Assembly (NCBI RefSeq): GCF_021134715.1
Contig: NC_060020.1
Coordinates: 5,642,001 to 5,706,000 of the forward strand
DNA: 64,000 bases
Direction of reading: 5' to 3'
Source of the DNA: Daphnia pulex
Lineage: Eukaryota; Arthropoda; Branchiopoda; Diplostraca; Daphniidae
The position numbers and the translations under genes are program-made. Below are positions 1 to 64,000 of this stretch, one piece after another. Below the pieces are notes generated by a model that searched no databases, was not told where the DNA came from, and worked only from the letters and a program-made list of their open reading frames with translations. Within the stretch, counting starts at the first letter, position 1. Every line of letters begins with the position of its first letter.

Positions 1-3000
1 AATCTCTGGTTGAGTAACGGCTACACTTTGCGTGAAGAAAGAAGTGACAAGGGAAATATTCCTTTTCAATAATTTCGGGAGAAAAATAAAATGCGATGCT
101 TGTTTTTGTTTCAGGGAGGGTTAGATTTTTAAAAGAAGAAGAAAAAAAAAAAAGAATAGAAAAATCAACTTATGCATATATAAAGAAATTGCCCTCTGGT
201 CTCCTCCACGGTTCTCTGCCCTCATGTATTCCTCCCCTCCCGCCGACCACCTGACTGACGACAGAGAAAAGACCCTGAACGCCGGCGGGTACGTACACTC
301 ACTGCGGCTGGCAGTGCAGCGGGACCGTGTTGTTGTATAGTGTGGTGTAAAGCCCACCTCCCCTCCCTTTTACGTATAGGCAGCAGCTCCCTCTCTCTCT
401 TTGCCGAAAGCTCGTGTCTGAACCGAGTTCCGATCAGTCGACTGCCGACCTCTCGTTCGGCGTGGTTGTGCCGTCTCCCCAATTGTTTATTTCACGTCGG
501 TTTCCATTCACATTTTTCTCATTCTTCCTTTTTTCGAGTTGTTGTGTGTCGGTTTCGAGCGCATGACCGGGAAAAATTAAATCGAGCCAAAGGAAATCGC
601 ATCGTCGACCGTTTCGTGTCTTTTTCTTTTTGTTGTTGTTGTGGTGCATCACATTTCTTAGAGAAAGAAAAGAAAAAAGAAGAAGAAAAGAAAAACACCA
701 ACCTGGTTGATTTGTTTCGTTTGATCGCCGTTGGAACTCCCGGCCCTCTTCTCTACCAAAGCGTTTCGTCAACCAGCCCAACAGGTATATAGTACACACA
801 AGGCGTTGTTTTGCATTTAGAGAGACACATTTCGTAATGGCCGAGGCTATAAGAACTGGTACGCGGTTGTTACGGTAATGCAGTAGCGGGTGACCAACCT
901 CTCGGCAACCATTCCAGTTCGATAAGAGCCGTTTGATAGAGATTGGCGGAGATTAATTCAATAGCATTGTCGACGACCTGTTCCTCCTCCCAACCAAAAC
1001 ATTTCGAAAGAAAAGAAGGAGCCCTGCCTTTTATTCCTTTTTCCCACTTTTTTTTTCTTTTTTTCGGTTTTCCAGCAAAAGTCGTGATGACGACCTTTTG
1101 AACTGAATTCTTCCTCACTGGGAAACAACACAATTGAGCGCACCGCAGCGATGTTTTTTTGATAACACGTTAGCGACGACGTTAATTTTTTTTTCTTCTC
1201 ATTTTTGGGGCTTTTCAATGAAGGAAAATGAAAAATTGCGTCGGGCCGAGTCATTGGCGGAAAAAGGAGCCCCCCCCCCCGTTTGTTTCGTTTTTGCTCC
1301 AGGAGAGAGAAAGACAACCGTTGCTCATTTTTATTAGGTAGAATAATAAGAAGCTCTTTTTCGCCAATGATGAGCCCCTCTCTTTGCAGATGACCATGAA
1401 AGGCACTCTTTCTCTCTATATAGCTCCTCTATGATTTATTCTCATATTTTCATTTTATTACCCAAGGTGATGGTCCGGTCTGTCTGTACATCGTAAACCT
1501 GGAAAGGAGGATAAGAAGAAAGAAAGAAAAGGGATAGGATAGCGTATAGCCAGAAAGAGATACACAACAAGTTGTGCTAAAATAAGATAGAAGCGCAGTT
1601 TCTGTATGCAGATTGTTCCGTTCCTGGTTCGGCCTTAAATGGGCGACGTAACCTTTTCGGCGTTCCACTTGGCGGAGTTCTAAGGTCCTCCACGTAGTAT
1701 TTTATCCCAGTATTGTTGTTGTTGTTGTTGTGTCACGTAACACATGCGGGGGATGTTTAGATAATCAACGGTATCTCCTTTTCGGTGTGCCACTCGTTTG
1801 ATCAAATAACCAGGAAAATGATTTCTTTTTTTCTTTTTCTCAAAATGAGATAGATAGAACAAGTAAATAGTAGGGAGTAGTAGGCAAAGCGAAACGTTAC
1901 GTGGGATGAGACATTATGACAGGCCGTATTTTTTTTTAGTTTTTTTTTCTTTCTCCCAAGAGTTTCTTTCTTTCCGTAGAGGAACAGAAGTTGTAGTGGG
2001 ATAGTCATCGCTCATCCTTCTTTTTGATTTCTCCTAGCACCGAAAAAAGACACGAAGAAATCTCATTAACGTCGCCTTTTTCCTGTTCAATTTCGGGAAA
2101 AAGAAGGGGAGAAAAATAAATAATAAATAGAAGATGAATTTTGTTTTTCTCTCTCTCCTTACCGCAAGAAACGAGTGTGTCCCTGTTCCTTTTTTCTCCC
2201 CCATTTTTTCTTGTTTTGTTTTTTCCTCCCTTGGTTTCTTATTTCTTTCGTTTTATTCGTTCACTATGGCCATGATGATATTCACCTTTTTGAGAATTTT
2301 CAATCGGGAACCACACCCAGTTACCACTGGTTTTGGCTGACGTGTCATCTACGTACTTGCCATCGGGTCACGAATAAAAGAGAGAAACAAGAAAACAGAT
2401 TAGCAGTTGGTTTATTTTGTAATACCGAGAACAAATTTCCCTTTAAAGGGCGATAGCGCCGAGAGAGAAGAAGGTAAAAATGAGAAGCTTTTTAAAAGAA
2501 AGGAAATTGTGCCGCCGAAATAAAAGTTACACAAGTAACCTGAATGCCAACAGGAACACAAAACCTTTGGTTCTTTGGCTATTGACATGGCCATAATATA
2601 TTGTTGAGGCGATAACCGCGATATGTTCCTACTACTACAGTCGTTGTGTTCTAGTCGTCAATTTTTGTTTTCGGTTGTTTTTCGCCTATTTTTTGCTCAC
2701 TCTCGTATACGTTCGCTCTGTGTGTTCTCTCTGACAGGAGAAAAATGTTGGGTCGTACAATGTGAAACCGCGTGCAGTGAAAAACGTTTTTTTTTTGTGG
2801 AGGTTTTCTTCTTTTTGCGGGACTGCTTTTTACGAGCGGAAGTCGACCATCGAACGAAACAAGCCAGAGCTTCCGCCCGCGGGACGCACGAAAGAAAATA
2901 AAGTAACGAAAAAGAATTAGAGAGGAAAAAGAGCAAAGAAACGATTGAACTGGGCCGTCTGCTTGTTGTTGTTCTATCCCGCAAGGCTTTGTGTTTGGTT

Positions 3001-6000
3001 CGCTGGCATTTTTTTTTTCCAGAAACACAACCGAAATAGAAAGAGTAAAGAAACTTCGTCGGCGCGTATAGGCAACATCCAAATGGAATTAAAATACACG
3101 GAGGGGAAGAAAGAAAGAAAAAAATGGACCGAGTGTGTGTATAGTTAGTTGCGTTTGTACTCTGAGCGGGCAAGGCAATCACTTCTGCTGGTCGAATGGG
3201 CTGAACTTTAGTCGAGTTAGTAGTAAAGTTTTTTTTCTTCTGCGAGGAAAAGAAATAGGCCGGAATGCGCGTGTGTTTTGTGTTTTTCTTGGTTGAATAG
3301 TTGACCGATTTAAAAGGAAAAAAGAAAGAAGAGTCTCTTTTCAGAAGGAGAATTCGGCCCCCTTCTTCTCCGTATATCATTTTTGGGCTGCCGAGTGGAA
3401 ACAAGAACACGTAGGACGGAATAGGTACCGTTAGGTGACGTGCGCTGAAATTCTGAATCCGTAGGCTGGCATCAGGTAGTTATGTGAGAACTAACGTTAG
3501 GATTCATCGCTATCCATTCTCCCCTTCTCGTCATTCCGGTCGTCGAGTATCAGTCGACGGACAGACTACATTACATACGGCAGATGATTGATACATTGAG
3601 AATCCACACCGCACCCGACAAGATGTTTGCGTTTGTCGATGCAAATGCAGCCGACGAAATGAGAAAGAAAGTTGAAAGCTGCTTAGCATCTTCTTCTTCT
3701 TCTATTATTTAAGAACCTCATACACGCCAGACGATTTCATCATCATTCTAAATAATCCCCGCGAAAGAAATCAATTCTCCTTTGCCAAATCAAAATCAGA
3801 ATTTAGAAATAAAAAGGATGTTAACGTTTTACATGCAAAAGTGAGATACCATCAGTTTGTGTATACATACTATTCAAACTGTTTTCTTGGCTCAGCTCAC
3901 CGTGCCAGTTGTCCAGCTGTTGGATGCACACAGGGTCCAGGCTTTTTTTAAATTTTGTTTCTTTTTACAAGCCCTCGAGAAAATCAATGCCAATTAAGGT
4001 ATTGAATAGACGCCAACTCTGTGGAGCTTTGATTATGGCATTTGGCGTTGTTTTTTAATGACCGCTCGAGGGATCCTGTTCGTGCTGACTATCCCAAGCA
4101 GCTGCAGCACGCTAGGCGCTCCACAAGTTATCGCTCCGAGATTCGAAATGGTGCTGGTAGCCGAACAATCGACCGTCGTGTTTTTTTTCTCTTTCGTTTA
4201 TCCTCCCAACTCTCGTCTCTTTTTGTCCCTTTTGATATTTTTTCGTCCCTTTTTTTTTATTGAGGAAAATCGGTTTGGAGCAAAGAAAAATCAGGCAGCA
4301 ATCAAGGGGCGGGAGACGGTGGCCCGTCTCCCTTGACTTTTGACTTTATTTGGGCCCTTTAACCTGATAAGGAAAATGCCAGAAACGGTTGGAAAAATTG
4401 GCGACGATGATGATGGAACTCAGGGCACTTGTGCACGAAGGACAACCGGATTTTTTCTCTCTCTCTCTCTCTCTCCCTCTCACTCCTCTATCACAGAGAT
4501 AAGAGACAACAACAACGAAACGGTTCCGCAAGTTTCTCTCTTCTGTGTTGGGTTGAGTCAGCATCAATGCGCGTAACGGTCGGCCAGACAAGTCAGTTTA
4601 TCACAATTTCCCTGCCAGCTAGTATCCCGAAGGTTAACTGAAAACATTCGTCCAACCAATACCGAACACACCCTTTGTGTTTGTTTGCCAGTGTGTTGGT
4701 TCGGAGAAAGGAGAGAGCTACTATATCTTGATCTTAACCTTGTTGCGTTAGTCTCTTGCCTAATATTTCTTTCTTTGCTATACTTTTACTTCAATGTTGC
4801 CCAGTTTCTTTTGTTGCTGCCTTGTTTTTTTTTCTCTCTCTCTCTCTCCTGCTTTTTGGCTGCCGTTCCGTGCCAAAAGTTGGATCATATTTCAAATATG
4901 ATTATGAGACACCGTTTCTTGAGAGCCTACTGTGGAAAATCGTTGCCCAGTCGGTTCTTTTTTTTCCTTTTTTCAGCTGGTTAGCGGATGAGAAAAAACA
5001 CGAATGTTTCTCTTTGAATACTTTTTTTTTCTTTATTTGCTTCCACCACCAGACAGTCAAATAGAACAGCACCCAATAACTCCGCCCGAAAATGGAAATT
5101 ACGTATTTGTTCGCAGATTCCCTTTCTAAAATCTCCCCTAAGCGATTTCTTTTTGCTTCTTTTTATTCTCTCCGCCTGACTTGTTAGTGTTGCATTTTGC
5201 TTCTTGGTTATAGTTACTTTTTTTTTTGTGGGTAATTTCGCCCTTCTGGTGTTCCCAGTTCTGGGAACTACTGGGAAACCATTTGTGGGGGTTTTTTCTT
5301 TCTTTTTTTCGCAGAGGAAGAAATGCCCATGTGAAGTTGGACAAAAGCCAATGAAGTAAGAGACTCTTAAAAAGGGAAAAGTGGGTGGTTTTGAAAAGGG
5401 CCAAGCAAAAGTCGATACGTCGCTAATAAAAAGCCGTAAAGCTCGCACGTACAAGTTGCCTTTTCACTCCTTTCTTGTGTAATATCAAGGTCGACATCAA
5501 GGCGTTCCATATGAGGGCATCTTCCGCCCTCCAACACGTTCAGTCTGACGTGTCGGATTAAATCAGCGCAGTTGGATGTATGTATAGAAGAATATTAGAA
5601 GAATAAAAGGAAGAGTTTGTCTTGTTGGGGCTCTTCTCTTTTAGGCTCCAAACTTTCTTTTTCATTTGACGGGCGACGTATGCGCTCGTCCGACACGTTT
5701 CGTCCGCACCCACCACTGCCCGTGAAAACTTGAAAAGAGTTGAACAATTCGACAGTGCGGTGACACCATCCGCATCACATCGTCCATTACAAAAAGGAGG
5801 GAAAGAAAGTTCTTTTTTTTTTAATATAATAGTCACAAGAATCATCGTCATTCTTAACTCGATTCACCAATGTTTTTATATGTTTTTTCATCGAGCGCTC
5901 GTTCATCAAGGCGCCAACCGCTTGACGGTTTGTGTGGGTGGTCAATTCCGGACCGAACTGACCGTTCCGTCTCATTCCCTTGGACTCTCTCCTTTTTTTT

Positions 6001-8033
6001 CTCTCTCTCTCTCTTAATAGTGACAGCATAATGTATTTATATTCATTTCTTTTATGAAAGTGTTATCGAAATTCTGAGGTTTCCTCCAAGAAAATGGTTA
6101 TAAAAAAAAATAGTACCACGGGATGCGTGAAAGCTATTTTCGTGATGATGGTTCGTTTCAAAGTCATTTTCCGATTTCTATTTCAAACCGATTCCAACGT
6201 ATATAGCCTAATGTTATACCAATTTTATCTACTTAATTCGTCCGAGTTCTTCACGACAACCAACAGACCAAAGAACTTCCCTCTAGCGCCCCCCCCCAAA
6301 AAAAAACGAGAATGAGATTTTTAACGGATTGCCGTCAATAGTCTGAACGAAATCAACCGAGACCTTGGCTCACGATCATGGCCGCCAGTCGCAATTGTCT
6401 TTGAAAAACAAAAGAGATTAAAAGAAATTACAGTCAAAGTGTTTAGATAATATGTCTGCGTGTGTGGGTTCCGATTTCTCGTGCAGGGAGTACGTGTATG
6501 GTGTAGGGTAGACGACGCGTGCAAAGTAGGACACACAACAACAGCCAAGTGTGCAGGCAAACTTATCCGCCTCCTGTTATTGTTAGAAAGTGACTGTCGT
6601 TTTTTGTTGAAGACTTTTTATTTATTTTTTTTCTGGGTTGAAGACTTTTTGTTGACGTTGTTGTTTTGCAACTCTCTCTCTCTCTTTTCCTCCTTTAACG
6701 TAGATGTGTGCAATATTTGTGTGTGTGGTTTGTTTGCTGGCGATGATGATGATTGTGGTGGTGGGGCTGCTGCTGTTATTATTATTATTTACGTAGGCTT
6801 CTGCCACGTTTTTATACGGGACGGGCAGCAGGCTGGCTGCTGCACCCATCGGCGCATTACATTGTTAATGCCGGGCGTCTCTTCCCAGTCATTGTGGACG
6901 TCAAAGAGTCTTCCTCTCACCTCAATCTCGGCCCATTTCCAATGCAGCAACAGTTTGAGAAATCTTTTTCTTCTTCTTCTTCTTCTTAGCTGCTCTTGTG
7001 GTGGCGGAGGAGGAGGCGGTAAATTGAGAGAGAGAGGAGAAGAAACATGACTGAAACTTTCACTCGACTGCGGCCGCTGATTTTGATTCTCCTTTAGTGT
7101 ATGCACAGACACACACACACACATCTTTGTGTATTATTCATCAGTTGGCCTTTTTTTTTTCTTCGAGAAAAACTTAAGCAAACATCGTTGCATTTGAATA
7201 TTTTTCATTTGCCTCCAACCAGCAACTCGGCCATCAAAGAAGAAGATTTTGGGTTGTTGCTGTTGTTGCTGTTGTTGTGTTCATTATCGAATCTTGGCGG
7301 CGCTCACTGCGGGCACGTTCACCTTTCGAGTTCACCTCTCCATCCTCGGGTACTTGCGATGTGCTGCTCTCGGTTGTTATTCATTAAGGCCGAACAACAC
7401 ACTCTGCCGCACTAGTGGTGGTGGTGGTGGTTTTTTTTAGTTCGTTTTCATGGACCCAGAAATTTCAGTTGTCTTTTTATTCCATTCGACTTGCACGACC
7501 TCTCGGTCTGTTTGGTTAGATTTTCTTCCTGCTGTGTGTGTACGTGTATAGGATCATCCCGGATGCCTTTATACGTAATTTTGTGTTTGTGTGTGAGTGT
7601 GTGTGTGTGCCTAGTAGCGCGACAACGTAGGATAATTCAAGTCTTATACGGCACGTTAGTTTGTTGTGCAAGACTCTGTGAGAATGAAAAAGGGGGAGAA
7701 GTTGCGCAGCCCAGGGAACCAACAAATGAGAGTTGTTTGGGGTAAAGCTCACACACACATCCATTCCGGATGGAGGGGAGGAGGAAGAAGAAGAAGAAGT
7801 TGGGAGACTTTTTCTTTGGAAATCTATTCATTCTTATTATGAGTTGTGTAATTGCGGGAAAAACGGGTAAGAATAGCACTGGTGTACCTGAAGAAAAAAA
7901 GTGGAAAATGAATTTTTTTCTTTCCCCGAGACATCATTGTTGTTGTTGTTGCTTGTATGTTGTTACCATTTAACTTTGTTTATTGTTATATTCATTTTCG
8001 TTTTTGGATTTTTTTTTTGCTCTCCCCCTCTAG
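1..8033. other. Low-complexity non-coding region upstream of the PTB gene
   Basis: About 8 kb with no coding exon I can support. It is rich in poly-T/poly-A runs, CT microsatellites and GTT/CAA-type triplet runs. The many short reading frames in it look compositional: they overlap each other on both strands and lack domains. A splice acceptor (polypyrimidine tract then AG at 8032-8033) lies 13 bp before the start codon of the PTB gene, so at least one 5' UTR exon should lie upstream. A candidate donor is AG|GTATAT at 784/785, but this is only a guess. Most of the region is therefore probably 5' intron plus promoter. Confidence 0.5.
4456..4475. repeat. (CT)n microsatellite
   Basis: An uninterrupted CT dinucleotide run. 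Similar runs occur at about 4833-4849, 6000-6014, 36603-36621 and 40763-40778. Confidence 0.9.
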
Positions 8034-8046
8034 GAGTTTGTGCATA

Positions 8047-11000
8047 ATGAGCGACATGAAGAGGCTCTTCTACGTGTGGTTCCTCGGCGCCAAAGAATGC
8101 CGCGGATTGCGTGGCGACGAATTCGTTCGGCCCATCGTCCGGTACGTCCATTTTCTTTCGTCATTCCTATTCAAGCGCGTGTGTTATTCAAATTTTGGCG
8201 CTTCTAATTACCGGGTTACCTTTTCAACTCATCACAGTCCTTGTAAGGGCCTCATCACGTCTTGTTTCGTTTTTTTTTTCTTCTTTTTAATTCGACTTGT
8301 TTCTCTCTCTCTCTACCTTCCTTTCGGAGCAGAAGAAACAATAACAAAACAAACGACCAATCACCTTTTTCTCTTCTCTTCTCTCGACTTCGTGAGGCCC
8401 GTGGGACAGTTTTTATCTTTTTCCAAGGGGAAGGCAAGGAGGGAATTTTGAAATTGAAAACTTCCGCGTCTTATTCTTCTCTCTCCCCCCTCTCCTTATG
8501 GCTAGACTTAACGACTCATTTGTGCCGGAACGCCACCACCAGAGCGCTGTATTTTTTTTCTCCTTTATAGTACCGTACTTGAGTTGCATTGCGTAGCTGA
8601 GTCGGAGAAAAAAAAAAGGAAAAATGGGAATGAACCGAATAAAGAAACGAAGCGAAAAGAAGAAGAAGAAGGAAAAGGGCTATTAGATGAAGCCAGTGTG
8701 GTTTTCTTTCTTTTTTTTAGTTACACAGAATCAACTGTGTAGTACGTGGGATAATCTGAATCGTGTTCTAATATTATGATTAGAAAAGAAAAGGGAAAAA
8801 CAAAAAAAAAAATCCGGCCTGCCCTTTTTCTTTATATTTTTAAATTTTGTTCAGCTCCGATCCAATTTTTCACGGGTTGGTGTGTTTGTCGGTGAGGTCA
8901 TTGACAAAAACACCTTATTGGGGACGTCGTAAGACATCCAAGGGAGACTATCATTTGTGTTTGTTTTGGGAAATGGAAAAGGGACCGCGGCAAACAAAGT
9001 GTGTAGGACGTGCATGTATATGATTGTTGTGTGTGTGTAACACGTTAAAACACTTGACTCGTCATCGATAGCCGAAAGGAACGAACAAGACGAGCGTGCA
9101 AGGAGGGAGGGGTTCATCCTGCAGAAAAAAAAGCCAAAAAAATTACGTTTTCATTTTAAACAAAAACGAAACACAAAGTTCGATGAACGCTCGGGTCCTC
9201 TTTTATCTTTTTTTTTTCTTCAATCCCCTGAAATGTATTTTATTTATTACGCAGTCAGCTATAGTCGCAGTCTTTATCTCTCTTTACCTTAGTACAAATT
9301 TCAGTCCTCGGCTCAGTGGTGCTTTTTTTTTGTCTCATTTGATCCGGACATGTTTACGACTCCAAGTTTAGGAAAGAAGAAAGAAAACTTGGCGTTTGGG
9401 TCTTTTTTTTCTTCTTCTTCGCTGCTGTCCAGGGAGACCAGAAATTACTGCCGTGTACGCATTTCAAGTCTACACACAGCCCAGGTCTACGCGTTTGGCA
9501 GCCTGGGCTTTGCGACACCAATAAGCTACGTCTCGGCCGTGCCATATAAAGTCTCTCTAAGAAGGAAACGAACGAGCGAAGGAAAGGAGAAAAATAATGA
9601 TAATAATAAAAAAGAAAAAGAAAATCCAACTTGTTTATGCAACGTCGTGCGACTTTTTTTGTGTGTGCGCTTCCCGGTCGTCGTCGTTATTGTCGCCAGG
9701 GTCGTGGAAATTTTTCTCAGCCGACAGCCGAGTGTATATATGCCATGTAATAATAATATGACAACTGTAGAGCTTTTCAAGTCTTCGGTGGTGAAGAGAT
9801 GAGGAAAGAAATGTAGACCCCCACTTCGGGGCTGGCTGTCCCGAATGGTCGTGATTATGCGGTGCGACATCCTCCTCCTCCTCCTATTCTCTCGCTGCAA
9901 CTACTACTGCCGCACTAATAACAGCCAACCGTCGTGTATTCTTCTTTGTCTCTTTTTTTTCTTTTCTGGCTTCACTTGCCGAGGAGAGAGAGATGCATGT
10001 AGGCTTTTCTCTCTCCTCTTTTGTTCTCTGTGCGTTCCATCACGGAATTGAGGATCACGGCGAATGTAGACACACACAGTGCGTATACCTATAAGAGCGG
10101 GGCCGAAAAGATGTGTAGCCTGCTGGCCTTGCATTGTTTTCTTAGCAGCTAGTCATATAGGCATTCCATCTTTTTCTCACTCGCTTCCAAGCAGCTGCTG
10201 GAAATTCCCTCCAAGGCTGTAATCACCTCCTTCAATGCGTTCGCTGCTCACAAATATCTTTCGAGCATCAGCAGCAAGGCGAGGCGAAAAAAAAAAGAAA
10301 AAAAGAGCTCAAGAGAAGATAAAAGGAAAGCCTTGCAAGTCGAGCCGGTGCGCGCATTTCCTTATCTGTTGCAAAGATGAATGGGGAAGAAGAAGAAGAA
10401 GGTCGGAGAGCTCGTTGTGTTCAGAGAGTCAAGTTGGGCTTGGTTTATTTTTTGTTCACCTTTCGCCAAGCCTGACGCCCATTTTCTATCTCATTCCTTA
10501 TCCACCCAATCATCTCTAATCGCTTTCGACGTCTTCAATCATAGAGCACACACATCGCTTCCCCGCTCACGATCTTCTTCTTTTTTATGGAGGACCCCCT
10601 TCCTTGTCCCTTACGCGTCATTCCACACGGGTCCAATCAAGCCATTATTTTTTTTCTTCTTCTTCCATCCGATCCGCACGGATGCGATTGGCCACAGCAA
10701 CCGCCGATGTGTTGTTTTTATAACTGAAGCGTATACCGTAACTTTCTTCGACTTGAATTTTTTTGTTTTTTATTATTATTATTTGTTGTTTTGTTGTTTT
10801 TTTCGTTTCGTGTGTTTCCTCCGGTTTCGGGCTGTGTGTAAAAAAAACACCTGGCGTGTGTTCACCATCAGGGTCGTTTCACTAAGATGAATGTCTGCCT
10901 GTGTGTCGTCACTGTCGTGAAACAAAAAAAAAAAAAAAAAAAACAAGATGCCGCCAGATCGTTCCTCCCATTGTGTTTGCGAATGACACGAATCGCTTGA

Positions 11001-12817
11001 CAGCCGGAATTGACTAGTCCTCCGCTTTTTGCAACAAGTTTACATTTCATTTTTCCAGAGTTGAGTACTCGCAAAAGTTATGCGGGGAATGCTCGTGGAA
11101 ATTGAAATTGATTTTTTCCCCCCTCGTTCCGTTGGCCGCCCTCTGCTCGTGTGCAGACGCTGTCAAAATGATATTATGACATCACGTTTTGGAAATTAAA
11201 TTTGAATAGGTCGAGCGGTCAGAAAAACCGGAATGAAAGGTGGACGATAATAACGACGGACAGACGGGCAGACAGACAGACACAGAGAATTTGAGAAATG
11301 GGAACTCACGTTTGCATAGAGAGAAACAGAAAGAAAGAAAAAAATAGGGAATAAGTGTCGAGCGGATGAAAGACTCTGGCTCTTCTTTTCTTTCTTTTTT
11401 CCAGATATATCTTATCTCGGATCAACGACCGAGCGCACCGAATCCGGGTGCACGCGCACGCCATCATTCCGTACTGCGGAAGAGACGAACTGACCGATGA
11501 ACGAAAAAAAAAAAAAAAACACGAACGAAACGAAACACATACGCGTAGAATTGATGATGGCTTTCGTGTACGTGAGAAACTCATGAAGACCTGCGGTTAT
11601 GTGAAACCATTCCTAACCATTTTGAAAAATGACAATGGCCCACACGGCGAGACTCTTATGTCTTGTCGGGTTTCTTCCGTATGTGTTTGCCATCATCATC
11701 TCGGCCCAAATGATGATGCGCTCCGTCGATCATTATTGTCTCGCTCTCTTTTTTTCTTCGCAGACTTCATCTTTATTTTGATTAATAGCCTCCCCCCCCC
11801 CCCTTATTTCATAAAGGATATACAAGTCCTGCAATTTTGTGAGTTGATGGCGCGTTGGAATGGTGAGGTGGTTGATGGATTTGTTTGGCTAAATGTTTTT
11901 TTTTCTTTTGTTCTCTTTTTGATTTTGATGGCCGCGTCCACAGGTACTTCCAGCGCAAGGAGGAAGAATGCGAGCCGTCCAAAGTGACGCTGCAAATTTC
12001 GGCGAAAGGAATTAAATTGGTTGCCGATTCCCTTCGTCATTTTGTGCCCAGTCATGCCGTCACTTACGTCAGTCAGGGGGCTCCGCCCGACGATGACATC
12101 GTCTCCGTCATTTTGCTCCTGTACAATCCGATTACCAAGTGCCCGGTTCACTTGCACGCCTACCGCTGCGACTCGGTCGAGACGGCCGACCTCCTGTCGG
12201 AGCAGTTCCAGCTGCTCGTCGACCTGCCGGAGAACCAGCGCAAGATCCGCGATCTGGAGCAGCGACTCCAGTCGCAGGGACTCTACCCCAGCGCTAGCCA
12301 GAACCAGTCGAGAATGCTCATCAAATCGTGCGATACCGGATTGGGTGGATCCAGCGGAGATCTACTTGCCGGCCACAGTGATTCATCCAGTGACGACGTC
12401 GCCTCAAATGACGTCTGCAAGTCAGCGGCGGATCTGCAACGTCCCATTCCGCTTCAATCCGATCCGGCCATCTCCAAAAACGACCAGGAACGTATTGCCC
12501 GTCTCTACGATTCACTGGCCGCTGAGCTGCGCGACAAGCTGGGTGGCGCCATGTCCGGCAAAGCTGCTCCACTCCTTCTGCCTCCGAAGGACTACGAGAC
12601 GCAACAGCCGGAATCGGGTCGACCGTTGGCCAAGAATCCAGCGGTTCAATCCAACAACAATCGGGCCGGTCGCGCAGTCGTCCGAGGCAACAAGCAAACG
12701 GACAACGGGTCGTCGAGCGGACTCTCTAGTGGAATCGGATCCGATCTGGACGATCCGGTGGCTGAACGTTCCAGGAATCGCGAATGGATGCGATCGACCG
12801 CCGTTAGCAGTCAGCAA

Positions 12818-12848
<31 letters not shown>

Positions 12849-13761
12849 AACCCGACAATCGACAACAACAGCAACTTCAACAGGCTCGCCAGCGTTACAG
12901 CTATCATGATTCCAACAGCAACAACAACAACCTTATGCAGCAGCAGCAACAACAGCACCAGTACCAACAACAACAGCAGCAGCAGCAACAGCAGCAGCAG
13001 CATCAAGAAGTCCGGCGTCGAGAGCCCGTCATGCGTCAGATGTCAGAGCGGCGTGACACGGCCACTTTATTGAACCGGCGCTCCATGTCAGATTTGCGCC
13101 GCCAGGAAGAGTCGGCCGTCATGATCCGCCGGAGAGAAGAAAGCTGCCGTGACATTCGTGCAAGTAACGCCGAGCTGAACCGTAGCCGGGCCGATTTCCA
13201 GCAACTTTTATTGGCTGATGGGAACCGGAGTCGGGTCAAGGAAGCTCTCTCCAAATTTGAGAGCCGAGATCACCAGCAACACGAGCACGTCAAGGCCGTT
13301 CACGCCAGTTCACGCAGTCGCTCTTTCCGCGACGACCAGCCGTCTCAAGGCTGGAACGCGGGATTCAAGTACCGCCGCCAGCCGTCGGCTCTCGTCGATG
13401 GCTATCAAGAGCTGGACCAGAGAGAACGCTTTCCAGGTACGATGCCAACTTACTATTTACCATTGACTTGAGAGAGATGAAAAAGACTAACTAATGCTCT
13501 CGTCATTTGTCTTGTCCGTCCGTTTGTGCAGGTCTCGACAGAGAAACGGCCCGCGTCCTCGAGCCACTCCACGGACCGATGGGCGGCATGTCGCATCATC
13601 AACAGCAGCAGCAGCAACGTCACTTGCAGCGCCACAAATCGTCGGAATTTGTCTCGATGATCAAACGTGGCGGTCCGAACGAGTCCGGAACCGTCGTCGT
13701 CGTCGAGCCTACCCAAAAAGTGGGCAATCGACACTTCCGCGCCGTCCGCCAACCCAACTGA
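8047..13761 (+). CDS. PTB/PID-domain adaptor-like protein with poly-Gln tracts
   Basis: Exons 8047-8141, 11944-13436 and 13532-13761 (1818 nt, 605 aa); both introns are GT-AG and frame is kept (phase 2, then phase 1). Residues about 5-140 read as a phosphotyrosine-binding fold: a YVWFLGAKECRG first strand, a RPIVRYFQR helix, KVTLQISAKGIKLV strands, and a C-terminal helix ending near LLVDLPENQRKIRDLEQRL. Such domains bind NPxY-type peptides on receptors or adaptors, so a cytoplasmic adaptor role is inferred. The rest is low-complexity: a Ser/Asp-rich stretch, two poly-Gln tracts (genomic about 12813-12850 and 12938-13005) and an Arg/Glu-rich region. The PTB domain is split by a 3.8 kb intron. 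I do not recognise the exact orthologue. The start is the first ATG after the acceptor at 8033. Confidence 0.85.
8142..11943 (+). other. 3.8 kb intron of the PTB gene
   Basis: Phase 2 intron between GTACGT (8142) and CACAG (ends 11943). It contains poly-T tracts, a 20-base poly-A run at 10924-10943 and scattered purine-rich runs. I see no coding exon or nested gene in it. Confidence 0.75.
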
Positions 13762-15851
13762 CGCGACGATTTTCAATTGTGATTTCTTTTCTTTTCATTT
13801 CTTATTTTTTCTTTTGGGTTTTTTTTTTATATTCATTTTCTTTTCAATCGGAAAAAACCTTTGGGTCCTTCTCGTCCGCCCCTCCAAAAATATGTTTCCG
13901 TTGCAATCAAACGGAATGACCGTCAGATTGACTTCTAATGGCCTTCACATGCCTCAGTGTGAATAGAAGAATGGGAGAATTATAGAAAGAGAAAAGCGAC
14001 TAAAAGGCTACCGAAAATCGCGTTTTGTTTGTTAATGGTGGCCGATAGAGGACGACGACGAGTGCGGCACTACGGTTGCATTGTTTCGCTGCTGCCGCCG
14101 CGCAGCCGAATGAAAATGTTTCGTCTGATTGCCTTTTGATTTCGTAGTTCGTACACGGGAAGAAAATGCAAGAAAAGAGAAAAAGCTAGATAATGATAAT
14201 AATAAACAATAAAATACAAAAAAAAAAAAGACGCATCAGCAGAAAAAAAGGACCCGGAACACTTTTTTTTTTCTAGAGAGTCCGCGCTACATTTTTTAAT
14301 AATCATTTTATCTTTACCTCTTTGTATTTTTTGGTATTTCTTTTTTCAATTTATTTCTTCTTGTTCTTGGCTCTTCTGTCCCATTTGTTTTTCCTATTCT
14401 TCTTCCACCCAGTGAAGCAAAGAACCTGGAGTGGTACGAAAGTAAACAAGAGAGTGTTGCAAAGTAGTAAAACTTTCAGTTGCTATTTTGTGTGTGTCTT
14501 AGTGTGCGTGTGTAAGTGTGTGTGTGTTCCCCACCCCCTCATCTCCAATTCCCTCCCCTTTATTCCTCCCTTTTTATCCCGTAACGCAATTGCTCGTGAC
14601 TGATGTGAATGTGACCTTTTTGAATATATATATACAGTAAATATTTGTTCTTTGGGTTTTCGTTTCTTCTTTTTTGTGTGTGGGGGCGGCTGGAGAGTGG
14701 AGACGGACGAAAGGAGGAAAAAGAAAATGTTTGTAATAAAACTTTCATTCCGTAAAAATTCTGCCACTGCTGACAGTACTACTTTTTGTTTTCTTCATTG
14801 AGCAACCCTTGCGGCTTAACGACGCTAAAGCCACGTCATAAAGTCAATGCCTTTATAACGTAGTGCACAGCAGTACGTCCTCATCCAGGTTGGGGTTATT
14901 TTTCTCTCCCTTTATTTGAAAATAATAAAGAGAAAAAAGAAGAAGAAGAAAAAAGAGGACATTGCTGCTATTGAGCTGTTTGAGCGGCTGCCGGAGCACG
15001 ATCTCACGGTTGAGCCGGAGGGAGTGTTGCGCGGAATCGTGTTTTATTTTTTTATGCAAGGAAAATCTTCTTTCGGGTATTATCAAGCCACACGGTGATG
15101 AGTCGCTCACGATAAAGAGAACGAACGCGACAGCGCGATGCGGGTTGATTATTCTTCCGCCCAGACAGCATCGATTCCCTGTCAAAAAGGGAAGATTAAA
15201 AAGGCCTGACGTCGTTCCCTTGGTATGAAACTATGAACAGTATGAAATCGTATGGGCCCGAATAGTCACTGACGCTTCTTTCTCTTCTCTAGTTGGAGAA
15301 AGGTTATTCGCCAACTATCCACTCACGTCCGTTCGTACGCACGCACAGTCGTCACTCGTCAGATTTGCATGAGATTGCCGACTATGGGGTTTTGATCGGG
15401 AATTTTCCATAAATTGATTGCCATCTCGCTTCGTCAGCTTAGACTTTCTCTCTCCACTTTGCCAGTTGAAACGAAATCATTTAGTTTCCTTCAAACTTGT
15501 GTAGATGAAGTCTTCTTCAATGAGGTTTATTCATTTCTCGTCGTTGAGTCGTGGAGTATAGAATGTGGTTTGCGTCTTATTGGTCAAATTCCCAGATTCC
15601 AGTTGACTGTGGTAGCAGGACGATATGCGGTGTCATTATTAAGGGTATAGCCGCTCGTGTCAAATTCCTGGAAGAAAATGGCATCCTCCGACAGAGCAGC
15701 ACTAGGAGCTGGTATAAAATCGTCAAACTCGAGGGAGAACGCTGAACGCCGTTCATCCGTAATTCATTTTTCACAAATTATTTATTATTACGAAAGTATT
15801 AATAAAAGTCTCTAAGAAATTTATACTGCGGTTTACAAGAATTTGCTTTAG
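13762..15851. other. Intergenic region after the PTB gene
   Basis: The first few hundred bases are presumably the 3' UTR of the PTB gene. The remainder is AT-rich with poly-T and GT runs. An open stretch at 15551-15745 (+) shows no recognised domain. Confidence 0.4.
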
Positions 15852-16049
15852 GCGGTCTCAGAATGTGACACGGAAAATGATTACACTGAAAAAGAAATGT
15901 CTGGCATTGTTGCAGCAAAAACATTTACTGATTCACTGCTCTCAGAAAATTTAAATCACTCAGTGTGTTCAGACCTCGTGTCGTGTGACGAAGCAAAAAG
16001 TGTTTTCCGAAAAGATGTTATCAAATCAATTAGTCCACTGAATTCATAA
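15852..16049 (+). CDS. Possible orphan terminal coding exon
   Basis: A splice acceptor (TTTGCTTTAG) is followed by 66 codons open to TAA, beginning AVSECDTENDYTEKEMS and ending SISPLNS, with normal-looking codon use. No convincing upstream exon or domain was found. It could be the last exon of an unrecognised plus-strand gene running tail-to-tail with TAB1, or a gene remnant. Confidence 0.3.
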   Translation, partial: AVSECDTENDYTEKEMSGIVAAKTFTDSLLSENLNHSVCSDLVSCDEAKSVFRKDVIKSISPLNS

Positions 16050-16137
16050 CATTTCTATAATTCCTCGAATCTTCAACTGTGAAAAGACTTCAGCAAACTC
16101 GACAGTATTCGCAAATCAAGGTAAATCTTAAGTTAAT

Positions 16138-16143
16138 TTTATT
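16138..16143 (-). terminator. Poly(A) signal of TAB1
   Basis: AATAAA on the minus strand about 50 bp beyond the TAB1 stop codon, a normal distance for a 3' processing signal. Confidence 0.55.
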
Positions 16144-16193
16144 GGGGTAATTTCGCCTGTACATATCAGTATTATAAGCCAAACACTTATAAA

Positions 16194-18014
16194 TTAGTAT
16201 ATCGCATCCTCAGGAATCGTGCCTTCATCTTTTGCTTTTCTGACAGCTTGATAAAAGTTGGTGAAATCCACGTAGGGACCAATCCTCCCATCTTCATCAA
16301 GGAGCATATTCTGAGATTGATTTGACTTGATTTGCTCTGAACTCTCTGTTGAAGATGTAATAGAAGCCTCAGTAAGCGTTTCACTAATACTATTGCCAAC
16401 TGTAGAAGACAGTGTGTTTAGCTGAGTGTCAAATTTCAATCCCATCGTTGAGGAATCATTGCTGTATGCATTGAGGGAAGTATTATAACTACGTAGTGTG
16501 CTACTTGCACTCAGTGGAGCAGACAGTTGAAAGTTGAAATTTCGAATCAGTAATGTTATGTCATCTCGTTGACAGCAAGTGACATGATTTGGGTCCTATT
16601 TCATGCCAAGAAAATCAGAATTAGCTTTGCCCAAGACAAGAGTAGTAAACTTCCATACTTCCATATAATGATCGTGATGAATACGTGCGATTCGATCGAC
16701 AACACCTTGAGCTACACCCGTTATAGTGCTTTGGGATCCAAATTGTTCCACAACAATCTGAGCAATTTCTTTGTTAGCCTGTTCGCTATTTGTCGCTTCT
16801 TCTAACGCTCCGTACAATCCTTGAGTCGTTAACAGTAAAAACCTTTAATAAAGAGAAAAACAGTAGATGGCTATGGTTGTTACGGAATTAGATAATTGTC
16901 GTAGTTTTTTTTTTTACCTGCAAGACTCATCCAGATTAATAGGTCCTATGATTTCAGCATCAGCAATAACAGGTTCCGCTTTAGCTGCACTGAAGAGATC
17001 GAAATCTTTGTAGCCTCCTTTAACAGTATAATTTCCCAAGCAACGAGTCGTTAAATGACTTCCTTTTCTCGGCAAATCTGCACAAATCATTTTGAATCAA
17101 TTAATTATCTGAGATTAAAAAAGAAAAATAATTGAATCACTTTGAAGTTTTTCCACTTCAAGTCCCATATGCGACAGACGGAGCACTTCATCCTCGTTGG
17201 TCAAATCATGATCTACCGTTAGCTGCATTACTCTCAAAACTCCTTCTGCGTCGATTTTACATAATAAAGCTCGGCAGTCTCCAACATTAGCGACATACAA
17301 GTGACCTATACAAGTGACCAACAAGAATATCATAGAAATGCTTGTAGTATTGAACCACTGAAGCTGTTGTGGTACCAACCATTAAAGATTAACGCAACTG
17401 CAGCTGAGGCACTCGCAGACAACCGAACATTAGCAGCTCTTAGTCGATTCACAATATCCGGAAATTGTTGGTATGCATCATATGATTTGATTCCTATAGT
17501 AAGATTAGAGTTTTTGTAAAGAAGGTAAATGTCAGGTCATGCTGTATAAGACAATACCTTCAGGTAATTCACATAAAAGATTTGCTCTCTCAGCCAGTAA
17601 GTCATCAATTGATTCGAAATAGCTGCGCTCTACTGCTAGGAAAGCTTCATTTAAGACTTCTTTCACAGCTTCTGGGCTGGTTTTATCATTGAGCTGCCCA
17701 AGAAGGATTTCTGCAGGCATGCGCTGTGCAGCAAAATCTGCCACAGAAGATCCATCTTTCCCATTGAATACTCCATACAGGAATGTGTGATCATCAATTT
17801 TGAAGTGGAAACTTCTATCTTCACATTCACGGGCCTCTCTTCTATAGCCATCTTCTTTATAGATCTGATTTGTTGATAACCCCACACCTGTCAAAAAGAA
17901 AGTTAAGACACATTCAATTATCGGACTAAGATTTTGCTTTATTTAAAAACCTGTGTAGAAGCAAACGGGTAGGTCGTCTGTCCAACTTTTAGTTTCAGAA
18001 ATTTCTGCTGACAT
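16194..18014 (-). CDS. TAB1: TGF-beta-activated kinase 1-binding protein 1 (TAB1)
   Basis: Seven exons (18014-17951, 17887-17558, 17493-17380, 17305-17141, 17077-16918, 16842-16659, 16595-16194), 1419 nt, 472 aa against about 504 in human; all introns are short and GT-AG. The N-terminal SWTDDLPVC motif, a PP2C-like fold (FLYGVFNGKDG, LYVANVGDCRALL, GNYTVKGGYKDFDLFSAAK, CCQRDDITLLIRNF) and the C-terminal EDGRIGPYVDFTNFYQAV match TAB1. As in the family, the PP2C metal site is degraded (FNGKDG instead of FDGHGG), so it should be a catalytically dead pseudophosphatase. The C-terminal YVDFxxFY motif is known to bind and activate TAK1 in the Imd/JNK/NF-kB pathway. Its 5' end (ATG and upstream) is duplicated in inverted form ending at 29000. 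Confidence 0.95.
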
Positions 18015-19123
18015 TAGAATGGCTAATCAAGGTTTGCAGTATTATGCAGAGTTCATTAAAGCTAAAGTAGGGTAGATATTCTGTTATACTTATCACCACA
18101 CTTAACACTATCGTCAGTCCTAACAGAAATGTGAAGTACCTAATGTGCTAATGATTAGTGAACGAAGCGTCGTCTTCTGCTAGTTTGTTTACCAAAAGTG
18201 GTCTCGCCATCTGCTATTCACATTGAAAACTATCACAAAAATATTTCCCGCCAAGGTTGATTTTTAAAATTCAGCAGTTCGTTTTCGTAGTTCGTCTTTT
18301 CTCTTTTGGCAACAGCTAGGTCCCCCGTCAGCTGGAATCTCACTATTTTAGTATTGTGCATTTGTCTTTTTCTTTTTCAATTTTTATGGAAATGGTCATA
18401 GTCAACTTATAATAAAAATGACTTGATTAACTCCAAGCTAAAAGAACATTTTTACTAGGAAGATCGAACCTCCATTGTATATTTGATGGATTTGATGTGC
18501 TATGCACAATATGCCTTTCTTAAAGCTTTTATGTTCGTTATTGAGCACATTTTTCCTGAATACTGAATTGTTCAACGTTATTGAGAATTGAGATCCCTAA
18601 ATGTTTAACTGTGTAAACATTATGCTTTAATGAGTAATTCGTATTTCGATTCGAAATTGTTCTATTTTGTAGTCAATTTGAGTTTTGGTTTTATTACATG
18701 TTGATGTTATACTTTTTCGTTTTATTACATGTGGTCTTTATCTTTGCCATAATCACTACCGCAGGCAGACGGGCTCTAACTGGGTTTGGTAGGAAGGTGG
18801 TTTCAGATTAAAAATTTCTTCTACAGTATTGGCTTGAATTCATTCCCTGTTTCTGTTTGCAGCCAAGAAATTGTTCGATATGTAAGAACGGGAAACCGAG
18901 GACCTGAAGGATTCAGTCCACGATTTTCCCTCTACCTCTCTGCTATGCTGACTCATGGCGCCAGTATTGCTCATCACAAACAGTGACATCATGAAATGAA
19001 TATGGATTGATCATGTGTTCGAAACTTGGATAAGATTGACAGAGGAATATTTTCAAAAAAGCCGACTGTCCTTCAAACGGTTCGAAATTTGTATAAAGTG
19101 AGTTTTAAGCGATAATCATTTAA

Positions 19124-19411
19124 TTTAGTATTCATTTTTATATTGGTTGTTGTAGACCCATCCCCAGCAACGACAACCTGCAGAAGGAAAGGCACGTAAA
19201 ACTTGTCATGCAGTGGTGTAGAGGTTGGGTGAGAACGACACGTGTTACATAACCATTTGGTATTCATTTTGATATTGGTTGTTGTAGGACCCATCCCCAG
19301 CAACGTCAAACTGCAGAAGGAAAGGACAGTCACACTCGAAGGTCACGGAGATCATTACGTTTACGTAAAACGTGTCATGCAGTGGTGTAGAGGTTGGGTG
19401 AGGACGGACGT
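19124..19411 (+). repeat. Tandem repeat upstream of Tyr-rich gene copy A
   Basis: Two units of roughly 130-150 bp (about 19124-19250 and 19259-19411) share blocks such as TATTGGTTGTTGTAG, CCCATCCCCAGCAACG, CTGCAGAAGGAAAGG and GTCATGCAGTGGTGTAGAGG. The same pair recurs in inverted form at about 27600-27870. Confidence 0.8.
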
Positions 19412-19478
19412 TTTGCATCATTATCAAGCAGGTACAACACCCGCAAGGCTTTAGAGGTGAGGGTGAGAAAAAAAATAG

Positions 19479-19514
19479 TATAAAAGGAGAGAGAAAAACT
19501 GAAGGAAAATCAGT
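19479..19514 (+). promoter_or_regulatory. TATA box and initiator of Tyr-rich gene copy A
   Basis: TATAAAAG at 19479-19486, then an arthropod-type initiator TCAGT at 19510-19514, about 31 bp from the TATA start. This is a canonical core promoter. Transcription would give a 5' UTR of about 80 nt before the ATG at 19594. Confidence 0.75.
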
Positions 19515-19593
19515 CGAGTGAGCATATCCGACACGGCAACAACTGCAGCGCACTCACCATCTGCATTCTTCACCGTATTGCCAGTTCGCAACC

Positions 19594-20526
19594 ATGGGTA
19601 AATATTCTGTCTTTACATTGAGTTTTTTATCAATTATATTTTTGTTTTCCATGTGTTAATATGCCTGTTAATGTTTAATAATAATGTTTAAATTTATTTA
19701 CTGTTTAGTCAACTATGGCGTCGTGCTCCTGTTGGGTGTTGTATCGTTGATGGGTGGGTCGACCATTGGTGTACCGATGTCTCCTTGGTATGGCGCAAAC
19801 CAAACTGCAACGCCACCGCCTTCCTACATAACTTACGCAACGACCAGTTTCTGCACCGAGGTCTTCAAGTACTACACCACTAAAGCACCGGAGTTTTATA
19901 CCACAACTTACGCTGCCCGAGTCACTACACTGACGCCCTGAAGTATTACTCTGCCCCGAGTTACTACACCACCAAGGCGACCGATTACTACATGACAACG
20001 CATGCTGCCCCATCCTACTACACCGAGGCTCCTAAGTATTACTCTGTTCTCAGCTACTTACTGCACCGACGCTCCTAACTACTTCTCTATTCCCAGCTGC
20101 TACACCGAGGCTCCCGCTGATTACTCCACCAAAGTGGTCGAGTACTACACCGAAGCGGCAAAGTACTTCTCTGCCCCGATCAACTCAACCAGAACTGAGG
20201 CGGCGAAGTATTACGCAGTCCCGACTTGCCACAAAAAAGCTGCTCTTTCGTGCTACGTTGAACTGAAACACCACACTGATGCTCCAGTCTACTACATCAC
20301 GATCTACGTTACACCTAGCTACAACACCGCAGCCCCCAAGTACTACACCGAAGAAGCCGCCTATTACACAACCACGTACGCTGCCTGCTATACTACATCG
20401 AGGAATTTAAGTATTACCCTGCTCCAAAGTACTACCAAACTGAGGTTCATATGTATTTCACCAGCAATTTCACCTGACCATGTCACCACTACTTATGTTG
20501 CTCCGACCTATACACCAAAGTTCTGA
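19594..20526 (+). pseudogene. Tyr/Thr/Pro-rich repetitive secreted protein, copy A (broken)
   Basis: A 4-nt first coding exon (ATGG, 19594-19597) is spliced to exon 2 at 19709. Exon 2 encodes a hydrophobic signal-like segment (NYGVVLLLGVVSLMGGST), then SPWYG, then imperfect repeats built on YYTT, EAPKYY, AAKYYSAP and YYTTTYAAP. The frame is lost near 19918 (one base missing relative to copy B, giving a stop at 19939-19941). It shifts again near 20050 and near 20390, while homology to the repeats continues to 20526. Such Tyr-rich repeats suggest a cross-linkable extracellular or cuticular structural protein; this is inference from composition. The intact promoter hints that it could still be transcribed. 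Confidence 0.75.
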
Positions 20527-20890
20527 AGTATTTCTCTGGATGTGTTGAAAGATTGCTGAAATACAAGTTTGATTGATAAATCACAAGTGCATGTCTCTAT
20601 TTTCTCCTCAACTTAAACCTTCTTCCTGCTGATAATCGCATGATGTGAGAAAATATTTCTGAATGTGCTATGTAAACTTACAAATAATTGATCTTGCAAA
20701 ATACAACAATAAAAATTCAAACTCATTTTGTTTTACATTTCAAAAATATTTACTTTTTTTATAATTAAAATATCCAAAGTAAACCAATATTTCTTAAATT
20801 CAAAATCCACATTTTCTGCTAAGTCCAGACTTTTATTTTTTGAAAAAAATCTAAAAAATTTCCCCTTACACGAAGTTTTTACAAACTTGA

Positions 20891-21571
20891 AGAATGCTGA
20901 CTCATGACATCATGTGGTGTATTGTATTATTAATATAATTATATTGTATTATTAATATTTATAATTTATTATATTATTATAACGTTACGATTCAAATTCA
21001 AATGAACACATCAAATTCTGAAATTCATATGATTTACAGTATGGCCGCTAGGTGGCAGTAAAGTCATACCTGTTTCAAGCGTACAAAAAAGAGGAGCGAG
21101 TTCGAGGGGAGATAGCGTTCCTTTCAGGCTTTCAGTTTCTACATTCACTGTGCATTCTCGTCAGAGTTAACGTGACGCGTTAGTTTGGCTCTTCGTCTTC
21201 AATTTTGGTAATCTAATCTAATCTTTTGTTTCCTCTCTCCCATCTGATGAAATCATTAACTATGTTATTGTTATTGTAAGTGGCATGGCCATTCAAATTT
21301 TTGAATAAGTGGCTCAACTCTCATCTTCTCATCTCGGTCTCGTATGAGAGTATCTCGCCAATGACCGTACATGTTTTAACATTCGCAGTAATGGTTTTGT
21401 AGTACCAATAGTGACTTTACTTTAAAGTTTAGCCCTTTAGTTATTCATTGAAATTATGTAACTGCTTTTGAATTATAAAAAATCGCTTTATCGATCGACT
21501 TCGCTCATTAAAAACGGTCACCCTGTTATCCAAGTCCAAGTGTTGGCTCAACGATGTTTTTTACATTTCAG
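20891..21571. other. AT-rich spacer and probable 5' exon of the HMG-like gene
   Basis: An AT-rich stretch (20920-20985) is followed by a region with a plausible non-coding first exon ending near 21207 at a GTAATC donor. The downstream acceptor lies at 21570-21571. No protein-coding exon is evident. Confidence 0.35.
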
Positions 21572-21581
21572 ATATGTTAGA

Positions 21582-22259
21582 ATGGCAAACCTTGGCTACA
21601 GTATTTTTTGCATAATGAAAACACTCTGGAAGGATCTACCTGCTAACGAAAAGACTCGTTACAAAGTCAAAGCTACCCAAGTAACATTTATTGAAACAAT
21701 GTTTGGAGAAAAGTTATAATTGTTTCTTGTCTTGATAACATTCTTGCAGATCAGTTACTATGCCTATTTTGAAACGCTGACTCCTGAAGAGCAAAAAGAC
21801 GAACTGTTCAGTTTTGAAGGGATTTCACTTCAAATCTTTTGCAACTCATTATGGATTGTCAAGCCCACTTCCGCAACTTTAGCATCCCCAGAGCGTTCAA
21901 GTGATCCGCAATCCGATATATCAAGACTCTGGATGGAATTAAGTGAGGAAGAGAAGACTGAATACAACGAAGAAGCTACACAAGTAACATTTATTAAAAC
22001 AATGTTTGGAGAATAGTTGTAATTGTTTCTTGTCTTGATAACATTCTTACAGGCGAATTACTCTTACAAAATGAAGTATGCTGCTTTTCTTGACACTCTG
22101 ACTCCTGAACAAAAAGAATTTGAACTCTTTAAGCTGTATCGAATGGCTTCAAAAAGGCTGAAGATGGCCAGGTAATATAGTTTCTGCTCGAATTAATTAG
22201 CCTTAAACCAAATTAAATAAGATTTTTTTAACTAATTGAATTTTGTATTTAGACATTGA
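21582..22259 (+). CDS. Small protein with two HMG-box-like units
   Basis: Exons 21582-21680, 21750-21983, 22053-22171 and 22253-22259 (459 nt, 152 aa) fit with GT-AG introns; the last exon adds only RH and a stop. The protein contains two related units: LWKDLPANEKTRYKVKATQ and LWMELSEEEKTEYNEEATQ. Each ends exactly at an intron and is followed by YxxYFETLTPEEQK or YAAFLDTLTPEQK. LW..L...EK..Y is typical of HMG-box helices 2-3, so a DNA-bending chromatin or mitochondrial factor is possible, but helix 1 is poor in the first unit. The first two introns are near-identical, showing exon-plus-intron duplication. An alternative is a decaying fragment of a larger HMG protein. Confidence 0.55.
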
Positions 22260-22789
22260 GACTAAACCGGCTGAAAATGTAACAATTAATTGAAGTGTAA
22301 AATGTTTCACCAACTTACAAACTTCGTGAAGTGCCTATCAATACTAAGTCAGTGGTCGTCAAATTGTTGTTGAACATCCGTTCATTCATAATCTAGAAAT
22401 GGGTAACAAAGAAATTCTTTGAAGGTTTTATGTGTTTAATTTTTTAAAAAGAGGGGACGGTATATGTTGAATGTATTTAGTCGCTCTCACAGTTTAAATA
22501 AAAATGATTCCGTTCAAAAAATAACCTTTTCCTCAATCTGATTTGTCCATCAATTTGGATCAATTTTCCCAAATTTGGAAGGGAGAATATTAAGTCAAGT
22601 GATTATCAAAGTTACTTGCCTTTTTTTGTTTAGTTCTTTTCTTTCAATTGAGTGTCAAGTGCTAACGAGCGGATATTGTTTTCATGTTACCATGTTACTG
22701 TCAAACGTTTCTTTTTTTTACGCTAGACGGCATAGCCATTTTATCATTTTCCGCTCAGTTCATAATGCCAACCAACATTTTAAATTCGA

Positions 22790-22979
22790 TAACAATTGGA
22801 TATCAACAATAAATACCTTTTAATTTCCATCGAGAGAAACGTCATGACCAGCAACCCATTTCTGCTACATCATTTTGTGGCTGTCAATAGGTGGTTGAAA
22901 TGATGTCCACCAGGTAGCGCGAGTCTCTTTAGCACTGAAGCATTGCGGCCATTTTGTTCCAAGACGCAGCTTAATTATA
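22790..22979 (+). repeat. Dispersed repeat, first copy
   Basis: The block TGATGTCCACCAGGTAGCGC followed by GCGGCCATTTTG and CCAAGACGCAGC recurs in direct orientation at about 24115-24222. The adjacent segment 22793-22850 (AATAAATACCTTTTAATTTC) recurs inverted at about 24226-24275. Confidence 0.75.
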
Positions 22980-24114
22980 AACCATCAACTTTTCGCCATC
23001 ACATGAAAACGACGACGCCTATGTCATCTATTGGACACTTCTGACACCCCAAATCCAAAACGCTAAATGGCGGATTGTTGTGTTGAGTGGTTGTCAAAAG
23101 TTTCCCTATTTTTCCATGAAAATTACCGATGAATTCATCAGTAAATTCAAGTTCTTTTCTGTGAAACTTGTTTGTGATGTGATTTATTCCTTATGTGTGC
23201 TGGATCAAATTCAAAATTCCTCAATCTAACCTGTAGGAACGGGAAAGGAAACAGTAGCATACAAGTAGCCTACCATCACTACCACCAACTTTATTATTAA
23301 AAATCTTCATTCTGCTGAATGCATCATGTAGTTAATACAGGTAGTCACAATTTTTTAAAATACTTGTTCCCAGACTTAGTTAATATTCGTCTAATTATCA
23401 GCAGTTTCTATTTTGATCTTGGTCACTACTCCAGAGTGACCCAACTGGTGTGAACATGTTTGTTTTTCTGAATATGTTTTTCAACAAACAATTCGTTGAC
23501 ATACAAGTATTCTTCTTCTTTTGGTTTTAAACTGTAATTTGATGCCATAGATTGTATTTTCCCTCATAGGTAAAGCTATGAAAAATATCATATCATCTAG
23601 GCCATGGGTAATCTTCAGGTTTATTGCAGCAGCTTAATAGAAGAATATGAACAAATGCAGGGCACATACTAACATGTGTTGTATTTTTCTGAATGTTAAA
23701 CAAGAGCAGTAGGTAGCCATAAACTTTAGTTTATTGGATTAATGTTGGAATATTTATTGACATATTTCCTTTAGATTCAACATGACTAACTGTTTGATGC
23801 TAAAGTTAGTTGGAACTCAACTCACTGTATGTACAGATAACTGGTGCTGTTGCCTTTCAGTCACAGGCAGGAAAATTATTCTTTTCTTCAGAAAAATGTA
23901 AGTTTAATTTTTTGTCTTGACCCCCCCAACACTTTCTGTTAATATTATAGATTTTTATGTTGAAAGAGTTAACAATTGTGAAAAGCTAACTAAAAACTTT
24001 GTGTGTTTATGCTCATTTGATTCATTTCGTGCCAACTGCCAAGCTAGTGAAAGCCGAAAGGCATGTCGAATTCAATCCAGCCGCTGCGTTCAGTCATTTG
24101 GAACAGGAATCTAA

Positions 24115-24275
24115 TGGCTGTCAATAGGTGGCTGTGAATAAGTGGCTGTATGATGTCCACCAGGTAGCGCGAGTGTCTTCAGGGAAGTTTAGCGGCCATT
24201 TTGATCCAAGACGCAGCAGAAGTTGGTTGTGACGTTTCTCACGATGAAAATTAAAAGGTATTTATTGTTAATTTC
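24115..24275 (+). repeat. Dispersed repeat, second copy with one part inverted
   Basis: Direct copy of 22896-22979 joined immediately to an inverted copy of 22793-22850, so order and orientation differ from the first copy. Confidence 0.75.
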
Positions 24276-25534
24276 CTATTGCTATTGAATGTAAAATGTT
24301 GAAGTGAAACTTTACAGGTGATTTAGCACGTAGAAACCAATTTGCCAAATCATTCAACTCAGACTTGGGAAGTGCCTGTAGCCCTGTACATTTCCGAATT
24401 GGCGTGCCTTGTGTGTCTCGCTGCCTGTTCTTTGGCTCACGTCTCACCCCATTCAACAGGAAAAAGTAATTATTTTGATAAAATGTCTTGCAAAAGTACT
24501 ACAGATTTAGTTAACATGACTAGAGAGTAGACCAATTTGCTCCGCTACTATAGAAATTTTGAATCAGATATCAAAGTTATTCTGTTGGACTGCGTAGTTT
24601 TCTGTTACTCTTTGTATTCTTTTGTTATAATTAATGTGTATGCATGTGTACACAGTTGTGTTTCTCGAAAATAATTTTCTTTTCTTAAACAGGTAAAACA
24701 AACACTGGTGGTTACCTTGTTGCAGCCAAATGGTGAAAGGTGTGACAAAGACAAATTGAACTGTTGTATGCAGCATGTGGTTGCAGTGTAATCCAGAAGT
24801 TGCTGTGCTGTTGTAGCTGAGCTGTTGCATCTGGGTTCCTGACTTAAACATTTTTGTGTTTGTGTTTTCATCCATGCCATATGAAATTGCTCTGCCAGTG
24901 ATATTTTGTGTTGCTGCGTTAAAAGTTTGATCTGTTGTCTTTTGAGTTTTCATTCAATCATGCAGTATACGACTGAGGCAACCTGATCAATGTTAGGTTT
25001 GAAACAGTCGAGAACTGCTAGATAAAACAAGCTTTCTGCGCCAAACAAATAATAACTTGCATTTAACTTGCATCATGTTATTATCGCGGTAGAGAAAGCG
25101 ACAGGCCCCCCCCCCCTGGGGGCCACAGGAAAAATGTATAAGATGTATGTGAATATTATAAAAATAAAATTTTGCATACAAAAAAATATTCTAGTAAATT
25201 TTGTTGCGATAATTTTTTAAAAATTATGTAAGGGGAATTTTTTAAAATTTTTTTTCAAAAACAAAAGTCTGGACTTAGCAGAAATTAATAGGTTTGTGGA
25301 CTTTTTAATGATAGAAAAAGGAGTTTAGATATTATTGAATTGTAAAAATAAGAGTTTGAATTGTTATTGGGCAAGATCAATTTTTTGTTAGTTTACATAG
25401 CACTCAGAAATATTTTCTCACAATATGCTATTATCAGCAGGAGGAAAGTTACTTAAGGTGAAAGTAGAAACATGCACTTGTAGTATCAATCAATTTTGTA
25501 TTTCAGTAATCTTTCAACACATACAGAGAAATAC

Positions 25535-26411
25535 TTAAGAACTTCGGTGTATAGGTCGGAGCAGTGGTGACATAGTCGTGGAAATTGCAATAAATATGAA
25601 CCTAAGTTTGGTAGTAGTTTCGAGCAGGGCAATACTTAATTTCGTCGACGTAGTAAACGAGGCAGCGTACGTAGTTGTGTAATAGGCGGCTTCTTCGGTG
25701 TAGTACTTGGGGGCTGCGGTGTTGTAGGTAGGTGTAGCGTAAGTCGTGGTGTAGTAGACTGGAGCATCAGTGTAGTAATTCTGTTCAACGTAGCACAAAA
25801 GAGCAGCCTCCGTAATACTTATCCGCCTCAGTTGTGGTTGTGTAGATCGGGGCAGAGTAGTACTTTGCCGCTTCGGTATAGCATTCGACCGCCTTGGTGG
25901 AGAAATCAGCGGGAGCCTCGGTGTAGCAGCTGGAAACAGTAGTATTTAGGAAAATCGGTGCAATAAGTAGCTGAGAACAGAGTAATACTAAGAAGCCTCG
26001 GTGTAGTAGGATAGGCAGTATACGTAGTCATGTGGTGTCATCCGTCGCCTAGATGGTGTAGTAACTCAGGGCAGAGTAATACTTCAGGGCATCAGTGTAG
26101 TGGCTCGGGGCAGCGTAAGTTGTGGTATAAAACTCCGGTGCTTTGGTAATGTAGTACTTGAAGACATCGGTGCAGTAAGTTGAGTAGGAAGGCGGCGGCG
26201 TTGCGGTTTGGTTTCCGCCATACCAAGGAGACATCGCTACACCAGCAGTCGATCCAGCCATCAACGATACAACACCCAACAGGAGCACGATGACATAGTT
26301 GACTAAACAGGAAATAATATTTTATATTAATGTTTAAATTTAACAGACATATCAACAAATAGAAAAAAATAGAATTTATCCAAACTCATGAAAATAAGAA
26401 TATTTACCCAT
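25535..26411 (-). pseudogene. Tyr-rich secreted protein, copy B (broken, promoterless)
   Basis: First coding exon ATGG (26411-26408), then exon 2 from 26302, with the same signal-like segment, SPWYGGNQT and YYxxTK/APSHYTDALKYY repeats. The frame is interrupted by TAG at 26051-26049, where copies A and C have AAG, and by frameshifts further on; recognisable repeats continue to about 25535. The sequence just upstream of its 5' UTR is the tail of copy C rather than the TATA/initiator module seen before A and C, so it probably lacks its own promoter. Confidence 0.75.
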
Positions 26412-26513
26412 AATTGCGAATCGGTTACACGATGAGGAATGCAGTTGGTGACAGACATGGCACTGCAGTTCGGGCATAACTTCTTTTTTTTTAGACGACT
26501 CCTTTTACGCGCA

Positions 26514-27435
26514 GTAATACTTCGGGACGTAGGTGTAGTAGCTCGGGGAAGCGCAGGTTGTAGTGTAGTACTTGAGCGCTTCAGTAATGCGGGACCTCGG
26601 TGTAGTAGGCAGGGGTAGATACATACACGTGTAGAATTCCGGTGCCTTAGTGATGTAGTACTTGGGAGCCTCGGTGTAGTATACTAGGCAGCATACGTTG
26701 TTGTAGGCGGCTTCTTCGGTGTAGTACTTGGGGCTGCGGTGTAGCGTAGGTCGTGGTGTAGTGAACTGGAGCATCAGTGTAGTATTCCTGTTCAACGTAG
26801 TACGAAAGAGCAGCTTCTGAGGAGTAGGTCGGGAGAGCGTAATACTTGGCCGCCTCAGTTATGGTTGTGTAGATCGGGGCAGAGTAGTACTTTGCGGCTT
26901 CGGTGTAGTAATCAGCGGGAGCCTTGGTGTAGCAGTTGGGAACAGAGTAGTATTTAGGAAAATCGGTGCAATATGTAGATGAGAACAGAGTAATACTTAG
27001 GAGCCTCGGTGTATGAGCCTCGGAGGATGGGCAGCATGCGTAGTCATCCTCCGTCGCCTTGGTGTAGTAACTCGGGGCACAGTAATACTTCAGGGCATCA
27101 GTGTAATGGCTCGGGGCAGCGTAAGTTGTGCTATTCAAGTCCGGTGCTTTAGTGGTGTAGTACTTGAAGACCTAAGTGCAGTAACTGGTCGTTGAGTAAG
27201 TTGCTTTTGGGTAGTAAGGCGGCGGCGTTGCGGTATGGTATCCGCCATACCAAGGAGACATCGCTACACCAGTGGTCAACCCAGCCATCAATGATTCAAC
27301 ACACAACAGCAGCACTACGCCATAGTTTGCTAGACAATAATAAATGTTGACATAAATATTACATAATAACAGGCATACATAAACAAAACAAGGTTTGATA
27401 CCAAACTCTATGTAAAAGACAGAATATTTACCCAT
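26514..27435 (-). pseudogene. Tyr-rich secreted protein, copy C (broken)
   Basis: First coding exon ATGG (27435-27432), then exon 2 from 27329 (ANYGVVLLLCVESLMAGL, SPWYGGYHT, PPPYYPKATY). An in-frame TAG at 27174-27172 replaces a GAG codon conserved in A and B. Further downstream the repeats (DALKYY, APADYYTEAAKYYSAP, EAALSYYVEQEYYTDAP) continue in shifting frames to about 26514. Tyr content and repeat spacing match copies A and B. Confidence 0.75.
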
Positions 27436-27492
27436 GGATGCGAACTGACAGACAGAGCGCTGTAGTTGTTGCCGTGTCGGAGATGCTCCCTC

Positions 27493-27529
27493 GACTGACT
27501 TACCTTCGCCTTTTCTCTCTCATTTTATA
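27493..27529 (-). promoter_or_regulatory. TATA box and initiator of Tyr-rich copy C
   Basis: On the minus strand, TATAAAAT at 27529-27522, then a GTCAGTC initiator at 27499-27493. Spacing and flanks match the promoter of copy A (19479-19514), as expected for inverted duplicates. Confidence 0.7.
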
Positions 27530-28999
27530 CGATTTTTTGATCACCCTCACCTCTTAAGCCTTGCGGCTATTGTAGCTGCTTGAAAATGATGAAACACGTC
27601 CCGTTCTCACCCAACCTCTACACCGCTGCATGATACGTTTTATGTAATGATCTCCGTGACCTTCGAGTGTGATTGTCCTTTCCTTCTGCAGTTTTACGTT
27701 GCTGGGGATGGGCCTACAACAACCAATATCAAAATGAATACCAAATGGTTGTGTAACACGTGTCGTTCTCACCCAACCTCTGCAAGAAAAGTTTTACGTG
27801 CCTTTCCTTCTGCAGGTTGTCGTTGCTGGGGATGGGTCTACAACAACCAATATCAAAATGAATACTAAGTTAAATGGTAATGGCTTAAAACTATACAAAT
27901 GGACATTTGAGTCATTTGACTCGTTTCTTCGGTGAATGAATAAATCTTCCATTTCGAACCGTTTGAAGGACAGTCGGCTTTTTTGAAAATATTCCTCTGT
28001 CAATCTTATCCAAGTTTCGAACACATGATCAATCCATATTCATTTCATGATGTCACTGTTTGTGATCAGCAATACTGGCGCCATGAGTCAGCATAGCAGA
28101 GAGGTAGAGGGAAAATCGTGGACTGAATCCTTCAGGTCCTCGGTTTCCCGTTCTTACCTATCGAACAATTTCTTGGCTGCAAAAAGAAACAGGGAATGAA
28201 TTCAAGCCAATACTGTAGAGAATTTTAATCTAAAACCACCTTCCTACCAAACCCGATTAGAGCCCGTCGGCCTGCGGTAGCGATTATGGCAAAGATAAAG
28301 ACCACATGTAATAAAACGAAAAAGTATAACATCAACATGTAATAAAACCCAAACTCAAATTGACTACAAAATAGAACAATTTCGAATCGAAATACGAATT
28401 ACTCATTAAAGCATAATGTTTACACAGTTAAACATTTAGGGATCTCAATTCTCAATAACGTTGAACAATTCAGTATTCAGGAAAAATGTGCTCAATAACG
28501 AACATAAAAGCTTTAAGAAAGGCAAATTGTGCATAGCACATCAAATCCATTAAATATACAATGGAGGTTCGATCTTCCTAGTAAAAATGTTCTTTTAGCT
28601 TGGAGTTAATCAAGTAATTTTTATTAAGTTGACGATGACCATTTCCATAAAAATTGGAAAAAAAAGACAAATGCTCAATACCAAAATAGTGAGATTCCAG
28701 CTGACGGGGAACCTAGCTGTTGCCAAAAGACGAACTACGAAAACGAACTGCTGAATTTAAAAAATCAACCTTGGCGGGATATATTTTTGTGATAGTTTTC
28801 AATGTGAATAGCAGATGGCCACTTTTGGTAAACAATCTAGCAGAAGACGACGCTTCGTTCACTAATCATTAATACTTCACATTTCTTGTTAGGACTGACG
28901 ATAGTGTTAAGTGTGGTGATAAGTATAACAGAATATCTACCCTACTTTAGCTTGAATGAACTCTGAGAAATACTGCAAACCTTGATTATCCATTCTAAT

Positions 29000-29175
29000 G
29001 CAGTAGAGGGCAGCTATTTCAAATCAATTGATGACTTACTGGCTGAGAGAGTTTAAACGAGTCCGGAACCGTCGTCGTAGTCGAGCCTACCCAAAAAGTG
29101 GGCAATCGACACTTCCGCGCCGTCAATAAACCTGAAGATTACCCATGGCCTAGATGATATGAAATTTTTCATAGC
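29000..29175. repeat. Mosaic junction built from three nearby sources
   Basis: Three contiguous pieces: 29000-29051 matches TAB1 exon 2 (17636-17585, inverted); 29056-29124 matches the last exon of the PTB gene (13678-13746, direct, one mismatch); 29124-29175 matches the spacer (23626-23575, inverted). None retains coding function. The pieces abut with only 0-4 bases between them. Confidence 0.9.
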
Positions 29176-30141
29176 CACATTGACTCATTGTCATCATTGG
29201 CCACATCATGAGACACAAACCACTTAGGACTCTAGATAACATTTGATGGGTATCTACGTCTCTGCAAAACACTGTCGAGTCGAGTGAGAACTGTGGGATA
29301 AATTGATTGTAATCTACTAATCTTGAATAGGCAGTCACCTCTATCACTTTGTAATCGTCCATCAAGGATCGCACTGACGAAAACAAACGTCAAACAAGCA
29401 TCAAACTAAAAAAACACCATGAGAGCCATCTAACAAAGAAAACATTAATCTAAAACTGAGTTTATGCGGATACGACGTTGCCATTCATTTCCATCTTCTC
29501 TTCTGAAATTCTTCCTAGGTACAATCAATCACCCTAGTTGTTCTACCTAGTTCCAATCACTATATAAGAGGACAGCGACTCAGCGAGTCCCTATCGGTAA
29601 ATATGTATCTTCTCATCTCAAGGGATTCCAATGTCGAAATGCATCATTCAATCTGATATCAATTGTACATTTAATTATTTCAACGCATGCCGTACAGATC
29701 AATGTCGTTTCTTATTTACAACACAAGTTAACTGCTGTTTTCCGGGCTGTTTTTAGCCAGGTGCAGAAACCAACAAGCAAAGTATTTATATGAAGACAAT
29801 AAAATGTCAAAATAGCAGTTAATCACTTGACCCCACAAACTGGGGAGAGGGATTAATTATTCACATCATAAACCTTCATTTATCCCAGGATTTTTTTTTA
29901 AGGCTCAAAAGGACTCGACCACGAGCTGGTACAAGTTATGTGTTTCAAATAAAGACTGAAGGAACGATGCCTTTGATAGTGCAATCACAGCTCTGCTCCG
30001 GCAGATATCGATTGGTTCGAATAAGAGAATAATAATGGTTATAACATCTCGAATGTACATGTACAAAAAAAAAGTACAAGCCATCGAAATCCATCGATGG
30101 GACTCTTTCTCTAGAAGTTTTCTAATTCGCAAACCAAATGT
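29176..30141. other. Intergenic region and presumed 3' UTR of furrowed
   Basis: No supported gene. An open stretch at 29150-29386 on the minus strand has no domain I recognise. A lone TATATAAG at 29561-29568 (+) has no associated reading frame. Confidence 0.35.
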
Positions 30142-33100
30142 TTAAGCCATGACGAAACCGTTTACGGTAACGCCGTTGACCGTGACTCCCGGCAGAGGTG
30201 AAGGTGGCGGCGATCCATTGGAAACTGGAATAGGCTGTATGGCTCGATTCTTCCTGGTACTAGCCGTGTCCTCGTAGGTTAGATCGTACATGTGATGGTT
30301 TTCACCGGGCAATTGCTCATATATGTCGTTAGTGCTCGAGTAGATGCTGTTTCCGTTCAGGCTGACGGGAAGCGTGTGCATCTGTTGGTGATGTGAATAA
30401 GTTGGCTGATGGCCTACGGGGTTGGTGAATTGTGTTTGCGGAGTTGGTGGCAACGGGATGTTAGGTGGGACCATCGTTATCGTCTGGGGTTTCTTGTTAC
30501 TTCCGGACGAGTCGTTTTGTTTGCCGTTGGGCGCGGCCCAAATCCATGAACCCCGTTTCCTGTTCAAAGAAAGGAAAATTAATTTCAAACTGGAAAATAG
30601 TCTAACCATAAAAATGACATTCAATTTACATTTTGCAATAGAAGAGAGCAATAACGACAAAGAGAACCAAAACGATTCCAGCTCCGACACCAATCCAGAC
30701 TCCGGATCCGCTGGATTGTCTTCCGGCTGACAAACTGTCCAAACCGTTGTCATGCAAAGGAGGGATTGGTTTGCCTTCTTCTGCAAAAATTATTAGTTAT
30801 ACATTTTAAAATTCTATCGTTACAGTCTGTTTAAATTTTACCGATGCACAATGGGATGAGACCAGCCCACCGGCCATCAGCGCCACACTTCCGGCTGAAA
30901 TGTCCAGATCGTTGAAAAGTGGGCAGACAATGATACTCTGCCACGCTACCGAAAATGGTGCTGCCATTAACCAAGAATACACGGCCGTTTTCAACTTCTT
31001 CTGGCTGGTTGCAGTCCACCCCTGAAATTCAATTCAATTAGACACATGTTAGACAACGAAGCCAAAAAAAAATTGCCAATATTTCAAAGTCCTACATTCA
31101 CAGTCTGGTTGACTGCCTTCCCACAGACCGGAGACAAGACATTTGCGAGTCAACGAGCCAACAAGTCGTCGGCCTTCTTGGCAACTATAAACTGCCTGGC
31201 TACCCACGGTCGATGATGTGACGGTGACCAAGACGCCAGAGTCATCAGCCGCCGCTGGAGCAGCACACGTAATTTCTACACAATGACAAAATAAAGTTGA
31301 AATTCTACGAAAACAACTAAATTGCCGAGGCAAGAAAATACCTTTGCAGTTTGGCGGAGATCCACTCCACGATCCGTTTTCTAGACACATTCGTCGTTCG
31401 AACCCTTCCAGCTTGTAATTAACTTCGCAAACGTACTGAGCGTAAGAAGACAAGTAAGTCGTATTGCCAGGAAGGCTAACGGTTCCGTGGGCAGTTTCTT
31501 CAGGTGATCCGCAATCGACATCTACCAATCAAAAGGAAAAGGATTAGAAATCGACCTAGATAAGCGCAGCATAAAATGTCCAATTGTCTTCTTACATGTG
31601 CAGACGGCAACTTCTCCGGTCCATTGGCCAGATTCGTCACAAACGCGGGAATTGCGGCCGTCGAGCCGGAACCCTCGTTCGCACTTGTAGATGACATTCG
31701 ATCCGATGCGGAAAGTGCTGCTGGAAGAGGCTTCACCGCGATCAGTGTTGCGCAACAAGGTGACGGCGCGCAAGCGATCCGAGCTGGAAATGCTAAGCAC
31801 AACGCCGTCGGGCCGCTCTGGCATCGGGCAACGAATTTCACGACACTGAGGCGCTACGCCTGACCATTTACCGTCCTCCATGCAGGTTCGTGACGGCGAA
31901 GATCCTTCCAATCGATAGTTTTGAACGCAATTATAAAACACTTCGCTTCCGAGATGAGTCGTGCCGTTGGTGTAGGCGATTTGCCCGTTGGCGATTTCGG
32001 TCAATGCTCCACAATCCACATCTGTGTCCCCATTAGACAAAAAATGATGCCTTCAGTCATAGATACACAATTACGCAAGGTACAACAACAACAAAAATGA
32101 CTTACAAGTGCACGTCGGTGCTGAATCGGACCAAGTCCCCGAGCGAAGGCACTTTCTCCTGGAATCGCCACTCATCACGTGACCCTTTTCGCAATAGTAT
32201 CGAATTTCTCTGTGAATGGTGAAATCCGTGCCTGTGACGTAGCTGCCAGCTGGAATGTCAGGCTCCTCACATTCGATAACTGGTTTGGAAAAAGGAAAAA
32301 AATTCAAATGTCAAACCAGTAAGCCAATCGGAAAAGCCAAGATCTAATCTTACGTTTGCATGTAGGCAAAGTGGACGACCAGTTGCCATCCTCTTGACAG
32401 AGGCGAGTGGTCCGTCCTTGCAGGCGATAGTCGGATCCGCAAGTATAGGTGGCCTGACTTGAAAAAGTGGTGGTGCCGTTGACAAGCCAAACTGAGCCGT
32501 GAGCGGGTTCCGGTGCCGGTCCGCAGTCGACAAATTGGCAAACTGGAGGAGAGGCCGACCAAATGCCGCCCAGCCGACAGGTGAGAACTTTGGTGCCGAC
32601 CAGTTTATGACCTAAATCGCAGGAATAAGTGGCCGTATCGTTGGCGTTGAGACCCGCCACGGTAATTGAGCCGCGCTCAAATGGAGGCAACTCCGGACAC
32701 CGTCCGTCTAAATCAAACAATGTGACAATTATTATCAATAATAATAAAACGATCAAAGTAAAAAAAAACGTACAAAGACATTTGGGCTCTTCAGGTTCCC
32801 AGTTGCCTTGTGTGGCGCAGCTGCGTTTGCTCGCTCCGACAAGCGTGTAATTTTCGGCGCACGTGTATTTCACGCTAGCACCGAAAGTGGTCCGGCCGTC
32901 GACAATGACCAATTCTCCGTCTTTGATGCCTTTCAATGGACCGCAATCGACGTCTGTCAAGAAAGTGGATGATTATGAGACTTGGTTCTATTCGCCAAGA
33001 AAGTTAATAATAATAATAATAATAACGCCTTACGTTTGCAAGTGGGCGAGTCGTCGCTCCATAGGCCATTAGTTTGACACGATCGGGTTGTTGCGCCTAA

Positions 33101-36100
33101 AGTCACGCTGCCGGTGGGGCAACGATATTCCACCGTGGCCCCCATCGAGAAACTTTTGCCGACGACGGTGCTGTTGACTCGTCGATCGGGATGACCGCAA
33201 GTGAGCGGCGCTGTTTCATAAATATTCAAATTGAAATGATAGAAATTGACCTGCATTTATTGGCAATCGCCTGTCACTTACGAAATTTACAAATCCAATG
33301 GATTTGATCTAAATTGCAGCCGACGTCGTTCCACAACCAGTCACGACCGCCGTCAAGGACGACGCAATTCTGCTCGCCATTGTAGTTGTTGGGTTGCTCG
33401 CGGCCCCATGGTGGCCGTTCGACCACATTGCCCGTCACCCACCTCCAAGTGCGTGATGTGAAGGAAGCCTCTTTTTGCGCACCCACCCAGACCATTGTAG
33501 ACTGAATCAAATAAACAATTCGGGTCCGTTAATTCATGATTATACGTATAACTTGTAATCTGCCTTGCGGGAATTTCATCGTTTAATTACGAGCTCATCC
33601 GAGACACCCTATTCATCAAAATGTGAATAAATTTGTATGCAGTGCTATCTTTGGTAAATTGTAGACCGGCCGCATTCGCCAAGAGGGATTTCAATGTAGA
33701 TTAACCGCTTACTTTCTCTATAATACCGATTCGACTTAGTGTTGAAAGTTTTTGTGGTACTATATATTAAAAAGAAACGTTGAACAAAATCAACAAAGGA
33801 GGAAAAAAATAAGGTGAAACGGCCGCACATGTGCTACTGTTGCCAGTCCATTGGCTGTTCTGCGGTCAACAGTTGAGGAACGCCCTATACAACAAGTCAA
33901 CGGAAAAAAATGTTTCACCTTCATGGCGTGTTTCTTGCGCTCCAGTTCACGGGTGATGAGCTCCAATGTGCTCCTGGCAACGTTGTTCCACAAGTCGCCG
34001 CGCTGCTTGATGCAAGTGTCTCTGGCTTTGGCAAATGTGTTGCCCTCGTTCAGCTGCAGGTCGTAGCAAGTGCGATTGAAGGCGACCACTTTGTCGAGCG
34101 CGGCCGAGTCGGTGCAACTCTCCCGCGGGATATCTTGATAAGATGCACAGAAAAGGCTCATTAGAATGGAATGTGCAAATGGAAGAAAATGATAGTCATC
34201 GAATTGGTAGTCATTATCAATGTAGAATATAGGGTCCGCACGAGTTACTCAGCGCCAGTGGGCTCAAACGATGGAATTGGTGGAGGAGAAGAAGGCGGGA
34301 AATCGAATCAGATTGAGGTGAACGGGAATTGTAATCACAAGTTTCCATGAAAAAAATTTTTCAGAAGTCCGCCATAAATTATGTGGTCAATGGCACCAAT
34401 TCGTAAGGCTCGTGTTTGAAACAATTGAGTTTGTACAAACACCAACTGGCCGAGATGCATAAATAAAAATCGGACAAAAAAAGTCCCGCGGTCGAGAACA
34501 ACAACAACAACAACTACTTCTAAACCCTTTCATTCCCATTGATTTACGGCGTATTATAGAAGCCTATAGGTTACCTGCTCCAGCGGAGAAAACTTCCACT
34601 TCGCACAATGACAGACTGCTCTCGACACCGACCATTTGCACGAAAACGAATTGACCGATTAGGACTTTGGCGCACTGGAAGAGTTTGGTCTCGGCGTCAC
34701 CTGTCCATGGCGAATTGAAAAGAATGGTATCGTTAGAGAACAACCGAGAAAAGAGAAAAGCTAAACAGTTAATAGCAATCATGATTAACGGGTTTGAAGA
34801 GAGACGTACCAACTGAGCCGGGGAACCAGGCACAAAGCGGGTTGCGTTGGGCGTTGGTATTGTTTCCTACTCTAATCTCCAGGTCATGTAGTTTATAATC
34901 TATTTTCGAGAAAAATTAAATTCGTCAACATAAAGCGAAAGATTAATTTCCAACATTCTTTCTCGGAATTTACGTACCGCAACAAGTTCGGGTGGTGACA
35001 CGAACGGCGTTGACGGCCGTAGGTCTCATCAAGTCGCCCATCCACCACGGGCTGGCTTCTTTGGCCGTCTCCGCACAACGGCCGCCCGTTCCGCCAACAT
35101 CGTGGAACGTGCTGCGATCTCCGTCTATGGCATTTAGGGCCGATCCACCTCTCGCCGTACTGGACTGGTTGGCCGACTTACGCAAAGCCACATTTGTCGC
35201 TGTCATAAAAAAAAAAGATACACGTGAAATAATTGTATACACACAACAAATCCGGCTTAACATTTTTTCCCGTTTGGTTTTCTCTTTTTTCTTTTTCAAT
35301 CTCCCATTGCGCAACCGATGAGCTGGAAGGACCACTAAAGCTTGCAATATTTACGGGAAAGTATATACCTATTTTCATTCCAGATTTCTTTAGATGTAGG
35401 TCTGATATCAATCAATAGCCACAAGAACATCTGCCGCGCTTCCTTTCTTCGAAACGAGTCTTCACACGCAATTTCTCCCGGAAGAGGAATTGAGGCAAAG
35501 TGGTGAAGTTGCGTATAATTAAAATGAGTTTACCGCATGTATCAAAACAATAGGACCAACAAAAAAAAAAACCTGCAAGTCCAGGAAATACAATGCACTG
35601 CGATAATAGCAAACTTCCCCTCCACTTTATTTCTATTTTTCATTGAATCCACCAATTTTCTCTTGTTCGCTGAAACACGCTAACGATCTGCTGTGATCCT
35701 GGTCAGCTGGTTGAACCAAGTCTGTGGGACATTCTTTTCGCTAAATACAGTTGATTTAGCGGAGTAACAAAAAGAGAACCTGAGGCCGAGGGGTTTCTAT
35801 TCGATTTTTTGTTTTGTTGTCTTCATAAAACTGTGCACAAAAACTTCACCCTCTCCTTTCTATTTTTTCTCTGGCCATTAAGTTCGTGTGTACACGGCAG
35901 ACGAAAAAAAAGAAGAAAGAAATACGACAAATTCCGAACAAAAGAAAGGTAAAGAATCTAAAAAAGAGCCCACGCGATACCACGGTATGTCTTGTTTTCC
36001 AGTCACAAAATTCTGAGGGGGAGGACGAAGAAACTTTCACGGCTTTCGGGCGTGAAAGAAAAAGCGGCATAGACGAGAGAAGAGTGGGAGGGAAAAAAAC

Positions 36101-39100
36101 AGCTAGGAGAGAAAAGAACAGAAGGTGTACGACACACGTTTCCCAGCGTGAAACTGTTGTATATAGCCCCTCGCCGAACGTGAAAATGAGATAAGAAAGA
36201 AATTTCCTTCCACAATAAGTGATACTCTCTTTCCCTTACGTATATACTACTAATAAGTGGCTTAGTTTCAAAAACAATGTCTCGCTCATTTGGACTGAGA
36301 CGGCGGCGATAGCCGTAAACTCACGGACGTCACGAAATCCAAAATTTCCCGTAAACAGAAACCCACGCCGAATTTTTTTCTTCTTTACCTGACCGGGAGG
36401 GAGCTTCGTTCATTTCTTCATTACAATAACCCCGTTGCGCAAAAAACTAAAAAACGAACGAACGAACAAACGAAAAACCCGCCCCAAAAAAGGGGCCAAC
36501 TGTAACGAACAAGTGTGGCCCGTCCTTGATCCGCGGTGATGACAATCTCATCCGTGACTCTCATTCCTCCAAAGAAATGGAAACTCGCTCGACTTGTTGC
36601 CATCTCTCTCTCTCTCTCTCTTCTCATTTGGTTCTGATTTTCATGCCAACTTTGGCTCTTTATTTGGGTTCGCTAATGTCAGTTGGCTCGGTAGCCAAAG
36701 AAAGAAAGTGAAACGGGTACATTTAAATAATTCGCCCGTCTACAAAATGCTGCGGTTGTTAGAGGTGGCTGAGTCACGCAGGGTCGGGGGCGTGGTGAAC
36801 GCTACTCGTTATTATCATTATGAATTTTTTTTTTCGTTCTTCCCGCTGTCGTTGATTTTTATTTTTTTTGGGTTGTTTGTGAAGGGTTCCATCACATTTG
36901 ACAATAATGCAACGGTGCACCTTTTATGGTCACGGGGGTCTAAAGGGGAAAAAAATTAGAGACTCTAAGTTTCGTCACGACTTTTGGCAGTTCTATCCTC
37001 CTCTTTCTCTCTGTCTTTATCCTTGGCTTTTAGTACTAATTTAAAATTACAATTTGTAATTCCCCCCTCCTTCGCCAGACTAGCCCCGATGACGAAATCA
37101 GCGCGTTTTCTTGGCCCAATAACAGAATCGTTCTCCGTTCGTTTTTTTTTTTTTGTTTTTCCGTGTTATTATTCAAAACATTTCCATGGAAAAACTAGTT
37201 ATTCCATCCAATGTGGATCCGCCATTCGACCTTATTCAATCGGCCCTGAAATCGGATCTAAAAACGTCCAAGGCGTTGGCATCAGCACAAAAAGGACATA
37301 TACGAAATCCAAACTGCGGAGAATCTGTCGCGGAAATAATAAGAAGGAAAAAGAAAAAGGTGTCGACTTTCTTACCGCAGATGGGCATGTCTCCTTGCCA
37401 CCGGCCGTCACTGCCGCAGCTGATGGTCGGGTTCCTGACCGGAAGATAAAAACAAAACAAACAAAAAAAGACATGTGAAACAAGCTGTAAAATCCAACAA
37501 TAGATCACGTAGATATATATAACACAATATAACGAAAAAAAGGGGAAATTCAACCGACGCAGAGATCGAATGACAACATTGAGTACGTAAAAAAAAGAGA
37601 AAGACTTCTTTCGGGAAAGAAAGAGGGAAAAAAACCTTTCACCGCATGTGCCTAAATTCGGCTGTTGAACGAGAATATGGAAAACAACTGGTAAATGCAC
37701 GCACGCAACAACATGTGGAGAGAAGAAAAAACGAAAGGAAATGCAAGCGAAAGGGAGATGTATAAAAAGGGACAAGGCAGTAACGAAAAAAGAAAGAAAG
37801 AAAAAAACAACAACTGCTGTGAATATTATAGACGCGGGTTGACCTCCTCTTGGCCCTTCTTTTTTCTAGTGAACGTTCGGTCGGGACGAATGAAAAGACG
37901 AAGGGAGGAAGGATGAAAATAAAAAAAAGGAAAAAGAAAGAAAGAGAGAGGTTGGAGAACTTACATACCCACCAGTCCCACTTTCCTTTTTCACGGCGCG
38001 TTTAGAAGCTGAACGAACGAATGAACGCCAAAAGAAAGAAAAAGAGAACCACCTCCCCCACTAGGTACACCCTTCGTTGGCAATGAGATCATGGAGCTGG
38101 AGATCGTTCTCTCGTCTCCGCCCGGCCAGAAAAAGTAAAAGTGATCACGCCGAAAAAAGAACGAACGAACCAACGAAAAATAAAAAGTTCCGTTGCTAAC
38201 CGAAATCATACACGCCAAAGGAAAAGAGAAAAAAAAAAAACTCTTAAGGAAAAATCTGAAAGCTTTCACACCGTCTAGCAGCTATTTCGCTCGTTTGTCT
38301 ATAGCGAACAACTTTGGGGTTATTGTCGTGATGAGGTTGATTGTTTTCTTTTTCCTCTTCTTTTTTCTCAGTCGTTTCTTCTTTCGCTCAGGGTAATAGT
38401 AGTAGTAGCCTTTCTCTCATCTACGATTTGCTCGTCATTATCTTTTATTTGGAGAATCACTTGACGCGATTGAGGTGCTTTTTAATGACGGCTTTTCACT
38501 TCACGCGGTCGATCAGTCTTCCATGGGTTCAGGCAACCGACGGACCAGTGCGCAGAAGAAAGGATAAACAACAGGCAAATCTAAGAATTTTAGAGAAAAT
38601 GGAACCCAATCGTTGCCGACCCGCATTTCTTTTGTCGCCGGTTAGTGCGTCGACTCCATCGGCCATTGCATCTCGATATGCTTTCCCGGCCTTTGCGTTT
38701 TTGACATGTGACGAGATTTGCATATGCATCAACTGTTCCATATGTGAGCACGAGACGACATACGCAGTATGATAAGGGCCTCAACTCGCGTTTTCTAGAA
38801 AAGCCAAGGCAAATAGCATGGACGCGGGGTAGGGATCACAATAAACTATATGGAACCTTTCTCTTCCGTTACACAATCGATAATCCAATTCAACAAAGGG
38901 AGCAATCTGTCGCGTGAGAGTTAGATTCCGACATGCCAGCCACGTTCGGTCCAATTGTCTATTTTCTTTTTCCCCCGATTTCGATCGTTAGTTGGCATAA
39001 TATTAGCGTTTTAATTTTAACGATGGACGAGGAGATAAGAGCCGAGGCCACCAAGGAATTGAGATCGAAAAAAAAAGACATACAAACAGAAGGTGAGTCA

Positions 39101-42100
39101 TACAAAGTCATCACGGTCATTCACGAAAGAGATGTCATGAATTATTTACCCGATCAATTCGAATCCTGGATCACAGACGTAGGTGACGGAGGCCGCTGCG
39201 CCGTGCAGTTGATTTGGGTCGTCGCTGATCTGGTCCGATCCTCCTAACACCATCTTGGCATTGAGCGGTGCCGGTGGTGGACCGCACTGCAGGCCACCTG
39301 ATCGTGCGTGATTCCAATAAAAACAAACGCGGTCAATTTAAAAAAAAAATGGAAATTGCCGGACTACAACACGGTAGTCATTCACAATCATTTGTTTTGT
39401 TTGTTCTTTCACAATGGGATCAAAATTAATTTAATAATGGGAATAAAGGTGTCATTGCGTACAAAATGCAATAAATGTGGGTGGTGAAAGAAAAAAAAAC
39501 ATTTCCCTTGTTTTCGTTCCGTGAGAAATTTCAACGTACGAACAAGACACCGCTGGGCGTCCGAAACGCTGAGACGAGGCAATGGCCGATTTTAGTCGAT
39601 GCCGTTGCACGAATAAAAATATTATTATAAAAAGAAAAAAAAAGAAAAAATGTGTGCCAGTCATTACGGGTGATGAAAACGCTGAATGAGTCAAGGATAA
39701 AACTAGGCCAGTCGGCTGTCGAGGAATATAGTACAGCCGACGCAACGGGCAGCATCGGCACCTCTGCAATCGCACAGGTAGCAGTCAGCACTCGGGGTCT
39801 TGTACTCGTCACATTGTTATGACGTTGCGCCATGAAAAATTTACAACGGTACATTATAATAACTCAGGGATTCTCTTGACTTCTTTTCCATCTCCACTTG
39901 CAGCAGCGCAAAGAGTTGAAAAATTGACACACGGTGATTTTCTCTTCTCGATAATCGAGACTTTCCAATGAAAGACAAAATTGGTCGTCATTATTTTTCG
40001 GCAGTTGACCACGACGTCTGGAACGATATGAACACCAGCGGTTGCAGCAATCAAAAAGCGGAGGAACAGAAATGACAGACAGGTTAGGTAAGATTCATCA
40101 AGATGGATGTACCGGTTTCGGGAATTTGATAGACAGCGTGAGTTCGCCCAGCACAATGGTCAAATAAATAACGCACGCAGACGACTACACGGTTAAAAGA
40201 GTGAAGATTATTGTGCGCACGCCACACAAAGACGAAAGCTCTGCAGCGCACATCGACCGACTTATTTGATATTTCTTCTGTGCTTTTTCTTTTTTTCAGT
40301 TTGTCAAGTTTCTTTATCACGGTCTCTACCTGTCCCAGAAATTCAATCACAAAACGAGAAACAACGCGCGAGAGTTTCAACGAAAATCTGAAGGCCATGG
40401 AACAAATGGCGGAAACGAGAGGATTTTGATGAGAGGCCGCGCGATAAAAATAGACAAAACATTCAAACAGCTCCACCCGTTTTCCGTCGTTATTTCGATT
40501 TTCTTTACGGTTCTTTGCTCTTTTGGTTAATTTCGTAGAAAAAAATAAAATAATAATAATATTTTCGCCGTGTGAAGCTTCAACAAAAGTGGGAAAAGGG
40601 CACGGCACCTGAGTATGAGAAAAACGAGTTGAAAAAATATATAATTCTTCCTTTTGTGGATAGTTAAAAAGACGGCAGCGTCGGGAAACAATCGTGATCG
40701 GAGACGTCGGTATTATATGCATACAATGACACTCTTGCGTCTATACGATAAAACAACCGTGATCTCTCTCTCTCTCTCGACTGCGAGAGCTTTGCGTGTC
40801 GATTTTGCCGGTCGATTAACCCCGACAGACCTTTCTAATTCTTCGCTGATATTTTTTCCTTGTTGTTCTTTTATTTTGCCGATTCGAAAGTGTTGAGCCT
40901 GAAAAAAATTTTGTGTTTGTTTGTTTCTTTCGCATGCCTGGTATCCAGCTGTCGGACGTGAGTCGTCAATCACCAGACCAGCAGCGCACTGATGACGCCA
41001 TCAGCACCGTCTGTCCTTGAAGAAAAAAGGCGAGGACACACAGTATGTACCTTAATGTTATCGCATCTGGCACGACTAGGGAATAAACCCCCCCGAAGAA
41101 ACGACGAGAAATAATAATATTCCGGGAAGTGCGCTAATAAGTGCACTATTTATTTAGGTTTTCCTCAAAATGAGCTGGTGGTGGAGGTTGTTTGTTTGCG
41201 ATTATTATTCTTCTCCAACGGCGATTCTGATATCAAATTGGTTATAATCGACTAGGGAAAAAGGAGGTTTTGGAACACATTTTTGGTGGGACAGTCGTTG
41301 GGAAACGGAGCAATCATGGACATGTTTTTTGGGGGGTTTCCAAGGTTTTTCTTTGAGTTCCCACAGGCGCAGTACGTTTTCAGTCGGAAGGTGACCATTT
41401 CCCGTTCACGAATTCTTAATTCGAATTTATTATCGTCGTTTTAATCAAGGATGCCTTGTAGACTCTTATTTCGTTCGACTAGCAACAGGTGGGTGTGGAT
41501 GTGATTTGTCCATTTGGGGACTTGAATTCTTCAAGCGGTTGCGGTGATTAAAAACCCCTAGCGCAAACCCACAGCAGAGGGTTACAAAAGAAGAGTGCGA
41601 GAGTCAAAGAAATAAAGGAATAGCTCGTTATTCGAGGACGAGTGCTCTCGTTCAGACACGCACCGTTGAATCCGCTGAATGGACACTTTAGTGCAACCCT
41701 ATTTCTTTATCTGTCACTCTTTCTTCAGCCAAAGTAAATATTATCAAAGCCTTACTGCAAATACACGGTAAACCGGCGACCGGTGGAATTTTTGGAGGCC
41801 ACAATCACGGATCCGTAAAGGCGTTCAGAAAAGGAGACCCACAATATAAGGGCTATAGAAATCGAAGCATGACAGGAATAGAATTGAAAAGAAAAATAAT
41901 AAGATTTTGTGGTGTTATTATTTTTATTTTTATTTTTCTTTGGCTTGCAAATGGCGGTCGCTGTTGACTAGTGTATGGTGACCAAAGCTGTTGGGTTTCC
42001 TTTCACCTGCGGCAGGACGTTACCCAGTGTTGTAGTATTTGAAAATGCCGCCCTAATGACCTACATCGTCCCCTCTCTCCCCGTGGGTATTTTCTGATAG

Positions 42101-43125
42101 TCTTTCCTATTTCTTCTTCCTTGTCTTCTTCCTTCTCATTCCAGCGGATAGATTATTCAACCGGCTTTAAGGGTAGCCGCTAGAGATTTCTCATTCCGGT
42201 TAACACATGTGTAGCGTGACTCAGCCAACGGGCGATTGATGGGCCCAGAAGGAAGAACAATTTCTTCTTCTATTTCCCTCTTGGCCTGCCGCTTCATCTT
42301 CAACTCATCCGAGATTTTGTGCTTCCATCTTTTTTCTTTTTCCTCCCTCCCTCCCTTGTCCCTTTATAAAATACGAAATCGTTAGTTTCATCACGGTACT
42401 CTAAACACGTGACCCCATTTAAAATGCCGGAGCGTCCCCCTTGCCCACCTGTCTAGAACCATTTAGAAGCCCAAGTTTTTTTTACCGGCTCCGGGATTAT
42501 TTTGTTGAAAGACCAGAAAACCGGTCAAGTTAAAGATCACGAATTTTGTTCGCCGGTACTTCTGACTAGCTCTGGTAGTAATCGTCCTAATTGGCAAAAC
42601 ACGTTAAAGGTTCCTCGATGACATCTGCATAAAATTACAAAACAACCTAAAAGACGAGGGCATTGAATGAACTTTCAAGGGGCGTTCCAATTACTTCCCA
42701 ATTCTATGTCCGATAACAGTTTCGATTGCGTCGTAATTTCAATTCAAACGGTCGTGCAACGCAACACACACAAAAAAAAAATCCATTTGTTGCCCTATGC
42801 AAATGTCATCATCTGACAGCGTCTTCTTATAGAAGTAGAAACGAAACTTGTTTTGAAATACTATGTACAAAATACGGGATTTAGAAAAACAAAATCGATT
42901 GGTGGTAAAAAAGGTTGATTTTGTGAGAAATCGTACCTTTTACCTATTTACCTTTTTCATTCAGGTATACTATAATGGGCGAGGCCCGCCATGTACATAC
43001 GAAAAGGGTAAAAGAGAATAAGAAGAAAGAAAAAAGGGCATGGTTTTACCTATCACTGGAATCGTTGCAATCCATCCCAAGGTAAGCAACAGCACTAGCC
43101 GTTGGCGGTTTGTGTAATGTGTCAT
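30142..43125 (-). CDS. fw: Furrowed-type selectin-like receptor (FTP, C-type lectin, sushi domains)
   Basis: Eighteen coding exons: 43125-43050, 39297-39150, 37434-37376, 35199-34978, 34899-34810, 34700-34575, 34133-33919, 33501-33282, 33210-33034, 32953-32774, 32707-32354, 32279-32106, 32021-31596, 31521-31342, 31275-31096, 31021-30842, 30780-30630, 30559-30142; 3576 nt, 1191 aa. Order: signal peptide (LVLLLTLGWIATIPVIG), a sushi/CCP module split over two exons (about 27-94), an FTP/fucolectin domain (TNVALRKSANQSS, HDLEIRVGN; 95-240), a C-type lectin domain (WVGAQKE, WNDVGC; 241-385), ten CCP modules (386-1002), a transmembrane helix near 1027-1050 and a cytoplasmic tail. This matches Drosophila Furrowed, a cell-adhesion receptor used in planar polarity and eye/bristle development. 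The 3-kb-scale introns are confined to the 5' end. Confidence 0.93.
35200..43049 (-). other. Large 5' introns of furrowed
   Basis: Three introns (43049-39298, 39149-37435, 37375-35200) separate the signal-peptide and split-CCP exons from the FTP exons. They are low-complexity, with CT runs and poly-purine tracts. I see no nested gene. Confidence 0.6.
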
Positions 43126-43976
43126 GACGCCGTCTGATCCGTGTTGATGCAGATCACAACGATCGACTCCACTTTCGCTTCAAGTAATCCAGCAGGTGGG
43201 GGGGGGGGACGAGTCTCGAACTCGACACAAAAGATTACACAACAACTGCTGATGTCAATTGATAACACTTGCAAAAAATTCTGCTCAAGAATGAGTCAAA
43301 CCGAAATGATCAATCTTGGCATTTTCCAACTTTCTTTCACTCTGTAAATCCAAACTTTAGTGAGAAAAAGAAAAAAAAATTCAAGGCGAGAATACAATAT
43401 AAGGAGGTGAATACAAAATAAACTGGCGGAGAGCCACAGCGAACACAACTCGACTGGGCCGTAGCAAGCGAGAGACTGACGCCTTTGATGGCGAGGCTAA
43501 GCGAAAGTTGTTGCAGCAGCTACCACCTTTCCCTCTGAGCACGGGTCTATAGCTCGATAGCCATTGGGAACTGTGTTACGAGTGCTGACTCTGTGTGTGT
43601 GTGTGTGTGTTTGTATGCTTGCCTAGTATGCGTGACTAGACACGCCAAGCCCAGCATGCACGACAAAGCCCTGGCTTTTCAGCAGAGCCCACAGCGGGTT
43701 CTTACATATGAGGCCACCTGTCCTCCTCAACTCGCTCTTCCTTTGCGCATTCACGAATGACTCGGCGAGTCGACTTGCCAAGTTAACTTACGCCTGGTGG
43801 GTTTTTATACCAAACGGACGGACGGACGGGCGTCTTCCTGTGCGATTTCAAGGACTTGATAAGAAGCAATCTGACATTTCCTTTTGCGTTTATAGTGCCT
43901 GTGTCATTTCTACATGTTTGGTAAAAGTAAATCTGTTACACATGAAATAACGCAGAAAGTTGTTCTTTTTTCGAAA
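43126..43976. other. Intergenic region between furrowed and GH1 gene
   Basis: Contains the presumed furrowed 5' UTR/promoter (5' side on the minus strand), a poly-G run at 43198-43209 and a (GT)n microsatellite at 43592-43610. No coding exon is supported. Confidence 0.45.
43592..43610. repeat. (GT)n microsatellite
   Basis: An uninterrupted GT dinucleotide run in the region upstream of furrowed. Confidence 0.85.
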
Positions 43977-47215
<3,239 letters not shown>

Positions 47216-47248
47216 TTTTCGATGAAGACGAACTACGCAGAAATACAA

Positions 47249-47289
47249 ACTGAACTTAGGATATCGTCTCTAAAAATTTTACTTATATA
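47249..47289 (-). promoter_or_regulatory. TATA box and initiator of the GH1 gene
   Basis: Minus-strand TATATAAG at 47289-47282 and TCAGT initiator at 47253-47249, about 36 bp from TATA start to initiator and 34 bp before the ATG. This arrangement fits a strong, regulated arthropod promoter such as those of digestive enzymes. Confidence 0.7.
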
Positions 47290-49226
47290 CAGAAACATAT
47301 ATCGAAACACGGGTGTTGAAGAGATAGCAATAATCTGTTATCTTAAGGAATATCTCTCCAGGGTTTTGCTGCTGTTTGCTCAGACTGATAGATGCACAGT
47401 CTACAATTCAAAAAGCAAATATCAAATCCGGCTTTGACATGTTAATTACATAAGATGCAAAGTGGACTTTGTGGAGATAAAGACACCTAGCATAAAAACA
47501 AATCTCGCTTTACATAAAGGTAGCATTTTCCAACTTTCTGATCTGAATCCAAGATATTTTCGTGCGAGAATTAGCAGTCTGTGTGATGCAACTGCTTTGT
47601 CTGAATGTGGCAAGTCATCTGTATTTCAAGCGACGACTGTTGTAACTGATTATTTAAAGCCCTTCTCACATTGACAGTTGAGAATGTTTCCGTACTATCT
47701 TGACCACAAAATGTGAATAAAACATTCCCAACCATGCACGGTATAAACAGATGGTCGAACAGTAAAGCCGGCTTTCTGATAAACCATATTAAATGATTTT
47801 AATCTCTCATTTCTCATATGTCTAGTAATGCAAAAAAAAAAGGCCTACGGGCTGTGTCCTCGCACAACCAAATGACGGACTTCCGACGTCCTTACGTCCG
47901 TCAGTTGGCCATTAACGAAGCAGCGGAAGATATCAATGTCACCGAACAAAAAATTGCGTCCCGGAAACTGAAAATTAAAAAAAAAGTGTGGATTTGTTCA
48001 TCGCCAGGTATCAAAAAACGGTAATTACCGGATGTCACGAATACCAACGAGGACACCCGTCGAGTGCATTATGAATATGAGCAGGATAGAAGATACCGCT
48101 AGAGAGGTTGCGACATTCCCCTAGAACTGGTAAAGGCATTAAAGATTGGTTATTGTCTGAAACACAGCAAGTGTCGCAAGATACTTTCAAACAACAGTTT
48201 CCCGTCAATTTATGAGTCTGCTCTTATTCTGCTTTAATGCCAAACGCATTTCAGAGGCCTTTCTTGTATATAACATCTCACTTTTTTATTTTTTTTAAGG
48301 TGACGTTTTCCCATAACAACCATTAAGGGTTTGAAAATGTCTTGAGTTCAGGTTGTAGATCTCTTATTATATGCCGCTGCATAAATAAAGGTGACCTGAT
48401 GGGTAAAAACTACAGAATCGAGGGCGAGGTGAGGACCGAGATACTTACCTTTTTTTAAGTACAACAATGGCATGGGCATAGTAGCGTGGGCATTTTCGCA
48501 TTATTTGAGGTGAACCATAGGAAGTGTTTTTTTTTTTTTTTCTCTCGGCGTAAAAACTCTGCCGGTTCTCACACCCACAAACAGCAGACTTCATCCACAT
48601 GATACAAAAGGCGAATGGCTAACCATGGAGTGAAATCAACTAAATATACCTCATCATGGTCGCCTTTTCTCTTTCACCGTGATCACTGACCGCAACTGAG
48701 AAAGTCGCGCAGTACGTTCGTTTATGAACAGCCACCGCCCCGATCAGCAGCTCTGGGCCCTTCCATGATTGCATCCTGCTGGGTTGAGTGACAATAAAAA
48801 TAATATGTAAATTCAAAAATCAAGACAAAAATTATTGGCAAATTCCCGTTCCGTACTTCATGACAGGGCATTTGTTTATTCAGTAAATGTAAAAAAAAAA
48901 AGAGCAGAACTTAGCAGTCTGTAGGATTTGGACCGACCCGATGGAATGAGAGTCTTAAAATTACATTTTTACTGTACATTTAAGATGACACTATGGACAG
49001 AATTAAGCAAAACGAGAGAAAAAAGAAATTTGGTGCGCTTGTAAGTAGAAAATGTAGCTTCAAAATATTTTCGATTAACTGATATTGAATACATTTTCCA
49101 CAATCAATTGCATTTATGTATACTTGATGTAGGAGGTGTACGGCACAACGAGATGGTCGACGAGAGGCAGACAGGTTGAAGACTGAAGAGCATCATGAGG
49201 GGAGATCGGAAGTGTGAAAAAAGCGG
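47290..49226. other. Intergenic region, no supported gene
   Basis: Short open stretches at 47462-47674 and 47818-48024 (+) have no recognised domain or splice partner. There are poly-T and poly-A runs near 48527-48542 and 48892-48902. The 3' UTR of PPP1R11 presumably occupies the last part. Confidence 0.4.
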
Positions 49227-51166
49227 TTATGTGGCTTCTTTGGAGTTTTTGTGCTCCACATGGCCACTGCAGTGATCACACTCGTCTTCTTCAGACTCCG
49301 AAGAACTCTCCCCAAACTTGTGTGGCTTTTTGTACACACAACAACCTGAGAAGGAGAAATAAATTATGTAGAAAATGAACGAATTAAAAGCACATTTTCA
49401 AAATCAATTAATAGAAAATTACGACTTTCCCATTCAAAGATCTTGCCTTACATTTAGATTTCTTCCGTCCTAGATGTTCGTTATCGACCGTGTCCTGCGA
49501 CCAACCCACTTTCTTGGACGTCTGGGGTTTCTTCAAAGTTAGAACCACTGTCGATTCCTGAAAAACAAAAAAAAAAAAATAATTTGATAACGTAGGTTTA
49601 AGCTAAATTAAAATTCGTCGACTTTAACTAATATAACTTGGTAAAGTGGACAGCCAAATGAACTTAATAATCTTTCGCTTTTATTCGGATTCAAATGTAA
49701 TTATTACACAATTTAAAATAATAATTTCGTGAGTCTAATTTATAATGCCACTTTCTCTGAGTTGCTGTATCTGCACTGAAGAATAACCCAATCGATCCTG
49801 AAGCACGGATTCAGTGTGTTGGCCCAATTCTGGAGGAGGAAGTCGAATATAGTTGCCTGAATTGCTAAACTCGACTGGTGGGCCGACAAGTTTAAGAGTA
49901 CCGGCTGAAGGATGGTCAATTTCCTGTACCATACGGTTATGTTGCACTTGAGGATCAGCAAAGACCTCAGATAATGAGTTAATGGGGCCATACGAAAAAT
50001 GCGCACCACGAAAGAGTTCCATCCACTCTGAGTTCGTTTTGGTTGCCAGAGTTTTACCAATTTCGTCAACGAGTTCACTTCTATGTTTGACTCGCAATGC
50101 ATTCGTCAGGTATTTTGGATCGGAAGACAAATCGCTTCGGCAGATTCTCGAACAAAGTTCACGAAATTGGCGATCGTTAGTTCCGCCAACTGTTACGTAG
50201 CCGTCGGATGTTGGAAATGCCTGGTAAGGCACAATGCTTTCATGTGCTGTGCCCCAACGCTTAGCTTCTTGTCCAGCCATTAGATAGTTGGATCCAAGAT
50301 TCACCAAACAAGCGACTTGAGTTGAGAGCAAATTTGCGCTTATTCGCTGGCCAGTGTTGGTTTTCTGTCGTTGGAACAAAGCTGCCATTATAGCTCCATG
50401 AGCGTATAAACCAGTAGCCAAGTCCGTTAGAGCTACCCCAGTTTTACAAGGAGCTCCATCTTCTGGCCCTGTTATGTGAATGAGTCCGCCGATGGAAGAT
50501 GCAATGACGTCGTAACCTGGTCGAGAAGCATAAGGGCCAGTGCTCCCATATCCAGTGATTGAGCAGTAAATAAGTTGTGGGTTAATTTTCTTTAAATCTT
50601 CATATCCCAAGCCATATTCTTCCATTTTCCCTGGTAAATAGTTTTCAACCAGTACATCACTTTGCATTGCCAGTTGTTCAATGATTTTCTTTCCTTCTTC
50701 AGATTTCAAGTCAATGCAAATACTTTTCTTATTCCGATTAATGCTGATGAAATAACAACTTGTGTTTCCAACAAATGGAGGTCCCCAGCTTCTTGTGTCA
50801 TCCCCCACCTTCAATCGTTCAACCTTCAAAATATCAGCCCCCAAATCACCAAGGATTTGTGTACAGTAAGGGCCAGCTAAAACACGAGTAAGATCCAATA
50901 CTTTTACACCTGCCAATGCATCACTGACTGTTGAACTGTACCTAGTACGCACTTTTGATGGATCTTTTATCAATGCCTTTTGAAATAACTTCATTCGAAC
51001 AAAAGAAAGCATTTTGAACTGAAAGTAGGTTGTTATACAGGAGAACAGGAGAAAAAAAAACAATATACAAAATCTTCTCTTAGTTGCTCACCTCCTGTTT
51101 TTCAGATGTGGTTTCTGTTTGTATGGATGTCTGGGTTTCCTCTATGCTTCGTGAAGCCATTGCCAT
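49227..51166 (-). CDS. PPP1R11: Protein phosphatase 1 regulatory inhibitor subunit 11
   Basis: Exons 51166-51092, 49557-49452 and 49345-49227 (300 nt, 99 aa; human about 126). An acidic/Thr-rich N-terminus (ETQTSIQTETTSEK) leads into STVVLTLKKPQ, then KKVGW, the RVxF-like PP1-docking motif (41-44), [22 protein letters not shown] and FGESS followed by an acidic tract with DECDHCSGHVEH. This is the conserved core of Inhibitor-3: a small, mostly disordered protein that inhibits PP1 and whose Cys-rich part has been reported to act as an E3 ligase. Intron 1 is 1534 bp and contains the complete SUGCT reading frame on the same strand. The family match is firm, and frame is kept at both junctions (phase 0, then 1). 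Confidence 0.93.
49680..49685 (-). terminator. Poly(A) signal after SUGCT, inside PPP1R11 intron 1
   Basis: Minus-strand AATAAA about 50 bp after the SUGCT stop and 120 bp before PPP1R11 exon 2. Its use would end a SUGCT transcript within the intron. Confidence 0.6.
49735..51012 (-). CDS. SUGCT: Succinate--hydroxymethylglutarate CoA-transferase (class III)
   Basis: A single uninterrupted exon of 425 aa. The N-terminus (MLSFVRMKLFQKALIK) is basic and amphipathic, like a mitochondrial presequence. It is followed by the CoA-transferase family III core: GVKVLDLTRVLAGPYCTQILGDLGADILKVE, then SINRNKKSICIDL, ITGYGSTGP and GVALTDLATGLYAHGA. In the last, Asp197 corresponds to the catalytic Asp that forms the acyl-anhydride intermediate. 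Known SUGCT transfers CoA from succinyl-CoA to glutarate in mitochondria. A strong acceptor (CTACTTTCAG) lies 6 bases before the ATG and stays in frame with PPP1R11 exon 1, so the transcript probably starts at that shared exon. Intronless structure among intron-rich genes suggests a retro-copied or intron-cleared gene. I chose the ATG at 51012 because the upstream codons are intron sequence. Confidence 0.9.
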   Translation of the reverse strand: MLSFVRMKLFQKALIKDPSKVRTRYSSTVSDALAGVKVLDLTRVLAGPYCTQILGDLGADILKVERLKVGDDTRSWGPPFVGNTSCYFISINRNKKSICIDLKSEEGKKIIEQLAMQSDVLVENYLPGKMEEYGLGYEDLKKINPQLIYCSITGYGSTGPYASRPGYDVIASSIGGLIHITGPEDGAPCKTGVALTDLATGLYAHGAIMAALFQRQKTNTGQRISANLLSTQVACLVNLGSNYLMAGQEAKRWGTAHESIVPYQAFPTSDGYVTVGGTNDRQFRELCSRICRSDLSSDPKYLTNALRVKHRSELVDEIGKTLATKTNSEWMELFRGAHFSYGPINSLSEVFADPQVQHNRMVQEIDHPSAGTLKLVGPPVEFSNSGNYIRLPPPELGQHTESVLQDRLGYSSVQIQQLRESGIIN

Positions 51167-51508
51167 AATCTGTTATTCAATTTAATGTAAACGCAAAATT
51201 TATAAACCCGTAACTTTATCGTTTAATTCTTTCTAGATTCTTGAACGATTTAAAGGAATAACCGAATTTATAGCAACAAACGACGAGAGACGTAGAAAAT
51301 ATCAATTGCCTCACCACTTGGATCGCTTCAGAAGAAGAAGAGCAGCCGACATCACGTCGTCAAGAGTTGGCGCGAAATGTTGTTAAATTAAAATTTAGTA
51401 TCATTCCATTAGGTCTGTGGTAATGTTCGTGCTATCTTATCAATCACATATACTTTTCAAATCAGAAATAGTAATTATTTAGAATTATCCCACTACTAGA
51501 AAACTTAT

Positions 51509-51611
51509 TTAACCGTATTTGTTTGCTTTAATGTTTCGTTCAATTCAATATGAGCCATCGAGTCGCGTAATAAGTCGAAGACTTCGTCATCTAGTGATGT
51601 ATTAATGAACT
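51509..51611 (-). CDS. Possible orphan terminal exon
   Basis: After an acceptor (TTTTTTATAG), 34 codons remain open to TAA: it begins FINTSLDDEVFDLLRDS and ends QTNTVK. Only phase 0 is open. No matching donor was found in the 280 bp before NIFK on the opposite strand, so the gene is either incomplete in my reading or a remnant. Confidence 0.3.
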
Positions 51612-51892
51612 ATAAAAAATAAGAAAGAAAATTAATTGTGTTTGGATTGGTTTGCTAGATTAGAAATATATAAAATGTGCATAATAAATATTGTGAATTA
51701 AATTCTGTCGGTTGTTGCAGAATGAAGCAACGATTTATTTTATTTTAAGTTTTGTGTTTCCGATAGCTATCGCTTGGTTCGCAAGGAGTAATGAAAAGCA
51801 GACAATACTTTAGACTTGTTTGATCGCACGTGGCGTTGTTCAATAATTTTGTGGCTTCTGATAATTTTGACATTAAATAATCTTGATTGAAA

Positions 51893-53487
51893 ATGACTGA
51901 CGTTGTCCAGGAAATCAAGAAATCGGAGAAGAAGAAGAAAACCGATGTTAAAAAGACCGCTGTCAAGAAAAACGCTGTCAAGAAAACCGCTGTAAAATCT
52001 ACCAAATCTGATGCGACTTTGTTGAAAGATGCTAAAAAAAGAATAATGAGTCGCCAGGTTTGTCTTTTGTCATTCTGTTTTTTTGTTGATGCAACTCTCA
52101 AAATTTTGTTTTCATGAATTTTTCATTATAGAAAAAGACCAAGAAAGATTCTAAGAAAGAAGGAAAGGTTAAAGTCAAAACTACAAAGAAAAACCCCAAG
52201 AAACGTGGAGTTGTCTACCTTGGTCATATTCCCCATGGTTTTTATGAAGAAGAATTAAGAGGTTTCTTTTCACAGTTTGGGGAAGTTTCTCGAGTTAAAG
52301 TCTCAAGGAGTTCCAAAGTAAGAATCCTACATATTATGACAAATTATTTATGCTAACTTATTTAAAATTTAAAATACACAGACAGGGAAAAGCAAAGGAT
52401 ATGCTTTCATCGAATTTGCCTTCAATGATGTTGCTAAAATTGTTGCGGAAACTATGAACAACTATCTCATGTTTGAAAGGCTTGTAAAAGGTACGAGGAT
52501 TTTTTATAATATTATCGACAATTTTTTAAAATCAAGAATCGAAATTTACTACTTTTCTATTCAGCCCAGTATATTCCACCAGAGAAGGTTCATTCCAATA
52601 CGTTTCCCATTCGCTTCATGACTCCCGAATGTTATCCAGCACTTGTGCGAAGGAATCGTGTTTTGTCAAAACAAGATAAGCCCGTAACTGAAGTTAACAA
52701 AAAGAAGCACAGAAGCCGCATCCAATTTAAAATAAGCCGAGCTGTCAGTGGGCTTAAGGAACTAGGTATTGACCACCATCCTCAAATCTACGACCCAGAA
52801 GTCGGTGAGCTCCAGAATGAAAGCATTTCTCTCACTAATGACGATGAAGTTCCTCAGCTGGTTGCAATTCAGCCTAGTACTACTACTGAGAATAAACCAT
52901 CAAAGAAAGTGGGAAAGGCGCTCAAGAAGGACAACGTCAAAGTGAAACCAACCACAGATTCCACACCCACGAAACCGACTAATGTTACAGCAGATGCCGT
53001 CTCAGTTGCCGTTCAACCAACTACACCAGAAAAAACATCGCCCAAAATAACGCGTAATCAACGTAAAGCTCTCCTGAAAAAGAACAAAGATAATGCTGTT
53101 GAGGTGAAGCCTACAAAAGATTCCTCACCGGCCGCCCCGACTGAAGCAGAAAAAGTCCTCAAGTTAGACCAGAAAGCATCGCCCAAAGCGAACAATGGAA
53201 GCAATACTAAGGAATCGCCAAAAGGGAAAAGGAAAAGCTTAGCAGTAACTGAAACCAATCCAGCAGCAAGTGTTGCGGTATCGCAATCGCCAAGCAAACG
53301 TTCGAAATTAACTACTCCTGCTAAAGCTGATAACACACCTTCGAAGAAGGATTCTAAAGTGTCAGCCAAGCCTTCTCCTCAACCCGCTAAAACATCTGAA
53401 AAAGCCAAGCCCAAGACTTTGGAAAAAGCTACTGCTCCATCAAAATTACCCGTACTACGTTCCGTTAAAGGGAAAAAGTCTGTTTGA
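51893..53487 (+). CDS. NIFK: MKI67 FHA domain-interacting nucleolar phosphoprotein
   Basis: Exons 51893-52057, 52132-52317, 52382-52490 and 52565-53487 (1383 nt, 460 aa). A Lys-rich N-terminus precedes one RRM (residues about 82-158): RNP2 is VVYLGHIP and RNP1 is KGYAFIEF, with [12 protein letters not shown] between. The RRM is followed by the family region [16 protein letters not shown] and a basic segment. The C-terminal half is a long Lys/Pro/Ser/Thr-rich disordered tail with repeated KxSPK and KPTxDSxP patterns. Human NIFK is shorter (about 293 aa); the extra length is the tail. The family acts in nucleolar pre-rRNA processing and chromosome-surface association through Ki-67. The minus-strand open frame over exon 1 is a composition shadow of Lys codons. 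Confidence 0.9.
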
Positions 53488-56400
53488 AATTGTTCAGTTA
53501 ATAAACGACATTTCTAATCATTAGTCACTTGCGCAAGGTTGTCTTATTGCTTTAGAAGTGTAAAGGTTATCAGTTATCACTAAGGAGAGCTTAAGAAGAT
53601 TCGGTTTTGCGATGTAAAGTAAATTGACTCATTTTATTCTGGTAGGAAATTGTCAACAAAAAATCCCCACGCTCGTTAAGAAACATATTTTCTGACATGT
53701 GAGAGATGATACGTAGTCGACAACAAGTTGAAGGAGAAAAGTGAAGTGAGGAATAAAACTATCTGGGAAAAGAACGTTAATGATCAGAGGGGTGGGCATT
53801 TTCTCGTGTGAGCATTACTCGGTATGCGTGTTGAAATTCGACTAATTTGTCCGAGAGACAAACTTTCTCACAGTATAATGTGAAAGTGGTAAGATGAGAA
53901 GGTTCTTATCGTGACAAAACTCACAAAAAGGTTACTCTCTTTAGTTAGCGAAAACTGCAATGTTACACGATCGCGTTTCGTGATTAGCCTAGACTACAGA
54001 AGTCCTTAGTACGGTATTTTGTTTGTTGTTTTATTGTGTTGAGTGTCGATGGGCCAACGATGGTGATGGTCCAATGTGGGGGAAAGGAAAAGGAGCGGGA
54101 GTGAAAAATCACTGTTTGGCTTACTGAGCTTCTGGATTGAGTCTAATGTTTTGCTTAGCCGTTCTCAAACCCCAATGTGGGCGCTCCTTTCAAATATTCT
54201 TGATGGCTCTGCCAGGTGGTGCTTCTTCATTCCAAGCCCTTACTACTATGAGAAACAAGGAGGCAAAAAGAAGTCCGTGGTCCTGCAAAACTCATCAAAA
54301 TTGCCATCGTTCTGGACGCCGCATATCCTGCTCCCTATGTTTCTCTTCTCTACTGATGCCCTTGTGGTTGTTTTGCCTTTCGGTGATTTCTGACTGCAGA
54401 CATCAACTACATTATTGACCATCTTTCTTAATGGGGATCGTCATCGTTGACTGTATCAACACAACCTAGCCATACTCTAGTGCCCCCCAAACCTCACGCC
54501 GCTACGGATAAGTTAAATCAACAAGAGCTCTAACGTAGATCAATAAATCAAGTCTCAAACGATAAATTTTTCTATTATTTTTCTTTTAAAGTTACGGCAA
54601 AAAGATTTTATTCCACTGTAAATTGAAATTTAAAAAAAGGGGGGCTTTAAAACGTTCATCCGTAATGAATGGCTACCCGAATAAAAAAAAACTGATAACC
54701 AACACGAGCGTACTAAGCTTTTCACATTCGGATGTTTTATGCTAACTATGATTCACAGCATCTGAGCTGGAGCGCAGTTTAATGCTTAACGATGTGCGGG
54801 CGTTGACCAAATAATCTAATTCTTCGAATGGATATATCTTTATACTCACAAACACAAGATCCAAGAATATTGGGCAGGGCCAGTCGAGTTCTAGATGGGC
54901 GAAAAAATTTGTAACAGCTAATCATTCATAATTTCTGGAGAGTAAAAATGACGGCCTCCTAATGGACGGTACACACCTACATTTGAATTCTAAAGAGCTC
55001 CAATATTCTGAAAAAAAAAAAAATGTTAAAGAAAATGAAGCATGATTGGGTAACAAAAAATCTGAAAATTTAACGCGGACAAATCTGAAAGGATTAGATT
55101 AGATAAAAGAAGTACTTCATATTACTTCTTTCTGTTCGCTACTGACCGACTTACTGAAAGTGCAAGGTATTTAGAATTTCGATCTTAGTCAACGTTACCT
55201 CTCTATGAATAATTTTTTACTACTGGAAATTTTCCAATTTGTAAATACTATTGAGAAATTGGAAATTGCAGCTAGTGTGTATCGATCCAAAGACTCTTTA
55301 CAGACTCGCGTTACTGTGGGAGTAGAAGGGCCTCCTGGAGCGGCGGAAGTAGAAACGGCCCGTCCATCACTTGCGAAAACAGGTTTCCCGAATAAGACCG
55401 CTAAAAGAAAAAGAATCACACTTTATCTTATCAATTTTAACCCTCCCTTTCAAATGTACTAGAAACTGATGGCATCTTACTATGAAAAAAAGTGTGTTCA
55501 CTGTTAACACGATTTTACGTTGAATTTCCATAACTCCAGCATCCAGCGATTTCCTGAGACTTGGAAAAAAAAAGGAATGAACTTCCTGTCGGTTAATGGG
55601 GTGCGAAATGTGAAACCTGCCATCTTCACTGCTACTCTCTGTATCGAAAAGGCAAAGCTATTTAGTTACGGCTCAAGTGTGAGCAGGCTTCGCCCATTCA
55701 TTAGAGCTTCACAACTGGACCATCGGCAAGCCCCAGTAACGTAGTAAAATACACATAAAATAAAGAGAAGGAAATGGGGATTTTTACTGTGAACCTGCCA
55801 GACTGCTTGGCGCCGAGGGTGAGACAGAGAGGTCGATGTGTAGAGAGGGGGGTCTTTGGAGGTGGGAAATAGTAAAACAAAAAAAAAAAAGGATGGGGGG
55901 CTGTCAACGTAAATTGATACCCGAACCGGAGAAGGCGTTGGACACGATGAAACGACTTTTGCCCTTTTTCTCTTCCCACCTATTGCGATCTGTCCAGTGC
56001 AAAAAGTGTATCTACGGTCAAAAGAGAACATTTAATTTAGAATACAAATTTGCGCCGCTTTCAAGTCTTGAATCGATTGCTCAAGAGGCTGATTTGAAAA
56101 ATAATTATACATAAATAAGCTTACTGCTAAACTGATTACAACTTAACTATTGAAGAACACCATTTTAATGAAGTAGACTATTCCGGTTGTTGTTAGATGG
56201 AAAAAGTCACAACTGCAACTCAATAACAAACCATCAGTTATAAACTGAATTCTTCCTGGCGAGTTGTTCTGCTTGGAAAAGAAATTTCACTGTGACGGGA
56301 AAACGGATAGCCTAAAAGAAAGGGGGGTAGTAGACCCTAAACTCCGGGGGTCCTTGGTCCTGGCAGACAGCCTGGCGCCTCCATGGAATGTATCCCTGAT

Positions 56401-57081
56401 AACAATATTGGGTGGCGGGGACATTTAGAAAAAGGAGTTTAAAATGGTAAACACTAAAACATACCTCCTTTAATTTTGAAGCTGCACTGTTGTAAAAGTC
56501 AAATTGTATACTATTCTATGCAGTAAGCAGAACGCTCCATTTTCCTTTGGGCTTTATGGTCTAGTCTTGCAAGGATCAAATTTTAACTTTATAACTGTTT
56601 GGGTTACAAAGTCAATTTTTAGGGTGAACTTTGAATATTGCGGCAATGTGAATTGTACTCGCACAATTTAAATGCAATGGTAAGAGATCAGTGTTGTCAA
56701 ATCATATGCCAGTGAAATATGGGACTTCAAATTGGATTAAGATTGATGAATTGGACGAAGCGGCGTGGACAGCTGAGCAAATAAAAGAAAGGTGCCGCAA
56801 CAGGATTTGGGAAGGAAAAACGCCAACTGGAAGGCGAAGGGAGTGAAGCAACACAACCAATCGGCTCGCACCGAAAGAACGCAAGTCTCCGCCTTCAATC
56901 TTCTCGCCTTGCCAGAACTGCATCAAGCTAAGATTTAGGCAGTGAAGACGTCGACTTGTCTAGGGAGTTCTTTTAACAGTCGGTATCTGACTGTGGACTG
57001 GAATTGTCGTTGCAAGTCGTCCAACTCCTGACGACTACAAAACTCCTTTTGTCAGTACCGAGCTAAAAAGTTCCATTTGAA
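53488..57081. other. Intergenic region upstream of the Meox gene
   Basis: About 3.6 kb with no supported coding exon. Short open stretches (54076-54418 +, 55205-55462 +, 55666-56114 both strands) lack domains and splice structure. It may carry cis-regulatory elements of the homeobox gene. Confidence 0.4.
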
Positions 57082-58016
57082 ATGAGTCTTTATTACTCTC
57101 CTTCGCAGTCTCGCCAATCTCACAACAGCTACGGTAGCGCCACGGATCCGGGACCAACATTTCGTCTTACCTGCGTCAATGTGAATCACGTTACATACAA
57201 TTATCTCATGGAGAACGCATCGCCCACTACCGCAGATAGTGCCGGATACAATTACGCAAATGGATGTGGAGGATCCTTACCTTGCTATCAAAGTTTGACG
57301 TCTACATTGCAACAGCCTCAGGATGACTCCGGTGGACCAGGAGTTCGACCCTATTCATTGCCGTCGTCTTGTGAATCGCCCATGTCACTTCCAGCATTCT
57401 CTCCACCTAATCAGACTTTCCTTGGACATCAAGACCACTACCAACAACAGCCGTTCCCAGGGACACAGGTTTTCCACGACGAAGTGCCCCCAATCACGTC
57501 ATCTTCCATCTCCTCTGCTATTGATGATTTTAACCTAGATGAAGACTTCTCTCTTGATCTGGCGGGAGCCGGCAGCTCAGAAGATGACGGTAAATTTTAG
57601 TGTGAATTTCAAATACAAACAAGCAAGAATAAAAACACAACATAATTATTTTTGCAGAGGAATCTAGCAGTGGGGACACAATCTCAAATAAACCAAGGAA
57701 GGAACGAACTGCTTTTACCAAACAGCAGATACGTGAGCTAGAAAACGAATTCGCCCACTCAAATTACTTGACGCGACTACGTCGTTACGAAATTGCGGTT
57801 GCTCTTGATCTTACGGAAAGGCAGGCAAGTGAAAATGATAAGCACATTCGATACAGTTTCAATAATAAGAAGAAACATGAATAACTAAACCTTAAATCAT
57901 TTGATAAAATTTAGGTTAAAGTATGGTTCCAAAATCGGCGGATGAAGTGGAAACGAACAAAAGGTGGCAGTCCTTCGATCAAGCAAAAGAAAGAGTCCAT
58001 CAAGTCTAAACATTAA
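57082..58016 (+). CDS. Meox: Meox/buttonless-type homeobox transcription factor
   Basis: Exons 57082-57589, 57658-57824 and 57915-58016 (777 nt, 258 aa). The homeodomain (residues about 182-241) contains [38 protein letters not shown] and [14 protein letters not shown], the signature of the Mox/MEOX class (buttonless in Drosophila). Family members pattern somitic or dorsal-median mesoderm. The N-terminal part is Ser/Pro/Tyr-rich with an acidic patch ([15 protein letters not shown]) before the homeodomain. The intron after Gln225 falls between homeodomain positions 44 and 45, a common site, and has a non-canonical GC donor (CAG|GCAAGT). A basic Lys-rich tail follows. It is convergent with the FNTA gene. 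Confidence 0.94.
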
Positions 58017-58415
58017 AATTAAAGATCAGTGACGGGTTGTCTTACCAAATCATCACAAAATGTGTCGCGTTTCGCCATTTACTGAAAGCCAAATTTGCTC
58101 TCACTTAACTTTACATTTTTACAAATTTCAGAGTTCTTCCACAAATATTTCAATGATGAAAAAATCGAAATGATCCTTATTTGGTCACCTATGTCCATAA
58201 CTGTTTTTCCTTTTTTTTCTCTCTCTCTTGTTTGAAAATGCTCGTTTTATAGTATTACAACATGGCCAAATACACCGGCTAAGTCAATCGGTTCTGAATA
58301 CTAAAATTCTACAACACATCAATGTGCGAAAATATCCACTTGAATTCTTGTTAGCACATAAACAATCATAACTTACCATTTAAAAAAGGTGTATTTTAAT
58401 TGACGAGATACGTTA
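58017..58415. other. Shared 3' region between Meox and FNTA
   Basis: About 400 bp of AT-rich sequence between convergent stop codons, presumably both 3' UTRs. Nothing else is visible. Confidence 0.6.
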
Positions 58416-59742
58416 TCAAATGGCAAACTGTGAATTGAAATAGCGTGACAGAAAAAGCCAGTATTCACGGCGAATGGGATCCATTTTTGTTGCAAGTAAC
58501 TGGAGCACCTATGAGAAGAACATATTATTAATAAACTTAGAGTATTTAAAAAAACAAAAAAAACAAAAAAAAACAGGTTCAAACTTCATCTGCTTTGGGT
58601 AATAGGACTTCGCGTTTCGAAGGATCAGACTGCATCATTTCTTCCATTCTATCGACCAAAAACGCAAAATAAAATGGCGCTTCACTTTTGTTCTCGTCCA
58701 GAAACTGGCAAAGCTCTTCGACTATTGGATGACCATTCAGTCCAGTTGGACAATGCGATAAAATACTGCATAAAAACGTTGTTATTTTTACACGAACTAC
58801 AAAAACATCCGTGAAAGTTTTACCCGCGTAAGTAGTTCCATGCGCTTTCATTATTGCATACTATCTTTATACTGTTGACAGCAAATGTCAGCTCCCGGTT
58901 GATTATATCTTCAGTAAAGCCTGTCGTTTGCTTTACAACAAAATACCGTTGATTCCATGCTGAATTGTTTCGAATATCATCTTCTAATAAGCGCTCTACA
59001 AACTCCAATTCATGATCAAAGAGTTTGAATGTATCAAGCACCCATTGTCTGTGTTGCCATGCATGATAATTTTTGGCATCTTGAGCTAGCACTATTTCGG
59101 TAAGACGAAGTTCACTAGATGGATCACCTGACCACTCTACCAGTACTCTACGATGATGCCTTTGGAGATAAAAGGTTAGGTTGGTTATTGCAACTTATGT
59201 TCAACAAATAAAATGGAAGACATATTACCAAACTTGGTAGTTCTTGGGGTGATCTTCTATAATTGTTCTTACAAATGTTAGTTCTTTTGGAATACTCTTT
59301 TCAAGTCCTTTTAATACAGTTCGTCTAAGGTGAAAAATACATGTTAAATGCAATTTCAGCATAATTTGAGAATATTCTAGAATTACCTATATTGCCAAAC
59401 TGTATAATTAGCAGGATTCAGTTCAAGTGCATCACTTGTCAACTGAAATGCTCTCTCTGAGATCTCATTTTTCAACACAATCGCTCGGAAATAGTTAAAT
59501 ATGTCTTTGACTGGAAAGGAAACAAATATTGAATATATTGAAATAAACAAGAGGCAAAAGAAATATATATAATCACATCGGTCGGAATATGCAATAGCGA
59601 CGACCGGAAAAGGTCCTTCATGTAACTCGACGGGCACAACATCACTCCATTCTTGTCTATCACGGTAGAATATATATGAAGGTTCTTGATCAGAGCCCTC
59701 ATCAGAGGAATCTGTCAAAGATTCCTTTGACTTTTCTGCCAT
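58416..59742 (-). CDS. FNTA: Protein farnesyltransferase/geranylgeranyltransferase type-1 subunit alpha
   Basis: Six exons (59742-59577, 59510-59387, 59324-59229, 59159-58824, 58765-58585, 58499-58416), 987 nt, 328 aa, close to insect homologues. After an acidic N-terminus comes WSDVVPVE and then a series of prenyltransferase alpha repeats: [47 protein letters not shown] and [11 protein letters not shown]. The C-terminus [13 protein letters not shown] matches the family's end. The subunit pairs with FNTB or PGGT1B in the cytosol to attach farnesyl or geranylgeranyl groups to CaaX proteins such as Ras and Rho. The last exon depends on a phase 0 GTTTGA donor at 58584 and is supported by the C-terminal family motif. 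Confidence 0.94.
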
Positions 59743-60088
59743 TATTTAATCACTAGATTTATAAAGAAATTTGTTGAATAACGAAGACTACTTCGCGCGA
59801 ATCGCGCCTAGCTAAAAAAAATCATGAATTTGCTTTTGTGTTTCGTCTGCTCAAACATCAACATCATTGTCAATTGTTATGCCTAGACAGACTTTTGAAA
59901 TTGTTTTATAAATTTTCATGAAAATTGAGAAGAGCTAAGTCATTTAACTCTTAATAAAACTTATAAGTCAAATCAGTGGATCGGTGCTAAATGATTATTT
60001 GTTTCGTCATTACATTCTCGATAATGACAACCTCGTATCATATTTTTATGGTTTCATTTTCCCACTCACATGGTGGCTTTTTATTGAA

Positions 60089-60463
60089 GATCAGATCAGG
60101 GAGGAGTATAGAGGAGAAAGCAGTTTGCTATTCCTCTGAGAGGGGAGTCGAACCCATAGAGGTCCGGGGAGTGGAAGCCGCCACCAGTTGGCAGCACAAT
60201 GAGGTAGAGGGTAAGTTTTCAGCCGTTTCCCCATAAGCTTGCGTGGAACAGCTGACTACCCGCCGATGATTTTGTTAAATAGCAGGGGTTATTTGCAATA
60301 TTTTTGAAAAACACTTCAAACAAAAAGTAATCAGAAATTTAATTCTGATTTTTGAAGTGTTTTTCAAAAATATTGCTGGTGGCGGCTTCCACTCCCCGGA
60401 CCTCTATGGGTTACAGCGCGGGATAGGACTGCTTTCTCCTCTATACTCCTCCCTGATCAGATC
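60089..60463. repeat. Long foldback (inverted repeat) element
   Basis: The outer 36 bp of the left end (from GATCAGATCAGGGAGG) are a perfect reverse complement of the right end (to 60463). The arms continue through AACCCATAGAGGTCCGGGG and GTGGAAGCCGCCACCAG with a small mismatched zone. A central stem of GCAATATTTTTGAAAAACAC and its complement encloses a smaller AATCAGAA/TTCTGATT hairpin. About 70-100 bp in the left arm (60216-60290) has no partner. This is the structure of a foldback or MITE-like element; I do not see a clear target-site duplication. Confidence 0.75.
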
Positions 60464-61037
60464 ATAGAAAAGTGATACTATACAATAATACAAACAACCA
60501 GTGTCACCAGTCCACCACCAATATTTCAAAATTACAAAATTATCTATTGCTTAATCAAAAAATTTCCTTTCTATTTTGAACCCATTTATTATGAAAAGGT
60601 ATTATTTTAAAAAATTATAGGAATGGAGTCGACGTTGCGCATACGGTAAGAGGGATGCTGAAACCCATCAATTTCGACGACATCTTGCCGTCTATCGAAT
60701 CACGACTAAACCGGCTCTTGCATTTGATTTCAATATCTTAGAATTGACCGTCTTCATACTACGATACTAGCCTTAGACTTAGCTTCATAGACTTAACAAG
60801 CCTTGAAATCGTAGTAAATTAACTAAATTTTCATGTTATCATTACTATCGTTGCGAAACGGTTTGGTAATGCTGCACCCTGTCCCTCCCGTCTTCCCCCC
60901 TCCCCTCTTTCTGGTGGACCGTGGACGAGATGAATCGCCCCCTACTTGAATTTTCAGTGTACGTTTGGCGCTTGAGTACGGGCGAACCCAGCGAATCAAG
61001 ATAGGCATCTATTGGTGGAAAGAGGAACTACCGACAG

Positions 61038-61147
61038 GCACCGACAGACTGTCGGTGCAATAGCTGAAATACCATTCTAGCACCGACAGTCTGTCGGTGC
61101 AATAGCTGAAATACCATTCGAGCACCGACAGTCTGTCGGTGCAATAG
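61038..61147. repeat. 42-bp tandem repeat with a perfect palindrome in each unit
   Basis: Palindromic cores lie at 61038-61058, 61080-61100 and 61122-61142: 10-base arms GCACCGACAG/CTGTCGGTGC around one central base (A, T, T). The linker AATAGCTGAAATACCATTC is repeated between them. About 2.6 units. Confidence 0.9.
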
Positions 61148-61457
61148 ATTTTTCGTTGTCGGAGCGTGTGCTCAATGCAGAACAAGTTAAACGAGTATCT
61201 TTTCGCCGTTTATTTCGTCGATCGCAACATATTTCATGTCGAACATTTGTCTTAAGTGATCGTATGATCGTACACTTTGTATTGTCTTTCTGAAAGAACG
61301 TTAACGAACGAAAGAAAAGAGTTTTGAAGTGTCGAGTCATGTCAGCGCGTGGGCGCGAGTCGCCATTTTGTTACGTCTTCCCTCCTTTTTCGTCGGACGC
61401 GCGTCCCGCCATTTTACTTCGTCACCATTTCTTGTTCTGGAAGCGATCGATCGCAAC

Positions 61458-62031
61458 ATGACTGCTGTACCATCTCGTTTTTCAGTTCTTGGAACGGAAT
61501 CCTCCACCGACGATGAAGAGGAAAGAGCAGCTATTACAGCTTCAAAAGAGAAAAAAGGGGCAGCTGCCCAAAAATTGAAATTGCCAGTGGCTAAGCTATC
61601 CAAAAAAAAGGGTCCTAAGGTCAGGGAAGAGCAAGGTCCTAAGGTATTTTTTTTATTTATTTTTTTCGTTGCCAGGTTAAGACATTTTTCTCTTTCATTT
61701 TAGGAACTGATTCATGATCCCCAAGCGCAAGAGGGTATTGTTGGAAAAGATGAGACTCAATTGAACGAGAAAAATCTTGAAATAGAAAACCTGAAATTGC
61801 AGATTGACAAATTACAGGGAGATTTACGTAATTCAAATGCCGAAGTTTTTTATTATCGTGGAGCCTATATACGCGAACGTAAGATTTTTTTAATTTTTTT
61901 CCCCCTAATTAAATCTAGTTTTATATATAGTCAAGGAAAAAGCAAACATGCTTGCAGGTATTGACAAAAAAGCCAAGATTCAAAATAAATTGACTGCTGA
62001 AACCGTTAAAAAAAGGCATGATACTGAATAG
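61458..62031 (+). CDS. Short coiled-coil protein resembling GKAP1
   Basis: Exons 61458-61643, 61704-61878 and 61931-62031 (462 nt, 153 aa). The N-terminus SRFSVLGTESSTDDEEE resembles the start of G kinase-anchoring protein 1, followed by a Lys-rich segment (KLSKKKGPKVR). The C-terminal half is a predicted coiled coil: LNEKNLEIENLKLQIDKLQ, then RELKEKANMLAGIDKKAKI, ending KKRHDTE. Human GKAP1 is about 366 aa, so the middle is missing here; this could be a shortened paralogue or an unrelated coiled-coil protein. A decayed tandem copy follows at 62380-62755. Homology is judged by eye. Confidence 0.55.
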
Positions 62032-62149
62032 ACCGTGGGCCACGGATCTGGGAAGCTCGTCCTATCAATTTCCTTTCTTGCATTTATCAACTCGTCATTT
62101 ATTTTGAATAATAATAAATAAAATTCTTTGAAACCATCGACAATAATCA

Positions 62150-62755
62150 GATTTTTTTCAGCTGAACTGGCAATTTATATGTGTTGTTTATATGTGTTCC
62201 TTACTACGGCAAGCGACTCGGTAACCTCTGAGATTCTGGCAGTGCTGGCTAAGCACCAGATTCAGGTGGATCAGCCTATGCCAAAAATTGGCCTCGACGA
62301 GCCTGGCAGAGACACCGACACCAACGGCCTCGGTTGAAATAAAAAAGCAGTAATTCACACAATTTATATAGTATCTTAAGGTCGAACAACGCCGTCTGCA
62401 AGACGAGTTAAACCAGAAAAATATTGAGATTGAAAGCCTCCAGTCAGAAATTGACAAACTACGAAGAGTGTTATGATTCAAAAACTCAAATCTCTAAATT
62501 TCGCGGACTCTATATACGCGAATGTAAAATTTTGTTGGATTTTTTTTTTAATTCCTAATTTAATCGATTTTTTATGAATAGTGACAGAAAAAGCCAAATT
62601 TCTTGGCGATATGGGTAAAGCAGACCAAAAAAAGACAAATTGACCGCCAAACTGACTGAGGTAAATATAAAAACTCTTTTTATTACATAACGTTATCTTA
62701 ACTGTCATTTTTCTTTTTCTCAGACTCACAAGAAGAGGCACGATACCGAATAAGA
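62150..62755 (+). pseudogene. Decayed tandem copy of the GKAP1-like gene
   Basis: After an acceptor near 62379, LQDELNQKNIEIESLQSEIDKL parallels exon 2 of the gene at 61458. A one-base insertion near 62462 then breaks the frame before SKFRGLYIRE (compare YYRGAYIRE). The next exon, after ATGAATAG (62581), begins LTEKAKFLGDMGKA and shifts frame by one base in a poly-A run near 62630. A last exon encodes THKKRHDTE. Intron positions are shared, so duplication was at DNA level. The segment 62150-62340 just upstream is open but not clearly homologous. Confidence 0.6.
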
Positions 62756-62839
62756 AAACGACCGTGGGCCACGGATCAAACAAGAATATGCTTGTCATAT
62801 TACATTTATAAACTCTTTCATATTTTTGATACATATAAT

Positions 62840-63495
62840 TAGCGCTCCCACCCGAATTGCCTTTGATTCGAATCGATTCGAATTGATTCGAATCGATTCA
62901 ACTTGAATTGCGTTTTTTTGAGATTTTTCGAATATTCAGTTCAACTCGAATTGGAAAAATCAAAATTCATATTCATTTGAATTGTAATATTTTTGGGTAA
63001 ATATTCATGGAAATTTACCTGAATATTCATTTCCAGATTCATGAATATTCATTGTGAATATTCACGAATATTTGGGTGAATTCGTGTCAAATTTGACAAA
63101 ATTTTTGCAAAGTTTGGATATTTTTAGTTTCAATTTCGACCGCTAGATGTGCCACCTCTTCGTTTCGATAAACGAAGGGGATGGGTATTGTTTGGGTTCT
63201 TTTAAACGAACAAATATTCTATTATAATAATTGAATAATCACTAAATCCAGTCGATTTAAGTGATATTCTACTGCAATTAATTAAACAGTTAAAATTATG
63301 GATGTTTTTGTGTAATATTTCTTGCCTAATTTAAAAAAAGAATTTTTAGATTTTTTCGTGATTTCATTCGAATGGATTCGAATTGAGTTTCTGGCAATTT
63401 GAATCAATTCATATTCAACTCGAATTGCGTTTTCAAAAAAGCAATTCAGTTCGAATTGTGATTTTGGACGCGAATTGATTCGAGTGGGAGCGCTA
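62840..63495. mobile_element. hAT-type MITE (non-autonomous DNA transposon)
   Basis: A 656-bp AT-rich element with perfect 12-bp terminal inverted repeats, TAGCGCTCCCAC (62840-62851) and GTGGGAGCGCTA (63484-63495). It is flanked by the 8-bp direct repeat CATATAAT (62832-62839 and 63496-63503). Subterminal regions are full of GAATTGATTCGAATCGATTC-like motifs on both sides. An 8-bp target duplication and TAGNG termini are characteristic of the hAT superfamily. There is no transposase frame. It split the 3' flank of the decayed GKAP1-like copy: sequence matching 62095-62145 resumes after it at 63504. Confidence 0.9.
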
Positions 63496-63503
63496 CATAT
63501 AAT

Positions 63504-64000
63504 CAATAAAATTCTGTGAAACTATCGACTTGCTCTACAAGACCAAATTATGTGTGTACGATCGTCTGGAAAAGACGTGATGGTGACCTGACATTTACAG
63601 CAGCATCTCAGATCTGCCAAAGATCCTGAGCCAGGCAAAGGGATCACACCTTGAACTGAGCCTGTTAACTTGAAAGGCAAATCGAAGGGGCTGTTCGATA
63701 CGGACAGCGCTGAAGAGGAGCTACTCAAAGAGACACCGATCCCCACTAGGGCCCCGACTCAGGCCACAACTCCAGCGGAGGAGCAAACCGCAGCAGCAAC
63801 GACCGAGCTGCCCGGCCCGTGGTGGTTGATGAAAATGAAAAAGCCAAACCCAAGAATAAAGAGGTAACGAGAAATAAGGGTGGTCTTAACCCAATCACTG
63901 TTAAGAAATTGATTGTGGCAAAGGAAAATGAAGAGGTAAAGACCATTCTGTAAAATAAGTAATAATGTTTAATACTTAAATTTCTTAATTGTTGTATATC
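63504..64000. other. Downstream flank with partial open frame
   Basis: Starts with the interrupted 3' flank of the GKAP1-like copy (CAATAAAATTCTGTG). At 63670-63867 (+) an open frame reads KGKSKGLFDTDSAEEELLKETP, then an Ala/Thr/Pro-rich stretch. A continuation in another frame (VVVDENEKAKPKNKEVTRNK, then LIVAKENEE before a GTAAAG donor at about 63936) may be an exon of a third gene-like copy or of a gene extending beyond the window. Confidence 0.35.

Follow-up and report, generated by a model that had tools for sequence, protein, structure and literature searches.

An intronless SUGCT gene within the first intron of PPP1R11 in Daphnia pulex and a first exon that the two genes may share

An intronless gene for the CoA-transferase SUGCT lies within the first intron of PPP1R11, on the same strand, in the 64,000-nucleotide stretch of the Daphnia pulex genome that was analyzed (the window; C4:5642001-5706000, where C4 is the contig). 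The whole SUGCT frame falls inside that intron, fills most of it, and begins 79 nt beyond the end of PPP1R11 exon 1. It is plausible, with the chances standing about even, that the two genes also have their first exon in common. RNA polymerase would start shortly before PPP1R11 exon 1, in a region with TATA motifs. The exon 1 donor would then be joined to one of two acceptors: a near one at 51018, for a SUGCT mRNA with its 3' end beyond the AATAAA at 49685 to 49680, or a far and much stronger one at 49557, for the PPP1R11 mRNA. SUGCT would be read from its own ATG at 51012, reached by leaky scanning or carried on transcripts that start downstream of both PPP1R11 ATGs. For this reading as a whole, with a shared promoter region, a donor that chooses between two acceptors, and a retrocopied SUGCT translated from 51012, we see roughly as much reason to accept it as to doubt it. 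The features of the locus are collected in Table 1.

Table 1. Features of the PPP1R11/SUGCT locus, in positions of the window
Feature	Positions	Strand	Description
Distal TATAAAT	51266..51272	-	Predicted start at 51242, TATA at -30, AGTTA (DPE-like) at +28; top composite core-promoter score
Proximal TATAAAT	51198..51204	-	Predicted start near 51171-51176, 5-10 nt before PPP1R11 ATG; 51171 has second-best composite score
PPP1R11 coding exon 1	51092..51166	-	25 codons, ends in phase 0 at the donor GAG|GTGAGC; may be the first exon of both genes
PPP1R11 intron 1	49558..51091	-	1534 nt, holds SUGCT
Candidate 73-nt intron, PPP1R11 exon 1 to SUGCT	51019..51091	-	In-frame TAA, no ATG
SUGCT coding sequence	49735..51012	-	Intronless frame of 425 codons and a stop; family III CoA-transferase
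AATAAA, poly(A) signal assigned to SUGCT	49680..49685	-	Upstream of PPP1R11 exon 2
PPP1R11 coding exon 2	49452..49557	-	Acceptor 12.65 bits
PPP1R11 coding exon 3 with stop codon	49227..49345	-	From reading and translation

The three coding exons of PPP1R11 splice to a product of 99 aa that matches PF07491 (PPI_Ypi1) at 76.6 bits over residues 34 to 81 in a profile search. Its closest PDB sequence match is 8dwk, a chain named PPP1R11 that we take to be the human protein. The SUGCT product matches PF02515 at 420.2 bits over residues 33 to 400, which covers the profile from position 1 to 366 of 366. Its closest PDB match is 9br6, with a chain named succinate--hydroxymethylglutarate CoA-transferase (presumably human SUGCT), to which 213 of 393 aligned residues are identical. 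In the sequence search against PDB chains, 9br6 and 9br7 score 487.4 bits, the next chain (10uh) 332.6 bits, and the racemases 104 to 115 bits; by these match scores, the protein appears nearer to the SUGCT chains than to other family III enzymes. The original prediction had described an exon 1 that ends in phase 0, an exon 2 that begins at 49557, and a SUGCT without introns between them that has its own AATAAA ahead of exon 2. Reading and translation bear out all of these points: the SUGCT frame is unbroken, and the AATAAA is the only AATAAA or ATTAAA on the minus strand from 49800 to 49200. Clean translations and matches to the expected families, for the one gene as for the other, speak for the shared-exon reading. 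The nested gene is far beyond chance, and the acceptor beside its ATG, taken alone, is not.

SUGCT appears to be a single-copy gene. Apart from the gene itself, a six-frame profile search of the assembly (133,188,837 bases in 13 contigs) found only three stretches that match PF02515, all within C4:4012636-4013832, which probably encode the racemase AMACR; in a protein search, two of them align weakly to SUGCT, with 23% and 46% identity (E values of 0.008 and 0.018). A second SUGCT was not found in the assembly by the six-frame PF02515, protein, or DNA searches, and the DNA search, made with 2,701 bases of the locus, matched only the locus itself. The gene is thus intronless with no intron-bearing copy left in the assembly according to the six-frame and DNA searches, the state expected of an orphan retrogene, and its neighbors do carry introns (8 placed in a GH1 gene, 4 in FNTA, and 3 in a NIFK-like gene). 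Being intronless and single copy, SUGCT is most likely an old retrocopy that has outlived its intron-bearing parent. No target-site duplication was found, the longest string common to the two SUGCT flanks being a run of T, and no poly(A) remnant was found, as a run of at least 6 A is absent from the 3' flank (49734 to 49558). Since such marks decay with age, retrocopying is best regarded as the likely origin of the gene rather than as a class to which it is assigned. Recent transfer from bacteria was considered and is unsupported, because the identity to 9br6 exceeds that to both bacterial loci found, the better of which is 46% identical to SUGCT. That scan catches only loci matching one of six exact peptides; it picked out 19 stretches, of which 2 encode a relative. 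When viral contigs were scanned, there were five pattern matches and no relative among them.

Splice signals were scored with a position model trained on 17 introns that had been placed by eye from homologous proteins, so small a set that its ranks are rough. To the introns of the GH1, FNTA, and NIFK-like genes named above, the training set adds one from a TNFAIP8-like gene and PPP1R11 intron 2; PPP1R11 intron 1, the introns in the other gene with PF02515, and one further GH1 donor without a placeable acceptor were left out. The spliced products match PPTA repeats, Glyco_hydro_1, RRM_1, TNFAIP8, farnesyltransferase alpha chains, and beta-glucosidases, and 15 of the 17 junctions fall inside the family or PDB-chain match of the spliced product, the exceptions being NIFK-like introns 1 and 3, which lie outside the RRM match and were placed by eye reading only. 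Two other models were set aside. Learning splice signals de novo from open frames gave a reversed-sequence control that was too high (real-to-control ratios of 73:34, 40:19, and 8:3). A model built on eight introns gave the 51018 acceptor -11.67, but it was discarded because it failed real sites of PPP1R11, giving -12.42 to the acceptor at 49345 and -4.74 to the donor at 49451.

With the 17-intron model, the donor of PPP1R11 exon 1 scores 7.01 bits, in a set whose placed donors range from 0.34 to 8.92 bits when each is left out in turn. On the near side, CTACTTTCAG ends at 51019, and the acceptor position 6 nt ahead of the SUGCT ATG agrees with the original prediction, which had also called this acceptor strong. 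That description was overstated. The 51018 acceptor scores 2.44 bits, against 12.65 bits for that of PPP1R11 exon 2, and 3 of the 17 placed acceptors (range of -0.97 to 12.41 bits, left-one-out) score no higher; over six model widths, this count is 10, 5, 2, 2, 2, and 2. It ranks 12th of the 80 AG sites between 51070 and 49551 (9th to 21st depending on model width), and 3,052 of 29,399 AGs in 264 kb score as well. The 51018 acceptor is thus ordinary to weak. The distance is ordinary as well: 16 of the 17 placed introns are 58 to 79 nt long and the other is 106 nt, while a splice from exon 1 to 51018 would remove 73 nt. A weaker near acceptor at the usual distance together with a very strong far one would be the expected look of a two-way choice.

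Promoter-like signals are found on the far side of exon 1. In the 64-kb window, TATAAAT is found 11 times on the minus strand and twice on the plus strand; two of the minus-strand copies, at 51272 and 51204, lie shortly before the PPP1R11 ATG at 51166. The wider motif TATAWAW is found on the minus strand between 51700 and 51013 only at 51672, 51272, and 51204, and neither form is present in the 73-nt stretch between the exon 1 donor and the near acceptor (51091 to 51019). This arrangement favors a promoter region that both genes would use. A composite score of general TATA, initiator, and DPE shapes, which gives motif scores rather than measurements, was computed for the 687 positions from 51700 to 51014. 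The score for a start at 51242 is reached by 0.007% of 42,588 sampled window positions, so that about 0.05 such hits would be expected among 687, and the score for 51171 is reached by 0.021%. In comparison, the top score within 51091 to 51014 is reached by 1.8% of the sampled positions and that within exon 1 by 4.0%. The composite scores therefore favor a predicted start upstream of PPP1R11 exon 1. A gene that we take to be NIFK-like, with a match to RRM_1, lies at 51893 to 53487 on the plus strand and is read divergently from PPP1R11, with 727 nt from its start to the PPP1R11 ATG; given these divergent starts, the region between them may be a bidirectional promoter.

One promoter and one first exon for two proteins, as originally proposed, thus holds up in part: the nesting, the good donor, the 73-nt length, and the upstream TATA motifs speak for it, and the strength of the near acceptor does not. 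It is the likeliest single reading, because the donor is good, the length is normal, only 79 nt would be left for a promoter of SUGCT itself, and the TATA motifs stand before PPP1R11 rather than in the 73-nt stretch.

The main rival is a separate SUGCT start inside the intron. SUGCT would then be a plain nested gene, transcribed from a site in the 79 nt after the donor or in the last part of exon 1. The CAG that precedes its ATG would be there by chance or as part of an initiator. We regard this as possible but rather less than probable. The ordinary quality of the acceptor speaks for it and against a shared exon, as 629 of 8,286 ATGs in 264 kb (7.6%) have an equally good acceptor 0 to 12 nt upstream, and so does the good context of the SUGCT ATG, CAAAATG. 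Internal genes are also described as typically short and intronless (PMC8467205). However, the 73-nt stretch has no TATAWAW, its top composite score is an ordinary one, and a decoy acceptor only 73 nt beyond the donor, if it were never used, would be expected to harm PPP1R11 splicing and to be selected against. At 51030 to 51012 on the minus strand, TTTCAGTTC ahead of the SUGCT ATG fits an acceptor and also an initiator-like TCAGTT, as which TTTCAGTT of the 51018 acceptor may be read. Because the same letters fit both, sequence alone cannot tell the acceptor and initiator readings apart.

If the first exon is shared, the choice of start codon has to be accounted for. From 51260 to the SUGCT start, only two ATGs occur, at 51166 and 51160. 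They belong to the PPP1R11 frame, and each has a purine at -3 and G at +4; the SUGCT ATG has C at +4 in a context that we take to be close to the fly consensus. Two in-frame ATGs in a shared exon would favor a fusion protein unless they were skipped. We think that translation of the working enzyme begins at 51012, which would require leaky scanning or transcript starts beyond 51160. The two TATA motifs offer one way in which this could come about, as a switch between starts. A distal start (near 51242) would give a 76-nt leader and PPP1R11, and proximal starts (51171 to 51176) would place both PPP1R11 ATGs 5 to 16 nt from the cap, so that ribosomes would skip to the SUGCT ATG of the spliced mRNA. 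Starts that lie 5 to 10 nt before the first ATG would favor leaky scanning. As a specific mechanism, this switch is improbable. If true, one promoter region and one exon would serve for a PP1 inhibitor and for a mitochondrial CoA-transferase, with the start site and the acceptor used deciding between them, and phosphatase control would be coupled to glutarate metabolism.

A SUGCT mRNA translated from the PPP1R11 ATG instead would give a fusion protein with altered targeting, as the original prediction had suggested. Its in-frame join is confirmed by translation: exon 1 joined to 51018 is open through F-K-M-L-S-F and encodes 452 aa, and the bases at -3 and +4 of the two upstream ATGs speak for it. 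However, an in-frame join has a 1-in-3 chance, and the extension comprises 27 residues (25 from PPP1R11 plus F-K). It is mostly acidic and would precede a basic N terminus: the first 30 residues hold 7 K+R and 1 D+E in SUGCT but 3 K+R and 5 D+E in the fusion. By charge, the SUGCT N terminus is a candidate presequence, for an enzyme that would be mitochondrial. The hydrophobic moment is not distinctive, its largest value over the first 30 residues being higher for the fusion (1.55) than for SUGCT (1.19), and this measure does not support the presequence argument. As the SUGCT ATG also keeps a good context, the fusion is unlikely as the working enzyme, and we give this reading a slim chance.

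An equally slim chance attaches to a shared promoter without splicing, in which the 73 nt would be retained, the transcript would end at the SUGCT poly(A) site, and ribosomes would reinitiate at SUGCT after an upstream frame of 28 codons. The unspliced PPP1R11 frame does stop after 28 codons, and there is no ATG from the donor to SUGCT, but removal of the stretch is expected from its good donor and normal intron length, and translation reinitiation is inefficient. The acceptor directly before the ATG could also be a site for trans-splicing of a spliced leader, as reported in calanoid copepods (PMC4664967), but this is very hard to credit given a good cis donor 73 nt upstream, no Daphnia spliced-leader system shown, by title or abstract opening, in the papers that name both Daphnia and spliced leaders, no mention of Daphnia in PMC4664967, and trans-splicing given for C. 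elegans only among the FABP transcripts of PMC3796463.

The shared-exon reading is of a known kind, since nested genes with a shared exon have been described for other gene pairs; the SUGCT/PPP1R11 pair itself was not found described in the open-licence literature among the matches listed, nor was a Daphnia start-site map. In human, we presume, the two genes are unlinked and SUGCT has multiple exons, unlike this locus. The closest precedent appears to be the ChAT/VAChT locus of Ixodes ticks, in which an 82-bp exon 1 is common to both mRNAs, as confirmed by RT-PCR in the account given in PMC7524744. VAChT is encoded by one exon within ChAT intron 1, and a study of mouse states that this layout has been conserved across nematode, Drosophila, and mammals (PMC3053374); SUGCT likewise is a one-exon frame in the first intron of its host. 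However, ChAT and VAChT belong to one pathway, whereas no pathway is known in which PPP1R11 and SUGCT both act; PPP1R11 exon 1 encodes part of the host protein, and its sharing is a candidate reading of sequence signals in one genome. A second parallel may be drawn with intronic "hitchhike" retrogenes, retrocopies that lie close to the start of a host gene and are described as using its 5' untranslated region; the mouse Taf9 retrogene, for example, carries two Ak6 exons, the first and second. The same source also covers orphan retrogenes, which have taken the place of their parents (PMC5408686). Intronless SUGCT is similarly near the 5' end of its host and may borrow its promoter and first exon, but it differs in that neither a target-site duplication nor a poly(A) remnant was found, so that the comparison depends on a probable retrocopy origin.

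If the junction from 51092 to 51018 exists, the locus would be an arthropod case of a metabolic gene that is nested in an unrelated host and supplied by it with promoter and first exon, whereas in ChAT/VAChT, the best-known example of this layout, the two genes serve the same pathway. Expression of a PP1 inhibitor would then be linked to that of a mitochondrial CoA-transferase, and the locus would offer a ready system for competition between a weak near acceptor and a strong far one. If the junction does not exist, SUGCT is an ordinary nested gene.

Several other features were seen in the window. The GH1 beta-glucosidase-like gene used for training lies at 45200 to 47320 on the minus strand and matches PF00232 at 389.2 bits, with 8in1 as its closest PDB chain; its exons were read to about 45530, and the match to the PF00232 profile stops at position 320 of 453. 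Between 19996 and 27171, both strands hold open frames of repeats such as TEAPKYYT, which by eye suggest a low-complexity repetitive protein or a repeat cluster. Open frames on the minus strand from 31000 to 35200 resemble, also by eye, sushi/CCP repeats.
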